Source of the DNA: Marinifilum flexuosum
GTDB taxonomy: Bacteria > Bacteroidota > Bacteroidia > Bacteroidales > Marinifilaceae
Length of the DNA stretch: 64,000 nucleotides
Assembly (NCBI RefSeq): GCF_003610555.1
Contig: NZ_RAPQ01000008.1
Coordinates: 1,108,490-1,172,489 of the forward strand
Reading direction: 5' to 3'
The notes under the pieces: generated by a model
Database searches by the model: none
What the model was told of the DNA's origin: nothing
The model's input: the letters and a program-made list of their open reading frames with translations, nothing else
Made by a program: the position numbers and the translations under genes
In this document: positions 1 to 64,000 of the stretch, in pieces
Layout of the letters: each line of letters begins with the position of its first letter
Numbering within the stretch: position 1 is the stretch's first letter

Positions 1-1613
1 AAGGGATTGATTGGGCTTACCAGAATTACTTGTTTTTCTTGTATCCCATGATCGGAGTGGGCTTGACATTGTTGTTTAAGAAATTTATTATACGCGATTT
101 TATTAAGCACAACATTACGGCCATTCTGCAGGCCATATCCAAGCGAAATAGCATTGTAAAGTTCCATAAAACCTACTCATCGGTAATTGGTTCCATTATT
201 ACTGCTGGTTTTGGGGGGAGTATTGGATTGGAGTCACCAATCATTTCTTCGGGAGCAGCCATAGGTTCCAATATGGCTCGTAATTTTCATCTGAATTATA
301 AAGAAATAACGGTAATGTTGGCATGTGGTGCTTCGGGTGCCATTGCTGCAATTTTTAATACACCCATTGCAGCCATTGTTTTTGCCCTGGAAGTTTTATT
401 AATCGATTTGTCACGCTTTTCGTTAATACCACTTTTAATGGCCTCGGTAAGTGGTGCAATTACTACAAAGTTGTTTTTAGATGAAGAGATTCTGATAGAA
501 TTTGCCATTAATACACCATTTGCGGCAAGGGATATTCCATTTTTCATTTTACTGGGAATCTTGTCGGGCTTTGTATCGGTTTATTTTACCCGTATGTTTT
601 TGTGGATCGAAAATAAGTTTGAAGCCATAAAATTGTTGCGCCACCGAATGCTAATTGGCGGATTGGCATTGGGAGTTTTAATCTTCTATTTTCCTGCTCT
701 TTATGGTGAGGGTTACAATACGGTAAAAGCGCTTATTGGAGGCAGGTTAGATGAAGTGTTTCGTTCGAGTTTATTCGAGAATTACACCGATGTTTGGTAT
801 ATGGTGGTAATTTTTGTTGGAGCCATGGTGTTTCTAAAAGTAATTGCTACCTCCATTACTTTGGGTGCTGGTGGTATTGGTGGAATTTTTGCTCCTTCGG
901 TATTTACCGGTGCCATGTTGGGCTTTGTATTTGTTTATTTATACAATCATTTTCAGCTAGGCGAACCATTGGATGCCAACAATTTTACTTTGGTAGGAAT
1001 GGCAAGTGTTTTAGGTGGGGTATTACAAGCACCCTTAACGGGGATTTTCCTGATTGCCGAAATTACCAGTGGTTACGAATTAATTGTTCCTTTGATGTTG
1101 TCTACAACCATATCATTCATCACGGTAAAGAGTTTGCAAAAAGAGTCGATTGTGACAACTCAGTTGGCCAGGAAAGGAGAGTTGATCACTCATAATAAAG
1201 ATAGGGCAGTGCTAACCTTTATGCAGCTGTCAAAGGTAATTGAGAAGGATTTAAAGAGTATTAACGAGAATGCTACCCTTGAGGATTTGATTCAAGTAAT
1301 CTCGAAATCGAAAAGGAATATCTACCCTGTATTAACCGAAGAAGGATATTTGATAGGAGTGGTGTTGTTGGATGATGTTCGGGAAATCATGTTTGACAAA
1401 GAGATGTACAATACACCAATAAGTAATGTGATGATTATGCCGCCAGCTTCTATTTCTTATAAAGACCCTATGGAGGTGGTATTAAAGAAATTTACCGAAA
1501 CAGGAGCTTGGAATTTACCTGTAATTGATGAAGGAAAATACATAGGTTTTGTTTCCAAATCGAAGTTGTTCTCGGCATATCGTCAGCATTTGGTGAAGAT
1601 TACGGCGGATTAG
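1..1613 (+). CDS. ClC-family chloride channel/transporter with C-terminal CBS pair (5' end outside window)
   Basis: Membrane protein of the ClC family, which moves chloride across the inner membrane as a channel or Cl-/H+ antiporter. The frame is already open at base 3 and a TTG at 30 is only an internal codon, so the true start and the first helix lie upstream. Counting from that TTG, the gating-glutamate motif GLESP is at 66-70 (E68) and the GIFAP chloride-site motif is near residue 290. About nine hydrophobic segments are followed by two CBS domains at about 390-520, usually nucleotide-binding regulators. At the position of the GSGIP selectivity motif, 41 residues before the gate Glu, the protein has KHNIT, so the usual central Ser is a His. 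The family call is secure; channel versus antiporter and ion choice are not. Confidence 0.93.
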   Translation, partial: GIDWAYQNYLFFLYPMIGVGLTLLFKKFIIRDFIKHNITAILQAISKRNSIVKFHKTYSSVIGSIITAGFGGSIGLESPIISSGAAIGSNMARNFHLNYKEITVMLACGASGAIAAIFNTPIAAIVFALEVLLIDLSRFSLIPLLMASVSGAITTKLFLDEEILIEFAINTPFAARDIPFFILLGILSGFVSVYFTRMFLWIENKFEAIKLLRHRMLIGGLALGVLIFYFPALYGEGYNTVKALIGGRLDEVFRSSLFENYTDVWYMVVIFVGAMVFLKVIATSITLGAGGIGGIFAPSVFTGAMLGFVFVYLYNHFQLGEPLDANNFTLVGMASVLGGVLQAPLTGIFLIAEITSGYELIVPLMLSTTISFITVKSLQKESIVTTQLARKGELITHNKDRAVLTFMQLSKVIEKDLKSINENATLEDLIQVISKSKRNIYPVLTEEGYLIGVVLLDDVREIMFDKEMYNTPISNVMIMPPASISYKDPMEVVLKKFTETGAWNLPVIDEGKYIGFVSKSKLFSAYRQHLVKITAD

Positions 1614-1685
1614 TAGCATATAAAAAGGCCTGACAAAATGAATTGCCAGGCTGTGTTTGAAAGGTATTAATAAATATGGATAGCA

Positions 1686-2297
1686 TTACAAATCTATAGT
1701 CTTGTTATGCATACCATTGTGTTTGCGATATATTGAATCTCTTTTCTGATAATATTCTCGTCTTTGTTCCAGGAAATCATTTCTTAATGAATCCAGTTCT
1801 CTTTGCATTTTGCTATTGTGTTCTTGTCTGAATTGTCTTCTGTTATTCATCATTTCTTCCAATTCTTTGAAAAAATCATTTCGACTCGAATCAGCTTGAT
1901 GAAAATTTCTGCGAAACATCTTTGAATCGAAGAAATCATTACCAAAAAAGTCATCCTTAAAAAAATCGTCAGAAAAGAATGGATGTTTGTTGTTTTTTTG
2001 CCTCATGCTATCCGAACCCAAAAAGCGACTCAATTGCTCTTGCATTCTTTTGTGCACCCTGTTCATGTCCGTTTGGTTGAAAAATGCCGAATCATTAAAA
2101 AACTGCTTCGTGCTATCCGATGACCAGGAATAAACATAGCTTGAGTCATAACGAATAAGCTTTCCATCTTCGTCGTATTCTTTGTTTACTTTAATGTCTT
2201 TTTTGGGTAAGTTTTCGCTTTCGGTATTTTGTCCAAAGGCAGTAAAAGTAAGTAGCAAAATACCAATTGAAAATAAAATTTTGTTTATGCTCTTCAT
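1686..2297 (-). CDS. Secreted hypothetical protein with Asp/Phe-rich repeats
   Basis: No family recognised. Residues 1-22 form a signal peptide (MKSINKILFS, a hydrophobic stretch, then AFG-Q), so the product should be exported. The mature part is very polar. Residues 106-123 contain a run of short DDFF / NDFF repeats, and the C-terminal third is rich in Arg, Glu, Gln and Asn with a predicted coiled-coil character. It is convergent with the ClC gene; about 70 bp separate the two stops. The start is the first ATG before the signal peptide. The role is unknown; the charged, aromatic-rich repeat could bind partners or ions, but nothing in the sequence shows which. Confidence 0.75.
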   Translation of the reverse strand: MKSINKILFSIGILLLTFTAFGQNTESENLPKKDIKVNKEYDEDGKLIRYDSSYVYSWSSDSTKQFFNDSAFFNQTDMNRVHKRMQEQLSRFLGSDSMRQKNNKHPFFSDDFFKDDFFGNDFFDSKMFRRNFHQADSSRNDFFKELEEMMNNRRQFRQEHNSKMQRELDSLRNDFLEQRREYYQKRDSIYRKHNGMHNKTIDL

Positions 2298-2375
2298 GAT
2301 ATAAGGACTAATGGTTTTGCCTCATAAAATTACAAAACATCTGTGTTCGTAGTGAGTTAAAATATTTTAAAAAGT

Positions 2376-2406
2376 ATTAAAAAAGCTGCCTCAAGTGAGA
2401 CAGCTT
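2376..2406 (-). terminator. Rho-independent terminator after the tandem membrane-protein genes
   Basis: Arms AAGCTG and CAGCTT, extended by CTC/GAG across one mismatch with loop AAGT (2383-2406). On the minus strand the stem is followed by a T-run. It lies 27 bp after the stop of the 167-residue membrane protein. Confidence 0.8.
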
Positions 2407-2432
2407 CCGACGATTATTTGAATTTAAAAGAA

Positions 2433-2936
2433 CTATTTCATGTGTTTTAAGTTGACTGCATACATGATTATAAAAACAATGGTAAAGAAACCTAATACCG
2501 CTGTATTCATCATGGTAGCTTCAAAATCAATTAATGCAAGAGGAACGAGCAGCCAGAACAGATTTGCAAAGGTATACAAGTAAAAACCGTTTTTACTCAT
2601 TTTAAACATTAAAAATACACCTAGTAGACTTAGTAGAGCAAATAAAATATTGGCACCTGAGATTAAGCCAAGGTTTTGTGATGTTTTTTCCAGTGTTACA
2701 ATTCCATTTTGAATGCTATTATATGCAAATCCAGACTCAACACCAGCATCCGATAATGCTTCTTGTTGAGTTTCCAACATCTCCATTTGTTTAGCATATG
2801 TTTTATCGAACATGAAGTACTGGTAAATGTTGCTTCCTAAAAGAAATCCACTACCAATAAAGGATAGAATACACAATACAGTTAAGAATGTAGGTCTTTT
2901 TTTAGGCATTTCAACAGCTGTTACATTTTCTTCCAT
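2433..2936 (-). CDS. Small four-helix membrane protein, paralogue 2 of a tandem pair
   Basis: 167 residues, no family name recognised. After a short polar N-terminus the motif RPTFLTVLCILSFIGSGF opens the first membrane segment. Three more hydrophobic segments follow at about 92-112, 118-137 and 143-161, and the C-terminus ends in NLKHMK. The neighbouring upstream gene encodes a protein with the same opening motif and the same end (NLKKMN), so the two arose by tandem duplication. The 34 bp gap, shared strand and single terminator after this gene suggest one transcript. The role is unknown; small Bacteroidota membrane proteins of this shape are common and uncharacterised. Confidence 0.8.
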   Translation of the reverse strand: MEENVTAVEMPKKRPTFLTVLCILSFIGSGFLLGSNIYQYFMFDKTYAKQMEMLETQQEALSDAGVESGFAYNSIQNGIVTLEKTSQNLGLISGANILFALLSLLGVFLMFKMSKNGFYLYTFANLFWLLVPLALIDFEATMMNTAVLGFFTIVFIIMYAVNLKHMK

Positions 2937-2970
2937 AATTAAAAGGTTTTTGTAGGATGAGTAATATTAT

Positions 2971-3453
2971 TTAGTTCATTTTTTTTAGGTTAATTGCATA
3001 TAGGGCAATAAAAAGGATGGTAAAAACACTCGAGAATAAGATACCGATGTTTATAAATAAATTAAAGCCTATAAAAATAGCAGGAACAAATAAGAGTAAT
3101 ATTTGCGCTATTGTATAAATATAGAATCCTGCTTTTTTCAATTGAAACATTAGGATTGCTCCTACTAAGCTAGCTGCATATAATAAGAACTGAGTCAAAG
3201 AGATTTCGAAAATGTGTTCAATTGCTCTTTGTCCGATTTCTATAGCTTGTTCTAAAAATTGTCTGGCTGGTTCCTCATGCACCTCTTCTAGTGCCATTTC
3301 AAAAAAATCAGGCCCCAGGAAGTTTTTTATAGGAGACATTACCATGCCCATTAGGTTATTGATAATACCAAATCCACTACCAATAAAAGTAAGGATGCAT
3401 AAAACGGTCAATAGTCCGGGTCTTTGTTTAGGGTTGGTTTCAACAATTTCCAT
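2971..3453 (-). CDS. Small four-helix membrane protein, paralogue 1 of a tandem pair
   Basis: 160 residues, with the motif RPGLLTVLCILTFIGSGFGI at about 11-30 as the first membrane segment and further hydrophobic segments at about 85-105, 110-130 and 134-154. An amphipathic loop between segments 1 and 2 holds several Glu residues (EEVHEEPARQFLEQA). It is the first gene of a two-gene unit with its paralogue 34 bp downstream. It is transcribed divergently from glyA across a 418 bp gap. No function can be assigned from sequence. Confidence 0.8.
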   Translation of the reverse strand: MEIVETNPKQRPGLLTVLCILTFIGSGFGIINNLMGMVMSPIKNFLGPDFFEMALEEVHEEPARQFLEQAIEIGQRAIEHIFEISLTQFLLYAASLVGAILMFQLKKAGFYIYTIAQILLLFVPAIFIGFNLFINIGILFSSVFTILFIALYAINLKKMN

Positions 3454-3871
3454 ATCAGTTGTATTTATGAGGTTAGGGTATAAATTTCACAATGATAAAT
3501 TTACAATAAAGCTGATAAGTACAAAAAATATTATACTGTTATTAGATTTTGTAGGTTTCTTCCCCGTTGAGTATATGCTTTTACATGATGTCTGAGAACA
3601 ATGCCGTGATTGATAAAAATTTATCATTGTTTTCCTTGTATGTTCTAGAAATGTTCATTTACAATTTAAATAAGCACAAAATAATTTTTTTAATATCCCG
3701 ATTTGTCTAATTTTGAACCTGCACTTTAGGAATAGAATTATTGATATTGTATTGTGGTGCATTATCTTTTCAAGGGGGATTGAAATTCAGTAAACATGGG
3801 ACTTAATCCCTTTAAAACACTAACAAAACATTAAATCATTCCGAGTAATATCGGGGAAAAGACAAACAACA
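3454..3871. promoter_or_regulatory. Divergent intergenic region upstream of glyA, with a possible -7 element
   Basis: No gene is visible in these 418 bp, which should hold promoters in both directions. On the plus strand TAATTTTG at 3708-3715 fits the Bacteroidota -7 consensus TAnnTTTG. The expected -33 TTTG about 20 bp upstream is only a T-run, so the promoter call is weak. Just before glyA, CCGA-GTAATA-TCGG (about 3841-3854) could form a small hairpin in the leader. No known riboswitch was recognised. Confidence 0.35.
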
Positions 3872-5152
3872 ATGGAAAGAGATATACAAATTTTCGACCT
3901 AATTGATCAGGAATACCTTCGTCAGAAAAATGGTATTGAGTTAATTGCTTCTGAGAACTTCGTAAGTCAGCAAGTAATGGATGCGATGGGATCTTGTCTA
4001 ACTAACAAGTATGCTGAAGGATATCCTGGAAAGCGTTACTATGGTGGTTGTCAGATTGTAGATCAAACAGAGCAGTTGGCAATTGACAGAGCATGTGAGC
4101 TATTTGGAGCTGAGTATGCAAATGTACAGCCTCACTCTGGAGCACAGGCAAATGCTGCTGTATTTTACGCTTGTATGAAACCAGGTGATACTTTCTTGGG
4201 ATTAGATTTGGCTCATGGTGGTCACTTATCTCATGGTTCTCCTGTAAATCTATCAGGTAATTTATATAACCCTGTTGCGTATCATGTAAATGAAGAAACA
4301 GGATTGGTTGATTATGATGAGGTAGAAAAGTTAGCTATCGAAAACAATCCTAAAATGATTGTTGCTGGTGCTTCTGCATATTCTCGCGATTGGGATTTCC
4401 CACGTTTACGTGAAATTGCAGATAAAGTAGGTGCTATTTTAATGGCAGATATCGCTCACCCAGCAGGTTTAATTGCAAAAGGATTATTAAGTAATCCAGT
4501 TCCTCACTGTCATGTTTGTACTACAACTACTCACAAAACGCTTCGTGGTCCTCGCGGTGGTTTGATCATCGTAGGAAAGGATTTTGAAAATCCATTTGGA
4601 GCTAAGACTCCTAAAGGAGTTACTAAAATGATGTCTGCAGTATTGGATTTCGCAGTATTCCCAGGACAGCAAGGTGGACCATTGGAGCATGTAATTGCTG
4701 CTAAAGCAGTAGCTTTTGGCGAAGCATTAACTGATTCTTATAAAGAGTATGCTATACAGATGCAGAAGAATGCAAAAGTAATGGCTGAGGAGTTCATTCG
4801 TTTAGGTTACAAGGTTGTTTCAGGCGGTACTGATAACCACTCAATGTTGATCGATCTTCGTTCTAAATTCCCTGAAATTACAGGAAAGAAAGTTGAAAAT
4901 GTGTTGGTTCAGGCTGATATCACTATCAATAAGAACATGGTTCCTTTTGATACTCGTTCTCCTTTCTCTACTTCAGGTTTACGTGTTGGAACTCCTGCAA
5001 TCACAACTCGTGGTTTAAAAGAGGAAGATATGCCGGTAATCGTTCAAATGATTGATGAGGTAATCTCTAACATCGAAAACGAAGAGGTAATTGCTTCGGT
5101 TCGTACTCGTGTAAACGAAATGATGTGTGAACGTCCTATGTTTGCTTGGTAG
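3872..5152 (+). CDS. glyA: Serine hydroxymethyltransferase
   Basis: Cytoplasmic PLP enzyme that interconverts serine plus tetrahydrofolate with glycine plus 5,10-methylene-THF, the main one-carbon source for purines, thymidylate and methionine. At 426 residues it is full length. The PLP lysine is K222 in [14 protein letters not shown]. Other family signatures are present: [10 protein letters not shown] near the N-terminus, [16 protein letters not shown] at about 45-60, and HPAGLIAKG. Start at ATG 3872; no Shine-Dalgarno sequence, as usual in this phylum. Codon use and conservation look like a highly expressed gene. It is monocistronic, closed by a strong terminator 26 bp downstream. Confidence 0.98.
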
Positions 5153-5177
5153 TAAAATTATACCATAAGATATATGA

Positions 5178-5212
5178 AAGGGGAGAGCTTTGGTTCTTCC
5201 CTTTTTTGTATT
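5178..5212 (+). terminator. glyA rho-independent terminator
   Basis: Eleven-pair stem (two G-U pairs): AAGGGGAGAGC, loop TTTG, GTTCTTCCCTT, followed by further T residues. Confidence 0.85.
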
Positions 5213-5309
5213 CTACACTACTGTAGAATTATACCGTTAGAAACGTATTTTGTTTTAGAGCATATCCTATCTCGATAATTAACTGTAGTTTAGTGCAAAA
5301 ATTATTGTT

Positions 5310-6080
5310 ATGGAATGGTATTATTATTTATTGGTTGTACTGGTAGGGGTTTTTGCTGGTTTTTTAAATACTTTGGCAGGTAGTGGTTCAATTATTAGCT
5401 TGGCCATGTTGATGTTTATGGGATTACCGGCAAATGTGGCAAATGGTACCAATAGAATTGCCATTTTGATGCAGAATATTGTTGGTGTAAGTAGTTTCAA
5501 GAAACAGAAAGTATTTACTTTTAAGGAAGGAATATGGTTGGCTGTACCTGCAATTGTTGGTTCGGTAATAGGTGCAAGCTTGGCCGTTGAAATCAATGAA
5601 GAAATGATGGAGAAAACCATTGGAGGACTTCTGGTATTTCTCTTTTTTATTGTCCTTTATAAACCTGATGCCTGGGTAAAAGGTCAGGCAGGATTGGTTC
5701 GCTCTAAGCCAAGTGTTTGGCAAATTATAATCTTCTTTTTTATTGGATTGTATGGTGGATTTATTCAAGCAGGAGTAGGATTTTTTCTATTGGCAGGTTT
5801 GGTGTTGGGAGCAGGATTCGATCTGGTAAAGGCTAATGCAATTAAAGTATTTATTGTTCTTCTTTATACTCCTTTTGCCATAGGTGTGTTTATTATGAAT
5901 GGACAAATCGATTATAAGATTGGCTTTATCTTAGCTGCTGGTAATATGATTGGAGCATATATAGCGGCTAATTTTGCTGTAAGTTGGGGAGCTAAATTTG
6001 TTCGATATATTTTATTAGCTGTCATTATCTTCGCTTCCCTTAAGTTTTTAGGTGTGTACGAGATGATTGGCTTGATTTAA
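5310..6080 (+). CDS. TauE/SafE-family membrane transporter (probable anion exporter)
   Basis: 256-residue polytopic membrane protein of the TauE/SafE family, whose members export sulfite, sulfoacetate or related organic anions. Two family repeats are visible: GxLNTLAGSGSIIS after the first helix, and GLYGGFIQAGVGFFLLAGL opening the second half. The second carries the GGFiqaGvG signature. About eight hydrophobic segments. It sits alone between glyA and the convergent TonB-like gene, so context gives no substrate. Start ATG 5310 is the only reasonable one. Family call firm, substrate unknown. Confidence 0.9.
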   Translation: MEWYYYLLVVLVGVFAGFLNTLAGSGSIISLAMLMFMGLPANVANGTNRIAILMQNIVGVSSFKKQKVFTFKEGIWLAVPAIVGSVIGASLAVEINEEMMEKTIGGLLVFLFFIVLYKPDAWVKGQAGLVRSKPSVWQIIIFFFIGLYGGFIQAGVGFFLLAGLVLGAGFDLVKANAIKVFIVLLYTPFAIGVFIMNGQIDYKIGFILAAGNMIGAYIAANFAVSWGAKFVRYILLAVIIFASLKFLGVYEMIGLI

Positions 6081-6081
6081 T

Positions 6082-6148
6082 AGTTATCAGTTATCAGTTA
6101 TCAGTTATCAGTTATCAGTTATCAGTTATCAGTTATCAGTTATCAGTT
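6082..6148. repeat. Tandem heptanucleotide repeat (AGTTATC)9.6
   Basis: Nine perfect copies of AGTTATC plus a partial tenth begin one base after the TAA of the TauE/SafE gene and end 23 bp before the stop of the convergent TonB-like gene. All copies are identical, which points to recent slippage expansion or homogenisation. No stem-loop terminator is seen between these convergent genes. Confidence 0.98.
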
Positions 6149-6171
6149 GCGGAAAGTAATAAAGCGTACAC

Positions 6172-7116
6172 TTAATTCAACTGGAAATGATAAGTTATGG
6201 TTCCCTTTTGATATGCAGGAGCACCGCTATCAGAATTGAATTTGGCTTTTAGAGCGGCTTTTTTCGCAGCTTCTAATAGTGTGGCATTACTTGTGGTCGA
6301 ACCAGGCCTTCCTGGAAGTGCACTAACAACTTTCCCATTCTTGTCAACAGTTATCTCTACAACAACTTTTCCTCCTTCCTGAAGGTTGTAATGGGGCTTA
6401 GGTATAGATAGGGAGTTACGTCCCTGTAAATCGTATGAAACGCCTTTGCTTCCAAGGCCTGTTCCACTGTAATTGTCAGAATTTGGCGAACCGGTTGGTT
6501 TGCCTTGATTTCCACTTCCAGAGCTTACACCTTGAGACGAGTTGGATGAAGTTCCCTGTCCAAAAACATTTTTAGCCCGATTGTTAATGGCATCAATTTT
6601 TGCCTGTCGTTCTGCAGCTTCACGCTTTTTTCTTTCAATTTCTTCCAAGCGTTTTCTTTCTGCTTCCGCTTCTTGTTGTTTACGGATTTCTTCCTGTCTT
6701 TTTTTCTCGGCTTCTATTTTAGCCAATCGATCTCTTTCTGCTCTTGCCTTTTTTGCTTTTTCGTCAGCCGCTTTTTTCTTTGTAATTTCTTCTGCAGATG
6801 GTAACTCTGGAGCATCCTCGGTATCCTGAGTCAAAACTTTTTCTTGAGCAGAGCTTGGCTCTGGTTCTGTTTTGGCAGGTGGTGATTTAGGTACTGAGAC
6901 AGGAGTGGCAGCAGCAACTTTCTTCTGAGCTTTAGAAGGTGCAAGAGCTCTATTTCCTACACCTTGGTTAGAGTTTCCAAAATTCACGAGAATCCCTTCT
7001 TCCTCAGGAAGGGGAAGGGGAGTTCGAAAGCCCAGAAAATACAATAGCACGATTAATCCAATGTGGAAAAACAGTGTGCCAGCAAATCCTATTCTCTTGT
7101 TCTTGGATTCTTCCAT
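6172..7116 (-). CDS. TonB/TolA-like energy transducer protein
   Basis: 314 residues. One N-terminal membrane anchor at about 10-28 is preceded by KNKR. Then come a Pro/Ala/Lys-rich stretch (70-110), a long Lys/Glu/Arg-rich helix of TolA type (about 110-180), and a Ser/Gly/Asn-rich linker. The C-terminal TonB-like domain is at about 225-314 (VVVEITVDKNGKVVSALPG, then KKAALKAKFN and YHFQLN at the end). It would span the periplasm and pass energy from the ExbB/ExbD motor to outer-membrane partners. It lies 2 bp after exbD and forms a three-gene operon. In Bacteroidota such proteins may serve either a TonB or a Tol role; the sequence does not settle this. Confidence 0.88.
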   Translation of the reverse strand: MEESKNKRIGFAGTLFFHIGLIVLLYFLGFRTPLPLPEEEGILVNFGNSNQGVGNRALAPSKAQKKVAAATPVSVPKSPPAKTEPEPSSAQEKVLTQDTEDAPELPSAEEITKKKAADEKAKKARAERDRLAKIEAEKKRQEEIRKQQEAEAERKRLEEIERKKREAAERQAKIDAINNRAKNVFGQGTSSNSSQGVSSGSGNQGKPTGSPNSDNYSGTGLGSKGVSYDLQGRNSLSIPKPHYNLQEGGKVVVEITVDKNGKVVSALPGRPGSTTSNATLLEAAKKAALKAKFNSDSGAPAYQKGTITYHFQLN

Positions 7117-7118
7117 AT

Positions 7119-7511
7119 CTACTTTGCTCGTGTTGCCAATATCAATTTGTACTTGTTGTCCTTTGCAATATTCATCACTTTAACGACCTGTTCCATTGGA
7201 ACCGATTTATCAACGTGAAGCGATATTGTTGGATCTTCTTCTCTTGCCAGTTTTCTTTGCAATTTGTGTTCCAATTGTGAAAAAGGAACAGGAGTTGTTT
7301 CCAAATAAAAATTGAAATTCTTATCGATCGAAACTGTAGTTATTGGCTTGGCAGCAGTTTGGTTACTGCTTTTTGGCAATAGCAATTTTAATGCATTCGG
7401 ACTAATTAGTGTTGATGTTACCATGAAGAAAATTAGCAACAAAAACACGATATCAGTCATGGAAGACATACTGAAAGCTGCACTTACTTTATTTCTTGTT
7501 TTTAGAGCCAT
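7119..7511 (-). CDS. ExbD/TolR-family biopolymer transport protein
   Basis: 130 residues. A single N-terminal membrane helix (about 17-37, MTDIVFLLLIFFMVTSTLI) carries the family's conserved Asp in SMTDIVFLL, the proton-path residue of ExbD/TolR. A periplasmic domain follows, with the typical HVDKSVPMEQVVKVMNIAKD segment. Together with the ExbB/TolQ homologue encoded 5 bp upstream it should form the proton-driven motor that energises the TonB-like protein encoded 2 bp downstream. ExbD and TolR cannot be told apart with certainty here. Confidence 0.93.
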   Translation of the reverse strand: MALKTRNKVSAAFSMSSMTDIVFLLLIFFMVTSTLISPNALKLLLPKSSNQTAAKPITTVSIDKNFNFYLETTPVPFSQLEHKLQRKLAREEDPTISLHVDKSVPMEQVVKVMNIAKDNKYKLILATRAK

Positions 7512-7516
7512 ACTTT

Positions 7517-8227
7517 TTACTTGATTGGTTCATTCAACAAATCCATGAATTCTGTAGTTGTAGCTTCCATATTGAAAACCACTTTTTCAACCTTGGCTAC
7601 CAAAATATTGTAGGCGAAGTATGCGATGATACCCACTGTAAGACCTGCAACGGTGGTTACCATTGCTTGGTAAATACCGCTTGATAATAAACCAACATCA
7701 ATATTGTTTCCTGCATTTGACATGTCGTAAAATGCCTGAATCATTCCCATTACCGTTCCAAGGAATCCAATCATAGGAGCAGCACCTGCAACTGTTGCTA
7801 AAGTAGGTAGGTTTTTTTCTAGTTTTGATACTTCAAGATTACCAATATTTTCAATTGCAGCATTTACATCGTTTAGCGGACGACCAATGCGTTTAATCCC
7901 TTTCGAAATCATTCTCGATACTGGAGTATCTTTTGATTGACACAAAGCCAAAGCAGAATCAATTTTACCTTCATGAATGTAATCTCGTATGCGATTCATA
8001 AAGTTTGAATCTTCTTTTGTTGCCTTGCGGATAGCAAAATATCTTTCTAAGAAAATGTACATTGCAATTACCGAAAGGGCAAAGATTGGAATCATGATCC
8101 AGCCACCTTTAAAGGCCAAATCAACAAAATTCAGAGTTATTTCTGTTGCTTCGGCTCCTTGTTCTTCAATTGGTAGTTCATTTTGAGCCATTTCTTGTAC
8201 ACCTGCAATAAGCGATAGATAATTCAT
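7517..8227 (-). CDS. MotA/TolQ/ExbB-family proton channel protein
   Basis: 236 residues, inner-membrane stator of the ExbB/TolQ type. A periplasmic N-terminal tail holds several acidic residues. The first helix is at about 40-60 (GWIMIPIFALSVIAMYIFLERYF). A cytoplasmic loop follows, then the conserved APMIGFLGTVMGMIQAF stretch at about 148-165 and the TTVAGLTVGIIAYFAYNIL helix at about 190-210. First gene of the exbB-exbD-tonB-like operon. ATG at 8227 gives a normal length. Confidence 0.94.
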   Translation of the reverse strand: MNYLSLIAGVQEMAQNELPIEEQGAEATEITLNFVDLAFKGGWIMIPIFALSVIAMYIFLERYFAIRKATKEDSNFMNRIRDYIHEGKIDSALALCQSKDTPVSRMISKGIKRIGRPLNDVNAAIENIGNLEVSKLEKNLPTLATVAGAAPMIGFLGTVMGMIQAFYDMSNAGNNIDVGLLSSGIYQAMVTTVAGLTVGIIAYFAYNILVAKVEKVVFNMEATTTEFMDLLNEPIK

Positions 8228-8258
8228 ATACGATGTTTTCTAGTTTGATCTAATACAT

Positions 8259-8294
8259 AAAAAAACGAGATATAATATGGAATATTATATCTCG
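8259..8294 (-). terminator. Rho-independent terminator of nhaD
   Basis: Perfect 13-bp inverted repeat (8266-8278 and 8282-8294, arm CGAGATATAATAT, loop of 3) followed on the minus strand by seven T residues. It lies 60 bp after the nhaD stop and just upstream of exbB, insulating the two units. Confidence 0.9.
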
Positions 8295-8354
8295 CTAAAT
8301 TAATATTATTGATTTTATTCCCCTATAGAAATTAAGGGAAATTGAATCTTTATT

Positions 8355-9743
8355 CTAATGCAATAGCATTGCTTGTAAATAGTATACTCCAGCACCTGCT
8401 AAATAACCTACAAATGCAAGAAGAGTAATCTTCTTTAAGTACCAAATGAAATCGATTTTTTCCATACCCATTGCAGCAACACCAGCAGCAGAACCAATGA
8501 TCAACATAGATCCACCTGTACCAGCACAATATGCAAGGAATTCCCAGAATAAACCATCTTGAACAAAGTTTGAAGCATAACCAACAGCTTCTGCACCTTC
8601 GATAGGATACATACCCATTGCAGCAGCAACCAATGGTACATTATCAACAATTGATGAAAGAACACCAATAATCAAGTTGATAATATAAATATCGTGAACG
8701 TTCTTGTCCAACCATGACGCTAAAATGTCAAGGTGACCTGCAGATTGCATACTTGCTACAGCTGAAAGGATACCTAAGAAAAATAGTACTGTAGGAACGT
8801 CAACTTTTTTCAATACACCAGTTACATTCAAACGACTCTTGAATTCGTGATCTTTGTTACGGTGCATGATTTCAGTAACCACCCACATAACACCAAGTCC
8901 GAATAACATACCCAAGTATGGAGGCAAGTGTGTTGTAGTTTTAAATACAGGAACAAATAGTAGAGATGCTACACCCAAACAAAGGATGAATACTCTTTCT
9001 TTATGGGTTGTATATTCCTTGTCCTCACCTTCGGTTAGTGCAGGACGAGTAATGTGTCCTTTAAGGTAAGTACTTACGATGATCAATGGAACAATCATTG
9101 TAAATAAACTTGGAACAATAACTCGAGTGATGATATTGATTGTTGTAACCTGACCACCAATCCAAAGCATAATGGTAGTTACGTCACCAATTGGAGACCA
9201 GGCACCACCGGCATTTGCAGCCAATACAACCATTGATGCAAAGAACCAACGATCTTTTTGGTCGTCAATTAATTTACGGATCAATGCTACAATAACAATT
9301 GTAGTAGTTAAGTTATCAAGAGCAGCAGACATGAAGAAAGTTAAAACACTTAATACCCAAAGTAATTTTACTTTGTTAGTAGTTTTAATCTTGTCGGTAA
9401 TGATTTTAAACCCTTGGTGTTGGTCTACAATTTCAACAATAGTCATAGCTCCCAAAAGGAAGAATAGAATTGTAGAAATTTCAGACAGGTGATGAAGTAC
9501 TTCATGATGGGTAATGAAGTCCAGCATACCATTGGCATTATCCATTCCAGGATTATGCGCTACGTATTCATTCCAGGCTCTACTCACTCCCGATGAAAGG
9601 ATATCAACTCCGCCAAATACGTAAATAGTCCAGGTCAACACACCGATTAAAAGCGCGGATGCTGCTTTGTCAATTTTTAGTGGATGTTCAAGGGCTATTG
9701 CTGTATAACCAAGAACAAATACCACAACCATTAATGCAAACAT
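8355..9743 (-). CDS. nhaD: NhaD-type Na+/H+ antiporter
   Basis: 462 residues with about 12 hydrophobic segments, belonging to the NhaD branch of the ion transporter superfamily, which exports Na+ (or Li+) for protons and works at alkaline pH and high salt. Recognisable stretches are ALDNLTTTIVIVALIRKLI (about 140-160), ANAGGAWSPIGDVTTIMLW (about 175-195), SSIVDNVPLVAAAMGMYP in the second half and GTGGSMLIIGSAAGVAAMG near the end. The paired SAALDN/TTT and VDNVPL elements are the inverted halves of the transport core. It is monocistronic with its own terminator. With the Rnf complex at 45-50 kb it fits a sodium-based energy economy. Confidence 0.94.
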   Translation of the reverse strand: MFALMVVVFVLGYTAIALEHPLKIDKAASALLIGVLTWTIYVFGGVDILSSGVSRAWNEYVAHNPGMDNANGMLDFITHHEVLHHLSEISTILFFLLGAMTIVEIVDQHQGFKIITDKIKTTNKVKLLWVLSVLTFFMSAALDNLTTTIVIVALIRKLIDDQKDRWFFASMVVLAANAGGAWSPIGDVTTIMLWIGGQVTTINIITRVIVPSLFTMIVPLIIVSTYLKGHITRPALTEGEDKEYTTHKERVFILCLGVASLLFVPVFKTTTHLPPYLGMLFGLGVMWVVTEIMHRNKDHEFKSRLNVTGVLKKVDVPTVLFFLGILSAVASMQSAGHLDILASWLDKNVHDIYIINLIIGVLSSIVDNVPLVAAAMGMYPIEGAEAVGYASNFVQDGLFWEFLAYCAGTGGSMLIIGSAAGVAAMGMEKIDFIWYLKKITLLAFVGYLAGAGVYYLQAMLLH

Positions 9744-9894
9744 AATAATTGATTATTTTAGGTGATTTAAATTTTTTAGATACTTAAACTGCTAATATAC
9801 TAATATTTGTTTTTCAAAATCAGTTAGCAATTAAAGAAAAAAATCGAGAATTATTAATGCTGCAGAACATTGAGGTAGCGAATTTAAAGCAGTT

Positions 9895-12800
9895 CTATTC
9901 TGCTTTATTCTTTTTATTGTCCTTGTTTTTATTGCCTCGTAAAAAGCTCATGTATTTTTTGAATAGGCCAGAGAATGTATTAAAATCCTCTTTGTAAAAA
10001 ATACCTATTCCCTGTGTGTTTCTTGATTCCTCGTAAACCAAATATTCATTGGAGCGAGTAAAAGCTTTTAGTTGTAATTTACCCTTTTTATCCAGTTTAA
10101 TATTCACATCCACATCACCAACAATATCATTGGCTCTTTCCTGGCTGTTACTGGTACCAACATTACCGTTAATGGTTACTTTATCATCGAAAACCTGAGT
10201 TGATAGAGCGACTTGAATTTCGTCGCTGGTAAGATTATCTCCTGGGCGGTAACTAACCCCAATATCAAAATCGTTGCTAATTTGACTCAACCAATTGGAA
10301 AGTTGATTGGATAATAACTCGCTGGTAGTTACACCAACTGCATAGCTAGAGTTTTTGTTTTCGAAATCAGGATCAGTAGATCGAAGGTACTCAGGAGTGT
10401 AAAATCTATTTAAAACCAAAAGGGATAGAATTTGCTTATTGGTTTCATCTTCTGTAGAAAATAAACCTTCCAGAATACTTTGCGTTTGCTGATCTAATGT
10501 AGGAAATTCGATATTAAACTTGATGATTGGATTCTCAAGGTTTTGGCTTAGGTTCATATTACATTGAACCGGAATCTTTCTGTTGATATCAATGTATGGC
10601 GTATTCAACAACAAATCGTATAAGGTTGTTTTAACATTGTATACTGCATCAATATTTACTGTTGCATTATAAGGATCACCAGCCCATTTTATATTTCCAC
10701 CATTTGAAAGGTCGAATTTTTTATTGATTACATTCTGCAAAGTAAAAAGGTAACTACCTTTTTGGATTGTGTAATCACCAAATATCTTAAATTCTCCTTT
10801 GGTATCAATTTCTAGTTTTAGATTTCCACTTCCTTTTGCTTTTAGAACATCACCAATTTGCGAGTCAAAAATAATTTGAATATCAGTTTCAGGAGTAATT
10901 TCAAGGTCGCAATTCATGCGAATTCCTGATAAATCAATTTTGTATTCCTCTTCTTCTTCGCTCTGACCAGCTCTATTTGTATTAACGAATGTAATGAAAT
11001 TACTTTCCTGAATGTCACCACTATTATTAATGGGAACATATACTCTTGTGTTTTTATCCGTTTTTGCTCTAATTTCTATTTCCAGATCATTAACTGGTCC
11101 AAACAGATGAGTTATACCTGTTACGTATGCTTCTCCATAGAACATTTCATTGTCGGATTCCTTTGTGTCAAGAACGTTGAAATTTAAGGTGTTTACTGAA
11201 AGATCTAATTGCAAATTATTGAATTGTTCATGTGTAATTGCACCAAATAGCATTGCCGACTGGTCATTTTGATCCTTTATGGTAAAATTGTCAAATCGGA
11301 GTTCGCCAGGCATGATGCTAATGCTATCATTACAGTAATATGTAGTTTTTAGAGTATTTACAGTGAATTCTGCCTGTTCGAATTTTAATTTACCTACTGA
11401 TTTTAAATTATTTGTATGACCTTCGATATGAACACTTCCCGAAGTATTACCTTTGATATCAGATATATTTTCTTGCAGATAAGGGTTCAATAATTCCATT
11501 CGCATTTTATCGATATTAATATCCATATTTAAAGAATCAGAATCTGGGAAATAATCTCCAGTTACCTCTATTTCTTTACGCGATGAGAAATCTGTAAACG
11601 ACGAAAAGCTTAATTTTTTTTGATATTTATCCCAATCACTTATGAGGAATAAATTACCAAGAGTATCCTGATTAAGGATTAAATCTTCAATCATTACGTT
11701 TGAGTTGGATAATCTATCGCCATAGAAGTCCGAAATCTGAACATACCCTTTTACAGTACCATTGATACCTATATTTTGTTCACGCGTTAAATCGTTTAAA
11801 TTCTTCAGGCTGATGTTTTGAATTCTAAAGTTTATGCTGTCATTTGGATTGTTTGAAATCTTACCATCCAGACCAAAGAATTGATTTTCGCGAGCAATTT
11901 TAAAATTATCTATTTCATAACTGGTACTATCAATTACAATACGCGATTCGGGAATGGACCAAATGCTGTCGGCCATAATAATAGTACTTGGCAACAGGTT
12001 AATGTCCCACTTGACATTTTCTGATGTTTTTGATTTCTCTACTTCACCTTCAGCTGATAAAAATCCACTATAAGTAATTTTATCCCAATTGTTCCATAGT
12101 ACATTGAGTTTGATTTTGTTTTTTTCAGCAATTAGTTTTTGTGAAAGGTTATACAAACCAAAATTATCAGAGAACTTAAACTTGTTGGTTCTTCCTTTTA
12201 GAGTAAGTTTTTCCCTATCTGTATTTAAATCAATCTTTAATTCATCCAAAGATTTTCCTTCTACAACAAGCTTTGGAGTTTCAAAATGCAGGTTTAATTT
12301 ACGATCAACAGCAATTATTTCACCTTCTAAACTGGTTTCTGGAGCAATGCTAAAATCCGGGAACAACACCGAAGTAATCGGTTCAGTATCCTTGAGCTTT
12401 AATTGAAATTTAAAATTATTGGTACTATCTATTTTTGCGTATTCTTTGTTTGGTGCATATGCAGGCAAATAGTAAAAGGCTAGGTTTGCAATGGAGGATA
12501 TCAATTTGCTAACTTCATAATTACCTTCGACTTTTACATCTGAAACATCAGAATTTAAAATCATTTTTTTGAACTCAGGAGATGTAAAAGAGTTAATGGT
12601 AAATTTATTCAAAAGAAATTCGCCTAAGCTATTTTTATAATTGGTTTTGTTAATTTCTATTACACCATTGGCATTATCAAAACTACTACCAGTAAAGTTG
12701 GCATTAACAGACAAGCTAAGTTCTGCCTTCTGATCGGTAGTGTTTAAATGCAGAGGAAATAATTTTGCATGATTTAGGTGTGAACTAAAGTTCATTGTTG

Positions 12801-14415
12801 GAACCTCTTGTGAGAAATCCACCTTACCAGCAAAATCAAAACCTATGTTAGGGTCTTCAATAGAGACTTTACCATCAAATTGGGATTCTGAGAAGAACCC
12901 GTTAAGTGTTAAATTTTTGTATTTGTAATCGTAAAAGTCAACTTCACTAATGTTTCCTTTCATGATTCCTTGGGTGGTTTCAGGAGATGTGTAACCACTA
13001 ACCGAAACATTTAATGAGATCTCACCAACCTTTTCTTGTTCAATTAAACCACCAAGATTAAAATTATTTGTTCTTAGATCACCATTAAAATCGAGTTTGT
13101 TATTTCCCTGATTTGGTTTAAACAGGATATCGGTTTTCAAATCTCCCAATTCAGTTTTGAACTTACCATAGAAAACAAAATCATTGATAAAACCATTAAA
13201 TTTCCCTTTGTATTGAATCAATCCAAGATTGTTAAAATATTCAGGTAGTTTAAAATGTTCTTTGGAGTAACCGGGAATATATACTTTTTCGATATCTGAA
13301 ATGCTTGTGGTTAACTCTTTAAAATCGGCTTGAAGGTATGCATCACTAAGGTAAGGCAAGCCATTCATATAAAATCTTCCCTTCAAAGCAGTGTTATCGC
13401 CATATACAATGTCAATATCCCGTCCTCTTAAATCGTATATGGTACCATAAATTTTTCCCGACAAATAACCTGTTTCTCTGAATCCCAGCAGTTTTTCATT
13501 GAAATAAGCCAAATCCAAAAAGCTTAATCTTGATGATTTTAGCAGGAAATCGAGTTGCATTTTTTTAGTGAACTTTGCCCAATAGCCTTGGTTGGGTTCA
13601 TAATTGAAATAAAGATGCTTTGCTACTACTTTACTGTGTTTTGAAATAATGTTCACATCAGACAAACCCCATTGATTACTGGTAAACCAATTGTTGGCTT
13701 TAAAATCTTTTAATACAAATCCTGATTTTTCTTTACAGCTGAGATGCTGCAGGTAAAAACCAACCGAATCACCCACTACCTTTATGTTTCTGGCCTGAAT
13801 ATTTAAATCAGTTACAAAAATATCATCGTAGTTCATTCCAAAGTCTTGTGGAATGTAGTCTGCGGTTTTGTATCCAAAACTAGAATTTTCCATATCAACA
13901 TTTGCAACATTAATGTTCCATGATTTTTGTGTTGTATCCACAGGATTTGAAGAGTTGCTGTTTGACAAGGAATCAAGAAATACCTCGATGTTTAAAATAC
14001 GTTCTTCATCTTCGTACAGGTTGAAGAATGTATTCGAAAGAGTAAGTTTATTAATGTAAAATTCTTTTTTACTGATATTAAAAGAATCAATATTGACTTT
14101 TAGATTATCAATGTAAATCAAGGTGTCTTGTCGGTAATCCTCAACATATAAGCCTTTTAAAGTAATACTTTTAAAGGGGGAAATATTTACTCCTTCAATG
14201 CTAATTGGAGTGTTAGTTTGTTCCGACAAATAATTGGCAATTTTCCTACTTATGTGAGTTTGAACTGTACTACTTAGGAAAAGCAAATACATGATGCAGG
14301 GAATCATAATGATAACTGCTGCAGTCCAAATTGATATTTTGAAAATTTTTTTAATAATTTTGCCGTTTTGTGAGTTGCACAAAATTAGGTAAAAAGAAGA
14401 AGAAAGTAACAACAA
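9895..14415 (-). CDS. TamB-like translocation/assembly module protein (DUF490)
   Basis: 1506-residue AsmA/TamB-type envelope protein. One N-terminal membrane anchor (about 28-50) leads into a long beta-rich region of repeated short strands. The conserved C-terminal TamB domain lies at about 1150-1490 (RVYVPINNSGDIQESNFITFV, then KFDLSNGGNIKWAGDPYNATVNIDAVY and ISNDFDIGVSYRPGD). Homologues form a hydrophobic groove bridging inner and outer membranes, carrying lipid or helping assemble outer-membrane proteins. The start is uncertain: the frame begins with TTG at 14415 after an upstream stop, and no ATG precedes the anchor. It is divergent from tsaD. Confidence 0.9.
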   Translation of the reverse strand: MLLLSSSFYLILCNSQNGKIIKKIFKISIWTAAVIIMIPCIMYLLFLSSTVQTHISRKIANYLSEQTNTPISIEGVNISPFKSITLKGLYVEDYRQDTLIYIDNLKVNIDSFNISKKEFYINKLTLSNTFFNLYEDEERILNIEVFLDSLSNSNSSNPVDTTQKSWNINVANVDMENSSFGYKTADYIPQDFGMNYDDIFVTDLNIQARNIKVVGDSVGFYLQHLSCKEKSGFVLKDFKANNWFTSNQWGLSDVNIISKHSKVVAKHLYFNYEPNQGYWAKFTKKMQLDFLLKSSRLSFLDLAYFNEKLLGFRETGYLSGKIYGTIYDLRGRDIDIVYGDNTALKGRFYMNGLPYLSDAYLQADFKELTTSISDIEKVYIPGYSKEHFKLPEYFNNLGLIQYKGKFNGFINDFVFYGKFKTELGDLKTDILFKPNQGNNKLDFNGDLRTNNFNLGGLIEQEKVGEISLNVSVSGYTSPETTQGIMKGNISEVDFYDYKYKNLTLNGFFSESQFDGKVSIEDPNIGFDFAGKVDFSQEVPTMNFSSHLNHAKLFPLHLNTTDQKAELSLSVNANFTGSSFDNANGVIEINKTNYKNSLGEFLLNKFTINSFTSPEFKKMILNSDVSDVKVEGNYEVSKLISSIANLAFYYLPAYAPNKEYAKIDSTNNFKFQLKLKDTEPITSVLFPDFSIAPETSLEGEIIAVDRKLNLHFETPKLVVEGKSLDELKIDLNTDREKLTLKGRTNKFKFSDNFGLYNLSQKLIAEKNKIKLNVLWNNWDKITYSGFLSAEGEVEKSKTSENVKWDINLLPSTIIMADSIWSIPESRIVIDSTSYEIDNFKIARENQFFGLDGKISNNPNDSINFRIQNISLKNLNDLTREQNIGINGTVKGYVQISDFYGDRLSNSNVMIEDLILNQDTLGNLFLISDWDKYQKKLSFSSFTDFSSRKEIEVTGDYFPDSDSLNMDINIDKMRMELLNPYLQENISDIKGNTSGSVHIEGHTNNLKSVGKLKFEQAEFTVNTLKTTYYCNDSISIMPGELRFDNFTIKDQNDQSAMLFGAITHEQFNNLQLDLSVNTLNFNVLDTKESDNEMFYGEAYVTGITHLFGPVNDLEIEIRAKTDKNTRVYVPINNSGDIQESNFITFVNTNRAGQSEEEEEYKIDLSGIRMNCDLEITPETDIQIIFDSQIGDVLKAKGSGNLKLEIDTKGEFKIFGDYTIQKGSYLFTLQNVINKKFDLSNGGNIKWAGDPYNATVNIDAVYNVKTTLYDLLLNTPYIDINRKIPVQCNMNLSQNLENPIIKFNIEFPTLDQQTQSILEGLFSTEDETNKQILSLLVLNRFYTPEYLRSTDPDFENKNSSYAVGVTTSELLSNQLSNWLSQISNDFDIGVSYRPGDNLTSDEIQVALSTQVFDDKVTINGNVGTSNSQERANDIVGDVDVNIKLDKKGKLQLKAFTRSNEYLVYEESRNTQGIGIFYKEDFNTFSGLFKKYMSFLRGNKNKDNKKNKAE

Positions 14416-14499
14416 TAAAGGGTGATTGGGAGCTTTTTTGATTTTTTTAACGATTGGTAGGATAAATCAATTTAATTGCCCGACATAATAAATAAAAAG

Positions 14500-15522
14500 A
14501 TGAGTATAACTATTCTTGGAATTGAATCATCATGCGATGATACTTCCGCATCGATATTAAAAGATGGAATCATTTATTCCAATATTATTGCAAACCAAAC
14601 CGTGCATATGGATTATGGTGGGGTAGTACCTGAATTGGCTTCGCGTGCTCATCAACAGAATATTATTCCTGTTGTGCATCAAGCTATGCAGAAAGCAGGG
14701 GTTACTGCTGATGAGATTGATGCGGTGGCCTTTACAAGAGGTCCTGGATTGTTGGGATCTTTAATGGTGGGTACATCCTTTGCAAAAGGATTTGCCATGG
14801 CAAAGAACATTCCTTTGATTGAGGTGAATCACTTGCAAGCTCATATTTTAGCTCATTTTATCGATGATTTAAAAAATACTTACGATCATCCTGAGTTTCC
14901 ATTTTTGGCATTGCTGGTTTCTGGTGGTAATTCACAGATTATTATTGTAAAGGATCACTTGGAAATGGAAGTAATTGGTGAAACCATTGATGATGCAGCA
15001 GGAGAGGCTTTTGATAAGTGTGCCAAAGTTATGGGATTGCCTTATCCTGGAGGTCCGATTATCGATAGAAATGCCAAGCAAGGAAATCCGCATGCGTTTG
15101 AGTTTAGTAGACCAAAAATTCAAGGATTGGATTACAGTTTTAGTGGCTTGAAAACTTCTTTCCTATACTTCATTCGCGATAAAGTGAAAGAAAACCCAAA
15201 CTTTGTTCAGGAAAACATGAATGATTTGTGTGCATCTTTGCAGTATACGATTGTAGATATTTTAATGAACAAGGTTAAAAGAGCAGCTCGCGAAACCGGA
15301 ATTAAGCAGGTTGCCATTGCAGGTGGAGTTTCAGCGAATTCAGGTTTGCAAAATGCGCTACACGAAGCTGCTGACAAATTTAACTGGAAAGTGTATGTAC
15401 CTCAGTTGGGTTACTCTTTGGATAATGCAGCCATGATTGCAATAACAGGCTACTTTAAATATTTAAAGAAAGAATTTGTGGGGCAGGATACGGCTCCATT
15501 TGCTAGAATGACAATTAAATAA
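14500..15522 (+). CDS. tsaD: tRNA N6-adenosine threonylcarbamoyltransferase TsaD
   Basis: Cytoplasmic ASKHA-fold enzyme that transfers the threonylcarbamoyl group to A37 of ANN-decoding tRNAs, acting with TsaB and TsaE. I chose ATG 14500, giving 340 residues and the usual opening MSITILGIESSCDDTS. A TTG at 14476 is in frame but only adds an atypical 8-residue tail. The metal-binding HLQAH is at 111-115. SGGNSQI, GEAFDKCAKVMGLPYPGGP and GGVSANSGL are the other family signatures. The gene diverges from the tamB-like gene and ends with a strong hairpin. Confidence 0.97.
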   Translation: MSITILGIESSCDDTSASILKDGIIYSNIIANQTVHMDYGGVVPELASRAHQQNIIPVVHQAMQKAGVTADEIDAVAFTRGPGLLGSLMVGTSFAKGFAMAKNIPLIEVNHLQAHILAHFIDDLKNTYDHPEFPFLALLVSGGNSQIIIVKDHLEMEVIGETIDDAAGEAFDKCAKVMGLPYPGGPIIDRNAKQGNPHAFEFSRPKIQGLDYSFSGLKTSFLYFIRDKVKENPNFVQENMNDLCASLQYTIVDILMNKVKRAARETGIKQVAIAGGVSANSGLQNALHEAADKFNWKVYVPQLGYSLDNAAMIAITGYFKYLKKEFVGQDTAPFARMTIK

Positions 15523-15552
15523 TTGTTGAGAGCAAATAAATGAAATAACAAG

Positions 15553-15580
15553 AAACGGAAGCCATATGCTTCCGTTTTTT
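15553..15580 (+). terminator. tsaD terminator, possibly bidirectional
   Basis: Stem AACGGAAGC / GCTTCCGTT around a 5-base loop with a T-run after it. The T-run overlaps the stop codon of the convergent 147-residue membrane protein, and the same hairpin may also end that transcript. Confidence 0.85.
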
Positions 15581-16023
15581 TACTCGGGAATATTCAAATA
15601 GTTTTTTAATACTGTTATCGAATGATCATTAAAATGTGCCAAATCAAGAGTTAAAACTTCTTTGTTTTTAAGATTTAAGCTCATTTTGTGGTTTTCTATT
15701 TTAATGTCATTGATGTCTTTCAGGTAAACTTTTATTTCTTTCGACTTCCAACCTGTTTTGTATTTTAGTTTTCTTGAATTGATGATAAGGTACTCTTTGG
15801 GATATAAAATTTTACATCCCAGAAGCAAGCCAATAAAATAAACCGCTAAAGTTGCAAGAACAAATATCAGATAGTTACCATGTGGTAAAAAATTAAAATA
15901 CCGGTTGAAAATATACAGCAAAACTGCCGAAACCAAAAAAGCAATGGCCAATGCCAACTGTTTTGCTTTGGTTTCGTTGTTGTTGATTTTGTGATCTCTG
16001 ATGTCGAATTCGAACTGAAGCAT
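15580..16023 (-). CDS. Hypothetical membrane protein with two helices and a PH-like C-terminal domain
   Basis: 147 residues, no family name recognised. Polar N-terminus (MLQFEFDIRDHKINN), two closely spaced membrane segments at about 25-42 and 51-71, then a soluble beta-rich tail (YLIINSRKLKYKTGWKSKEIKVYLKDINDIKIENHKM in outline). The tail resembles the bacterial PH-like layout seen in small membrane proteins; this is a shape-based inference. Convergent with tsaD. It is 63 bp downstream of the CYTH gene on the same strand, so the two may share a transcript. Confidence 0.72.
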   Translation of the reverse strand: MLQFEFDIRDHKINNNETKAKQLALAIAFLVSAVLLYIFNRYFNFLPHGNYLIFVLATLAVYFIGLLLGCKILYPKEYLIINSRKLKYKTGWKSKEIKVYLKDINDIKIENHKMSLNLKNKEVLTLDLAHFNDHSITVLKNYLNIPE

Positions 16024-16086
16024 TTTTTAGTTTCTTTAGAGTCTTCCCTAAAGTTACTAAATAACCAAGTTTTAGTAAATAAAAAT

Positions 16087-16629
16087 TTATTCCTCTATTA
16101 AAATCTGATTGAATAAACTATTTTGTTCCAATAAATCGCTATACGATTGAGAAATTAAATCCTTGGCATTTATTTCCAGTAATTTGATATAGAAATTACA
16201 TTGTTCCTGTAGCTTTTCTTTCGGTATACCCTCATCCATATCAATGGCTTCAATTTCTACAAATTTACCAAGTCCTTTTACATCATCAATATGAAATTTT
16301 ACATTCTCGATAAAATAGATTTCTCTTTTTTTATCTACTACACATCTACTTCCCATCGCTTTTTCAAGTATCTCTTTTAAAGTAGAATCAGTTTTGGTTT
16401 GGTACAAGTTCACCTTACTTTCTCTTGAACCCTTTGTGTCTTCACGAAAATAGTGAATCAGGTTGTTTTCAATTTTTCCTTCACGCAATTTTAAACGTCC
16501 CGATTTGGCATGAAAATAGGTGTCAATTTGATGATCAACTCCTTTAAAGTCGGCATTATTCGATTTTAAAATTTCACGAATTCTATCTTGATTTTTACAG
16601 TGAGCTTTAATTTCTACAGTTACAGGCAT
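16087..16629 (-). CDS. CYTH-domain (class IV adenylate cyclase/thiamine-triphosphatase-like) protein
   Basis: 180 residues. The CYTH fold is a beta-tunnel that binds triphosphate-containing substrates with two metal ions. Visible hallmarks: N-terminal VEIKAHC strand (equivalent to the ExExK signature, first Glu replaced), QIDTYFHAKSGRLKLREG at about 34-51, a basic HYFREDTKGSRESK stretch, and GLGKFVEIEAIDMDEG at about 119-134. The layout matches the class IV cyclase-like subgroup common in bacteria, many of which have unknown substrate. Calling it a cAMP synthase would be unsafe. Confidence 0.82.
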   Translation of the reverse strand: MPVTVEIKAHCKNQDRIREILKSNNADFKGVDHQIDTYFHAKSGRLKLREGKIENNLIHYFREDTKGSRESKVNLYQTKTDSTLKEILEKAMGSRCVVDKKREIYFIENVKFHIDDVKGLGKFVEIEAIDMDEGIPKEKLQEQCNFYIKLLEINAKDLISQSYSDLLEQNSLFNQILIEE

Positions 16630-16744
16630 CTTTTTGTATTTTGCTTTTAAATATGTCCGAAATATCGTAAAAAAATGATCTTAATTGAAGAATTTAACTT
16701 GGTAAAAGAGAATGAAAATAAATCGGTAACGCGATTGTTTTTAT

Positions 16745-17058
16745 ACGAAATAGATTTTATGATGATTTTACATCGTTCTACTTGAGTGGAATGGCGCAGA
16801 ATGTTTTAGTTAGGGCCATTGTTCTTTAAAGAATTGCCTTTCACAAAGTTTTTATATCACTCTACCAGGAAGGAAATAAAATGTTTTGGTTGAACCAATT
16901 GTTTTTTTCCGAAACAAGTTTTATAATGTTTATATATTAATCTACTCCAGTAGAGAAGGGTAAAATGTTTCAGTAGTGTCTATCTTTTTCAGTAGAATGA
17001 GTTTTTATAAAGTATTTGGATTTATTTACTCTAGAGGAAAGCAGTATGAGTTTTCAGG
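16745..17058. repeat. Degenerate intergenic repeat array (about 4 units of 80-84 bp)
   Basis: The 432 bp gap between the cheB stop and the CYTH start holds no gene. It contains four diverged units, each with a TTTTTATA-like stretch, a TCTACT-like core, a purine-rich GGAAGG/GAGAAGG part and AAAATGTTTNNGT. The TCTAC cores lie at 16777, 16861 and 16941 and a decayed fourth copy (TTTACTCTAGAGG) near 17026, giving spacings of 84, 80 and about 84 bp. Repeated CAGTAG words at 16948, 16971 and 16990 hint at an older unit near 21 bp. It starts 3 bp after the cheB stop. Confidence 0.65.
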
Positions 17059-17061
17059 TTA

Positions 17062-17628
17062 TTAGTCTTGTACCGATAACTCAATAAGCTTGTTACTGAT
17101 TTTATCTAGTTCAAGAACAAAATCAACATTGGTTTCTGATAGTGCAGCTTTGGGCATAATTGATGCAACTGCATTTTCAGGGTTTTCAACTAGGGTAGTT
17201 CCTCCATAATCTTTAATGGTTTTAAGACCATAGGCTCCATCTTGATTCAAGCCAGTTAATATTACACCAACCAACCTGTTTTTATAGGTCCAGGCTGCAG
17301 ATTCAAAAAGCACGTCGATTGAAGGACGAGAGTGGTGTACTTTTAGATCGGCCGAAAATGATATGGTTTCATCATCCTCAACCATCATATGGTAATTAGG
17401 AGGAGCAAAATATACATGTCCTTTTTTGATTTCATCTTTCTCCTCGGCTTCTTTAATACTGAGTTTACTGATGCCATTTAAATATTGAACAAACGAATCG
17501 TTATTGTGGTCGCCAATATGCAGTACCACAAGAATTGGGAGTTTAAAATCGGCAGGTAAGGCCGGAATAATTGTTTTTAATGCTTCCAGCCCTCCAAATG
17601 ATGTTCCAATGACTAATGCTTTATTCAT
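17062..17628 (-). CDS. cheB: CheB-type methylesterase domain protein without receiver
   Basis: 188 residues consisting only of the CheB esterase/deamidase domain, which removes methyl groups from glutamates of chemoreceptors. The catalytic triad is visible: S10 in GTSFGG, H37 in VVLHIGD and Asp in GVILTGLNQDGAYGL. The usual N-terminal receiver is absent, so activity cannot be gated by its own phosphorylation. The start is ATG at 17628, overlapping the cheR stop (TGATG); a preceding TTG is in frame but not needed. No chemoreceptor, CheA or CheW lies in the window. Its partner is more likely one of the hybrid kinases encoded upstream in this operon. Confidence 0.93.
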   Translation of the reverse strand: MNKALVIGTSFGGLEALKTIIPALPADFKLPILVVLHIGDHNNDSFVQYLNGISKLSIKEAEEKDEIKKGHVYFAPPNYHMMVEDDETISFSADLKVHHSRPSIDVLFESAAWTYKNRLVGVILTGLNQDGAYGLKTIKDYGGTTLVENPENAVASIMPKAALSETNVDFVLELDKISNKLIELSVQD

Positions 17629-18470
17629 CAACCAATTTTCTTTTTAAAGATTTTTTGTTTGGCATCGATATCAGCAAAACTGTGTTCGTGTTGTGTAAAA
17701 CGAAGCGATTCTTTCGATCCTAAACAAAGATGACCACTATGCACCAAACTTTCATGGAAAAGGTTAATTACTTTATTTTGTAGTTCCCGATTGAAGTAAA
17801 TCAATACATTACGACATAAAATTAAATTTACTTCGGCAAATACATGATCGGTAACCAGGTTGTGGTCGGCAAAAACCACATGCTTAGAAAGTGCCTGATC
17901 AAATTTGATGGAACCATATTTTAAGGTGTAGTAATCGGATAATTTTTCTTTGCCACCAGATTTAATATAGTTGCGCTGAAATTTATCTAATTCCTGAGTT
18001 TGATAAATTCCATGTTTGGCGATTTCAAGCACTTTACGATTGAAGTCTGTAGCATAAACCTGGCATCTGTCCAATAAACCTTCTTCTTTTAATAGAATGG
18101 CAAGCGAGTATACTTCTTCGCCTGTTGAGCAGCCAGCATGCCATATTTTAATAAAAGGATAGGTTTTAAGAGTTGGCACAACATTTTCGCGAAAGGATTT
18201 GTAAAAATCCGGATCGCGAAACATTTCAGTAACATTAATCGACAAGTCTTCCAATAAATCAATAAAAAAAGCTTTATCCCGAAGCACTTTTTCTTGCATG
18301 TGCGAGATGGATGTAAAGCGACCAATAGACATTCTGTGCAATAATCTGCGCTTTACATGAGCTTTAGAATAATCCCTGAAATCATAGCTGTATTTTTGAT
18401 ACACAGCTTCTAGAAATAAAGGGATTTCTATATCGATATTATCAATTACTGAAGACTTGTTTTGCTCCAT
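17628..18470 (-). CDS. cheR: CheR-type protein-glutamate methyltransferase
   Basis: 280 residues. The all-helical CheR N-terminal domain (about 10-75, with YDFRDYSKAHVKRRLLHRM) is followed by the SAM-binding methyltransferase domain. Motif I is HAGCSTGEEVYSLAILL, LILCRNVLIYFN holds the conserved NVLIYF element, and FHESLVHSGHLCLGSKESL is near the end. It would methylate Glu side chains on a coiled-coil signalling protein using SAM. It sits between a hybrid kinase (3 bp gap) and cheB (1-base overlap), so the methylation and demethylation pair is translationally coupled. Confidence 0.95.
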   Translation of the reverse strand: MEQNKSSVIDNIDIEIPLFLEAVYQKYSYDFRDYSKAHVKRRLLHRMSIGRFTSISHMQEKVLRDKAFFIDLLEDLSINVTEMFRDPDFYKSFRENVVPTLKTYPFIKIWHAGCSTGEEVYSLAILLKEEGLLDRCQVYATDFNRKVLEIAKHGIYQTQELDKFQRNYIKSGGKEKLSDYYTLKYGSIKFDQALSKHVVFADHNLVTDHVFAEVNLILCRNVLIYFNRELQNKVINLFHESLVHSGHLCLGSKESLRFTQHEHSFADIDAKQKIFKKKIG

Positions 18471-18473
18471 TCG

Positions 18474-20066
18474 TTATGCAATGCTTTTGGTAATTTGGCT
18501 TAGAATTTTTCTTAATGCTTCCTCTTTGAATGGTTTACTAATAAAATCATTCATTCCAGCATCCATACAGGTTTGTTTGTCTTCCACAAAAGCATTTGCT
18601 GTTAATGCAATAATAAAAGCCTTATCAACTTCTGGATGATCTGCTTCATAACTTCGAATTTTTTGAGTAGCATTTAGGCCATCTAAAACAGGCATTTGCA
18701 TATCCATTAAAATTACCTGGTAGTTGTTTTCTTTTTGCATCTCAAATGCTTCCAAGCCATTTTTTGCTACATCACACTGTAGGCCCATATGACGCAAAGT
18801 AAGAACAGCTACTTTTTGGTTAATAGGGTTGTCTTCTGCTACAAGAATTGATAATTGTCTTGGAATTTCCACGTTTTCATTATTAAACATATCCGCCTCC
18901 TTCTCTTTATATCCAAATTTTAGTTCAAACATAAACTCCGATCCAATACCTGGCTCGCTTTCTAAATTGATTTTACCACCCATCAAGTTGGTTAAATTCT
19001 TCGAAATTGCTAAGCCTAGTCCAGTGCCTCCATACTGTCTGGTTGTTGAACTATCAGATTGAGTAAATTCTTTAAATAGTTTTTTCTGTGCGTCTTTCGA
19101 AATACCTATTCCAGTATCTTTTATAGTAAAAAACAAAGATACATGCTGATTGTTCTTCTCAAGACACTTTATTGATAATAGAACTGAACCTTTATGTGTA
19201 AATTTTATTGCATTATTTGCAAGGTTCATTAATATTTGATTTAGTCTAAATGAATCTCCTAATAAATTTTCTGGTATGTCTTTATCTATTTCAATATTAA
19301 ACTCTATGCCCTTTTCAATCGCCTTAAAGTTAAGTAGGTGATAGATGGTGTCAGTTAGTTGTTTAATATCGAATGCAATATTTTCAATTTCGATTTGTCC
19401 GGCTTCAATTTTCGAGTAATCCAGAATGTCATTAATAATTTGCAAAAGATTTTCTCCCGATGTTGTCATTACTTTCAACATGTCTTTTTGTTCGTCGTTA
19501 AGATCTGAATCCAATAACAGTCTCGATAAGCCCAACATACCATTCATTGGTGAGCGAATTTCATGAGACATATTGGCTAAAAATAACGACTTGGCATTTG
19601 TTGCTTCTTCTGCTTTTTGTTTTTCAATAATTAATTCTTCATTCTTTCTTTCCAGATATTCCAATAAAGTGTCAAGCTCTTTTCTCTGTCGGTACAGATC
19701 AAGAAAGACTTTCACCTTTCCTTGTAAAATTTCAGGAATAATGGGTTTTGGAATGAAATCAACAGCACCAGTTTCAATGCCTTTAATAATATGCAAATCG
19801 CTTTGATGTATGGCTGAAACAAAAATAACAGGAAGGTACTTCGTTTTTTTACGCTGACGCATAAATTCAAGTGTTTCGTACCCATCCATACCAGGCATTT
19901 GAACATCGAGAATGGCCATGGCGAATTCTTCTTTGAGTGTTTGTTTCAAGGCTGCTTCTCCCGATTCAGCTCTTACAAACTCAACGTCAAAATCGCTTAA
20001 AACCCTTTCTAAACTTACCAGGTTTTCAATTTTATCATCTACGATTAGTATTTTGTCTTTTTTCAT
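18474..20066 (-). CDS. Soluble hybrid histidine kinase (REC-HisKA-HATPase-REC)
   Basis: 530 residues, no membrane segment. Receiver at about 5-120 ([11 protein letters not shown], phospho-Asp in [13 protein letters not shown]). A coiled coil at about 125-158 leads into HisKA (phospho-His in [17 protein letters not shown], about 166-182) and HATPase_c ([34 protein letters not shown]). A second receiver is at about 408-526 ([27 protein letters not shown]). Such proteins take a phosphoryl input at the first receiver and run an internal relay. The larger hybrid kinase encoded 18 bp upstream is the likely partner. cheR and cheB follow. Confidence 0.95.
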
Positions 20067-20084
20067 TTGTTTCTAAATTCTTTT

Positions 20085-23000
20085 CTAATTGTAAAGCCAA
20101 ATTTTCAACATCGAGAACAATTTGTTTTCGTCAATAGGTTTTGATAAATAATCATTTGCTCCCGAGGTAATGGCTTTCTGATAATCTTCTTTCATAGCCT
20201 TGGCCGTTAAACAAATGATTGGTATATCTTTTATTTCAGGAGTTTTCCTGATGATATTCATGGCTTCATAACCGTCCATTTCCGGCATCATGATATCCAT
20301 TAAAACTAAATCGATATTGTGGTTTTCTTTTAAAACGTCAACTGCAATTTTACCATTTTCAGCTTCAAGAACATCCATTTCTTTTTCTTCAAGAATCTTG
20401 CCTAAGGCAAAAATATTTCTGATTTCGTCATCAACAACGAGTATCTTTTTTCCCTTAAATATGGAATCGTCAATTTCGGTAATTTTAACTTGTGGATTCT
20501 CAGGAGCTGTTGTTGCAACTTGGTGCAAGAACAAACTAACTTCATCCATTAAGCGTTCGTCCGATTTTAATCCTTTTAATATTATAGAATTGGTGTATTT
20601 GCTTAACTCACGGTGCTCGCTACGACTTAACTCTTTTCCGGTATAAATAATTGTATTAGGAATTTTGACTCTATTCTCTGTAAGTTTTGCTAATAATTCA
20701 TTCCCAGTAATATCTGGTAAGCCTAAATCCAAAACAATGCAATCGTATTTTTTAGTCGAAATTAATTCCAGAGCTTCTTTTCCTGTATTGGTTTCTTCAA
20801 TTTGAACATTGGTTGGAGTAAGAATACTCTTGATCAATTGTCGGGTTACATCATCATCCTCAATTACCAGAATCTTTTGTGCTTCGGTAAATAGTTGAGT
20901 CTTCATTTTATCGATTGCCTGGGTAATATTTGTTGCATTAACAGTAGGCAAATCGTTGATATTTCTTTCAAGAATTCCTTCAACTGGATTAATAATATGC
21001 ATTGGAAGTTTTGAAGCATAAGTATGTAACCTTAGTGGATCGAGCACAGCTTCTCCCTTTTCCATTAGTAGATCTAAGCCAACAATTACTGCAGACGGTT
21101 GATGTGATTCGATAAGCTGTATTGCATCAGGAATATTTGCTGCTACCAAAGCATGGAAACTGTTATTATGAATTTGATAATATAAATTTGTAGCTTCTTC
21201 CTTATTAGGATGGATTAGTACAACACTTGAACCATGCTGAGGTACATCCCGATCATCGTCAATAAACTTAGGAAGTACAACAGCTTCATTACTATGATCT
21301 ATTTTTAATTCTACTTCCTTTTTTATTGAATTAGTATTATTTGGTGTTTTAGTGGATTGCTTTACAGGAACAAAAAGAGTAAAGCTTGATCCTTTATTCA
21401 CTTCACTTTCCAGGTGTATTTCACCACCAAGCATTCTGGCCAATTCTTTCGAGATAGAAAGTCCTAAACCTGTTCCTCCATATTTTCTTGAGGTGCTACC
21501 ATCAGCTTGTTGGAATGCTTCAAAAATTGCTTCTTTTTTCTCAGGAGGAATGCCTACGCCAGTATCCATCACGCAAATCGAACAAGTTTCGGTCGATTTA
21601 AGCTCATCTCTCCATAATTTAGAATCACCATTAACACGTTGCATAGATACACTTACAGAACCTTTTGAAGTGAATTTAAAGGCATTGGATAACAGGTTTT
21701 TGATAATTTGACTCAAACGAAGTTGATCTGTTTCAATTGTATTGGGAAAATCATCAGAAACATCTACATGAAAATCGAGTCCTTTCTTTTCAGCCTGATG
21801 TTTAAAGTCCATTAAAACTTCACTTTTTATATCAAAAGGACTAACCTGTTCCATCTCAATGGTCATTTTCCCAGCTTCGATTTTTGACAGGTCTAGAATT
21901 TCATTGATCAATTGAAGTAAATCTTTACCACTCTTATTGATAATTTTTGCAGATTCAACATCTTCAGGAGTAAGATTTCCATTTTTGTTTTTTACCAACA
22001 TTCCCGATAAAATAAGCAAACTATTAAGCGGTGTGCGTAATTCATGGGACATGTTGGCCAGAAAATCTGACTTGTATTGACTAGCCTGTTCAAGTTCTCG
22101 AGCTTTGGTTTCCAGTTTTTCGTGTGCAAGCGAAAGTCCAGTGTTTTTTTGTTCAATTTCTTCCTTTTGAATCTCAAGTTGATTGGTTCTTTCTTCCAAT
22201 TCCTCGTTCGCAACTCTTAATTCTTCTTGTTGAACTTGTAATTTCTTCTCGTTCTCTGTTAAGATACTTGTTTGTTCGGCAAGCTCTTCATTTGCAACAC
22301 GAAGTTCTTCTTGTTGAACCTGAAGTTCACTAGCTTGTTCTTGCGTTGTTTTTAATAATGTTTCAAGCTTAATACGTGCAAGAGTTGAAGCAATTTTAAC
22401 TGTAATACTATCTTTTACCGCCTTTATAAAATCAATTTCCGGATCGGTAATGGTTTTGCTTGCTGCTAACTCCATAACGCCCCACAACGTATTGTCATAT
22501 ACCAAGGGTACTAGAACAATATTGGTTGGCATCATTTTTCCGGTTCCTGAGAAAATTGAAAAATAATCAGCGGGAACATCTTTAATATGACCAAACTTTT
22601 GTGTTGTGGCAGTTTGTCCAATTAAACCATGTCCAATCCTAATGTTTTTGTATTGATTTTTATCAGGAATTCCAACAGAAGCTGCTAGGCATAGACTTTT
22701 TTGTTCTTCTCTATAGACATAAATTGCACCTAATTCAGCTCTTAAGAAAGCTGTCATATACTGTAATGCTTTACTTGCGACTTCTTTTAATTCATGATCT
22801 CCTTGTAACTCATCATTTAAGTTGTTCACACCAGATCTAAACCATAAAGTTTCATCATTTTGTGCTTTAGAATGTTTTAAGGTTTTCACCATTTGGTTCA
22901 ATGAAACAGATAATTCATCCTCCTTTGATTTAGGAATTAAGCTGATGCCCAAGTCTCCATTAGCTACTTTTCTAGTGTAAGAAACAACATTTTGAAAATC

Positions 23001-23834
23001 GGTTTGAATACTTCTGAATGATTTAGCCAAAGAACCAATTTCATCTTTGGTTTTTATATTTAAAGGTCTTCGGAAATTTCCTTTTGCAATATCACTAAAA
23101 TTATCAACCATTTCCCTGACAGGGATTGTAATTGATCTTGAAATGTATCTGGATAAAATTAAAAACAAAATACTAATTGATAAGGAAATGATCACAATCG
23201 CCCATACTAATCCAGTGTTTACCTTATTGGCTAAGGTGTTTAATTCTAGACTAATGCCGGCGTAGTATTCTTGAATTTGTAGAAGTTGTTTGTGTGTTTT
23301 ATCGGTGTCAATTAAATCTTTCTGAGTTTGTAGGTTATGTTGTATTTTTTGTAATAATCCTAGAGTTTTTATTGCCATTTCTCTAGAAGAATCCATTTCG
23401 CTATTATTAAAACTGTGTAATGTCTTGATTCTATCGATCAATAAAATAGCATTTGACATTTCATCATTAAAAACTTGTGGAAATTTATTAAAGATATCAG
23501 TTGCAATTTCATATTTAGTTTTAACATTCAAATCTCCTCTTATTTCAAGCATTAATTGAATTAATAAATTAGCTTCGTTTAAATGTTTAGCAGATGTATC
23601 AAGATGTTTAGGATCTTTGTGAATTTTATAATTATAAAGTTCTTCGACTCCATTCTGAAGTAAATTTTGATGCACTCTAACACCATTCAACATTATACTT
23701 AAAAATCTACTTGTGTTGAAAAAGTAGCTTGAAACCATACTTAAGACAACAATCGAAAGTATAGTTGTGGATGTTAATAAAAGCAGTTTGGACTTAATAC
23801 TCCAATCCTTTAACTTTTTCATCATTATTCGCAT
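20085..23834 (-). CDS. Large membrane hybrid histidine kinase (HAMP-GAF-HisKA-HATPase-REC array)
   Basis: 1249 residues. Membrane helices at about 17-39 and 208-228 flank a helical periplasmic sensor. HAMP follows at about 229-285, then a GAF domain at about 345-490 and a long coiled coil with a duplicated LQVQQEELRVANEEL segment (about 500-610). HisKA has phospho-His in [16 protein letters not shown], and HATPase_c carries DTGVGIPPEKK and GGTGLGLSIS. Three receiver-like modules end the protein. The first (about 880-1000) is degenerate and lacks the acidic pocket; the other two are normal (KILVIEDDDVTR with CIVLDLGLPDITG; KILVVDDEIRN with LVLMDIMMPEMDG). The coiled coil between GAF and kinase could be a CheR/CheB target (inference). 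Confidence 0.95.
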   Translation of the reverse strand: MRIMMKKLKDWSIKSKLLLLTSTTILSIVVLSMVSSYFFNTSRFLSIMLNGVRVHQNLLQNGVEELYNYKIHKDPKHLDTSAKHLNEANLLIQLMLEIRGDLNVKTKYEIATDIFNKFPQVFNDEMSNAILLIDRIKTLHSFNNSEMDSSREMAIKTLGLLQKIQHNLQTQKDLIDTDKTHKQLLQIQEYYAGISLELNTLANKVNTGLVWAIVIISLSISILFLILSRYISRSITIPVREMVDNFSDIAKGNFRRPLNIKTKDEIGSLAKSFRSIQTDFQNVVSYTRKVANGDLGISLIPKSKEDELSVSLNQMVKTLKHSKAQNDETLWFRSGVNNLNDELQGDHELKEVASKALQYMTAFLRAELGAIYVYREEQKSLCLAASVGIPDKNQYKNIRIGHGLIGQTATTQKFGHIKDVPADYFSIFSGTGKMMPTNIVLVPLVYDNTLWGVMELAASKTITDPEIDFIKAVKDSITVKIASTLARIKLETLLKTTQEQASELQVQQEELRVANEELAEQTSILTENEKKLQVQQEELRVANEELEERTNQLEIQKEEIEQKNTGLSLAHEKLETKARELEQASQYKSDFLANMSHELRTPLNSLLILSGMLVKNKNGNLTPEDVESAKIINKSGKDLLQLINEILDLSKIEAGKMTIEMEQVSPFDIKSEVLMDFKHQAEKKGLDFHVDVSDDFPNTIETDQLRLSQIIKNLLSNAFKFTSKGSVSVSMQRVNGDSKLWRDELKSTETCSICVMDTGVGIPPEKKEAIFEAFQQADGSTSRKYGGTGLGLSISKELARMLGGEIHLESEVNKGSSFTLFVPVKQSTKTPNNTNSIKKEVELKIDHSNEAVVLPKFIDDDRDVPQHGSSVVLIHPNKEEATNLYYQIHNNSFHALVAANIPDAIQLIESHQPSAVIVGLDLLMEKGEAVLDPLRLHTYASKLPMHIINPVEGILERNINDLPTVNATNITQAIDKMKTQLFTEAQKILVIEDDDVTRQLIKSILTPTNVQIEETNTGKEALELISTKKYDCIVLDLGLPDITGNELLAKLTENRVKIPNTIIYTGKELSRSEHRELSKYTNSIILKGLKSDERLMDEVSLFLHQVATTAPENPQVKITEIDDSIFKGKKILVVDDEIRNIFALGKILEEKEMDVLEAENGKIAVDVLKENHNIDLVLMDIMMPEMDGYEAMNIIRKTPEIKDIPIICLTAKAMKEDYQKAITSGANDYLSKPIDENKLFSMLKIWLYN

Positions 23835-24138
23835 AATATCTTTGTGTGTTTGAGTTTTAAGTGTTAAAAAGAGATTTTATTTTTTTAATCTCGGTGATGT
23901 TACGGTTTTTCTAGTGAATGGTTACTTTTTATGTGTGAATAAATGATATTTCTCCGTGAATTCTAGTGCAAGTTAAAAAAATGTCTTCTTCTTTAGATTA
24001 GAACGGAAAAAAATCATTGAGAAACAACTGTTATTTTGTTAATAAAATGTTATAGTGTTTGGATAATGTTTAGATATGCAATAGGTTTGTTATAAATAAA
24101 CAAAATCAAACAACTAATTAATCCTAAATCCTAAAAAG
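23835..24138. other. Divergent intergenic region between the kinase operon and the lipoprotein gene
   Basis: 304 bp without a gene. The right part holds the promoter described separately. On the kinase side I found no convincing -7/-33 pair. Confidence 0.6.
24058..24089 (+). promoter_or_regulatory. Bacteroidota-type housekeeping promoter of the lipoprotein gene
   Basis: TTTG at 24058-24061, 20 bp spacer, TAGGTTTG at 24082-24089. This fits the -33 TTTG / -7 TAnnTTTG consensus exactly. Transcription should start near 24095, about 45 bp before the ATG at 24139. Confidence 0.72.
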
Positions 24139-24663
24139 ATGAAATACTTAAGTTTATTGGCAATGTGCATTGTGATGTTGTCATGTAATTCAGTTCAAAA
24201 GGAAAAGACTGAAAAGAAAGAAGTTGCTCAGATCAAACAAGCTGCTTTATCAATTGAGCAAGTAATGCAAACAGCTGCCGATAATGTTGGCAAGGAAGTT
24301 TACTTTCAAGGTACCGTAAATCACGTTTGTGCTCACTCAGGAAAACGTTGTATTTTAAAAACTGCTGATGGAAAATTATCGATTAGAGTTGAAGCAACTG
24401 GTAAATTGGAAGGGTTTACAAAAGAACTTGCAGGAAACGACCTTATTGTAACAGGAACTTTACGAGAAAAGAGATTGGATACAGACTATATCGACAAATG
24501 GGAAGCTGATGTGAAAGCAAAACATGTTGATGAGGAAAAAGGAGAACATTGCAGCTCCGAAATGGCCAACATTAAGGAAATGCGTGACTGGATGAAAGAA
24601 AATAACAAAGATTATTATGCAATCTACTATGTAGACGGAACAGCTTATGAAATTGTGGAGTAA
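24139..24663 (+). CDS. Lipoprotein with an OB-fold-like domain
   Basis: 174 residues. Lipobox MLSC places the lipidated Cys at residue 16. A charged linker (KEKTEKKE) leads to a beta-rich region at about 45-130 (VGKEVYFQGTVNHVC, LKTADGKLSIRVEA, NDLIVTGTLREKR) arranged like small bacterial OB folds. HVCAHSGKRC holds two Cys and two His close together and HCS follows near the C-terminus, so metal or redox binding is possible. Its 3' end overlaps the PepSY-TM gene by 17 bp, suggesting the two work together at the cell envelope. No named family could be assigned with certainty. Confidence 0.78.
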   Translation: MKYLSLLAMCIVMLSCNSVQKEKTEKKEVAQIKQAALSIEQVMQTAADNVGKEVYFQGTVNHVCAHSGKRCILKTADGKLSIRVEATGKLEGFTKELAGNDLIVTGTLREKRLDTDYIDKWEADVKAKHVDEEKGEHCSSEMANIKEMRDWMKENNKDYYAIYYVDGTAYEIVE

Positions 24664-25192
24664 AAAATTTTGGAGAAAATGGCTTAGATTGATACATCGT
24701 GATTTAGGTTATTTTTTTGTGGGTATAACGATTATTTACGCGGTTTCGGGGATCATTTTGAATCATAAAAAAAATGGAGAAGATCCAGCTTACCGTACCG
24801 TTAAACAGAATTATAAACTGGAGGCCAATTTAAGTCCAGATCAATTGAAAACTTACTGGGGAAATAATTTTTCAGACTACCATTTGAATAGAATTATTCC
24901 GAATTCCGAAAGGTATGATGTTTATTTAAAAGGTGGTTTGGGTAAATATAATCCAATGAGTGGACAACTGGAATTTGAATTGTATGAGAGAAAACAATGG
25001 GTTTATTTTATGAATAAGCTACACTACAATAGCAAGAAGGGTTGGACTCTTATGGCTGATATTTTTGCTGTAGCCATGCTTTTATTTGCACTCTCGGGCA
25101 TGTTTATGGTTCCTGGTAAAAAAGGCATTACAGGAAGAGGAAAATGGTTAATAGTCATAGGTATTATCCTCCCTTTCTTATTTTTCCTATAA
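24647..25192 (+). CDS. PepSY-associated membrane-helix protein
   Basis: 181 residues. The opening is typical of PepSY-TM proteins: KKFWRKWLRLIHRDLGYFFVG, then VSGIILNHKK, with His in LIHRDLG. After a periplasmic segment of about 75 residues comes WVYFMNKLHYNSKKGW with a second conserved His, then two more helices (FAVAMLLFALSGMFM and WLIVIGIILPFLFFL). Related proteins act in iron or heme-linked electron transfer and often accompany siderophore uptake; here the only partner is the lipoprotein overlapping it by 17 bp. ATG 24647 lies inside that gene, indicating translational coupling. Confidence 0.85.
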   Translation: MKLWSKKFWRKWLRLIHRDLGYFFVGITIIYAVSGIILNHKKNGEDPAYRTVKQNYKLEANLSPDQLKTYWGNNFSDYHLNRIIPNSERYDVYLKGGLGKYNPMSGQLEFELYERKQWVYFMNKLHYNSKKGWTLMADIFAVAMLLFALSGMFMVPGKKGITGRGKWLIVIGIILPFLFFL

Positions 25193-25198
25193 AATATG

Positions 25199-25227
25199 AG
25201 GTGCTGATTTTTCAGTACCTTTTTTTA
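25199..25227 (+). terminator. Terminator of the lipoprotein/PepSY-TM operon
   Basis: Nine-pair stem AGGTGCTGA / TCAGTACCT (one G-U), loop TTTT, followed by seven T residues, 7 bp after the stop codon. Confidence 0.9.
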
Positions 25228-25356
25228 TACAATTTCATAAAATGTCAGGAAGTTTTATTTGGAACGATAATTGATCAAAGAAGGCGAAAACAATAAATGG
25301 CTATTTTATCAATCAAAATAATCCGTTAAATTGTCAAGCCTTAAAATAATAATACC

Positions 25357-26403
25357 ATGAATAAAATTCTACTTGCCCTAATTTTAGTTCTGATGCAGTT
25401 TAGTTCAATGAGTCAGAATAAAGAATTGAAAAAACTATATTCAAAAGGGAAATACGATCAGTTAATAGAAAAAGCTCAAACTCTCTTAATAGAAAACGAT
25501 TCTGATCCAGATTTGAATTCGATTTTAGGAAGGGCCTATACCAATTCAAAGCAGTTTAACAAGGCCATTCCATATCTTGAGAAATCGATGTTAAGCGATT
25601 CTGCCAGCGAAGAAATTAAGGCTCTTAGTAAGGCCTATCTGGCCAAATGCTATTTTATAACTGGCGAAAAACAAAAAGCCATTACTTATTTAAAAGAGTG
25701 TCAGAATGGCAGAATTTCTAAAGAGGCAAGTAAATATGCATATCGATACCTAAATTTATTTCAAACAGGAGTTTATTATCAAACTTGGGAAGTTGTTGAA
25801 TCAGAGAAAATAAGATTTCATTTTCAGGATAAGGAAAAATTACAAAGTCCCGATGCTTATATGAAACGCCTAAAAGTAAATTATAATAGAATGGCATCTT
25901 TTTATGGAATTGATTCTCCGAAAAAGGTAGATGTTTTTGTTTGGCATGACAGGAATGAGGCTTTTCGTAAGTTCAATCGACCATTAGGATTTTATAATTC
26001 TGATTTATGCATTGTGAACGTTTGGGATCAGCAGGAAGATGATTACGAATTGTGCCATATGCTAACACAAATGGTGTTAAAACCAAAATCTAAAAGTATG
26101 CTTTTGGATAAAGGTTTGGCTGTATATTTCGACACCATGGATAAAAATCTTTTTGCCATTGCAAGAAAGCGAGTGCCTAAAGAGAAATTTTCGCTTCTTG
26201 AATTGTGGGAGCAACCTACCAGGTACGAGCGCAACTTAAGTTATCCGGTTGGTGCTGCTTTTATTGAGTTTTTGTTGAATAAAGGAGGAAAAACCAAACT
26301 GAAAAAACTTTTGGAAAATCAAACCATAAAAAACGGGAGAGAGGTTTATTTTGATTTCGATAAGTTGGTGAAAACTTTTGAAGCAATGTTACTTAGAAGA
26401 TAG
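25357..26403 (+). CDS. Secreted TPR protein with a degenerate gluzincin-like domain
   Basis: 348 residues. Signal peptide about 1-19 (MNKILLALILVLMQFSSMSQ). TPR-like helices at about 20-130 (LNSILGRAYTNSKQFNKAIPYLEKSM, AYLAKCYFITGEKQKAITYLKEC in outline). The second half is laid out like MA-clan zinc peptidases: a strand with VDVFVWHDRNEAFRKF, the active-site helix, then GLAVYF and a C-terminal helical part. The usual HExxH is YELCH here and the third-ligand Glu before GLA is Lys (LLDKGLAVYF), so zinc binding should be lost. A non-catalytic binding role is likely (inference). It is closed by a shared terminator after the 21-bp repeat array. Confidence 0.75.
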   Translation: MNKILLALILVLMQFSSMSQNKELKKLYSKGKYDQLIEKAQTLLIENDSDPDLNSILGRAYTNSKQFNKAIPYLEKSMLSDSASEEIKALSKAYLAKCYFITGEKQKAITYLKECQNGRISKEASKYAYRYLNLFQTGVYYQTWEVVESEKIRFHFQDKEKLQSPDAYMKRLKVNYNRMASFYGIDSPKKVDVFVWHDRNEAFRKFNRPLGFYNSDLCIVNVWDQQEDDYELCHMLTQMVLKPKSKSMLLDKGLAVYFDTMDKNLFAIARKRVPKEKFSLLELWEQPTRYERNLSYPVGAAFIEFLLNKGGKTKLKKLLENQTIKNGREVYFDFDKLVKTFEAMLLRR

Positions 26404-26451
26404 AGCTGTTGATTTTTATTCTTATAAGATTAACGAATAAGGAAGCTTAAA

Positions 26452-26655
26452 GTAGGAAGAAGTACTCCGAATGTAAGAAGAAGTACTCTGTATGTAGGAA
26501 GAAGTATTCTGTATGTAGGAAGAAGTGCTCCGTATGTAGAAAGAAGAACTCTGTATGTAACAAGAAGTAATGTAAAAGTAGAAAGAAGTACTCCGTATGT
26601 AGAAAGAAGAACTCTGTATGTAACAAGAAGTAATGTAAAAGTAGAAAGAAGTACT
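26452..26655. repeat. Tandem array, 21-bp unit, 9.7 copies
   Basis: Exact 21-bp register: units start at 26452, 26473, 26494 and so on to 26641. The consensus opens GTAGGAAGAAGTACTC and closes with TGTAT. Units 4-6 and 7-9 form a 63-bp higher-order duplication; units 5 and 8 are identical, as are 6 and 9. The array lies between convergent genes, 48 bp after the plus-strand stop and just before a bidirectional terminator. The minus strand is open for 85 codons only because 21 is a multiple of three. Confidence 0.97.
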
Positions 26656-26659
26656 AAAG

Positions 26660-26696
26660 AAAAACCACCTTGGAATCAATATTCAAGGTGGTTTTT
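26660..26696. terminator. Bidirectional terminator between convergent genes
   Basis: AAAAACCACCTTG pairs with CAAGGTGGTTTTT (13 bp), extended by AAT/ATT across a one-base bulge, loop CAAT. A-tract and T-tract are present on both sides, so it can end both the TPR gene and the ABC permease transcript. Confidence 0.92.
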
Positions 26697-26723
26697 GTGT
26701 TTGTATATAGGTATTGGGTTAAT

Positions 26724-29072
26724 TTACTCGTATTTTAAACTTACAACGGGATTCTTTGTTGCAGATTTCCAGGACTGATAGGCTACTGTTATAGTTGATA
26801 TAATTAGTAGCATCAGAAACACAGCAATAAACAACCAGAACGGGAAATCAATTCTAAAAGGATAATCCTGGAACCATACTTCCATAGCAAAATAAGTTAT
26901 TGGCCAAGAAATTAATGAGGCAATTAGAATCCATTTGCTGAAATCTTTACTAAAAATAAGAATCAGTTGATTCATTGATGCACCAAGCACCTTACGAACA
27001 CCAATTTCCTTAGTGCGTTCTTCAGCATTAAATGAAGCCAAACCAAATAATCCAAGACAGGATACGATTATTGCTAAAATTGAAGCGTAAAGAAGGGTGC
27101 TGATTGTGGCTCTTTGACCTTCATACAAATTGTCGTAATGATCATCAAGGAAATTATAAATCAATGGAAATTCTGGATTGTATTTACCACAGATTTTCTG
27201 GATCTCCTGAACTGTTTTCGTTGCATTTCCTTCAACGTAGCGCACAAATAAGAACCTTGGATCGTCGCATAAACGAAGTAAAAAAGGTTGTAATTTGCGA
27301 GTGTTTGGTGTACAATGGTAATCTTTAACAACACCAATAATTCTTAAATCTTCGTTATTGCCAGTATGAATCATTTTATCAATTACCAATTCATTAGAAA
27401 TCATTTTTGCAAATGTTTCGTTGATAATTACACAACTTGAATCTGCAGCAGGGTTATTAGCATTAAATGGTCTTCCTGAGTGAAATTTTACTTTAAAAAC
27501 ATCAAAGAATTCTGGGTCTACATAAGGATAAGTTATCAAAGGTTTGAATTCAGGATCTTTACCTTCCCAATTTTCGCCCCAACCGTTACTAAATACATAA
27601 TAAGGTCTGTGTGAACCATAAGATACATTTTCAATAAATGAACTTCTCATTAATTCACCTTTTATGGTCTCTATCTTTTTTTGCATCTGTTGATTAATAT
27701 TAATCGCGATTACATTATCCTTATTTAAGCCAATATCCATATTGGTAAGATAATTGGTTTGTAATACAATCGTTAATGTGCAAATAAGTAAGGAAGAGGC
27801 CAATATGAATTGCATTACAACCAAAATTCTTCTAAAGCGATTACTTCCTTTTCCTCCTGAAAATGTACCTTTTAATACCATGATAGGATTAAATGAAGAT
27901 AGGTAAAAGGCAGGATAAGCTCCGGCAACTAGTCCCGTTACCAAGGTAACTCCTACAATAATCAACCAAAATTCCAGGGATGAATAATCCAAAATAAGGT
28001 GTCGGTTCATTAAAGAATTGAATTGTGGTAAGAAAAGGTGTGCCAGAATGATTGCGAAGTTCGCCGATATAATTGTGATTAGTAATGATTCACCAATAAA
28101 CTGCTTAATCAATTGTGGATAAGTAGCTCCAATTGCTTTCTTAAGACCAATTTCTTTGGCTCTTTTAGCTGCACGTGCAGTAGAAAGATTCATAAAATTG
28201 AAACAAGCAATAATTAGAATGAAAATTGCAATCATGAAAAACATCTTAACCTGGGTGATTTTGGAAGGTGAATTATCAAGATAGTACAAGTGCCTTTTAA
28301 GCAATGGATATAAAAAGGCGTATTTTTCACTTTCCTTATCAACATGATCGATATAAAATTGATCTAATTTTTCGTTTAGCACGTCAATATTCGTTCCTTC
28401 GGCAATTTTTGCATATCCAAAATAATTATGCGAACCCCAATTTTCAGACCAGGGATTTGCCTTTCTCATCAACTCGAATGGCATTAACAACTCAAACCTT
28501 ATTGATGAATTAGTAGGGATATCCTTAACAACTGCAGTAACTGTAAGGGGTTGTCTGTTATCAATGTTTACTGTTTTACCAATTGGGTTTTCATTCCCAA
28601 ATATTCGTTTCGCTGATTTTTCAGTTAGAACCAAAGAATTAATATCATTCAAACAGGTTTCTATATTTCCTTGTAGTACAGGAAAGTTGAAAATTTTGAA
28701 AAAATCCGGATCAGCACCTTTAATGCTTTCATATTGCTTTTTGCCATTGTATTCAAGAAGTAAATTTTCTCCCCAGGCATTAAAATGTGTTGCATATTTT
28801 ATTTCCGGATATTTTTCTTTCAGGGCATCAATTAGTGGAGTTGGCAAATTTGGCATTGCATTTCGTTTGCCATTCCAGGTCTGATAATTTCCTACCTGAT
28901 ACACTCGTTCAGGATCATTATGGAATGTATCGTAACTCATCTCATGATTTACCCAAAGCAGTAGCAATATGGTACATGCCATACCAATAGCCAAACCTAC
29001 AATGTTGATAAAACTGTATCCTTTATTTCGGATCAGATTTCGATATGCAATTTTAAGATTGTTAATAATCAT
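26724..29072 (-). CDS. MacB/FtsX-type ABC transporter permease
   Basis: 782-residue inner-membrane permease with two MacB_PCD/FtsX halves. First helix at about 21-41 (GYSFINIVGLAIGMACTILLLLW), large periplasmic domain, FtsX helices at about 280-300, 335-355 and 375-395 with AKRAKEIGLKKAIGA. A second periplasmic domain and closing helices follow, with ERTKEIGVRKVLGA. Such type VII systems move no solute through the membrane; they use ATP to drive periplasmic work such as lipoprotein or peptide extrusion. It follows its ATPase gene by 11 bp and is probably controlled by the divergent sigma-54 activator. Confidence 0.94.
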   Translation of the reverse strand: MIINNLKIAYRNLIRNKGYSFINIVGLAIGMACTILLLLWVNHEMSYDTFHNDPERVYQVGNYQTWNGKRNAMPNLPTPLIDALKEKYPEIKYATHFNAWGENLLLEYNGKKQYESIKGADPDFFKIFNFPVLQGNIETCLNDINSLVLTEKSAKRIFGNENPIGKTVNIDNRQPLTVTAVVKDIPTNSSIRFELLMPFELMRKANPWSENWGSHNYFGYAKIAEGTNIDVLNEKLDQFYIDHVDKESEKYAFLYPLLKRHLYYLDNSPSKITQVKMFFMIAIFILIIACFNFMNLSTARAAKRAKEIGLKKAIGATYPQLIKQFIGESLLITIISANFAIILAHLFLPQFNSLMNRHLILDYSSLEFWLIIVGVTLVTGLVAGAYPAFYLSSFNPIMVLKGTFSGGKGSNRFRRILVVMQFILASSLLICTLTIVLQTNYLTNMDIGLNKDNVIAININQQMQKKIETIKGELMRSSFIENVSYGSHRPYYVFSNGWGENWEGKDPEFKPLITYPYVDPEFFDVFKVKFHSGRPFNANNPAADSSCVIINETFAKMISNELVIDKMIHTGNNEDLRIIGVVKDYHCTPNTRKLQPFLLRLCDDPRFLFVRYVEGNATKTVQEIQKICGKYNPEFPLIYNFLDDHYDNLYEGQRATISTLLYASILAIIVSCLGLFGLASFNAEERTKEIGVRKVLGASMNQLILIFSKDFSKWILIASLISWPITYFAMEVWFQDYPFRIDFPFWLFIAVFLMLLIISTITVAYQSWKSATKNPVVSLKYE

Positions 29073-29083
29073 GATTGATTGGT

Positions 29084-29794
29084 TTAAAGGATTTCAGTTT
29101 GAACTGCTTTATTAACTTGTTTTTTGTGATTTTCGCTAACAATATGGCCGTCGAATAGTTGAATGGTTCTGCTTGCTCTTTCTGCATCGCTACTCGAGTG
29201 AGTAACCATTACAATTGTGGTGCCTTCCTGATTTAATTCAGATAACAAATCCATTACTTCTCTACCATTTGCAGAATCGAGATTTCCGGTTGGCTCATCG
29301 GCTAAAATTAAATTAGGATTCGAAACTACCGCTCTTGCAATTGCCACTCTTTGTTGTTGTCCTCCCGATAATTGTTGTGGAAAATGTTTACTTCTATGAT
29401 CAAGTTGTACGCGTTTTAGTACTTCTGCAACTTTTCTTTTTCGTTCCGATACTGGTACTTTTTGATATACCAAAGGCAATTCAACATTTTCATAAACACT
29501 AAGTTCATCAATCAAATTAAAACTTTGAAAAACAAAACCAATATTTGATTTTCTCAATTTAGTTCTTTGCTTTTCCGTATAATGTGCAACTTCATTTTCT
29601 ATAAATCTAAAATTGCCCGCTGAAGGATTATCGAGCAAACCAATAATGTTTAGTAAAGTAGATTTTCCACAACCCGAAGGTCCCATAATGGCAACAAATT
29701 CGCCTTTCTTTATGTGTAGATTAATATTTGATAAAGCTAAAGTTTCTACTTCTTCGGTTCTAAAAACTTTACTTAAATTGGATGTTTGTATCAT
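29084..29794 (-). CDS. LolD/MacB-type ABC transporter ATPase
   Basis: 236 residues. Walker [10 protein letters not shown] at about 38-46, Q-loop FQSFNLI, signature [14 protein letters not shown] at about 141-154, Walker [16 protein letters not shown]-loop VTHSS. The length and the [11 protein letters not shown] segment are typical of the MacB/LolD/FtsE subfamily that pairs with FtsX-like permeases. It is the first gene of a two-gene operon with the permease. A sigma-54 promoter lies about 35 bp upstream of the ATG. Confidence 0.95.
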
Positions 29795-29828
29795 GATTGT
29801 CTGTTTTTATTAGGTTCGACGTGCTTAG

Positions 29829-29845
29829 TGCGATACTTGTGCCAA
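29829..29845 (-). promoter_or_regulatory. Sigma-54 promoter of the MacB-like ABC operon
   Basis: The minus strand reads TTGGCACAAGTATCGCA from 29845 to 29829. GG of the -24 box and GC of the -12 box are exactly 12 bases apart, as in TGGCAC-N5-TTGC. The start would be near 29820, about 25 bp before the ATG. The divergent gene encodes a sigma-54 activator. Confidence 0.82.
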
Positions 29846-29928
29846 AAATCGTAACTACCAGTAGATTAATAGGTAAGGCGTTTCGTGGTGTTTGGGTTGA
29901 ATATAAACTGTTTCAAAATCATCCATTA

Positions 29929-29949
29929 ATTGTACCAAAATGGAACAAT
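29929..29949. promoter_or_regulatory. Palindrome, candidate enhancer site for the sigma-54 activator
   Basis: ATTGTACCA-AAA-TGGAACAAT: 9-bp arms with one mismatch. It sits about 85 bp upstream of the -24 box, the normal place for an NtrC-type enhancer, and about 75 bp before the activator's own start, so it could also serve autoregulation. Confidence 0.6.
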
Positions 29950-30022
29950 GTTTTATCTGAATATAATGTTTTGTGTTATTTTTATCCGATACGTATGATA
30001 CGCATATTATAATTATTTACTA

Positions 30023-31399
30023 ATGAAGAAAAATGGGAAACTGCTAATAGTTGATGACAATAAAAGTGTTTTAAGCTCTTTAAAACTCTTTTTAAAGCAT
30101 CATTTTGAATTATTGGATATTTGTTCTAATCCCAATCAGATACCAGGTCTGATTACAAAAGACAAGTATGATGTAGTGTTGTTGGATATGAATTTTTCGG
30201 CAGGAGTGAATTCTGGGAATGAAGGATTGTATTGGCTGCGTGAAGTTTTAAAGCTCGATGCTTCGTTGGTAGTAATCTTATTTACAGCATATGGCGATGT
30301 TAATTTAGCAGTTAATGCCATGAAAGAAGGAGCAACAGATTTTATCTTAAAACCTTGGGATAATAAAAAATTGTTGGCAACACTTCAAAGTGGTGTTGAG
30401 TTACACAGAACTAGAGTGCAAGTAGAAAAATTAGAGCAACAAAAAAACTATCTGCAAAAAGATTTGAATCAACAGTTTGTAAATATTATTGGAGAATCGG
30501 ATGCCATTAAGGAGGTTTTAAGTACGGTTAAAAAAGTTGCTGCTACAGATGCAAATATTTTAATACTTGGTGAAAATGGAACTGGAAAAGAGTTAATTGC
30601 CAGAGAAATTCACCAATTGTCAAGCAGAAAAAAGAATATCTTCTTGGGTGTTGATTTAGGCGCTTTAAGCGATAATTTATTTGAAAGTGAATTGTTTGGA
30701 CATGTTAAAGGATCGTTTACCGATGCGAAAGAGGATAGGATTGGAAGGTTTCAGGCAGCCAATAAGGGAACAATTTTCCTGGATGAAATTGGAAATTTAT
30801 CCATGCCAATGCAAGCCAAGCTTTTATCGATTTTGCAGAATAGAGTGGTTACACCAATTGGTTCAAATCAACAAGATGAAATAGATGTAAGACTAATATG
30901 TGCTACAAACGCAAATATTCAGAAATTGATATCCACAGATCGTTTTAGAGAAGATTTGTTATATAGAATCAATACCATCACTATTGAGTTACCGCCTTTG
31001 CGTGAAAGGGACAATGATGTATTGATAATTGGAGAGTATTTTTTGAAGCAATTTGCGCAAAAGTATGGGAAAAAGTTACCTGTAATTCACCCGGAGGCTA
31101 AGGAAAAGCTTGTTAGCTACTCATGGCCTGGGAATATACGAGAATTGCGTCATTGTATGGAACGAGCCATTATTTTAACTGATTCTGAAGTTTTACAATC
31201 TAAAGATTTTCATTTGGAACAAAAGGATTCCCATGTTAGTTTTGGTTCAAAACCGATGAGTTTGGAAGAGGGAGAACGAGTTATTATCGAGAATTCATTA
31301 AAAAGAAATCGTGGTAATATTAGTCAAGTAGCGAAGGAGTTAAATGTTGGTCGCCAAACCCTATATCGCAAAATTGAGAAGTATAACATTTTACACTAG
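30023..31399 (+). CDS. NtrC-family sigma-54-dependent response regulator
   Basis: 458 residues. Receiver at about 5-125 with DD pocket (LLIVDDNKSV) and phospho-Asp D55 (VVLLDMNFS). AAA+ domain at about 150-380: Walker A GENGTGKE near 180, sigma-54 contact loop GSFTDA (a variant of GAFTGA), Walker B GTIFLDEIGN, R-finger segment RFREDLLYRINT. Fis-type HTH at the C-terminus (NISQVAKELNVGRQTLYRKI). When phosphorylated it should activate sigma-54 promoters; the obvious target is the divergent MacB-like operon. The kinase gene follows after 4 bp. Confidence 0.96.
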   Translation: MKKNGKLLIVDDNKSVLSSLKLFLKHHFELLDICSNPNQIPGLITKDKYDVVLLDMNFSAGVNSGNEGLYWLREVLKLDASLVVILFTAYGDVNLAVNAMKEGATDFILKPWDNKKLLATLQSGVELHRTRVQVEKLEQQKNYLQKDLNQQFVNIIGESDAIKEVLSTVKKVAATDANILILGENGTGKELIAREIHQLSSRKKNIFLGVDLGALSDNLFESELFGHVKGSFTDAKEDRIGRFQAANKGTIFLDEIGNLSMPMQAKLLSILQNRVVTPIGSNQQDEIDVRLICATNANIQKLISTDRFREDLLYRINTITIELPPLRERDNDVLIIGEYFLKQFAQKYGKKLPVIHPEAKEKLVSYSWPGNIRELRHCMERAIILTDSEVLQSKDFHLEQKDSHVSFGSKPMSLEEGERVIIENSLKRNRGNISQVAKELNVGRQTLYRKIEKYNILH

Positions 31400-31403
31400 C
31401 CAA

Positions 31404-32747
31404 ATGATTTATCGTCGACTTTATATTGTTGTAATTGTAAGAGTATTAGGGATATTGGTAAATAGTTTAGTGTTGGCATTTGTCTGGTATGAATATCGTG
31501 ATATTGTATTGTTGATTAATTTGCTAGCATTACTAATTGTGCAGGTTGTATTATTTATTCGGCGCTTGAATAAAGTTAATCGCGACTTGGAACATTTTTT
31601 TAGTACGGTTCGAAATAGCGATACAAGTGTGAAGTTTAGCTCGAATCGAACAAAGGAATATCAGAACTTATACAAACAATTTGATCTAATCAATAAGGAT
31701 ATACTTGGGATAAAAATTAAGAATCAAAATCAAGATCAGTATTTTAAGGTTTTGGTAGAACATGTTGCCATAGGATTAATTTCTATCGATTCCAATGGAA
31801 AAGTATTGCTTTTTAATAAGGCTGCACAAGATATTTTCAATAGAATTCATTTGTACAGACTTGAAGATTTGGATAGGATTCAAGAAGGATTAAGCGATGT
31901 GATTCATGAAATTGAACCTGCGCAAAAAAGGCTAATTTCTCTTCATAGAAATAATGAATTGGTTCAACTTGCTATAAAAGCAAGCAAATTAAAGTTGAGT
32001 AGACAAGAGATAAAACTGGTTTCCTTTCAGAATATTCAGCAGGAACTTGATGAAAAAGAATTGGATGCATGGCAGAAGCTGATAAGAGTTCTTACACACG
32101 AAATTATGAATTCGTTGAGTCCAATAAATTCATCAATTGGAACCATATCCGAGATTTTTAGAAATAGAAAACAAGAGGGCGGACAAATTAACCAAGAAGA
32201 AAGTGAAGATGTTGTAACGGGGCTCGAAATAATAGAGGAGAGAACTATTGGTATGGTTGATTTTGTGAGTCGTTTTCGGGATTTAACTCTTCTTCCATCA
32301 CCTAAATTTAAACAGGTTAATTTAGTTGATCGGGTAAATCAAATACTCAAACTGTTGAAGGAGAATTTACAATTGGAGAACATTCAAGTAAATTTGGTTC
32401 ATCCAAAGAATGGTGTTGAAGTTAATGCAGATCCTGCAATGCTCGATCAAATATTATTAAATCTCATCAACAACTCAATTCATGCATTAAGAGCTTGTGA
32501 CAACAAACAAATTGAGATTCGGGTAAGTGAATCAAAAGAGCCAAGTATAGATATAGAAGATAATGGATGTGGTATATCTGAAGAAAATAGAGAAGAAATT
32601 TTCACGCCATTTTTTACAACCAAGGAGAATGGATCGGGTGTTGGTTTAAGTTTATCACGTCAATTAATGAAATTACATAAAGGATCATTAACCTTTACTT
32701 CTCAGCAAGGAGGTCCCACAATATTTAAGATTCAATTTAACTCATAA
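31404..32747 (+). CDS. Membrane sensor histidine kinase, partner of the NtrC-type regulator
   Basis: 447 residues from ATG 31404, 4 bp after the regulator stop; an earlier in-frame ATG at 31344 would overlap the regulator and spoil the N-terminus. Two membrane helices at about 6-25 and 31-50 with almost no periplasmic loop, so sensing is likely in the membrane or cytoplasm. A PAS-like region (HVAIGLISIDSNGKVLLFNKAAQDIF) is followed by HisKA with phospho-His in LTHEIMNSLSPI and HATPase_c (NLINNSIHAL, DIEDNGCGIS, GSGVGLSLSRQL). NtrY/AtoS-like layout. Confidence 0.95.
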   Translation: MIYRRLYIVVIVRVLGILVNSLVLAFVWYEYRDIVLLINLLALLIVQVVLFIRRLNKVNRDLEHFFSTVRNSDTSVKFSSNRTKEYQNLYKQFDLINKDILGIKIKNQNQDQYFKVLVEHVAIGLISIDSNGKVLLFNKAAQDIFNRIHLYRLEDLDRIQEGLSDVIHEIEPAQKRLISLHRNNELVQLAIKASKLKLSRQEIKLVSFQNIQQELDEKELDAWQKLIRVLTHEIMNSLSPINSSIGTISEIFRNRKQEGGQINQEESEDVVTGLEIIEERTIGMVDFVSRFRDLTLLPSPKFKQVNLVDRVNQILKLLKENLQLENIQVNLVHPKNGVEVNADPAMLDQILLNLINNSIHALRACDNKQIEIRVSESKEPSIDIEDNGCGISEENREEIFTPFFTTKENGSGVGLSLSRQLMKLHKGSLTFTSQQGGPTIFKIQFNS

Positions 32748-32773
32748 ATAGTGTTAAAAAATCTAAAAATAAA

Positions 32774-32802
32774 TTTGAAAATCAAAATAACACCTATATT
32801 TG
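32774..32802 (+). promoter_or_regulatory. Candidate promoter of the TetR gene
   Basis: TTTG at 32774-32777 and TATATTTG at 32795-32802 (TAnnTTTG). The spacer is 17 bp, shorter than the usual 19-21. AGTTCA, the half-site repeated at the efflux promoter, lies at 32821-32826 just before the ATG, which suggests autorepression. Confidence 0.45.
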
Positions 32803-32829
32803 TACTGAGAATACCAAAAGAGTTCAATT

Positions 32830-33405
32830 ATGGCAAAAACAGATAAGATAGAAATTAAGGAGAGAGTGACAAATGTTGCCTATGAGATGATAATGAAGTT
32901 TGGACTTCGTGGTTTAAATATGGTTGAACTGGCTAGGGAGTCTGGTTTGGCAAAAGCTACACTATACAAAATCATTGGAACTAAGGAGGATTTAATCAGG
33001 CAAATTGCCTTTCGAATATTCGAAGTGAATTTTATTAAAATGCTTGAGCCTTTTAGATTAATTGATGATCCATCAAAGGCTACCCAAGAATTTCTTGATA
33101 ATTATTTTGATTATGCAATTCAGGCGCAGAAGATTTTAGTTCAACAGATTTATAGAGAATATCCTTTGATTGAAAAAGAGGTGGATCAGGAATTTAAAGT
33201 GGAGACAGAGTTTGTGATTCAACGTTATAAACAATGGCAGAGCGAAGGGCTAATAAGGCAAGATGTTAATGTTGATTATTGTATTGATGCATTGCAACAT
33301 TTAAATGAGTTTTATGTGGTAGAAAATTATTCGGAAGAAGAGACAATTGCAAGGCTTCGAGCATCATTTACATGTGTTTTAAGAGGCATGGGTATCGAAA
33401 TTTAG
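32830..33405 (+). CDS. TetR/AcrR-family transcriptional regulator
   Basis: 191 residues. N-terminal HTH at about 10-55 (VTNVAYEMIMKFGLRGLNMVELARESGLAKATLYKIIGTKEDLI in outline), with the recognition helix around AKATLYKII. The helical C-terminal ligand domain shows no recognisable subfamily. The gene precedes an adaptor-pump-channel efflux operon in the same direction, and a set of TGAACT half-sites lies between them. It is therefore most likely the local repressor. The ligand is unknown. Confidence 0.93.
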   Translation: MAKTDKIEIKERVTNVAYEMIMKFGLRGLNMVELARESGLAKATLYKIIGTKEDLIRQIAFRIFEVNFIKMLEPFRLIDDPSKATQEFLDNYFDYAIQAQKILVQQIYREYPLIEKEVDQEFKVETEFVIQRYKQWQSEGLIRQDVNVDYCIDALQHLNEFYVVENYSEEETIARLRASFTCVLRGMGIEI

Positions 33406-33445
33406 ATAAATTTAATTTATAGTTTAAGGAGTATTGTTTTATGCT

Positions 33446-33491
33446 TCTTATTTTTGTGATAAAAATGAACTAAGTGAACTTTAAAAGTTCA
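33446..33491 (+). promoter_or_regulatory. Promoter/operator module 1 of the efflux operon
   Basis: TATTTTTG (33449-33456, TAnnTTTG type) is followed by TGAACT at 33466 and the perfect palindrome TGAACTTT-A-AAAGTTCA at 33475-33491. The module recurs about 84 bp downstream. Probable TetR operator. Confidence 0.6.
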
Positions 33492-33526
33492 AAAAAGTAA
33501 TTTGAATGATGTTGGAGTAAACATGC

Positions 33527-33578
33527 TCCATATATTTTTTGTATAAAAATGAACTCTATGAACAATGCGAGTTCAAAA
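33527..33578 (+). promoter_or_regulatory. Promoter/operator module 2 of the efflux operon
   Basis: Imperfect copy of module 1. The shared word TATAAAAATGAACT, or GATAAAAATGAACT in module 1, is followed by TGAAC and AGTTCA. TGAACTC (33550-33556) and GAGTTCA (33569-33575) are inverted. It overlaps the first possible ATG (33565), which supports the later start at 33589. Confidence 0.55.
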
Positions 33579-33588
33579 GGTGGTAAAA

Positions 33589-34668
33589 ATGAAAGTAATA
33601 AAAATTTCTAATGTCTTAATTCTGCTGTTTGTTATTTCGGCAGGTCTTTTTTCGTGTAAAGACAAAAAAGAGAGTAAGAAAGAGCTTATTCAGCCTGTGA
33701 AGATTTACAAGGTGAATGCAAACGGAGATGAGCAGAATAAGAAAGTTTTTACGGGTTTTGTGAAGGAATCCAGAGAAGTACGATTGGCTTTTCAGGTACC
33801 GGGACCTTTGGTTAAATTGAATGTTGATCAAGGCCAATTTGTTAAAAAAGGAGAAGTTATTGCAGAACTTGATAAGAGAGATTTCATGGTAAAGCTGGAA
33901 TCTGCCAATGCAAATTATGAAAATGCTAAGCTACAAGCAGAACGTTATGCTGCTTTGTATGAAAAAAAGAGCACTTCGAAAAGTGTTTATGACCAGATGC
34001 AAGCAGCTTATAAGTTAGCTAAAGCACAAAAAGAGGCAGCAGAAAATGCTTTAAGAGATACTAAAATTTATGCCCCTTTTACAGGTTACATACAAGGAAT
34101 GTTTGTGGAAAACTTTGAGAAAATAGGAGCAGGACAGCCTATTGTTTCAATTTTAGATTTAAATAATCTGGAAATTACAGTTGCCTTGAGTGAGAATGAT
34201 TTCTTGATGCGTAACTCATTTGATTCCTTCACTTGTAAGTTTGAAAACTTTAAGAATACTGATTTTGATTTGAGTTTAATTGACATTGAAAGAAAGCCTA
34301 ATGGTGATAACTTCTTTAAAATGAGATTAAAACTTGATGTTAATAAAAAGCAAGTTGTTCCGGGAATGGTGGCTAGTGTGACAGTTTTTATGAAAGCTGA
34401 CGGAGAAGAAAACTATAAAGTTCCGGTAGAATCAGTATTTAGTGATAAAGGCAAATCTTACGTTTGGATTTTTGATAACACAAAAAAATGTGTACAGCAA
34501 AGAGAAGTTAAAATGTTAGGTTTTGATTCTAATGGAATGGTGAATTTAAGCAGGGGAATTTCCAATGGCGAAATGATTGTTGCAGCTGGGGTTCATTCTT
34601 TACGCGAAGGTCAAAAAGTGAAAATATTGGTAAGGAAGTCTAATACCAATGTAGGAGGTCAATTATGA
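33589..34668 (+). CDS. RND efflux periplasmic adaptor (membrane fusion) lipoprotein
   Basis: 359 residues from ATG 33589, chosen because it places the lipobox correctly (AGLFSC, lipid Cys 23) and has an SD-like AGGTGG upstream; ATG 33565 lies inside the operator. Domain order of an HlyD/AcrA-type adaptor: beta-barrel start, lipoyl half (QVPGPLVKLNVDQGQFVKKGEVIAELD in outline), a short helical hairpin (about 80-140), second lipoyl half (IYAPFTGYIQGMFVENFEKIGAGQPI), barrel and membrane-proximal domain. It links the inner-membrane pump to the TolC-like channel. Overlaps the pump gene by 4 bp. Confidence 0.95.
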   Translation: MKVIKISNVLILLFVISAGLFSCKDKKESKKELIQPVKIYKVNANGDEQNKKVFTGFVKESREVRLAFQVPGPLVKLNVDQGQFVKKGEVIAELDKRDFMVKLESANANYENAKLQAERYAALYEKKSTSKSVYDQMQAAYKLAKAQKEAAENALRDTKIYAPFTGYIQGMFVENFEKIGAGQPIVSILDLNNLEITVALSENDFLMRNSFDSFTCKFENFKNTDFDLSLIDIERKPNGDNFFKMRLKLDVNKKQVVPGMVASVTVFMKADGEENYKVPVESVFSDKGKSYVWIFDNTKKCVQQREVKMLGFDSNGMVNLSRGISNGEMIVAAGVHSLREGQKVKILVRKSNTNVGGQL

Positions 34669-37600
34669 ATTTTACAGAAGCAGTATTAAAACAGCGAAAA
34701 GTATTGCTGTTTGTACTAATCGCTTTGACTATAGGTGGGGTTTTTTCATTTTTTAAGATGGGAAAACTTGAAGATGCTGAAATTAGTGTAAAATCTGCAT
34801 TGGTAATCACTAAGTACCCGGGTGCATCGCCGCATGAGGTCGAACTTCGAGTAACTGATGTTTTGGAAACCGCTATACAGGCAATGGATAATATCGATGA
34901 TATCGAATCACGATCTATGGCAGGATATTCCGAAATTACAGTGAATATTAAAAAATCGGTTAAAAGTAAGGAGTTACCACAATTGTGGGATGTACTTAGA
35001 AGAAAGGTTAATGATATCACACCTGCTTTACCACAGGGAGCTTCAAAGCCAATGGTTGTAGATGATTTTGGTGATGTATATGGGATATTCCTTGCATTAA
35101 GTGGTGATGGTTATTCGGGAGAAGAGTTGCAAGATTATGCCAGATACATGAAAAGAGAATTGCTCTTGGTTGAAGGTGTAAAAAGAATTAATCTTTTTGG
35201 GGAACAGGAAACCTGCATTAATATTGAGCTTTCACAAGAGAAAATGGCATACCTGGGAATACATCCTGCCAATGTAATTCAAATCTTGAATCAGCAGAAT
35301 GGTATGGTAAATCCGGGTAGCTTGAAAGTTGGTGGCGATAGAATTCGAATAGCATCAGATGGAAGCTTTCATGAATTGGATGATTTAAAGAATATTTTGA
35401 TTTCGGCAAACGATAAAAATCCAATTTTCTTAAAAGATATTGCCCAGGTAAAAGAAGATTATGTACGACCATTTACAAGAAAAATGAAGTACAATCAAGT
35501 TCCTGCCATCGGACTTACCATTGCCATGGAAAAAGGTGGCAATGTGATTGAATTAGGTGAAAGAGTTCAGCAAAGAATTGATGAGTTAAAATCGAACGTT
35601 CCTGTTGGTATCAACATCAATCGTGTTTTTTATCAGCCAGAGCGAGTAAGTGTAGCCATTGAGCAATTCATGATAAATCTGATTGAATCAGTTTTAATTG
35701 TAGTATTTGTTTTGTTATTGGCAATGGGATTTCGAACTGGACTTTTAATCGGAAGTGGTTTGATATTTACCATTTTAGGAACATTCATTGTCATGTTAAG
35801 CGTCGATATTACGCTACAACGTGTAAGTCTGGCAGCCATAATCATTGCTATGGGGATGCTGGTAGATAATGCAATTGTAATTGCCGATGGAATTTTGGTG
35901 GATCTGAAAAAAGGCTTGAAACGTGATGAGGCCATGAGCAGAACATCCAAACAGACGGCAATGCCTTTGTTAGGAGCTACGGTTGTTGCCATTCTTGCAT
36001 TTTTGCCTATTTACCTTTCACCAGATAGTACAGGTGAGTTTTGTGCAAGTTTGTTTCAGGTAGTTGGCATATCATTGTTTCTAAGTTGGATTTTAGCATT
36101 AACACAAACCCCATATTTTTGTGATCTGTTTTTAAGAGGCAAAAAATATGAGAAGCAAGAAGGAGAAGAAGCACAAACGGATCCTTATGCCGGGAAATTT
36201 TATCAGAAGTTTCGTCACTTTGTAAAATATTCTCTTCGACACAAAACGATGATTTTGGCTGTTACAGTCTTGATGTTCTTTTCGGCTGTGTTTGTATTTA
36301 AGTATGTGAAGCAATTGTTTATGCCTAATCTTGAGTACAATCAATTTATCGTTGAATATTGGTTGCCAGAAGGTTCGGATATTGAAACAGTAGAGAGTGA
36401 TCTAAATGATCTGGAAACTTACTTGTTAAAGCAGGAGGATGTTCTTAATGTTACTACCAGTTTGGGTTCAACACCTGCTCGTTACACTTTGGTTCGACCG
36501 TTCAATAATAGTCATGCAAATTATGGGGAGTTGATAATCGATACTAAGGATTATGAAACCACAGTTCGATTTGGTGCTGATTTACAGGAGTTTTTAGATG
36601 AGAATTATTCATGGGCGAGAGCTAGGGTAAGATATTATTCTCCTATTTCAACAGAGTCGATGATAGAGGCTAAATTTTCAGGACCAGATCCAAAAGTCCT
36701 ACGAGAATTGTCAGAAAAGGCGGAGAGAATCATGAAGGACGAACCAATTGCGGTGAAGGTAACCAACAATTGGAAGAATCAGGTTAAGGTTTGGAACCCT
36801 CGTTTTTCTCAGGCACAATCACGAATTACCGGAATCAATCGTTCCGATGTTTCTAATGCTTTGGCTTGTGCTACCGATGGATTGGCCATTGGAGTATTCA
36901 GAAAAGCAGATGATATATTACCTATCTATTTAAAGACAACAGTTGAAAAAGATAAGTATGTTGAATCTCTTGAGAATACACCAGTTTGGGGAGCTAAACC
37001 TCAAAGTATTCCATTGCGACAGGTAGTGTCTGATATTGAAATTGAGTTTGAAAATCCGGTAATCAAAAGATACGATCGACGTAGAGCAATAAAAGCCCAG
37101 TGCGATCCGGCACCAGGATACAATGCCCCTGATGTTTTTAATAAAGTTCAAGAGAAAATTGAGGCAATACCACTGCCTGAAGGTTATGATTTAGAATGGT
37201 TGGGAGAGCATAAAAACAGTGCTGATGCGAATGAAAATATAGAGAAGTTTTTACCATTGGCATTTTTATTAATGGTCATCATTATCATGATGTTGTTTAA
37301 CAACTTCCGTCAGCCAATTATCATTTTAACAATTTTACCACTGGCATTTATCGGAGTTAGTTACGGTTTGTGGTTAACTGGCAAGCCATTTGGATTTATG
37401 GCTGTATTGGGAACCCTTGGATTAATGGGTATGATGATTAAAAATGCAGTGGTTCTGCTCGACCAGATTAATTTGGATATAAGTGAAGGGAAAGATGTAT
37501 TAGTAGCAATTATCGACTCTGCAGTATCCAGAATGCGTCCGGTAATTATGGCATCATTCACAACAATTTTAGGTATGATTCCTTTAATTCCAGATGAACT

Positions 37601-37727
37601 GTTTGGAGGAATGGCTGTTGCGATTATGTTCGGATTGTTAATAGGATCAATTATTACATTAATTATTGTTCCGGTATTGTATGCGGTATTCTATCGTGTA
37701 AATACTAAAGAAGTTATGGATTTATAA
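34665..37727 (+). CDS. RND-family efflux pump, AcrB-like inner-membrane subunit
   Basis: 1020 residues, 12 expected membrane helices in two repeats, each with a large periplasmic loop. It exports drugs, lipophilic compounds or metabolites using the proton gradient. Helix 4 carries GMLVDNAIVIADGI, so the proton-relay region has one Asp followed by Asn, as in many Bacteroidota pumps. The second repeat ends with FMAVLGTLGLMGMMIKNAVVLLDQIN and MRPVIMASFTTILGMIPLIP. Substrate cannot be read from sequence. Start overlaps the adaptor stop (ATGA). The channel gene follows 10 bp after the stop. Confidence 0.96.
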   Translation: MNFTEAVLKQRKVLLFVLIALTIGGVFSFFKMGKLEDAEISVKSALVITKYPGASPHEVELRVTDVLETAIQAMDNIDDIESRSMAGYSEITVNIKKSVKSKELPQLWDVLRRKVNDITPALPQGASKPMVVDDFGDVYGIFLALSGDGYSGEELQDYARYMKRELLLVEGVKRINLFGEQETCINIELSQEKMAYLGIHPANVIQILNQQNGMVNPGSLKVGGDRIRIASDGSFHELDDLKNILISANDKNPIFLKDIAQVKEDYVRPFTRKMKYNQVPAIGLTIAMEKGGNVIELGERVQQRIDELKSNVPVGININRVFYQPERVSVAIEQFMINLIESVLIVVFVLLLAMGFRTGLLIGSGLIFTILGTFIVMLSVDITLQRVSLAAIIIAMGMLVDNAIVIADGILVDLKKGLKRDEAMSRTSKQTAMPLLGATVVAILAFLPIYLSPDSTGEFCASLFQVVGISLFLSWILALTQTPYFCDLFLRGKKYEKQEGEEAQTDPYAGKFYQKFRHFVKYSLRHKTMILAVTVLMFFSAVFVFKYVKQLFMPNLEYNQFIVEYWLPEGSDIETVESDLNDLETYLLKQEDVLNVTTSLGSTPARYTLVRPFNNSHANYGELIIDTKDYETTVRFGADLQEFLDENYSWARARVRYYSPISTESMIEAKFSGPDPKVLRELSEKAERIMKDEPIAVKVTNNWKNQVKVWNPRFSQAQSRITGINRSDVSNALACATDGLAIGVFRKADDILPIYLKTTVEKDKYVESLENTPVWGAKPQSIPLRQVVSDIEIEFENPVIKRYDRRRAIKAQCDPAPGYNAPDVFNKVQEKIEAIPLPEGYDLEWLGEHKNSADANENIEKFLPLAFLLMVIIIMMLFNNFRQPIIILTILPLAFIGVSYGLWLTGKPFGFMAVLGTLGLMGMMIKNAVVLLDQINLDISEGKDVLVAIIDSAVSRMRPVIMASFTTILGMIPLIPDELFGGMAVAIMFGLLIGSIITLIIVPVLYAVFYRVNTKEVMDL

Positions 37728-37737
37728 GACACTTTTT

Positions 37738-39114
37738 ATGAAATTATTAAAATTCAAAATATATACTATTCTTGCTGTTTCCCTGATATCATATCAGGGA
37801 ATTGGGCAGGAGAAATTATCTCTTCAGGAAAGTAGAAAGTTGGCATTGGAATATAATCAGAGAATAAAAATTGCAGAAGAGTTAATTTCAGAAAGTCAAT
37901 CGAATGTAAAGTTTGCGTATACGCATTTCCTGCCTAACCTTAGCGCAGAAGGAAGCTATAGTTATTTACATGATATTGATGATATTTCTTTTCCGGGATT
38001 TTTTCTGCCAACCGCCAGTAGTTTGGATGAAGCAAAATTGGGAAACTTTACAGGTACAAGTGATGTTTACTTTCCCGGTTTAAATCTTGAAATGGGAAAT
38101 ATTGATTACTATTCTGCAAATTTGATTTTAAGTCAACCTATATATGCCGGAGGTAAAGTAAGAAGCAATTACAATATGGCCAAGTTAGGAGCCGATTTAT
38201 CGGTATTCAATCGAAAACTGGAAGCTTCTGATGTTATTCTTGAAACCGATAAGGCATATTGGAATCTTGTGTCGGTAAGAGAAAGAGTTAAAGTGGCTGA
38301 AAAGTATGTTGAAATGTTGAATCAGTTGGTAACTGATTTGAAGAATGCTTTTGACCTGGAATTGACTACAAAAAATGAATTGCTAAAGGCTCAAGTACAG
38401 TTCAACCAGGCAAAACTTGATTTGTTCAGAATTAAAAATGCTCATGTGCTTTCTCAAATGGCATTGTGCCAGGTAATTGGTAGAGATTTGAAAAGCGAAA
38501 TATCAGCTTCTGACACAATTATTTTAGTTGAGAATAAACATGTCGAAACTAATTTTATTCAGAAGGCAATGCAACAAAGACCAGAAATTTTGATGCTTGG
38601 AAAGCAGGTGGAAATAGATAGGCAAGAAGAAAAAAGAACACTTGCCGATTATTTGCCACAGTTGGGTGTAGGAGCTTCTTATGGTTATACAAGTAAAATC
38701 GAAAATTTGATGGATTCACGCCAAAACTTATCTGTTCAGGCAAGTTTAAAGGTTCCTATTTTTCACTGGAATGAAAGAAAGCATAGGGTTGCAGCAAAGA
38801 AATATCAGACAAAACAACGTGAGCTGCAATTAGACAGAACTAAGGATTTGGTTAGCCTTGAAGTGCAGCAGGCATATTTCAACTTGCAAGAAGCATACGA
38901 GCAAAACAAATTGGCTCGAATATCAATGAATCAGGCCGAAGAGAATGTTTCCATAACCAGGAATAGTTTTTACGAAGGTTTGGCCAATGCCACTGAAATG
39001 CTCGATGCGCAAGCATTTTGGCAACAGGCACATACCGAATTAATTGATGCAAAAATCAATTTTAAGCTAAAAGAATCGGGTTTCCTAAAAGCAATAGGAG
39101 AATTAGCAGAGTAA
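37738..39114 (+). CDS. TolC-family outer-membrane efflux channel
   Basis: 458 residues. Signal peptide about 1-23 (ending YQGIGQ). Two outer-membrane-efflux repeats with long helices: LSLQESRKLALEYNQRIKIAEE starts the first, and the second includes RPEILMLGKQVEIDRQEEKRTLADYLPQL in outline. Glycine/aromatic-rich beta segments (GASYGYTS) make the barrel. It completes a tripartite pump with the adaptor and RND subunit encoded immediately upstream. The operon closes with a long hairpin. Confidence 0.95.
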   Translation: MKLLKFKIYTILAVSLISYQGIGQEKLSLQESRKLALEYNQRIKIAEELISESQSNVKFAYTHFLPNLSAEGSYSYLHDIDDISFPGFFLPTASSLDEAKLGNFTGTSDVYFPGLNLEMGNIDYYSANLILSQPIYAGGKVRSNYNMAKLGADLSVFNRKLEASDVILETDKAYWNLVSVRERVKVAEKYVEMLNQLVTDLKNAFDLELTTKNELLKAQVQFNQAKLDLFRIKNAHVLSQMALCQVIGRDLKSEISASDTIILVENKHVETNFIQKAMQQRPEILMLGKQVEIDRQEEKRTLADYLPQLGVGASYGYTSKIENLMDSRQNLSVQASLKVPIFHWNERKHRVAAKKYQTKQRELQLDRTKDLVSLEVQQAYFNLQEAYEQNKLARISMNQAEENVSITRNSFYEGLANATEMLDAQAFWQQAHTELIDAKINFKLKESGFLKAIGELAE

Positions 39115-39126
39115 AATAGTGGGAAG

Positions 39127-39202
39127 AGAGAGGCATGAATTACATATGGGATGTTGTTGATTGGTGGTTCTTTCAACCTTGTAATTCATCCTCTCTTGTT
39201 TT
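39127..39202 (+). terminator. Long-stem hairpin after the efflux operon
   Basis: AGAGAGG + ATGAATTACA (39127-39144, one bulged C) pairs with TGTAATTCAT + CCTCTCT (39180-39196): 17 pairs, a 35-base loop, then TTGTTTT. Probably a terminator, although the loop is unusually large. Confidence 0.6.
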
Positions 39203-39217
39203 AATAAGTACGAAGAT

Positions 39218-39400
39218 ATGAAAGATAGAGATTTGCTTTATGAAGAGGCGATAAGAAGTTTAAAAAATCCCTCAAAAACCAATATGCAAATTATAAAAAC
39301 ACACTTGTTTTGTTTAAAAGTAAATAACGATTACGTGATCAATACCAAAGAACAAATAAATGATTTGGTATCTTTCATCAATTGCAATCATGGAAAATAA
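39218..39400 (+). CDS. Small hypothetical protein coupled to the cyclase gene
   Basis: 60 residues (begins MKDRDLLYEEAIRSLKN), no family recognised. Soluble and mixed charge. It overlaps the start of the cyclase gene by 11 bases (its last codons contain the cyclase ATG), the pattern expected for translational coupling, which argues that it is real. It could be a small partner or leader peptide. Support is context plus a normal ATG only. Confidence 0.5.
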   Translation: MKDRDLLYEEAIRSLKNPSKTNMQIIKTHLFCLKVNNDYVINTKEQINDLVSFINCNHGK

Positions 39401-40460
39401 GTTATCGCGACATATTTATAAGTCTATAACTTATTTTGGAGCTATCATTCTTACTTGGATTCTGGCATGTTTCTTTTTAACTACTTTTCAGGTTAATGAA
39501 AACAATACCATGTCAATTTCGAGGATGGCTGACTTAAACAATGCATTTTGGTCTGGTTTGCTGGCCGGTATTATTTGGGGAGTCATTTTTAAGATATCAC
39601 AGTATATTAGGAAATTTCTTTCTCGTTTCTCATTAACGATTTTACTTTCCGTTTCGGTCAATGTATTAAGTGCCTATTTATTGATCTATTCGATCTATCA
39701 CTTAAGTGATATTTTTATGTTTGAAGATTTTCCAAATAGTTTTCAACAGCTATTAGATCTTTATAATTCACAGATATTTTATTCCATTTTAGCTTATTTC
39801 TTTATTGTGGGATCTTTAATCGAGATTTTTTTCGAAATAGACAAGCGCTTAGGAAAAGGAGTACTTTTAAAGTTCTTGTTGGGGAGATATTATAAACCAA
39901 AGGAAGAGGACAGAGTGTTTTTGTTTATGGATTTAAAATCATCAACCTATTATGCTGAGCAATTGGGGCACTTTAAGTACAGCAGGTTGATTCAGGATTG
40001 TTTTAAAGATATCTCTTCTGCCATTGAGAAAAATAAGGCTCAAATTTATCAGTTTGTTGGCGATGAAGTGGTACTGACCTGGAGACTGAAGGATGGATTG
40101 AAAAACAACAGGTGCCTGCAAGTGTTCTTTGATTTTATGGAAGAACTGCATAAGAAAAGAGACTATTATCAAAAGGAATATGGAATTATACCAGTCTTTA
40201 AAGCTGGAGTGCACTCAGGTAAGGTTATGGTTGCAGAAGTAGGGGAGTTAAAGTCAGAAATCGCCTATCATGGTGATGCCATTAATACAGCATCGCGTAT
40301 TCAATGCTTATGCAATTCCTATCAATCAAAGCTTTTGGTATCGGGTAACCTGATTAAAGAGTTGAAAGAGAACCAATATTTTGATACTGATTACGAGCCT
40401 TTGGGAACAGTGCTATTAAATGGGAAACAGCTCACTACCGCGCTCTATAAAATATGCTAG
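39390..40460 (+). CDS. Membrane-bound class III adenylate/guanylate cyclase
   Basis: 356 residues from ATG 39390; an earlier ATG at 39360 lies inside the small ORF and adds a poor N-terminus. Four membrane helices in the first 155 residues, then a class III cyclase domain at about 170-355. The two metal Asp residues are in FLFMDLKSST and FVGDEVVLTW. GVHSGKVMVAEVG and YHGDAINTASRIQ supply the glycine-rich loop and the Asn/Arg transition-state pair. The product is cAMP or cGMP; specificity cannot be decided by eye. Layout resembles four-helix membrane cyclases of Bacteroidota with unknown signals. Confidence 0.9.
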   Translation: MENKLSRHIYKSITYFGAIILTWILACFFLTTFQVNENNTMSISRMADLNNAFWSGLLAGIIWGVIFKISQYIRKFLSRFSLTILLSVSVNVLSAYLLIYSIYHLSDIFMFEDFPNSFQQLLDLYNSQIFYSILAYFFIVGSLIEIFFEIDKRLGKGVLLKFLLGRYYKPKEEDRVFLFMDLKSSTYYAEQLGHFKYSRLIQDCFKDISSAIEKNKAQIYQFVGDEVVLTWRLKDGLKNNRCLQVFFDFMEELHKKRDYYQKEYGIIPVFKAGVHSGKVMVAEVGELKSEIAYHGDAINTASRIQCLCNSYQSKLLVSGNLIKELKENQYFDTDYEPLGTVLLNGKQLTTALYKIC

Positions 40461-40485
40461 GTAATGAGCTGTTATTATTGAGTTT

Positions 40486-41292
40486 TTATGATTCTGTTTC
40501 TAAGATCTTTTTGTGACCACTAACCACTCCTTGAACAAGAGAGGAACTAAATCCTTCATGCTCCATTTTATTTAGTGATTTAATGGTTACTCCAAGTGGA
40601 GTCGTTACCTTGTCGATTTCTGGTTCGGGGTGAGTTCCATTTTCAATAATCAATTTTGAAGCACCTTTCATGATTTGTGCTGCCACTTCTAATGATTGCT
40701 TTGAAGACAGACCAATCTCGATCCCTCCTTGCGAAGCAGCTCTCATAAATCTTAACGCAAAGGCAATACCACAAGAAGCCAAAACTGTTGCAGCTGGCAT
40801 TTGCGATTCCGGGATAATCATGGTTGCTCCAAGTTGATCGAAAATTTCAACAACTTCATCTTTGTGCTCCAAGCCCTTTTCGTTAAAAGACAATGCAGTC
40901 ATTGATTCCTGAATGGCGATTGCTGTATTTGGCATAGCTCTAATTACAGGTACATCTACTAAAATATCTTCAAGATCTTGAATTTTAATTCCTGAGATAA
41001 CCGAAATTAAAACTTGTTTACCTTTTTGTAAAGGTTCCTTAATCTCGTTTAGAAGTATTCTTGCCACAGTTGGTTTTACTGCAACTATAACAATTTGCGA
41101 ATTGTTAATTGCCTCAAGATTATTGGTTGTAATATTCACACCTATTTCATCTTTTAGGTGTTGAATTAAATGCAATTCAAGATTGGTAACTGTAATTTGT
41201 TCAGGTTTTAATAAACCGCTTTGAACTAATCCTTTTGCAATAGAGGATCCTAAATTTCCTCCTCCAATAATTGTAATGTTCTTTGAGTTCAT
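40486..41292 (-). CDS. proC: Pyrroline-5-carboxylate reductase
   Basis: 268 residues, last step of proline synthesis: 1-pyrroline-5-carboxylate to proline with NAD(P)H. Rossmann motif GGGNLGSSIAKGL at about 7-19. Conserved VIVAVKPTVA, the ISGIKIQDLE segment, VIRAMPNTAIAIQESMTAL and the C-terminal VTTPLGVTIKSLNKMEHEGF. Convergent with the cyclase, 25 bp apart. Upstream TAGTTTTG on the minus strand (41341-41334) fits a -7 element but has no clear -33. Confidence 0.96.
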   Translation of the reverse strand: MNSKNITIIGGGNLGSSIAKGLVQSGLLKPEQITVTNLELHLIQHLKDEIGVNITTNNLEAINNSQIVIVAVKPTVARILLNEIKEPLQKGKQVLISVISGIKIQDLEDILVDVPVIRAMPNTAIAIQESMTALSFNEKGLEHKDEVVEIFDQLGATMIIPESQMPAATVLASCGIAFALRFMRAASQGGIEIGLSSKQSLEVAAQIMKGASKLIIENGTHPEPEIDKVTTPLGVTIKSLNKMEHEGFSSSLVQGVVSGHKKILETES

Positions 41293-41548
41293 TTTTAAGG
41301 TGTGTTTGTAAATATCGTTTAAAATTGCGGCAGCAAAACTAATGAAGATTGCGATTTAAATTACTAACTATTTGTAGTGATTTTTGTGTTATTCAACTAG
41401 TCTGGAAAATGATTTTCGAAAGCATACCAGTGTTGTGGAGTTGTGGTCAGTATATCAGATATAAATGGGGTAGAATTATTTTAAGAATACAATTGAGAAT
41501 TTATGGGTATACCCTTAAACTTTGTGCGTGATTAATTACTGAGACAAA
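41293..41548. other. Intergenic DNA upstream of proC
   Basis: No gene or RNA recognised. Likely holds the proC promoter near its left end; it is followed by the 23-bp array. Confidence 0.5.
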
Positions 41549-41740
41549 GAGTGTATGCACTCTTACACTACGAGTGCATGCTTATTGAGATGACGAGTGT
41601 ACGTACTCTTAACCTAAGAGTGCATAGTGGTTGAACCTTAGTAAACAAATTTGTTGAGGTTCAAAGTGCATGCAGTTGTACCCTCAAAGTGTATGCAGTT
41701 GTACTCTCAAAGTGTATACAGTTGTACTCTCAAAGTATAG
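41549..41740. repeat. Tandem array, 23-bp unit, about 8.4 copies
   Basis: The word GAGTG or AAGTG starts every unit at 41549, 41572, 41595, 41618, (41641 diverged), 41664, 41687, 41710 and 41733, an exact 23-bp register. The last three full units are nearly identical (AAGTGTATGCAGTTGTACTC plus TCA); the first four are more diverged. It lies in a 648 bp gap between the proC start and the 3' end of the PAS hybrid kinase gene. Confidence 0.95.
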
Positions 41741-41940
41741 AGGATTGTGTTGAAATTCGGAATAAATTACAATAATCTATCAAAAATGTATTTAATACAA
41801 TCTCCTTTTTATTGAAAAGATAGGTGAATAGCCTCGTTGATAACGAACGCATCGTTACAATACTAATTAAAACGTCGTTATAACATCATAACATAGAAAT
41901 TGCTGACTCAAAAGGATCAATTGTTCAAGAACTTAATACA
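41741..41940. other. Intergenic DNA after the hybrid kinase gene
   Basis: AT-rich, no gene or clear terminator stem. Contains several ATCGTTA / GTCGTTA-like words near 41840-41880 without clear symmetry. Confidence 0.45.
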
Positions 41941-44775
41941 TCACACATTAAGCTTCTTTTTCTTCTTGAAGTATTTGTTAATGGTCTCCAGTAACTTTTT
42001 TTCATCAAATGGCTTCGCAATAAAGTCATCGCAACCCGCTTCAATACTCTTGTTCTTATCTTCTCTGAAAGCATTTGCCGTTTGTGCAATAATCGGAAGA
42101 TTGTCACGCATTTTCTTAATAGATTGTGTTGCTTCCAAGCCATTGATGTCAGGTAATCGCAAATCCATTAAAACAAGGTTAATGGTAGGATTTCTTAAGC
42201 TCAGTTCTATTGCTTTGTTTCCTGATATGGTATGAAGTATTTTCACTTTTGTAGGCTTTAAAGCTGCTTCGATGTACTTGTAGTTGGTTTCGTCATCTTC
42301 TACTACCAAAATCAATTTATCATCCCATTTGTAATCTTTTTTCTTAGCTGTCTTTTTAATGGGTACATTATCTGTATCTACAGGCTTGTAAGGAATGGTA
42401 AAGAAGAAGGTTGTTCCTTTGTCTTCAACCGTTGCCATTCTTATTTTTCCTCCCATTAATTCTACAAAACCTTTCGAAATGGCCAAGCCAAGACCAGTAC
42501 CACCATATTTACGAGTAAAGGATTCCTCAACCTGACGGAAACGTTCAAAAATAATGTCTTGTTTCTCTTTCTGAATACCAATACCTGTATCCTTTACATA
42601 GAATTCAAGGGAATTGTCCTTTAAAAGTTTATAGCCAAACTCAATGGATCCTGATGAGGTGAATTTAAACGCATTGTTCAGAAGGTTAGAAAGCACCTGT
42701 TTTAGCTTTCTTTCTTCGGTTACTACCAGAGTTTTTTCGTTTGGTAATGATTTAATAACTCTAAATTCAATTTCATCATCAGCAATATTCTCTTTGCTGA
42801 ATTGCATATGCAAATCGTCTAAAATTGAATTAATCGAGCATTGAGTTTCCTTGATAATGGTTTGTCCGGCATCCAGCTTCGAAATATCAAGAATATCATT
42901 AATAATCTTCAATAACTGATTAGAACTCTTGTAAATGATATCTACATATACATTTTGTTGTTCATCAGTTTTTCCAGGCTTTCTAAGCATATCTGCAAAA
43001 CCAATAATCCCATTCATTGGGGTTCTGATTTCGTGTGACATGTTGGCAAGGAATGCAGACTTTAAACGATCACTTTCTTCCGCTTTTTCCTTCGCTTTTA
43101 CCAACTCACTTTGCGTATTAATAATAGGAGTAATATCATTAATGATGATCATGGAAGAGGTATCGAAAGGAACCATGAAAAATTCACAATGCCTCTGTTC
43201 ACCATTTTTAGTATTAATGTGAAATTCTTGTTTCTCAATATCTGTATTGTCCTGCCTTGCTTTTTCAGTAGCTTTTTTCCAAGCTTCAATAACTGTATTT
43301 CTGTATTTTTCGTCAGGATAACATTTTGCATACCAGTCTTCAGAGGTAGGAATGTCATTTAAGTTATATCCAAATTGCTCAATAAACTTATCATTCAGGA
43401 ATTCGATATCTTTATTCTCATCAGTAATTACAATAGGAAGAGGTGATTTGTGAATCATCTTTTTCAACCTGCGTTCGCTCGAAATTATAGCCTGTTGGGC
43501 ATTCTTCCTTTCGGTGATATCACGTGCCGTGGAAAGAATTACATGCTTTCCTTGCAGGGTTACCAACTGGTTTACTGTTTCCATAGGGGTTTTTTTACCA
43601 TACTTGGAAACAAACATTTGTTCGCTGGTAAACTGCTTTTCGCGAGTTAGACGTTTTATCGAATCAACAATGTAATCATCATCTAAATTTTCAATAAAAT
43701 CATGAAGTGTAAGTTGTAATAGTTCTTCGCGAGAATAGCCAAGCAAAATACAAGCTGTATCGTTAGCTTCGATTAATTTTGAAGAACCATCACCTAAATA
43801 TTCGTTTACCAATATGATATCGGTACTTCCGTTTATCAGGTTCCTGTATTTCTCTTCGCTTGTAGCCAGGGCAGTTGTTCTCTCTTTTACCCTTCCTTCC
43901 AGTTTTTCGTTAAAAGATCTTAGCTGTTCCGAGTAATCGTGTATTTCCTGGTATTGTTCACGAATGGTTTGTTCGCCTTTCTCACGCTCCAATATTTCAT
44001 TCTGAAGTTTGGTGTAGGTTTCGGTTAACTCAGTGATAGAATGGCTTAATAAACTCTCTTCACTAATCCTTTTAACAGAACCATGACCTTGGCCTTGATA
44101 AATGGCTTGAGCTTTGTAAATATAATTCTTAATTGGTCGTGAAATACTATCAGAAATTACATAGGTAATAGCAATACAAAACAGTACAATTATCACCGAT
44201 ATAATCGTAAACCAAAATAATGTAGCGTTGTGCATTTCTGACGCTTCCTTATAACTGGAATCAGCTTTGTTTTCAGCAAAATCAGTCAATACTTTGGTTT
44301 TTTCCTTAAGCTTATTCAAATGATTTGCTGCCATGCCATCAACCATTTTCTTTGCTGTAAGTTCTTTACCACTAACTTTTAAATCGATAATTTGGTTTCT
44401 GATATCTTCCCAGTCCATAAAGGCACGGTGAGCTTCACCTACATCTCTTCCATTGCCTAAGAAATTATTGTAGACAATGTCAAATTCATCTTCCACCTTA
44501 AGATGATAAAGATTTATGGTATCAATTGCCTGATCGAACTCCTCTTGAGTGTTAGCAAGTAAGATATCTTTCATTGCACTTTCCATGATTTGAATGTGCG
44601 TATTAATATCCCGAATACTATTGCTTACCGTATAGGTGTGATTATAAATGAATTCAGATTCTGATCGTAGTTTTTTTACCTGGAAAATAGAGAGGACGAA
44701 GAATGATACCGTAAACAGTAGAATAAGTCCGAATCCAGCAAGCACTCTCGTACGAAATTTTAACTTATTAAGCAT
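41941..44775 (-). CDS. Membrane hybrid histidine kinase with four-helix sensor and two PAS domains
   Basis: 944 residues. First helix at about 12-33, a periplasmic four-helix-bundle sensor like that of methyl-accepting proteins (about 34-185), second helix at about 188-210, a HAMP-like segment and coiled coil (215-300). Two PAS domains follow at about 305-425 and 430-555 (LINGSTDIILVNEYLGDG; MIHKSPLPIVITDENKD). HisKA has phospho-His in [16 protein letters not shown]. HATPase_c shows NLLNNAFKFT, DTGIGIQ and [13 protein letters not shown]. The C-terminal receiver has LILVVEDDETN and LVLMDLRLPDING. No cognate regulator lies beside it; output presumably goes through a phosphotransfer partner elsewhere. 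Confidence 0.95.
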   Translation of the reverse strand: MLNKLKFRTRVLAGFGLILLFTVSFFVLSIFQVKKLRSESEFIYNHTYTVSNSIRDINTHIQIMESAMKDILLANTQEEFDQAIDTINLYHLKVEDEFDIVYNNFLGNGRDVGEAHRAFMDWEDIRNQIIDLKVSGKELTAKKMVDGMAANHLNKLKEKTKVLTDFAENKADSSYKEASEMHNATLFWFTIISVIIVLFCIAITYVISDSISRPIKNYIYKAQAIYQGQGHGSVKRISEESLLSHSITELTETYTKLQNEILEREKGEQTIREQYQEIHDYSEQLRSFNEKLEGRVKERTTALATSEEKYRNLINGSTDIILVNEYLGDGSSKLIEANDTACILLGYSREELLQLTLHDFIENLDDDYIVDSIKRLTREKQFTSEQMFVSKYGKKTPMETVNQLVTLQGKHVILSTARDITERKNAQQAIISSERRLKKMIHKSPLPIVITDENKDIEFLNDKFIEQFGYNLNDIPTSEDWYAKCYPDEKYRNTVIEAWKKATEKARQDNTDIEKQEFHINTKNGEQRHCEFFMVPFDTSSMIIINDITPIINTQSELVKAKEKAEESDRLKSAFLANMSHEIRTPMNGIIGFADMLRKPGKTDEQQNVYVDIIYKSSNQLLKIINDILDISKLDAGQTIIKETQCSINSILDDLHMQFSKENIADDEIEFRVIKSLPNEKTLVVTEERKLKQVLSNLLNNAFKFTSSGSIEFGYKLLKDNSLEFYVKDTGIGIQKEKQDIIFERFRQVEESFTRKYGGTGLGLAISKGFVELMGGKIRMATVEDKGTTFFFTIPYKPVDTDNVPIKKTAKKKDYKWDDKLILVVEDDETNYKYIEAALKPTKVKILHTISGNKAIELSLRNPTINLVLMDLRLPDINGLEATQSIKKMRDNLPIIAQTANAFREDKNKSIEAGCDDFIAKPFDEKKLLETINKYFKKKKKLNV

Positions 44776-44923
44776 TTAGCTTCGCCTGTATTTAGTGTGT
44801 AATTAGTGGTTGATTTTGGTCACATTTAGGTGACTTTCATTCCTAAGTTAGTTATTCTTATGGATTTACACAAGATTTTTGACAAAGGTGCTATTATTGC
44901 TTACGTAGAGGGGAATTTATACA

Positions 44924-44951
44924 ACAAAAAAAGCAGCTCAAAATGAGCTGC
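44924..44951 (-). terminator. rnf operon terminator
   Basis: GCAGCTC-AAAAT-GAGCTGC (44933-44951), perfect 7-bp stem, followed on the minus strand by seven T residues. 30 bp after the rnfA stop. Confidence 0.92.
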
Positions 44952-44980
44952 CTATGAAATATAATCAAATGTATTTTGAT

Positions 44981-45553
44981 TTATACGATTCCAGAGAATC
45001 CCATAAAAGCCATTGCAAGTAATCCGGCAACAATAAGAGCGGCTGGAGTTCCTTTAATTCCTTTAGGTAATTCTATCATATCAAGGTGTTCACGTAGTCC
45101 AGCAAATAATACCAATGCTAGCCCAAAACCAATTGCTGATGCTCCAGAGAATACAACAGCTTCGAGCAAATCGTAATCTTTCTGAATGGTCATGATTGCA
45201 ACCCCTAAAATTGCACAGTTAGTCGTGATTAATGGAAGGAATACTCCCAAAGCCTGATATAATGCAGGACTTACTTTCTTCAAAATAATTTCTACCAACT
45301 GTACCAATGAAGCAATTACCAAGATAAAGGTGATGGTTTGCATGAATCCAATATTATAAGGATTCAAGATATAGTTCTGAATTAAGTAGGTTACGATAGT
45401 AGCCAAAACCATTACAAAGGTTACAGCCCCTGTCATACCTACAGCGGTAGATACTTTTTTCGAAACTCCCAGGAAAGGACAAATTCCAAGGAATTGCATC
45501 AATACTACATTATTTACAAATATAGCTGATATAATAATTACAATAAATTCCAT
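44981..45553 (-). CDS. rnfA: Rnf electron-transport complex subunit A
   Basis: 190-residue membrane subunit of the ferredoxin:NAD+ oxidoreductase that couples electron flow to Na+ or H+ export. Six helices. Family signature [20 protein letters not shown] near the N-terminus and [13 protein letters not shown] at about 108-120 (Cys of the membrane iron site shared with RnfE). Last gene of the operon; preceded by a clear Shine-Dalgarno AAGGAGG 6 bases before the ATG. Confidence 0.97.
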
Positions 45554-45564
45554 CGTTTTCCTCC

Positions 45565-46149
45565 TTATGCTTTTCTCAGTTTGTTAATAAATGCAATTAA
45601 GTATCCCAAGGCAATAAATGCACCCGGAGCCAATACAAAAATCAACATTCCATAATTCTCGCTAAAAATGGTGATGCCAAACATTTTTCCTGAACCGAAA
45701 AACTCACGAACAGCACCCAACATGGTTAAAGCCATCGCAAAACCTAGTCCCATACTTAATCCATCAATAATAGAAGGAACCAACTTGTTTTTAGATGCAA
45801 ATGCTTCGGCACGTCCCAATACTACACAATTTACTACAATCAGAGGAATAAATACACCCAATTGTTCGTGCAGAGCAGGTACGTAACCAGCCATTACCAA
45901 ATCAACCATTGTTACGAAAGAAGCAATGATCACAATAAATGATGGAATCTTTACTTTATCAGGGATTTGAGAGCTAACCAATGAGATTACAAGGTTTGAC
46001 ATGATTAGTACGAAAGTTGTAGCTAATCCCATACCCAATCCGTTAATTGCAGAAGAGGTTACTCCAAGTGCAGGACACATACCCAACAATAGAGTAAAAA
46101 CAGCATTCTCTTTAAAAAAACCTTTTAAGAAATTTTCTTTGTTTGTCAT
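45565..46149 (-). CDS. rnfE: Rnf electron-transport complex subunit E
   Basis: 194-residue membrane subunit homologous to RnfA, with six helices in opposite topology. Signature [19 protein letters not shown] and [21 protein letters not shown]. The two conserved Cys segments match those of RnfA and are known to hold an intramembrane iron-sulfur cluster. Its ATG overlaps the rnfG stop by one base (TAATG), with AAGGAGG about 10 bases upstream. Confidence 0.97.
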
Positions 46150-46757
46150 TACTTGGTTCCTCCTTCCATTTTTTTGTTATACTCATTGTAAGCAGTCTGA
46201 ACAGCCTCTAAGAAAGCTCTGGAACTGATTGTTGCTGCAGTAATTGCATCAACTTCACCACCATCTTTGCTAACAGTTAGGTTTGCTGTTCCAGGATTTT
46301 TGCCCAAAATGCTACACTTGGCTTTAGTTGGATCGGTAGTTTTAAACCAAGGTTCCATTTTTGTACCCAAACCAGGTGTTTCTTTGTGTTCCAATACTGA
46401 ATAGTTGTTGATTGTTCCATCAGGTTTAAAACCAACCATAATCCAAATATATCCGGAGAATCCGTTTGTGGTAAATGTTTTTACTGCAGTACCAACCAAT
46501 TCTCCCCCTTTTTTGGCAGGATAGAATTCCAAAAGATCACCTGTAGGCATCTCAACAGAATACATTTCTTCACTTGGATTATTATCAAATTCAGGAACAA
46601 CTTCCTTAATGGCTTTTAATTTCTTAGCCAATTTAGCAGCAGCGATAGGTTCTTTGGTTAACTCGTAAAGTCCACCCAATGCAGCTGAGGCAACTAGTGT
46701 TACGATGAATAACACCAGAACCATATTTATAAATGTAGATTCTTTTTTACCAGCCAT
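46149..46757 (-). CDS. rnfG: Rnf electron-transport complex subunit G (covalent FMN)
   Basis: 202 residues. One N-terminal helix (about 10-30), periplasmic FMN domain. The flavinylation motif at the C-terminal part reads DAITAATISSRAF, with the acceptor Thr retained but the usual TGAT Gly replaced by Ala. GFSGYIWIMVGFKPDG and HKETPGLGTKM are typical RnfG stretches. It passes electrons between RnfD/RnfB-side carriers in the complex. Starts 2 bp after rnfD. Confidence 0.95.
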   Translation of the reverse strand: MAGKKESTFINMVLVLFIVTLVASAALGGLYELTKEPIAAAKLAKKLKAIKEVVPEFDNNPSEEMYSVEMPTGDLLEFYPAKKGGELVGTAVKTFTTNGFSGYIWIMVGFKPDGTINNYSVLEHKETPGLGTKMEPWFKTTDPTKAKCSILGKNPGTANLTVSKDGGEVDAITAATISSRAFLEAVQTAYNEYNKKMEGGTK

Positions 46758-46759
46758 GA

Positions 46760-47755
46760 TTATTTCCTTTTTTCGCCGAAACGCTTAGGTTTAACATACA
46801 CGTTAATTAGTGGCACAAATGCATTCATAATAAGAATGGCAAATGAAACTCCTTCAGGATATGCTCCAAATACACGGATCACTACAGTAAGGACACCGAT
46901 TCCCACACCGTAGATGATCATTCCTTTGTTAGACATTGGAGAAGTAACATAGTCGGTTGCCATGAAAATAGCACCCAATAACAAACCTCCTGTCAAAATA
47001 TGGAATACAGGCCCAGCATAAGCTTCTGGATCTGCCATGTGAAGAATTCCAGTTAAGATAGCAACAGAACCAATCACAGCAACAGGAATGTGCCAAGTAA
47101 TGATCTTACGGATCAACATATAAATTAATCCAAGAACTAAGGCAGCTCCTGCAATTTCACCCATTGAACCTCCCATATTCCCAAGGAACATGTCCATGTT
47201 TGAAGGAATCTTGTCCATTAGTGATGAAAGAGATTGACCGCTTTTCAATCCTTCCTTAATGATGGCAAGAGGCGTAGCTCCGGTTTCCACATCAATATAT
47301 CCACTGGTTAAACCTTTAGACACTGGCCAACTGGTCATTTGAACAGGGAAGGAAATTAATAGGAATACACGACCAACCAAAGCAGGGTTGAATACGTTGT
47401 TTCCTAATCCTCCAAATGTCATTTTACCAATACCAATTGCAACCAAGGCTCCAATCATGATGATCCAGATTGGAAGGTTAGATGGTACGTTAAAAGCCAA
47501 AAGAATACCAGTGATAAGGGCAGAACCATCGTTAATGGTAACTTCTGTCTTTAGAATGTATTTTTGAATTAAGAATTCGAATAAGTAACATGATGCTACG
47601 GCGGTTAGGGTTACAACTAGTGCACCTAATCCAAAGTAAAAGAACGAAAATAGCAGCGCCGGAAGCATCGCAAATACCACACCATACATGTTTTTCTGTA
47701 TGGAATCTCCACTATGAACATGCGGAGATGGTGCGACAAGTACTTTGGTGTTCAT
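46760..47755 (-). CDS. rnfD: Rnf electron-transport complex subunit D (covalent FMN)
   Basis: 331 residues, about nine to ten membrane helices of the NqrB/RnfD family. Periplasmic flavin-attachment Thr in VETGATPLAI (about 179-188). PSPHVHSGDSIQKNMYGVV near the N-terminus and TGGLLLGAIFMATDYVTSPMS in the last third are family signatures. It starts 72 bp after rnfC, the widest gap in the operon, which contains an 11-bp inverted repeat. Confidence 0.97.
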   Translation of the reverse strand: MNTKVLVAPSPHVHSGDSIQKNMYGVVFAMLPALLFSFFYFGLGALVVTLTAVASCYLFEFLIQKYILKTEVTINDGSALITGILLAFNVPSNLPIWIIMIGALVAIGIGKMTFGGLGNNVFNPALVGRVFLLISFPVQMTSWPVSKGLTSGYIDVETGATPLAIIKEGLKSGQSLSSLMDKIPSNMDMFLGNMGGSMGEIAGAALVLGLIYMLIRKIITWHIPVAVIGSVAILTGILHMADPEAYAGPVFHILTGGLLLGAIFMATDYVTSPMSNKGMIIYGVGIGVLTVVIRVFGAYPEGVSFAILIMNAFVPLINVYVKPKRFGEKRK

Positions 47756-47790
47756 ATCTATTTGTTAATTAGTTAATTTTTAATTTGGTA

Positions 47791-47815
47791 AATGAATGAT
47801 TATTAATCACTCATT
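47791..47815 (-). other. Intra-operon hairpin between rnfC and rnfD
   Basis: AATGAATGATT-ATT-AATCACTCATT: ten of eleven pairs, loop of three, no T-run after it. May stabilise or mark processing of the rnf mRNA; too weak for a terminator. Confidence 0.45.
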
Positions 47816-47827
47816 GTGAATTGCTAA

Positions 47828-49156
47828 TTATTTGCGTGCTCTCATGATTTGGGCTACTTTACCCTTTCCTAATCGGATGTAATCCAATAGAGGACGGTGA
47901 GCAGGACAAGTGAAACTACAAGAACCACATTCGATACAATCCATTACTGCATCTTTTTCTAAGCGCTCGTAATCTTTTTTATCAGCACATACCATTAGCA
48001 AGTATGGTTCAAGTCCCATTGGACAAACAGAAACACACTTACCACAACGGATACAAGCTTTGGTAGCTTTACGAGCAGTTTCTTCTTTAGGAAGAAGCAA
48101 TAATCCAGAACTACCTTTAGTCAATGGCACATCAATACTTGATAATGCTTTACCCATCATTGGACCACCACCTACAATTTTACCAGTATCTTCAGGCATG
48201 CCACCTGCAGCTTCGATAATATCTTTTACTGGGGTACCAATACGGAACATCCAGTTTGAAGGGTTCTTCAATGATTTACCAGTAACAGTTGCAACTCGTT
48301 CAAATAAAGGTTTGTTTTTCTGAACTGCCTCATAAACTGCATAAGCAGTACCAACATTCTGAACAACGGCACCAACTTCAATGGGTAGAGCTCCTGATGG
48401 AACTTCACGCTTGATGGTAGCAGAAATTAATTGCTTTTCACCACCTTGAGGGTATTGTGTTTTTAATGGACAAATCTCAATTCCATTATAGTTTGCAGCA
48501 AGTTTTGTAAGGTGAGCAATGGCATCTGGTTTGTTATTCTCAATACCGATAATGGCTTTGTTTACCTCAAGAGCTTTCATTAAGATTTGAGTACCAACCA
48601 ATACCTCATCACCTTTTTCCAACATGATTCTGTGGTCAGAGGTTAGGTAAGGTTCACACTCAACAGCATTAATGATTAAAACCTCTGCAGTTTTTCCTGG
48701 AGGAACTGAAAGTTTAACATGAGCAGGGAAAGTAGCACCACCCAAACCAACGATACCAGCATCGCCAACTTGTTTGATAATTTCTTCTTTACTTGCTTTG
48801 ATATCTTTTACCAATTCTTCGCTTCGGTCGATATGCTCTAACCACTCATCTCCATCAACTTTAATGATGATAGAGGTTCTGCGGAAACCACTAGCATCCA
48901 TGATATCATCTAGCTTGAATACAGCTCCTGATACAGAAGAGTGAATATTTGCAGATACAAATCCTGAAGATTTGGCAATAAGTTGTCCTACTTTAACTTC
49001 GTCGCCTTTTTTAACGATTGCCGTAGCAGGAGCACCAATATGTTGTGAAATTGGAATGCTAACCATTTGGGGTATTGGCAATGCCTGGATTGCGCTTTCA
49101 GCAGATAGTTTGTTTTCTGCTGGATGAATACCTCCTATAGAAAATGTTTTTAACAC
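47828..49156 (-). CDS. rnfC: Rnf electron-transport complex subunit C
   Basis: 442 residues, peripheral NADH-side subunit. N-terminal lipoyl-like domain, then FMN/NADH-binding domain with GLGGATFPAHVKL (about 137-149) and the Nqo1-type INAVECEPYLTSDHR. An SLBB-like part follows, then two [4Fe-4S] motifs at about 368-420 (CIRCGKCVSVCPMGLEP and CIECGSCSFTCPAHRP). The start codon is GTG at 49156, supported by AGGAGG seven bases upstream. Starts 15 bp after rnfB. Confidence 0.97.
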   Translation of the reverse strand: MLKTFSIGGIHPAENKLSAESAIQALPIPQMVSIPISQHIGAPATAIVKKGDEVKVGQLIAKSSGFVSANIHSSVSGAVFKLDDIMDASGFRRTSIIIKVDGDEWLEHIDRSEELVKDIKASKEEIIKQVGDAGIVGLGGATFPAHVKLSVPPGKTAEVLIINAVECEPYLTSDHRIMLEKGDEVLVGTQILMKALEVNKAIIGIENNKPDAIAHLTKLAANYNGIEICPLKTQYPQGGEKQLISATIKREVPSGALPIEVGAVVQNVGTAYAVYEAVQKNKPLFERVATVTGKSLKNPSNWMFRIGTPVKDIIEAAGGMPEDTGKIVGGGPMMGKALSSIDVPLTKGSSGLLLLPKEETARKATKACIRCGKCVSVCPMGLEPYLLMVCADKKDYERLEKDAVMDCIECGSCSFTCPAHRPLLDYIRLGKGKVAQIMRARK

Positions 49157-49171
49157 TGATTATCCTCCTAT

Positions 49172-50122
49172 TTATTTGTTATCAGATGTTTCTTCTTTCG
49201 AATCGTTTGCTTTTGGCTCAGCTTTAGGAGCATCTTTAACTTCCGTTTTAGCAGTTGCAGGTTTTACTGTTTTTGCATCAGGTTTTGCAGCAGGCTTCTC
49301 TTTACGAGGAGGGAAGTTTAATTCATGTATTGCATTAGTAGGACAAACTACTACACATTTTCTACACAATTTACATTTGTTGTAGTCGATGTAAGCAAGG
49401 TTGTTTTCTACTGTAATTGCATCGAAAGGACATTCTTTCTCACATTTGCGACAACCAATACATGCAACATTACAAGCTTTTTTCGCAACTGCACCTTTGT
49501 CCTTGTTTACACAAGACACAAAAATACGACGGCTTTTAGGGCCTTTTTTGCGAAGCTCAATAATGTTATTAGGACAAGCTTTAACACAAGCACCACAAGA
49601 AACACACTTGTCTTCAATAATAACAGGAAGACCTGTTTCTTCGTCCATGTACATTGCATCGAAATTACATGCTTCAACACATTCGCCTAGACCTAGACAT
49701 CCGTGCTGACAACCAGTTTCACCACTGTAAAGTGATGCAGCAATGGAACAGGAAGCTGCTCCATCGTACTGATTTGTTTTCGGACGGTTCTCGCAAGTTC
49801 CGTTACAACGTACAACAGCAACAGTTGGGTCTGCTGCTTTAACTTCGTGTCCTAAAAGGGCACCTACATGTGACATTACTGCTGCTCCACCAACAGGGCA
49901 GTTGAAGTTTGAGATGTCGTCGGCTTTTACCAATGCTTCGGCAAAACCCCTACAACCCGGATAACCACAACCCCCGCAGTTTGCTGCAGGCAATGCTTCT
50001 TCAACCTCGTCAATTCGAGGATCTTCGTACACTTTGAATTTTTGGGCTACAAAATACAGGATAATTGCTGCTGTAACACCAATCGCACACAAAGCCAGAA
50101 TAGTGATAGCTATAATGCTCAT
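49172..50122 (-). CDS. rnfB: Rnf electron-transport complex subunit B (ferredoxin-like)
   Basis: 316 residues. N-terminal membrane helix (about 5-25). The Fe-S domain has CGGCGYPGCRGF plus a fourth Cys in NFNCPVGG (about 49-78). Several [4Fe-4S] ferredoxin motifs follow, including CVSCGACVKACPNNII, CIGCRKCEKECPFDAI and CKLCRKCVVVCPTNAI. It accepts electrons from reduced ferredoxin. The last about 45 residues are a Lys/Ala/Pro-rich tail (repeated EKPAAKPDAK, KTEVKDAPKAEPK), longer than in many homologues. Starts 4 bp after the RseC-like gene. Confidence 0.97.
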   Translation of the reverse strand: MSIIAITILALCAIGVTAAIILYFVAQKFKVYEDPRIDEVEEALPAANCGGCGYPGCRGFAEALVKADDISNFNCPVGGAAVMSHVGALLGHEVKAADPTVAVVRCNGTCENRPKTNQYDGAASCSIAASLYSGETGCQHGCLGLGECVEACNFDAMYMDEETGLPVIIEDKCVSCGACVKACPNNIIELRKKGPKSRRIFVSCVNKDKGAVAKKACNVACIGCRKCEKECPFDAITVENNLAYIDYNKCKLCRKCVVVCPTNAIHELNFPPRKEKPAAKPDAKTVKPATAKTEVKDAPKAEPKANDSKEETSDNK

Positions 50123-50126
50123 AGAA

Positions 50127-50555
50127 TTAAATGTTTACGATTTTTTCTATTGTAAATGAAAACGTTTTCTTTAAACGTCCTTTAAAAAAGGACAATATGA
50201 TATAATAAGGTGGTAAAACTGCCAATGATAGTAAACCACTTATTAGTTCGTTGTTAGTAATTGATGTTGCTATAAAAAGAACAAGTAACACAAGAATAAA
50301 CGGGAGTACATATGCCAACATTAATGCAAACCAGCCTAAGGATTCGCGATAAGTTAATTTGACTTTTTCTCCTACTGAATACTTGTTGCTAAAATCAATA
50401 ACATCAATTGATTTTTCCTTCATGTCAGACATTGTACATGCTCCTTTAGCATGACAACCTGCACAAGCCGAAACATTAACAATTCCGACTGTAATCTTAC
50501 CATCCTTTATTTCCAGGATAGTCCCCTCATGATCAATTTGTTTGGGAGTACTCAT
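50127..50555 (-). CDS. RseC/MucC-family protein, first gene of the rnf operon
   Basis: 142 residues. The Cys-rich N-terminal domain with CAGCHAKGACTMSD (about 31-44) is the positive SoxR-reducer family signature, followed by two membrane helices at about 73-93 and 100-118. In enterobacteria RseC works with Rsx (the Rnf homologue) in reducing SoxR; in Bacteroidota it is regularly the first gene of rnf and probably helps assemble or tune the complex (inference). Start at ATG 50555 with an AAGGGGC SD-like stretch. Confidence 0.92.
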   Translation of the reverse strand: MSTPKQIDHEGTILEIKDGKITVGIVNVSACAGCHAKGACTMSDMKEKSIDVIDFSNKYSVGEKVKLTYRESLGWFALMLAYVLPFILVLLVLFIATSITNNELISGLLSLAVLPPYYIILSFFKGRLKKTFSFTIEKIVNI

Positions 50556-51064
50556 GATTTAGCCCCTTTTTATTTAATGTATGTGTTTGTTTGCTGTATA
50601 TCAGCACCTTTTAATAGGTATGTTATTTAACACATGGCAACAAAATTAACACTTTAGGTCACATTCCATCCTGAAAAAGTCTATTTATAGCGTGTTTAAA
50701 TAGAGGGACTTCCTTGCTTTTGTAATGTAGAGATTACAATTTTTCATGTATCTATATTGAATACAGTTAGTTTGGGCTATTCAAGAAAAAAATCGCTAAT
50801 TTTTGTATTTTCTGCAAACGAGATAATTTAGATTGCTTTTAGATAATGAATGCTTGAGTGAAGGCTGTGGAACAACAGGAGTCGAGGAATGTGAATTTTC
50901 ATGCAGAATTAAATTGAACCACAAAGAGACTTTCCCCTTTTTTGAATTCCTAATTTTGATAAGAGTGTATTACCTGTAAAGTGTTAAAAAATAAACTTTA
51001 CATATGATTATTGTAAAGGAGCTTGTATTAATTGGAGTATAGAACCTGTATTTTACAGTATCTA
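50556..51064. other. Intergenic DNA upstream of the rnf operon
   Basis: No gene visible. On the minus strand TAATTTTG (50648-50641) is a possible -7 element for the rnf operon without an evident -33. An inverted repeat TTGTAAT-GTAGAG-ATTACAA lies at 50720-50739, followed by a short T-run. Confidence 0.45.
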
Positions 51065-51328
51065 CCTGGTTGCCCAACCAGGTAAAGTAGGTTGGTAGAC
51101 GTACTAGAGTAGGTTATCCAAATGGGTAAAGTAGGTTGGTAGACGTACTAGAGTAGGTTATCCAAATGGGTAAAGTAGGTTGGTGGACGTACTAGAGTAG
51201 GTTATCCAACCAGGTAAAGTAGGTTGGAAAACGTGCTAGAGCAGGTTGTTTAAATGGATATAATAATTTATTGCACTTACTTGGGTAGGTTGTTATTATA
51301 ATAATTGCAGTTCAAGTAGGTATTTAAA
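51065..51328. repeat. Tandem array, 22-bp unit, about 12 copies, alternating two unit types
   Basis: Units opening GTAGG or GCAG start at 51087, 51109, 51131, 51153, 51175, 51197, 51219, 51241, (51263 diverged), 51285 and 51307, all 22 bp apart; a preceding diverged unit starts at 51065. Two types alternate, giving a 44-bp period: type A opens GTAGGTTGGTAGACGTACTA (51087, 51131, 51175, 51219) and type B opens GTAGGTTATCCAAATGGG (51109, 51153, 51197). Decay increases toward the right end. Confidence 0.96.
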
Positions 51329-51363
51329 GAAAAATGCCCAGCGTATGTAAAATACATTGGGCA
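51325..51363 (-). terminator. Terminator of the outer-membrane protein gene
   Basis: TGCCCA (51335-51340) with TGGGCA (51358-51363) and inner ATGTA/TACAT across a 4-base bulge. On the minus strand it is followed by TTTTTCTTT. 28 bp after the stop of the gene at 51391-52776. Confidence 0.8.
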
Positions 51364-51390
51364 AATATCTTAAGTATATATTGTGCTTCC

Positions 51391-52776
51391 TTAGAATTGA
51401 AAACGCAATGCCACATAAGGCATTACCGAATTATCAGCCTTAAAACTTCCATCATCTTGCTTGTTCCAGGTCCATTTGTAGTCTATTCCTGTTGCTATAA
51501 TAGGACTTATTTTATATGCGAAACGAATTAATGCCAATGAATTATCATCGAATTCAAAAGCATCACCAAAATCAACCAAATTGGCTTTTGTATAATATCC
51601 TTCAATAATAATCTTATCGAATAAATCTTTCGTTTTAAGATTTAGCTGCATGGTGGCAGGGGTTTCTTCACTTACATTATCAGGCAGAAGTAAATTACCT
51701 CCAACCAAAACTTTATCCATTAACGAAGCGGTTAAGGATCCGTAAATACCCTGCTTATTTTTAGCATCGCCCAATGCAGCAATTTTTGCATCCTTATTGA
51801 TTTCGTAATGCGCATCGAAGAATTGCGGCAGGTAATTGTCGGTATACCAAAGGCGTTCAATTCTCGAATTCAATCTAAAGAAATTGCCTACCACATTCAT
51901 ATTGGCATTAACACCAATTCCCATACCTTTTCCTGCGCCATATCCTTGCGCAGGAGGGATTGCCTGATGATATCTGGCCAGTGAATCTGATTTTATTTTT
52001 GCCAGTTTGCTAAAGTGGGTATATCCGGTAAGGTTGATAAAATTGGAATTGATAAAAGTGATTCCCATGTCAAAACCATAGGCTTTCATCCCATCAGAAA
52101 GGAATTCATTTTTCCCGGTATCATCTCCAAAGCGATTGGTTCTGTCTTTATCGCTAATGTAAGAGAATCCAAAATCTAATGTTTTAAGAACTGGAATTCC
52201 ACTAGCTCCAAACGGACGAACATAAGGACGAATGGCGAACAGATTAAATGATTCAAGATTAAAATCGCTATACAAACCTTCGATACCAACAACTTTTTTA
52301 ATTCTAAAATCGTAGCTAACACCTACTTTTCGCTTTTCAAAACTAGGTGAGTTGTTGTAGTTATTTAACAAGCTACCATAGCCAAGAGATTCGCCTCTTA
52401 ATTGCCCTACTTTAATAAAAACAGGATCTTTTTTCTTACGACCATAACGTACATAGCTGATAAGACGAAGTATTCCAGCTCCATTTTTGAATTCGTCGCT
52501 GTACAATTCTCCCGATTCTATGTTGAAATAAATTGGAAGATCAAATCCTACACCTACTTTTCCCAGGTTCAATTCAGGTTGAAATCTTGCACCAGCATAG
52601 TTTTCTCCACCAATTCGGGCAAAGACAAATGCACCAGTGAAAAGGCTGATGGAGTCAGGATTGCTTAGGTTTTCGAATGAATTATCGAAACCGTAAAATA
52701 AATTGTCTTCTTGAGCATGCAGGTTCCCTACACACAGAAATATAGACAAGATAGAGAGTAGTAATAGTTTTTTCAT
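51391..52776 (-). CDS. Outer-membrane beta-barrel (porin-like) protein
   Basis: 461 residues. Signal peptide about 1-21 (MKKLLLLSILSIFLCVGNLHA). The remainder alternates polar and aromatic residues in short strands (FKNGAGILRLISYVRYG, PYVRPFGASGIPVLKTLDFGFSYIS) and ends with a Phe-final strand, PYVALRFQF, as BAM-targeted barrels do. No plug or TonB box, so a porin-like channel is more likely than a TonB receptor. No substrate or named family can be given. Stands alone between recG and the 22-bp repeat array. Confidence 0.8.
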   Translation of the reverse strand: MKKLLLLSILSIFLCVGNLHAQEDNLFYGFDNSFENLSNPDSISLFTGAFVFARIGGENYAGARFQPELNLGKVGVGFDLPIYFNIESGELYSDEFKNGAGILRLISYVRYGRKKKDPVFIKVGQLRGESLGYGSLLNNYNNSPSFEKRKVGVSYDFRIKKVVGIEGLYSDFNLESFNLFAIRPYVRPFGASGIPVLKTLDFGFSYISDKDRTNRFGDDTGKNEFLSDGMKAYGFDMGITFINSNFINLTGYTHFSKLAKIKSDSLARYHQAIPPAQGYGAGKGMGIGVNANMNVVGNFFRLNSRIERLWYTDNYLPQFFDAHYEINKDAKIAALGDAKNKQGIYGSLTASLMDKVLVGGNLLLPDNVSEETPATMQLNLKTKDLFDKIIIEGYYTKANLVDFGDAFEFDDNSLALIRFAYKISPIIATGIDYKWTWNKQDDGSFKADNSVMPYVALRFQF

Positions 52777-52911
52777 ATGGTTATATTGGTTATTGATATA
52801 TGTGTACCGAACAAAGAATTATGAACCCTATTTTATTATCAAGAGCATGCTTTTGTGATTAAGGATAATATTGAAAATACAATTTAAAAGTATAAATTTA
52901 TTATTCAATAA

Positions 52912-55017
52912 TTAGCTAATAACACTCCAATTTACCTTTGTCTTACTAAGTCTTTTTACTTGTTTGGCTAAAGTGAAGTTTTCTTCTTTTTCCAGAAGTG
53001 GATCATCGTCTAAAATTTCCTGTGCAACATCTCTTGCATATTGTAGTAACTGACCATCTTTACCAAGATGAGCAATTTTTAGATCATAGGAAATACCACT
53101 TTGTTGTGTTCCTTCAATATCTCCAGGACCTCTTAGTTTTAAATCTACTTCGGCAATTTCGAAACCATCGTTGGTTCTTACCATGGTTTCAATTCTTTTT
53201 CTGGATTCATTGGAAATCTTGTAGGATGACATTAGGATACAGTATGATTGTTCGGCACCACGACCAACACGACCACGCAACTGGTGCAACTGCGATAAAC
53301 CAAATCTTTCGGTACTTTCAATCACCATTACCGATGCATTGGGTACATTAACACCAACCTCGATTACGGTAGTTGCCACCATAATTTTGGTTTCACCTTG
53401 CGCAAATCTTTGCATTTCAGCATCTTTTTCGGCAGGTTTCATTTTACCATGAACCATGCTTATGCCGTATTTTTCAGGAGGAAAAGCACTGGCTACACTT
53501 TCATATCCTTCTTCCAGATTTTTATAATCCATTTTTTCCGATTCTTTAATCATCGGATATACCAAATAGATTTGCCTTCCCAAATCAATTTGCTTTTTCA
53601 TGAATTGATAAACCTGACGTCTTTTGTTCTCGAAATAGTGAACCGTTTGAATGGGTTTTCTTCCTGGCGGCAATTCATCAATTACTGAAACTTCCAGATC
53701 ACCATACAAAGTCATTGCTAAAGTTCTAGGAATTGGAGTTGCAGTCATTACCAGTACGTGAGGAGGAATGTTATTCTTTTTCCATAACCTGGCACGTTGT
53801 GCTACACCAAACCTGTGTTGCTCATCAATAATTACCAAACCAAGATTATTAAACTGTACAACATCTTCGAGCAAGGCGTGTGTACCAATCAGAATTTGTA
53901 ACTCTCCACTTTTAAGGTCTTCGTGAATTCTACGTCTGTCCTTTTGTTTTGTGGAACCAGTAAGCAAAGCAACATTCACATCAATTCCTTCCAGAAATTC
54001 AGAAATGCTTTCCATGTGCTGTGTTGCCAGAATTTCGGTAGGAGCCATTAAGCATGCCTGGCAACCATTGTCGAGCGCCATAAGCATACACATCAGTCCA
54101 ACCATGGTTTTTCCACTACCCACATCACCTTGTAACAGTCGATTCATTTGTTTTCCTGAACCAACATCTTTACGGATTTCTTTAATTACTCGCTTTTGTG
54201 CATTGGTTAATTCGAAAGGCAAATTGTTTTGGTAGAAGCAATTGAAGTATTCGCCAATTTTTGCGAACGGATGTCCTTTGTATAGGATTTTCCGTTTCAT
54301 TTTCATTTTAAGAATGTTGAGTTGGATATAGAACAACTCTTCAAACTTTAAGCGATATTGTGCTTTTTTAAGGATCTCGGCATTTTGCGGAAAATGAATT
54401 TGCAATAATGCTTCGTGAAGGTTGATAAGACCTAGTCTTTTGATCAGCGGTGCAGGTAAAGTTTCGGGTATTTTCCCATTTACTGATTTGAGTGCATTTT
54501 CTTGCAGTTTCTGAATTGCTCGTGAATTCAGAAAGCTATTCTTCATTTTTTCAGTAGTCAGGTAAAAAGATTGAAGCGAAGCATTAATCTTCCCGTTGCT
54601 TTTATTGGCTTCTTCTATTTCAGGATGAACAACATTAACCTTTCTGTTGAATTCTGAAGGCTTTCCAAATACAATGTAATCGGTATTTGGCTTTAGGTTG
54701 CCTTTAATGTATTTAATGCCTTTAAACCAAACCAATTCCATGGTATCTTCACCATCGGTAAAATAAGCAACCAAACGTTGTTGACGTTTTTCACCCAAAG
54801 TTTCGATGCCTGTGATTTGGCCTCTTACCTGAATGTAAGGTAGTTTTGAGTTGATCTCCCTAATTGAATAGAATTTGGTTCTATCGATATATTTGTACGG
54901 AAAATGATACAACAAATCCTCGTAACTATAAATCGATAGTTCTTGATTCAAAATGGAAGCTCTTTTGGGACCAACTCCAGCTAAAAATTTTATATCCAGA
55001 CCAGCTAATTCAGACAT
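52912..55017 (-). CDS. recG: ATP-dependent DNA helicase RecG
   Basis: 701 residues, the normal length. Helicase that remodels stalled replication forks and branch-migrates Holliday junctions. N-terminal wedge/OB domain at about 40-160. Walker A GDVGSGKT at 297-304, DEQH box at 398-401 followed by RFGV. Motif MTATPIPRTLAMTLYGDLEVSVIDELPPGRKPI in outline, then helicase C-terminal motifs VATTVIEVGVNVPNASVMVIE and QLRGRVGRG. ATG at 55017. Divergent from the methyltransferase-like gene. Confidence 0.97.
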   Translation of the reverse strand: MSELAGLDIKFLAGVGPKRASILNQELSIYSYEDLLYHFPYKYIDRTKFYSIREINSKLPYIQVRGQITGIETLGEKRQQRLVAYFTDGEDTMELVWFKGIKYIKGNLKPNTDYIVFGKPSEFNRKVNVVHPEIEEANKSNGKINASLQSFYLTTEKMKNSFLNSRAIQKLQENALKSVNGKIPETLPAPLIKRLGLINLHEALLQIHFPQNAEILKKAQYRLKFEELFYIQLNILKMKMKRKILYKGHPFAKIGEYFNCFYQNNLPFELTNAQKRVIKEIRKDVGSGKQMNRLLQGDVGSGKTMVGLMCMLMALDNGCQACLMAPTEILATQHMESISEFLEGIDVNVALLTGSTKQKDRRRIHEDLKSGELQILIGTHALLEDVVQFNNLGLVIIDEQHRFGVAQRARLWKKNNIPPHVLVMTATPIPRTLAMTLYGDLEVSVIDELPPGRKPIQTVHYFENKRRQVYQFMKKQIDLGRQIYLVYPMIKESEKMDYKNLEEGYESVASAFPPEKYGISMVHGKMKPAEKDAEMQRFAQGETKIMVATTVIEVGVNVPNASVMVIESTERFGLSQLHQLRGRVGRGAEQSYCILMSSYKISNESRKRIETMVRTNDGFEIAEVDLKLRGPGDIEGTQQSGISYDLKIAHLGKDGQLLQYARDVAQEILDDDPLLEKEENFTLAKQVKRLSKTKVNWSVIS

Positions 55018-55110
55018 TTAAAGTATTGAAAGTTCAAAAAATCTAATAATTTTAATTTTTGAGAAACTCAAATTTACAATTTAATTCGCCAAATATACAT
55101 AAACACTAGC

Positions 55111-55857
55111 ATGAGTGGAATTCGTTATCGACTAAAAAAAAGATTAATTCGTTTAAGAACTTATCGCCGAAAGGGCTTTGGAGAACATTCGTCATATGCA
55201 ATTGATTTGATAACTAATGTATTCGGAGCTAAGCTTCATTATTATGCCTTTCGTGATCTTCAACATACCAGGGAATTGGCAATAAAATTGCTAAAAGCTT
55301 CCTGTAAGTCAGCTGCCATTAGTGCAGGTCGTGCAAATTATCTGAAGGAGGAAATCCTAAATTTAAAAAGAGGAAAGGATGTGGATCGTTTGATTTTTCG
55401 ATTGATGAACTACTATCAAGTAAAAAAGCCTGTGTTTATTGGAAATGGTTTGGGCTATACGAAGGCATATATGGCCAAGGTTGATTCTAGAATTAAACTT
55501 CACTGTATTGGAGATTGTCTTAAAAATGAAGAGATAAATTCTAAAATTTTTAACAATCAGCTTAAAATTAATAATGTAGAATCTATACATTTTAATGAAT
55601 TAGGGGGAGTTGATTTTGTGGTAATATCCAATTTGGCCAGTATGGAAGATATTGAGTTGTTTAGAATTAATTACCCTCATTTTTTGGGCAGATCTTCTAT
55701 TTTAGTTTTTCAAAACATGAATAGAAATCCCCTATTGTTGGAAACTTGGAAAACACTAAAATGTTCTCCTTCATTTGATTTTTACCTAAATATACACTCT
55801 GTTGGAATTTTAATTTCTATGGATAATACGAAAAATAAATTCTTAGAATCGTTCTAA
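55111..55857 (+). CDS. Methyltransferase-like protein, diverged Bacteroidota family
   Basis: 248 residues. The N-terminal part KGFGEHSSYAIDLITNVFG and YYAFRDLQHTRELAI resembles the HSPFVFDLI...YY.F..IE..R layout of a Bacteroidota class I SAM-methyltransferase-like family. A Rossmann-like core follows (KKPVFIGNGLGYTKAYMA, then IKLHCIGD). The usual acidic residue after the glycine loop and a clear SAM motif GxGxG are poorly kept, so it may not methylate anything. Basic N-terminus (RYRLKKRLIRLRTYRRK). Divergent from recG and followed by the cobalamin adenosyltransferase gene. Confidence 0.6.
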   Translation: MSGIRYRLKKRLIRLRTYRRKGFGEHSSYAIDLITNVFGAKLHYYAFRDLQHTRELAIKLLKASCKSAAISAGRANYLKEEILNLKRGKDVDRLIFRLMNYYQVKKPVFIGNGLGYTKAYMAKVDSRIKLHCIGDCLKNEEINSKIFNNQLKINNVESIHFNELGGVDFVVISNLASMEDIELFRINYPHFLGRSSILVFQNMNRNPLLLETWKTLKCSPSFDFYLNIHSVGILISMDNTKNKFLESF

Positions 55858-55871
55858 ATAATAAAAAATTT

Positions 55872-55879
55872 TATCTTTG
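55872..55879 (+). promoter_or_regulatory. Possible -7 element for the adenosyltransferase gene
   Basis: TATCTTTG fits TAnnTTTG, 58 bp before the ATG; no clear -33 TTTG. Confidence 0.4.
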
Positions 55880-55936
55880 TTATAACTGCTAATATTTACC
55901 GACAAACTTGTAGGTATTAGCCAAAAAAATAGAGCA

Positions 55937-56497
55937 ATGGATAAATTTAAAGTATATACAAAAACAGGGGATAAGGGAACTACCGGACTTATTGGTGGAA
56001 CACGTGTTCCAAAATATCATTTGAGGTTAGAAGCATACGGAACAGTTGATGAATTGAATTCTTACATCGGTTTAATTCGATCTCATCAAATTGAAGAAAA
56101 AACTCTGGAAGTTTTAAATATAGTACAGAATAAGTTGTTTTTGATTGGTTCTCGTTTGGCTACTGATGATGAAAAATCGGATTTAAAACAAAAGCTAAAT
56201 CTGAGTGAAGATGATATATTATTATTGGAATCGGAGATGGATAGAATGGATGAAGAACTACCAGAATTGAATAATTTTGTTCTACCTGGCGGGAGTCAGT
56301 TAAATGGATTTTGTCATGTTGCAAGAACAATTTGTCGTAGGGCAGAGAGAAGAGCCAATCAATTATCAATAGAAATTGACATAAATCCCTTATTGTTGAA
56401 GTACTTAAACCGTTTGTCGGACTACTTATTTGTGTTATCACGCAAGGTTTTAAAGGATGTTGGGGCTGATGAAATAAAATGGGAGCCTGACTTGTAA
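55937..56497 (+). CDS. PduO-type cob(I)alamin adenosyltransferase
   Basis: 186 residues. Converts cob(I)alamin plus ATP to adenosylcobalamin. ATP-binding N-terminus VYTKTGDKGTTGLIGGTRVPK, then LRLEAYGTVDELNSYIGL. The C-terminal helical signature is FVLPGGSQLNGFCHVARTICRRAERRANQL, given here in outline, with the conserved Arg residues around RTICRRAERR. The usual partner, methylmalonyl-CoA mutase or another B12 enzyme, is not in the window. Likely co-transcribed with the DUF2795 gene or separated by its own weak promoter. Confidence 0.94.
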   Translation: MDKFKVYTKTGDKGTTGLIGGTRVPKYHLRLEAYGTVDELNSYIGLIRSHQIEEKTLEVLNIVQNKLFLIGSRLATDDEKSDLKQKLNLSEDDILLLESEMDRMDEELPELNNFVLPGGSQLNGFCHVARTICRRAERRANQLSIEIDINPLLLKYLNRLSDYLFVLSRKVLKDVGADEIKWEPDL

Positions 56498-56521
56498 ATT
56501 CGGAAAAAAAAATTATATTCG
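56492..56521 (+). promoter_or_regulatory. Possible promoter of the DUF2795 gene
   Basis: TTG at 56492-56494, 19 bp spacer, TATATTCG at 56514-56521 (one mismatch to TAnnTTTG). It overlaps the end of the adenosyltransferase gene. Confidence 0.4.
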
Positions 56522-56554
56522 CAGAATAAAGGAACCTAAAAATATTTTGAACTT

Positions 56555-56776
56555 ATGTATTGGACACTTGAATTAGCAACAAAACTTGAAGATGCCCCAT
56601 GGCCGGCTTCCAAGGATGAGTTGATTGACTACGCAATTCGCTCTGGTGCGCCGCTAGAGGTGATTGAAAATTTGCAGGAAATCGAGGAAGAGGGAGAGAT
56701 TTTTGAGAGTATTGAGGATATTTGGCCTGATTACCCTAGCAAAGGAGATTTTTTATTCAACGAAGATGAATACTAA
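56555..56776 (+). CDS. DUF2795 domain protein
   Basis: 73 residues (YWTLELATKLEDAPWPASKDELIDYAIRSGAPLEVIENLQEI in outline), a short acidic protein typical of Bacteroidota. The DUF2795 helix-turn pattern WPASKDELIDYA..SGAP..VIENL is clear; the C-terminus is strongly acidic (IEDIWPDYP, FNEDEY). The function is not known. A perfect terminator begins 5 bp after the stop. Confidence 0.88.
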   Translation: MYWTLELATKLEDAPWPASKDELIDYAIRSGAPLEVIENLQEIEEEGEIFESIEDIWPDYPSKGDFLFNEDEY

Positions 56777-56781
56777 AAAAT

Positions 56782-56816
56782 AAAAAACGAGGTTTTGAAA
56801 CAAAACCTCGTTTTTT
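56782..56816. terminator. Bidirectional terminator between DUF2795 and OstA-like genes
   Basis: Perfect 10-bp stem CGAGGTTTTG-AAA-CAAAACCTCG with six A before and six T after it, serving the convergent genes on both sides. Confidence 0.95.
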
Positions 56817-56838
56817 ATTTCCTGCTTTAATCTGCTCA

Positions 56839-58410
56839 TCAATCAGTAGATTCTGCTTTTAATATACTTTTAGCTGTATGTGGAGGTGTATTTCTCCATA
56901 TAAATATATCTTCTTTTGACTTTGGCTGAACACCATCGAACCAACGGAAATTTTTCAGGAATAGCATTTCTTGTTCTACTTCAAACAAAGGATACATATT
57001 GCCATCAGGTTTTTTGATAAACTTAATCTGATCGATTTTGTTATCCTTTATAAGTATTGTAATATTACTGCTCTTGGCAATATTCATTCCCATTAATATT
57101 TCTTTGTCTTTAGGATAATATATGGTTTCACCATTGCCATCAATATCTAATTGGTAAATTTTATTGTCTCTAACATGACCAAGCATGTTCTTTCCTTTAA
57201 TCTGGTTGTAAAAGACACTGTCTTCTTTTGCCGTTAGAAAAGAAGAACCTCTAAAATGAAGATATTTTAGTTTCTGATTTTGTGTTTCGATACCTATGGT
57301 ATCAGCAACCATTTGATTTCCCTGTGCCCATAAAACCGGATCGTTAAACAATCGGATAGTGGAGTCTTGCATGGTATATACCAGAGAATCACATTTACCC
57401 TGCAAATCAGGTCGGAAAAACTTTACGTGATGGAAAGCCTTTATTAGTTCATAATCTGCACTGTCTTTTGATATGGTAAGGGTATCTGCATGTAGAAAAA
57501 GAGAATCCTGTTCGGCCACTTGAATGAATACCGCAGAATCTGTCATTAATGCTTCTTCGGTATTCTTAAAAGTTTCTAAAAAATGTCCTTGTAAGATAAT
57601 ATTATTAACAGTGTCTTTTAATTCTACATTATCGAATATTCTAGCGGTTTCATTGTTTTTATCAAGGTAAATGCTATCGCCTTTTATTTGATATGCTTTA
57701 CTATTAAGAGTTGTGTTTTTAAAAAATTGCGATATTCCAGTAGCTGTATTGTACCATCCATCTTCCGAATAAAGTGTTTCAGTTTCATTTTCGATGGTAG
57801 TAGGACCTAAAATAAAAGCAGTTTTACTAAGCGTGTTGTATTTTAGTGTGTCCGATTTTAAAGTATAGTCATTACTTAGAACCTCAACGCTATCTTTAAA
57901 GAACAACAAATCCTGTCGCGTGTAATATCTTCCAATGCTGCTGGTAAGCGTATTGTTTGTGTCTACAATTTTTCCACCATCAAAATAGTAACCTACACTT
58001 TCATTCATGTCAAAATCAAGAAATTCAGTGGTAACCGTAACGGTTTTATTTTTAAGCTTTACATTGTCACGCATTTCAGCCAGTTTGGTGTTTCCGTAGT
58101 ACTTTAGTACATCACCATAAATGTGAACTGTGTCCGAGCTAATAATGTGAACATTACCATATGCAACAATTCTGTTGTCGCCTCTGAACTGATATACGCT
58201 ATCGCAATACATCTTAATGTTTTCGTGGGTTATAAATACATTGCCATTGAAAACAGTAAGCTGTGATTCTGATTTTAATTCGGCTCTGATATCATCTGAG
58301 TTTTTAATTTCGATTAATGATTTTTTCTGAGCTTCCAGCGTAAATGAGAACAGGCAGAATATTCCTGCGAATAGAATAATCGATTTATATTTTGTAATGA
58401 TGCAAGGCAT
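56839..58410 (-). CDS. OstA-like (LptA/LptD N-terminal-like) exported protein
   Basis: 523 residues. Signal peptide about 1-27 (SIILFAGIFCLFSFTLEAQ). The rest repeats short beta-strand units of the OstA/LptA jellyroll: SQLTVFNGNVFITHENIKMYCDSVYQF, NRIVAYGNVHIISSDTVHIYGD and LKYYGNTKLAEMRDNVKLKN, in outline. It is likely part of the lipopolysaccharide or outer-membrane lipid transport bridge; Bacteroidota carry several such proteins beside LptD. It follows the MoxR gene by 5 bp and ends at a shared terminator. Confidence 0.88.
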   Translation of the reverse strand: MPCIITKYKSIILFAGIFCLFSFTLEAQKKSLIEIKNSDDIRAELKSESQLTVFNGNVFITHENIKMYCDSVYQFRGDNRIVAYGNVHIISSDTVHIYGDVLKYYGNTKLAEMRDNVKLKNKTVTVTTEFLDFDMNESVGYYFDGGKIVDTNNTLTSSIGRYYTRQDLLFFKDSVEVLSNDYTLKSDTLKYNTLSKTAFILGPTTIENETETLYSEDGWYNTATGISQFFKNTTLNSKAYQIKGDSIYLDKNNETARIFDNVELKDTVNNIILQGHFLETFKNTEEALMTDSAVFIQVAEQDSLFLHADTLTISKDSADYELIKAFHHVKFFRPDLQGKCDSLVYTMQDSTIRLFNDPVLWAQGNQMVADTIGIETQNQKLKYLHFRGSSFLTAKEDSVFYNQIKGKNMLGHVRDNKIYQLDIDGNGETIYYPKDKEILMGMNIAKSSNITILIKDNKIDQIKFIKKPDGNMYPLFEVEQEMLFLKNFRWFDGVQPKSKEDIFIWRNTPPHTAKSILKAESTD

Positions 58411-58415
58411 TCCTT

Positions 58416-59381
58416 TTATTTTAATAATTCTGTTATAATATCTTCAACACTAATTCCTTCAGCTTCGGCCTTGTAGTTTTTCATGATTCTATGTCTTAAT
58501 ATAGAAACTGCAACTTCCTTTACATCTTCTATGTCCGGAGAATATTTTCCGGAAAGAAGAGCGTGTGCTTTGGCACCAATCACCAAATATTGCGATGCTC
58601 TTGGTCCAGCTCCCCAATTGATATACTCATTTGCCATAGGATGCGAGAACTCGGTATTAGGCCTCGATTTTGCCGCCAAATTTACAGCATATTCCAATAC
58701 ATTTCGATTAATTGGTACTTTTTGTATCAATTTTTGATAATAAGAAATCTTTTCACCCGAAATAATCTTGTTCAATGCAATTTCCTTGCCACATGTAGTG
58801 TTTTCAACAATCGAAATTTCATCTTCTAATTTTGGGTAATCCAAATAAATGCTAAACATGAAGCGGTCCAATTGAGCTTCAGGAAGAGGATAGGTACCTT
58901 CTTGCTCGATTGGGTTTTGTGTGGCCAATACGAAAAAAGGCTTTTCGATTTCGTAGTTTTTACCATTTACCGTTACCATTTTTTCTTGCATTGCCTCCAA
59001 TAAAGCCGATTGAGTTTTGGGCGGTGTACGGTTGATTTCATCAGCAAGTAGAATGTTGGCAAACAAAGGACCTTTTATGAAATTGAATCTACGTTCATTG
59101 TTTAATATTTCTGTTCCAATAATATCAGAAGGCATTAAGTCTGGTGTAAACTGTATTCTTTGGTATTTTAAGTCTAATACCTGTGCAATTGTGTTTACAA
59201 GTAAAGTTTTAGCAAGTCCGGGAACACCAATCAGTAAGCAGTGTCCATTGCTAAAAATCGAAATCAATACCTTTTTAATGATTTCATCCTGACCATAAAT
59301 TTTCTTACCAATTTCCTCAAGTAGCTTTTTGTAATCGGCGTGTAAGGAATTAGCAGCTTCAACTTCTGATTTAAAGTTCAT
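58416..59381 (-). CDS. MoxR-family AAA+ ATPase
   Basis: 321 residues. Walker A GVPGLAKT at 52-59, Walker B LLADEINR at about 111-118, sensor 1 in FFVLATQNPIEQEGTYPLPEAQLDRF, Arg-rich GAGPRASQYL near 255-265 (sensor 2). MoxR ATPases act as chaperones that mature VWA-domain or envelope proteins. The usual VWA partner genes are absent here; the neighbours are envelope biogenesis genes. A terminator just upstream separates it from the surA-like gene. Confidence 0.95.
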   Translation of the reverse strand: MNFKSEVEAANSLHADYKKLLEEIGKKIYGQDEIIKKVLISIFSNGHCLLIGVPGLAKTLLVNTIAQVLDLKYQRIQFTPDLMPSDIIGTEILNNERRFNFIKGPLFANILLADEINRTPPKTQSALLEAMQEKMVTVNGKNYEIEKPFFVLATQNPIEQEGTYPLPEAQLDRFMFSIYLDYPKLEDEISIVENTTCGKEIALNKIISGEKISYYQKLIQKVPINRNVLEYAVNLAAKSRPNTEFSHPMANEYINWGAGPRASQYLVIGAKAHALLSGKYSPDIEDVKEVAVSILRHRIMKNYKAEAEGISVEDIITELLK

Positions 59382-59404
59382 AAGGATTTAGTATTTGGAT
59401 TTCC

Positions 59405-59443
59405 TTGAAAAAATTCAGACACAGCAAAAAGGCTGTGTCTGAG
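59405..59443 (-). terminator. Terminator of the envelope-foldase operon
   Basis: Perfect 10-bp stem CAGACACAGC / GCTGTGTCTG, loop of six, followed on the minus strand by AATTTTTTT. 18 bp after the stop of the SurA-like gene. Confidence 0.93.
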
Positions 59444-59461
59444 AAAATATTTTAAGCTTTA

Positions 59462-60814
59462 TTATTTTTGCCAGCCTTTGAATCTGAATTTTGCATTTTT
59501 GTATGAATCATCAATGTGAACGTAAGTGCCAGATTGCTTTTCTTTGATCCATTTATCAAGAATATCTTGCTGCTTTTGATTGGTCAGCATATTCTCAAAA
59601 ATGCTCCAATCGTCAGATAGGTTTGCTGTGTGAGATTTGGTTTCTGATTTTATCTTGATGATTTTGTAAGCATCCTTTCCTCCTGAAACATCTAATAATG
59701 GCTCAGAAATTTCATTGATTTTTAAGCTGTTAATTTGTTGAGCAATTGCAGGAGGCAAATTGTCTTTTTCAAATCTAGATGATCCAGTATATGGATTAAC
59801 AATCAAACCACCATTATTTCTGGTATCCTTATCAGCTGAGAAATAAAATGCAGCCTCATCAAACTTTAGTTTTTCATTTCGAATTAAATCTGCGATACTA
59901 TCTAAACGCGCTGTAGCTTCTTTTCTTTTATCTTCTTCAATTTTTGGTTTAAGAAGAATGTGACGTACATTAATTCTTTCTCCTTTTCTATCGATGAATT
60001 GAATGATGTGAAACCCGTATTCAGTTTCTACAATCTTAGAAACTTTATCAGTTTTTAGGTTGAAAGCTACGTTTGCAAACTCTGGTACTAAACTAGATCT
60101 AGGAGTATAGCCTAATTCACCACCTTGACGAGCACTTCCTGGGTCTTCAGAATAAAGAACTGCCAAGGTTGAAAAGCTCTCACCTTTATGTACTCTGTCT
60201 CTAAATTCTCTTAACCTGTTTCTAATTCTGTCTTTCTCATCATCAGTAACTTTTGGATATCGAACAATTTGTTGTACCTCTAGTTTGCCAGCAATTGTAG
60301 GCAAGCTGTCTTTGTTTAGTTTATTGTAGAAATCACGAACTTCTGCCGGTGTAATGTGAATGTCTTTTGTGATTTCTGCCTGCATTTTTTCTTTAATACG
60401 TTCATTTCTGGTAGGTTCTCGCAAATCATTTTTCATATCAAGAATTGATTTGCCAAAATATTGTTCCAATTTTTCTTTCGAACCTATTCTTTGAATGTAC
60501 ATTTCCATTTTACGATCAAGATCATCCTCAACTTCTTGTTCGGTTACCTCAACACTATCAATCGCAGCTTGGGCAATCATAAGTTTTTGAATCAATAGAT
60601 CTTCAAAAATTTCGGTTTTCAAGTCAACACTACCCGATGTATATCCTTGAGCTTTAAGACTGATGAATCTTTGCTCAACATCCGATTTTAATACAACCTG
60701 ATTACCAACCACGGCAATGATTTTATCTACCACATTGTCTTGAGCATTAAGAGTAAGAATACTCAGTAACAATAGTGTTAACACCGTGCAAGTTTTTCTA
60801 AAAATGTAACGCAT
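59462..60814 (-). CDS. surA: SurA-like periplasmic peptidyl-prolyl isomerase
   Basis: 450 residues. Signal peptide about 1-24, SurA-type chaperone region at about 26-165 (VDKIIAVVGNQVVLKSDVEQR), two parvulin domains at about 178-276 (VLYSEDPGSARQGGELGYTPR, ETEYGFHIIQFIDRKG) and about 282-390 (VRHILLKP). It escorts unfolded outer-membrane proteins through the periplasm. Third gene of a run of three foldase genes on the minus strand; 10 bp after the preceding lipoprotein gene. Confidence 0.94.
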   Translation of the reverse strand: MRYIFRKTCTVLTLLLLSILTLNAQDNVVDKIIAVVGNQVVLKSDVEQRFISLKAQGYTSGSVDLKTEIFEDLLIQKLMIAQAAIDSVEVTEQEVEDDLDRKMEMYIQRIGSKEKLEQYFGKSILDMKNDLREPTRNERIKEKMQAEITKDIHITPAEVRDFYNKLNKDSLPTIAGKLEVQQIVRYPKVTDDEKDRIRNRLREFRDRVHKGESFSTLAVLYSEDPGSARQGGELGYTPRSSLVPEFANVAFNLKTDKVSKIVETEYGFHIIQFIDRKGERINVRHILLKPKIEEDKRKEATARLDSIADLIRNEKLKFDEAAFYFSADKDTRNNGGLIVNPYTGSSRFEKDNLPPAIAQQINSLKINEISEPLLDVSGGKDAYKIIKIKSETKSHTANLSDDWSIFENMLTNQKQQDILDKWIKEKQSGTYVHIDDSYKNAKFRFKGWQK

Positions 60815-60824
60815 ATTTTATGGT

Positions 60825-61664
60825 TTAATAAATTTTGAATTTATTTTTCGATTCTGCATCTCTGTAGATGTTTTCTTCGAGATTTTTAATGAATTCTATT
60901 TTTCGTTTATTGATTATTATTTTTCTAATGTCATCTCTCACAAAGTCAAGAGGAGCAATATTATTCTTGAACTCAACATTTTTAATGGCAACAAAATACC
61001 TGTATGTCGAGTCTTCTGTTTCAATGTGCTTTCTACTTTTTAATAATTTGTCTTCATCGCTAAATTCGAAAGGGATTCTACTTAATAGTTCTTTCGCATT
61101 TACCCATTGCCCGCTAAAATTATCAAATTTTGTGGCATTCTGAAAACAGTAGTCTTCCAATTCGTCCCAATCTTCTTCTTTTTCTGACTTATAAAGCTTT
61201 TGAATTCTTTTGTAATCGGGAACAGGTTTTGAGATTTGAATGTATAATGCTTTGATAATGTTTCTGTTCAGTATGAAATTCCCTGAGTTTTGACGATAAT
61301 AATTGTCAATTTCAAAAGTGGTAACAGAAGTATCAAGTTTTTGCTCTAAAAGCTGTTGCTGGTATTTGTGAATAATTAAAGAAGAACGATAATCTTCTAC
61401 CATTTTGCTAACATCTTTATCTTCTTCCGAAAGATTAAGTTCAGCTTTTGAAATGATCAACCGTTTTTTTATCCATTGGTGAATATAGTTATCAGCAATT
61501 AATATACTGTCTTCATTAGTACTTCCATTGGGGACGATTGCTGCTACTTCACTCATGTATAAAAAGTTCTGATTTACTTTAGCAACCACCTTGTCTTCTT
61601 CCTGATTGTAATTGCAAGCAATCATGCCTGCAAGTAAAATTATTGTTAGTATGTATTTATTCAT
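60825..61664 (-). CDS. SurA-N-like lipoprotein without a parvulin domain
   Basis: 279 residues. Lipobox GMIAC with lipid Cys at about 17. The mature part begins VVAKVNQNFLYMSEVAAIVP, the shape of the SurA/PpiD N-terminal segment, and continues all-helical; parvulin motifs (RHILI, GELGY, YGFHI) are missing. Probably a membrane-anchored chaperone working with the two parvulins encoded on either side. The start overlaps the upstream gene by 8 bp. Confidence 0.78.
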   Translation of the reverse strand: MNKYILTIILLAGMIACNYNQEEDKVVAKVNQNFLYMSEVAAIVPNGSTNEDSILIADNYIHQWIKKRLIISKAELNLSEEDKDVSKMVEDYRSSLIIHKYQQQLLEQKLDTSVTTFEIDNYYRQNSGNFILNRNIIKALYIQISKPVPDYKRIQKLYKSEKEEDWDELEDYCFQNATKFDNFSGQWVNAKELLSRIPFEFSDEDKLLKSRKHIETEDSTYRYFVAIKNVEFKNNIAPLDFVRDDIRKIIINKRKIEFIKNLEENIYRDAESKNKFKIY

Positions 61665-63303
61665 TCTTATTTGTTCGCAAGTTTGTTAAAGCTGAGAGAT
61701 TGATTTTTACAGAATATTTCTTTCTAAGTTCTTCCGACCATTTTTCCTCAAGCCAAGCTCTGTAATCCTCCAATACAATATCTTTAACTGTTTTGTAATC
61801 AGTTTTTTTGTTGTATTTGTACTGATTGTTAATGTAATATTTTTTTGTCTTTTCTTTGTCTGAAATATTATTCCATATTGTTTCTTTTGTGATAAAATAA
61901 ACTAGAATTCCATTTTCGTATTCATCCAGCAATGTTTTTAGCTCTTGATGTCTTTCTACAAGTTTATTTTTGTGGTATGCTAAGATACAAGTGTTTGAGA
62001 AATTAACATATAATCTATTGATATAATCTTCAAAATTTTCATAAATATCTTTTGACGCTTGTTTACTTAGGAATTCAGCAAACTTTTCTTGAGAGTAATC
62101 GTTATCTTCTATCGAAAATAAAGTTTCCCAAAGCTCTGCGTAAGCATAATCCAGAATTGAGTAAAAATTCGATAGTAAATTCTTGTTTTCCTTGAATTGA
62201 TATCTTTCTTTTAACTGCTTGATTAATTCATTTTCTGAAATTCTTGATCTACTATCTTCTTCCAAAAGCTCAATCAATTCACCTTTGCATTCCTGAAGAT
62301 TGTTATATTCCTTTTTCTCCAAAATCTGTATAATGTGGTAGCCAAATTCTGTTCTTATGGGTTGTGAAAAATCTCCTTTCTTTTTTAATTCAAAAGCAGT
62401 TCTTTCAATTGTTGGGTGAGTTTCGAATAATCCAAACCATGGCAATATACCATTGTTATTTATCGAACTAACATCATCGGAATATTTTTGAACCAACTCG
62501 GAAAAATCAGCTCCTGATTGAAGAAGTTGATAGATAGAATCCGCTTTTAGTTTGATCTTATTTTTTTCGTTTTTCTTTTTAAATTCAAGCATAAGGTGCC
62601 TAATTTTCACCTTTCCTGGATTTTTAATCTTTTCAATGGTTTGGACAATATGGTATCCGTAAGGTGATCGAATAGGTTTGGAGTATTTGTCTTTTGACAT
62701 GCTGTAGGCAGCGGTTTCAAAGGCGTAATCCATATCGAAAGCTGTAATGTATCCTAATTCTCCATTGTTTTTTCTAGCTGATAAATCATCAGAAAATTGA
62801 TTGGCAAGTTTTGAAAACTTCTTACCCTGATTTAATAATGAATAGATTCTGGTTGCTTCCTGATAGGCTTCAAGAGTATCTTTCGGAGTAGCTCTACCTT
62901 CAATCTTAATTAAAATATGACGAGGCTTTATAAAATATTGAATTCTTTCGAATGTTTCTTCAAGTAAATTTTGATTGATATTGACAGGATACAAATATGC
63001 TTTAAAAGCTTGATTATGGTAGGTTTCAATTTCCTGAATCACTTCTGGTAGAGTGTCAAATTGAAGATTTTTAGCTTCAGTGGCTTTTAGATGAAAATCG
63101 ATATATAAATCTAAAGATTCTTTTAGAGAAAGCGGTTTGTTGTGCTGATCACGAAGTTTATTACTTTCATAAAGTTTAAAAAATGGAGCAGAAGGATAAG
63201 ATGTATCATTAATGCTAAAAAGGGTATCTGTTGAATTGTATTGCCCGTAACTTGCTAACGAGCAATATAAAACTGTAATCAGATATAATAAACCCTTCCT
63301 CAT
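61657..63303 (-). CDS. Periplasmic peptidyl-prolyl isomerase with two parvulin domains
   Basis: 548 residues. Signal peptide about 1-19 (LLYLITVLYCSLASYGQ). Helical chaperone region to about 125. Parvulin 1 at about 128-230 (RHILIKIEGRATPKDTLEA, NNGELGYITAFDMDYAFE, RSPYGYHIVQTIEKI). Parvulin 2 at about 235-335 (IRHLMLEF, NNNGILPWFG, RTEFGYHIIQILEKK). A long helical C-terminal extension of about 200 residues is not found in SurA. It heads the foldase run after the guaB terminator. Confidence 0.92.
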   Translation of the reverse strand: MRKGLLYLITVLYCSLASYGQYNSTDTLFSINDTSYPSAPFFKLYESNKLRDQHNKPLSLKESLDLYIDFHLKATEAKNLQFDTLPEVIQEIETYHNQAFKAYLYPVNINQNLLEETFERIQYFIKPRHILIKIEGRATPKDTLEAYQEATRIYSLLNQGKKFSKLANQFSDDLSARKNNGELGYITAFDMDYAFETAAYSMSKDKYSKPIRSPYGYHIVQTIEKIKNPGKVKIRHLMLEFKKKNEKNKIKLKADSIYQLLQSGADFSELVQKYSDDVSSINNNGILPWFGLFETHPTIERTAFELKKKGDFSQPIRTEFGYHIIQILEKKEYNNLQECKGELIELLEEDSRSRISENELIKQLKERYQFKENKNLLSNFYSILDYAYAELWETLFSIEDNDYSQEKFAEFLSKQASKDIYENFEDYINRLYVNFSNTCILAYHKNKLVERHQELKTLLDEYENGILVYFITKETIWNNISDKEKTKKYYINNQYKYNKKTDYKTVKDIVLEDYRAWLEEKWSEELRKKYSVKINLSALTNLRTNKNE

Positions 63304-63328
63304 TCAGTAATTATATGGTAAATATTCT

Positions 63329-63367
63329 AAAAAAGAAAACGGTAACCCGTACCATAACGGGTTACCG
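63329..63367 (-). terminator. guaB terminator
   Basis: Perfect 11-bp stem CGGTAACCCGT / ACGGGTTACCG, loop of six (63340-63367), followed on the minus strand by TTTTCTTTTTT. 17 bp after the guaB stop. Confidence 0.92.
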
Positions 63368-63384
63368 AAATATATGCGATAAAA

Positions 63385-64000
<616 letters not shown>

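Follow-up and report, generated by a model that had tools for sequence, protein, structure and literature searches.

Our analysis of a 64,000-nucleotide stretch of Marinifilum flexuosum DNA (the window) points to a closed-loop transporter switch under sigma-54 control as the best explanation of a divergent ABC transporter and two-component locus, an explanation that we hold to be fairly probable. Its promoter half, in which regulator dimers on phased dyads would oligomerise and loop to the sigma-54 polymerase so that the transporter is made, is very probable on sequence grounds. In the mechanism that we propose, the kinase would phosphorylate the NtrC-type regulator, whose dimers would bind two tandem sites (29909-29949), separated by two helical turns, and assemble on them into oligomers; through looping, the bound regulator would remodel the sigma-54 RNA polymerase waiting at 29829-29844, and the remodelled polymerase would switch on the NBD-permease operon. 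The most likely task of the transporter would then be to pull an amphiphile, either a membrane-active peptide or a lipid-like molecule, out of the inner membrane at its outer face. Binding, activation, the partnership of kinase and transporter, and the substrate are what we infer for this locus; the features concerned are collected in Table 1.

Table 1. Features of the divergent locus, with positions in the window
Feature	Position	Strand	Sequence or basis
Duplicated type VII ABC permease, 782 aa	26724..29072	-	Pfam: two MacB_PCD and two FtsX stretches
ABC ATPase (NBD), first gene of the operon	29084..29794	-	ABC_tran (Pfam)
Predicted transcription start, ABC operon	29818	-	12 nt downstream of the -12 base; inferred from the -24/-12 spacing
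Predicted sigma-54 promoter, ABC operon	29829..29844	-	TGGCACAAGTATCGCA; 16-bp core, conserved TGG and -13 G, enrichment in relatives
Second site of the tandem pair, promoter-proximal, less symmetric	29909..29925	.	TGTTTCAAAATCATCCA on +; identity 0.89 across 7 representatives
Strong palindrome, predicted enhancer	29929..29949	.	ATTGTACCA-AAA-TGGAACAAT; 21 bp
17-bp core of the strong palindrome	29931-29947	+ / -	TGTACCAAAATGGAACA (+) / TGTTCCATTTTGGTACA (-); centre about -121
NtrC-type response regulator / sigma-54 enhancer-binding protein	30023..31399	+	Pfam, PDB relatives NtrC1/ZraR, sequence
Histidine kinase	31404..32747	+	predicted: two membrane helices, ~3-residue turn, cytosolic PAS-like fold, DHp, CA

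A predicted sigma-54 promoter below tandem dyads

The initial annotation had read a -24/-12 site with exact spacing ahead of the ABC operon, and the corresponding letters, TTGGCACAAGTATCGCA, are present on the minus strand of the intergenic region (29795-30022). The promoter core at 29844-29829 matches 10 of the 11 letters of the sigma-54 consensus that we used (TGGCAC-N5-TTGCW with GG-N10-GC), with one mismatch, and keeps the GG-N10-GC spacing. Across the whole window, -24/-12 matches with at most two mismatches are not enriched (34 against 26.6 expected); when the intergenic region alone was considered (row L062), none of 100 shuffles reached the score of the promoter. Since a match means little by itself at the scale of the window, it is conservation that provides strong evidence for the site: no variation occurs among the seven same-family representatives at the -24 TGG or at the G of position -13, while the -12 C is kept in three, with A in three others and T in one. 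The genome holds one match to RpoN. The exact pattern TGGCACN5TWGCW occurs five times in the genome, and because two of these matches fall within long reading frames (L203, L204), searching for single sigma-54 sites is a weak approach. The main promoter consensus of Bacteroidota differs from the one used in our sigma-70 scan near the regulator gene, which found one site against 2.1 in shuffles and for that reason says little.

The 21-bp palindrome that had been noted about 85 bp further upstream is also present, complementary at eight of nine arm positions and 85 bp above the -24 box. To this palindrome, the only element of its kind in the initial annotation, we add a second site that lies 22 bp from the strong dyad on the promoter side and is conserved though poorly palindromic. 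The block that spans both sites (29909-29947) ranks first among the 189 windows of 39 bp in the intergenic region across the seven same-family representatives, with an identity of 0.85 against 0.49 for the rest of the region and 0.81 for neighbouring coding sequence, and is also visible across the whole ortholog alignment.

No second copy of the palindrome occurs in the genome, where the sites most like it differ by two mismatches, and a genome search for it at other -24/-12 sites, a check put forward in the initial annotation, was negative at up to one mismatch. A loose search places it at 35 positions against 11 for the reversed pattern, and paralogous modules of the same genome carry other dyads. 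Exact dyad pairs match the genome four times against once for the reversed pattern; two of these matches overlap in a coding repeat (L199/L200), one belongs to module C and one is a candidate target. A dyad pair at positions 1501-1539 of L201 (G000:C2:353960-353998) includes TGTTGGATTATCCAACA and is followed by TGGCACAATACTTGAT and then by a gene with an AAT/choloylglycine-hydrolase-like domain (PF03417); because its dyad is similar to the one in module C (L175), this pair may be a target in trans of the regulator of that module.

On the other side of the intergenic region, the divergent gene had been described as a sigma-54 activator followed by its kinase. This description stands, as the receiver, Sigma54_activat (AAA+) and HTH_8 (Fis-type HTH) domains of the regulator all exceed Pfam cut-offs and a HATPase_c kinase follows it.

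Recurrence of the layout in Bacteroidota

A layout that recurs in Bacteroidota relatives places pairs of TGT-N10/11-ACA dyads some 86-122 bp upstream of a predicted sigma-54 start. The operons behind these starts are of the type VII (MacB/FtsX-like) ABC, adaptor or outer-membrane-factor kind. In this genome, five of the ten strong sigma-54 activators are divergent to MacB/FtsX-type operons, and each of the five has a -24/-12-like site facing the ABC operon, with 8 to 10 of 11 letters matched. Our first set of loci comprised the best 80 named loci among the matches listed, 30 loci from the window genome and its relatives, and four paralogs. The first gene of the divergent operon, whose label came in part from crude text rules on the N-terminus (one or more of the 'MFP' labels, that of L137 included, seem to mark an outer-membrane factor), was an NBD in 25 cases among the matches listed, a permease in 11, an adaptor in 29, an outer-membrane factor in 7 and another gene in 21, with no such gene in 18.

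Among the matches listed, 72 regions faced a divergent ABC, adaptor or outer-membrane-factor gene, a number that includes two duplicate records and near-identical orthologs. A sigma-54 site of at least 9/11 lies on the right strand in 44 of them and on the wrong strand in 5, against 2.03 expected from shuffles; 28 of the 72, and 7 of the 27 hold-out regions described below, have no site at 9/11. Perfect inverted repeats beginning with TGT number 17 against 0.56 expected in 68 regions among the matches listed, after L092, L093 and regions outside 60-600 bases had been dropped. With 14 near-duplicate loci dropped by name and the same 60-600-base limits, 56 regions among the matches listed contain 23 pairs of TGT-N11-ACA dyads spaced 21, 22 or 23 bp apart (0.19 expected), and at least one dyad occurs in 45 of the 56 (19.6 expected).

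The placement of the dyads relative to the promoter is regular as well. Of the 35 loci that have a sigma-54 site of 9/11 or better after de-duplication, 32 carry an upstream dyad scoring at least 10. Measured from the predicted start, dyad centres cluster about -87, -99, -109 or -120 (three outliers are at -147, -167 and -173), so that the dyad-to-promoter distance moves in steps of about 11 bp. This helical phasing was first seen post hoc, then tested by jitter and then tried on unseen loci. Jittered positions were as regular in 1 of 5000 trials with 32 loci, in 4 of 5000 with 23, and in 262 of 5000 with 16 loci, one per subclade, where the signal weakens to a p of about 0.05.

Because several of these patterns had been seen after the fact, we fetched 60 further regulator loci, hand-picked from the matches listed, of which 40 had a recognised divergent transporter, adaptor or outer-membrane-factor gene. 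Of these, 39 regions were at least 80 bases long, and removal, under rules set in advance of scoring, of nine that resembled training regions and three that resembled each other left 27. In this hold-out set, the sigma-54 site lies on the right strand in 20 of 27 regions and on the wrong strand in none (0.84 expected), perfect TGT dyads number 7 against 0.20 expected, and dyad pairs at 21-23 bp number 10 against 0.06. Helix class and dyad spacer agree in all 21 scorable cases. With the period fixed beforehand, the mean cosine of the phase is 0.67 (n = 20, including one outlier at -175), and none of 5000 jitters was as good. The regulators of the hold-out set are relatives of those in the first, so the test offers independent DNA rather than independent ancestry. 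Conservation, recurrence in relatives and the hold-out test together favour the earlier proposal that the NtrC-type regulator would act through the palindrome on the sigma-54 promoter.

A kinase predicted to lack an outer sensor

The initial annotation made no point of the lack of a periplasmic sensor domain in the kinase. The AF2 model of the protein, whose start is best placed at 31404, has a pLDDT of 83.6 and places helices at residues 3-30 and 34-70, followed by a further helix, a PAS-like fold at 124-210, DHp and CA; on this model, the kinase is predicted to be without a periplasmic domain. The same anatomy is widespread, as a hydropathy scan found two membrane helices 0-12 residues apart in 101 of 110 kinases, the other nine having one helix above threshold (a first-pass scan had given 99 of 112), and found it in none of six kinases near non-ABC enhancer-binding proteins of the same genome. 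Fold matches are ordinary cytosolic kinase structures and add nothing on sensing. With no domain predicted outside the membrane, the signal would have to reach the kinase via the membrane or the cytosol, and a kinase of this build, lacking an external sensor, may take its cue from the pump. We consider the chances about even that the kinase is activated by transporter cycling, as its anatomy and the analogy with Bce modules would suggest.

In the Bce modules (BceRSAB) of Bacillota, too, a type VII ABC transporter neighbours a two-component system, and the regulator of that system drives expression of the transporter genes; unlike BceR, which we take to be OmpR-type, the regulator here is NtrC-type and is paired with a sigma-54 promoter. 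The Bce kinase likewise lacks a sensor domain, and by the criterion given in the part of PMC3023708 available to us it has exactly two helices joined by a very short loop; the kinase modelled here differs by its predicted cytosolic PAS-like fold. Also unlike the Bce permease, whose exactly ten helices carry a single large loop from TM7 to TM8, the permease here is modelled with 8 helices and two periplasmic domains. The module is therefore not a Bce module, since permease, regulator class and promoter class all differ. In the accessible text of the same 2011 paper (PMC3023708), Bce modules are restricted to Firmicutes apart from one exception, and the portion of PMC10314905 at hand presents them as proposed flux-sensing modules.

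A kinase that senses for itself, either through its cytosolic PAS-like domain or by reading membrane state through its helix hairpin, could work the same promoter switch with the transporter as output only. We regard this alternative as possible, if on balance doubtful. The PAS-like fold at 124-210 in the AF2 model fits it, as do weak Pfam PAS matches below the cut-off, while the sensor-less anatomy kept in so large a share of the kinases speaks against it. The neighbourhoods of fully flanked regulator loci bear on both sides. A kinase relative is found in 54 of 54 of these loci and an NBD or permease relative within 5 kb in 41, a proximity that argues for a kinase reading its transporter, as in the Bce arrangement described in the available parts of PMC3023708 and PMC10314905. 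The remaining 13 loci favour self-sensing; they indicate that the regulator-kinase pair needs no neighbouring transporter and are the main count against a strict partnership of kinase and transporter. The loci without an NBD or permease within 5 kb are L104, L111, L113, L117, L121, L125, L130, L134, L136, L138, L143, L146 and L158; at L134, there is a divergent FKBP-like gene, and a sigma-54-like site faces the regulator itself.

The transporter and its operon

The AF2 model of the permease (pLDDT 83.3) has 8 long helices, which we read as membrane-spanning, and two periplasmic domains. The best Foldseek match is YbbAP of Escherichia coli (9ge6; E 1.1e-20, TM-score 0.48), followed by MacB, LolCDE and BceAB-S. 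Three family names were tried and rejected: DarD, the best NCBIfam match of the NBD, at 284 bits under a cut-off of 375; ADOP (TIGR03434), at 299.6 against a curated cut-off of 622.3; and DarB, at 167.9 against a curated cut-off of 700.

The initial annotation had called the four genes a stress module whose transporter probably performs periplasmic extrusion rather than uptake. The stress label is unsupported, and so is extrusion, given an operon without adaptor or exit duct and a best solved fold, YbbAP, that the available text describes as an inner-membrane extractor. Neither an adaptor nor an exit duct gene was found in the window operon, nor as the next gene behind the permease in any of the 13 orthologous loci fetched. 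In 12 same-family loci, a change of strand behind the last permease marks the end of the operon, which therefore consists of the NBD and one or two permeases. With modest confidence, we prefer a transporter that extracts an amphiphile from the membrane to one that drives efflux across the outer membrane, because YbbAP is the best fold match and the operon has no further gene. According to the part of PMC12646458 available to us, YbbAP-TesA extracts hydrophobic compounds from the inner membrane. YbbAP(-TesA) likewise has its NBD on a separate protein and a permease that is duplicated within one chain and bears two MacB-like periplasmic domains; unlike it, the operon studied here has no TesA-like gene, and YbbP has ten helices (PMC12646458, same text) against the 8 of our model. 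The term 'two-component' is absent from the accessible text of that paper.

It is unlikely, though worth weighing, that the transporter works instead as a MacAB-like tripartite efflux pump with a borrowed adaptor and exit duct, for example the RND adaptor at 33565-34668. The permease shares its MacB_PCD/FtsX fold with MacAB-TolC and has MacB as its second-best fold match, behind YbbAP; unlike in MacAB-TolC, the NBD is a separate gene, the permease is duplicated, and the operon has no adaptor or exit duct. Adaptor or outer-membrane-factor genes do open related modules, and 10 of the 13 fetched orthologous loci have an RND adaptor gene further downstream, which favours a borrowed adaptor; against this, the nearby adaptor is grouped with its own RND pump and a TetR gene, the operon of the same-family loci ends at an opposite-strand gene, and at L198 a protease-like gene comes next after the permease.

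The claim that the four genes form a self-contained module stands in part. All four are present in 12 of 12 same-family loci. The claim does not extend to L198 (G135:C4; same order, another family), where the fetched stretch has the permease and the regulator but lacks relatives of the kinase and the NBD, and where the gene next to the permease encodes a secreted protein of 356 aa that looks like a protease (HExxH-type motif), nor does it accommodate the second permeases or the shared downstream genes. Synteny exceeds the four genes, since TetR and RND-adaptor genes also follow in those 10 of 13 orthologous loci; in the window, TetR, RND adaptor and AcrB-like pump genes occupy 32830-37727 after the module. 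A second permease is found in two orthologous loci (L194 and L197). The permeases of L189-L197 fall into two levels of identity to that of the window, about 48-51% and 79-84%, with both levels adjacent in L194 and L197, perhaps the result of an old duplication with differential loss. Between the permease and a TPR gene, the window has a tandem repeat of 21/63-bp units (26449-26655; 3.3 copies of 63 bp).

Recognition helices and dyad classes

The window regulator has the L1 loop GSFTDA and the recognition helix GRQTLYRK. GAFTDA, GSFTDA or GAYTDA is found in 66 of 83 relatives, the pattern being unmatched in 17. In the text of PMC4641369 accessible to us, GAFTDA, GAYTDA and GSFTGA are permissive variants of the GAFTGA loop that contacts sigma-54, and GSFTDA is outside that list. 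GAFTDA or GSFTDA marks the ABC-linked activators of this genome, and the three other enhancer-binding proteins there in which the loop pattern was found have GAFTGA or GSFTGA.

The recognition helix and the dyad vary together. Helices ending in LYRR go with 16-bp dyads, TGT-N10-ACA, whose inner letters are mostly NCG, and helices ending in LYxK go with 17-bp dyads (two loci without a readable HTH, and then duplicate HTH/dyad combinations, were dropped from this comparison, 39 to 34). With the spacer fixed by helix class beforehand, the base next to the spacer in the 17-bp class follows residue x, with C for R in 27 of 30 half-sites, A for N in 71 of 74 and G for D in 8 of 12; K is mixed, as are the KK and EK helices, and the RR class has G in 43 and A in 21. 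The GRQTLYRK helix of the window pairs with TGTTCC/TGTACC. The pairing of R with C is seen again in L132, which the tree sets away from the clade of the window regulator but on a long branch, and in L226, which belongs to the hold-out set and lies outside the tree; L075, also R, is an exception whose best-scoring dyad reads A. When helix class was compared with spacer, a Fisher test gave a p of about 1e-9, which we rejected as a measure of significance, because the match of spacer to class is a single change on the regulator tree and so small a p does not stand for many independent events.

That the palindrome belongs to another factor or to the regulator's own promoter, and lies near the sigma-54 site by chance, is very improbable: autoregulation is common and the ABC gene lies farther from the palindrome than the regulator gene does, but dyad class tracks the recognition helix of the neighbouring regulator, and across 35 loci dyads lie upstream of the -24 box in 68 cases against 9 downstream, a count uncorrected for the greater length of the upstream stretch. 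Autoregulation may occur besides. As predicted enhancers of the sigma-54 promoter, the dyads find a likeness in the NtrC/glnA architecture, which also has dyads upstream of a -24/-12 site, and differ from it in the TGT outer triplet, the 21-23 bp pairing, the L1 loop GAFTDA/GSFTDA and the transporter target. The NtrC recognition helix presumably also has R at the position that is paired here with C. The NtrC enhancer TGCACC(A/T)4TGGTGCA, as given in Table 1 of PMC4987338, the part of that paper available to us, is resembled by TGTTCC(A/T)4TGGTACA here, and its consensus has C at the same place next to the spacer as the window dyad.

Implications

Sigma-54 control of COG0577 FtsX-like permeases in Bacteroidia has been predicted and claimed as first evidence (PMC12316311, 2025), in a text whose accessible part contains no enhancer pair, kinase anatomy or divergent module. 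Searches of an open-access library turned up no earlier account of this divergent module, of its paired dyads or of a sensor-less kinase of this kind.

We tentatively propose that Bacteroidota may own a widespread and independently built counterpart of the flux-sensing Bce modules, in which a sensor-less kinase would read a type VII ABC transporter and fire a sigma-54 promoter by way of two phased dyads; a single genome could carry several such modules (five here), insulated from one another by a recognition-helix/dyad code. To this proposal we give slightly less than even weight. The pairing of dyad and helix offers a route to assign the sites of these Bacteroidota sigma-54 regulators, and hence their regulons, from sequence. 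Should the kinase indeed read its transporter, need sensing of the transporter-based kind, described in 2011 as confined to Firmicutes but for one exception (PMC3023708), would extend to a major Gram-negative phylum, where it would work through a different promoter class.
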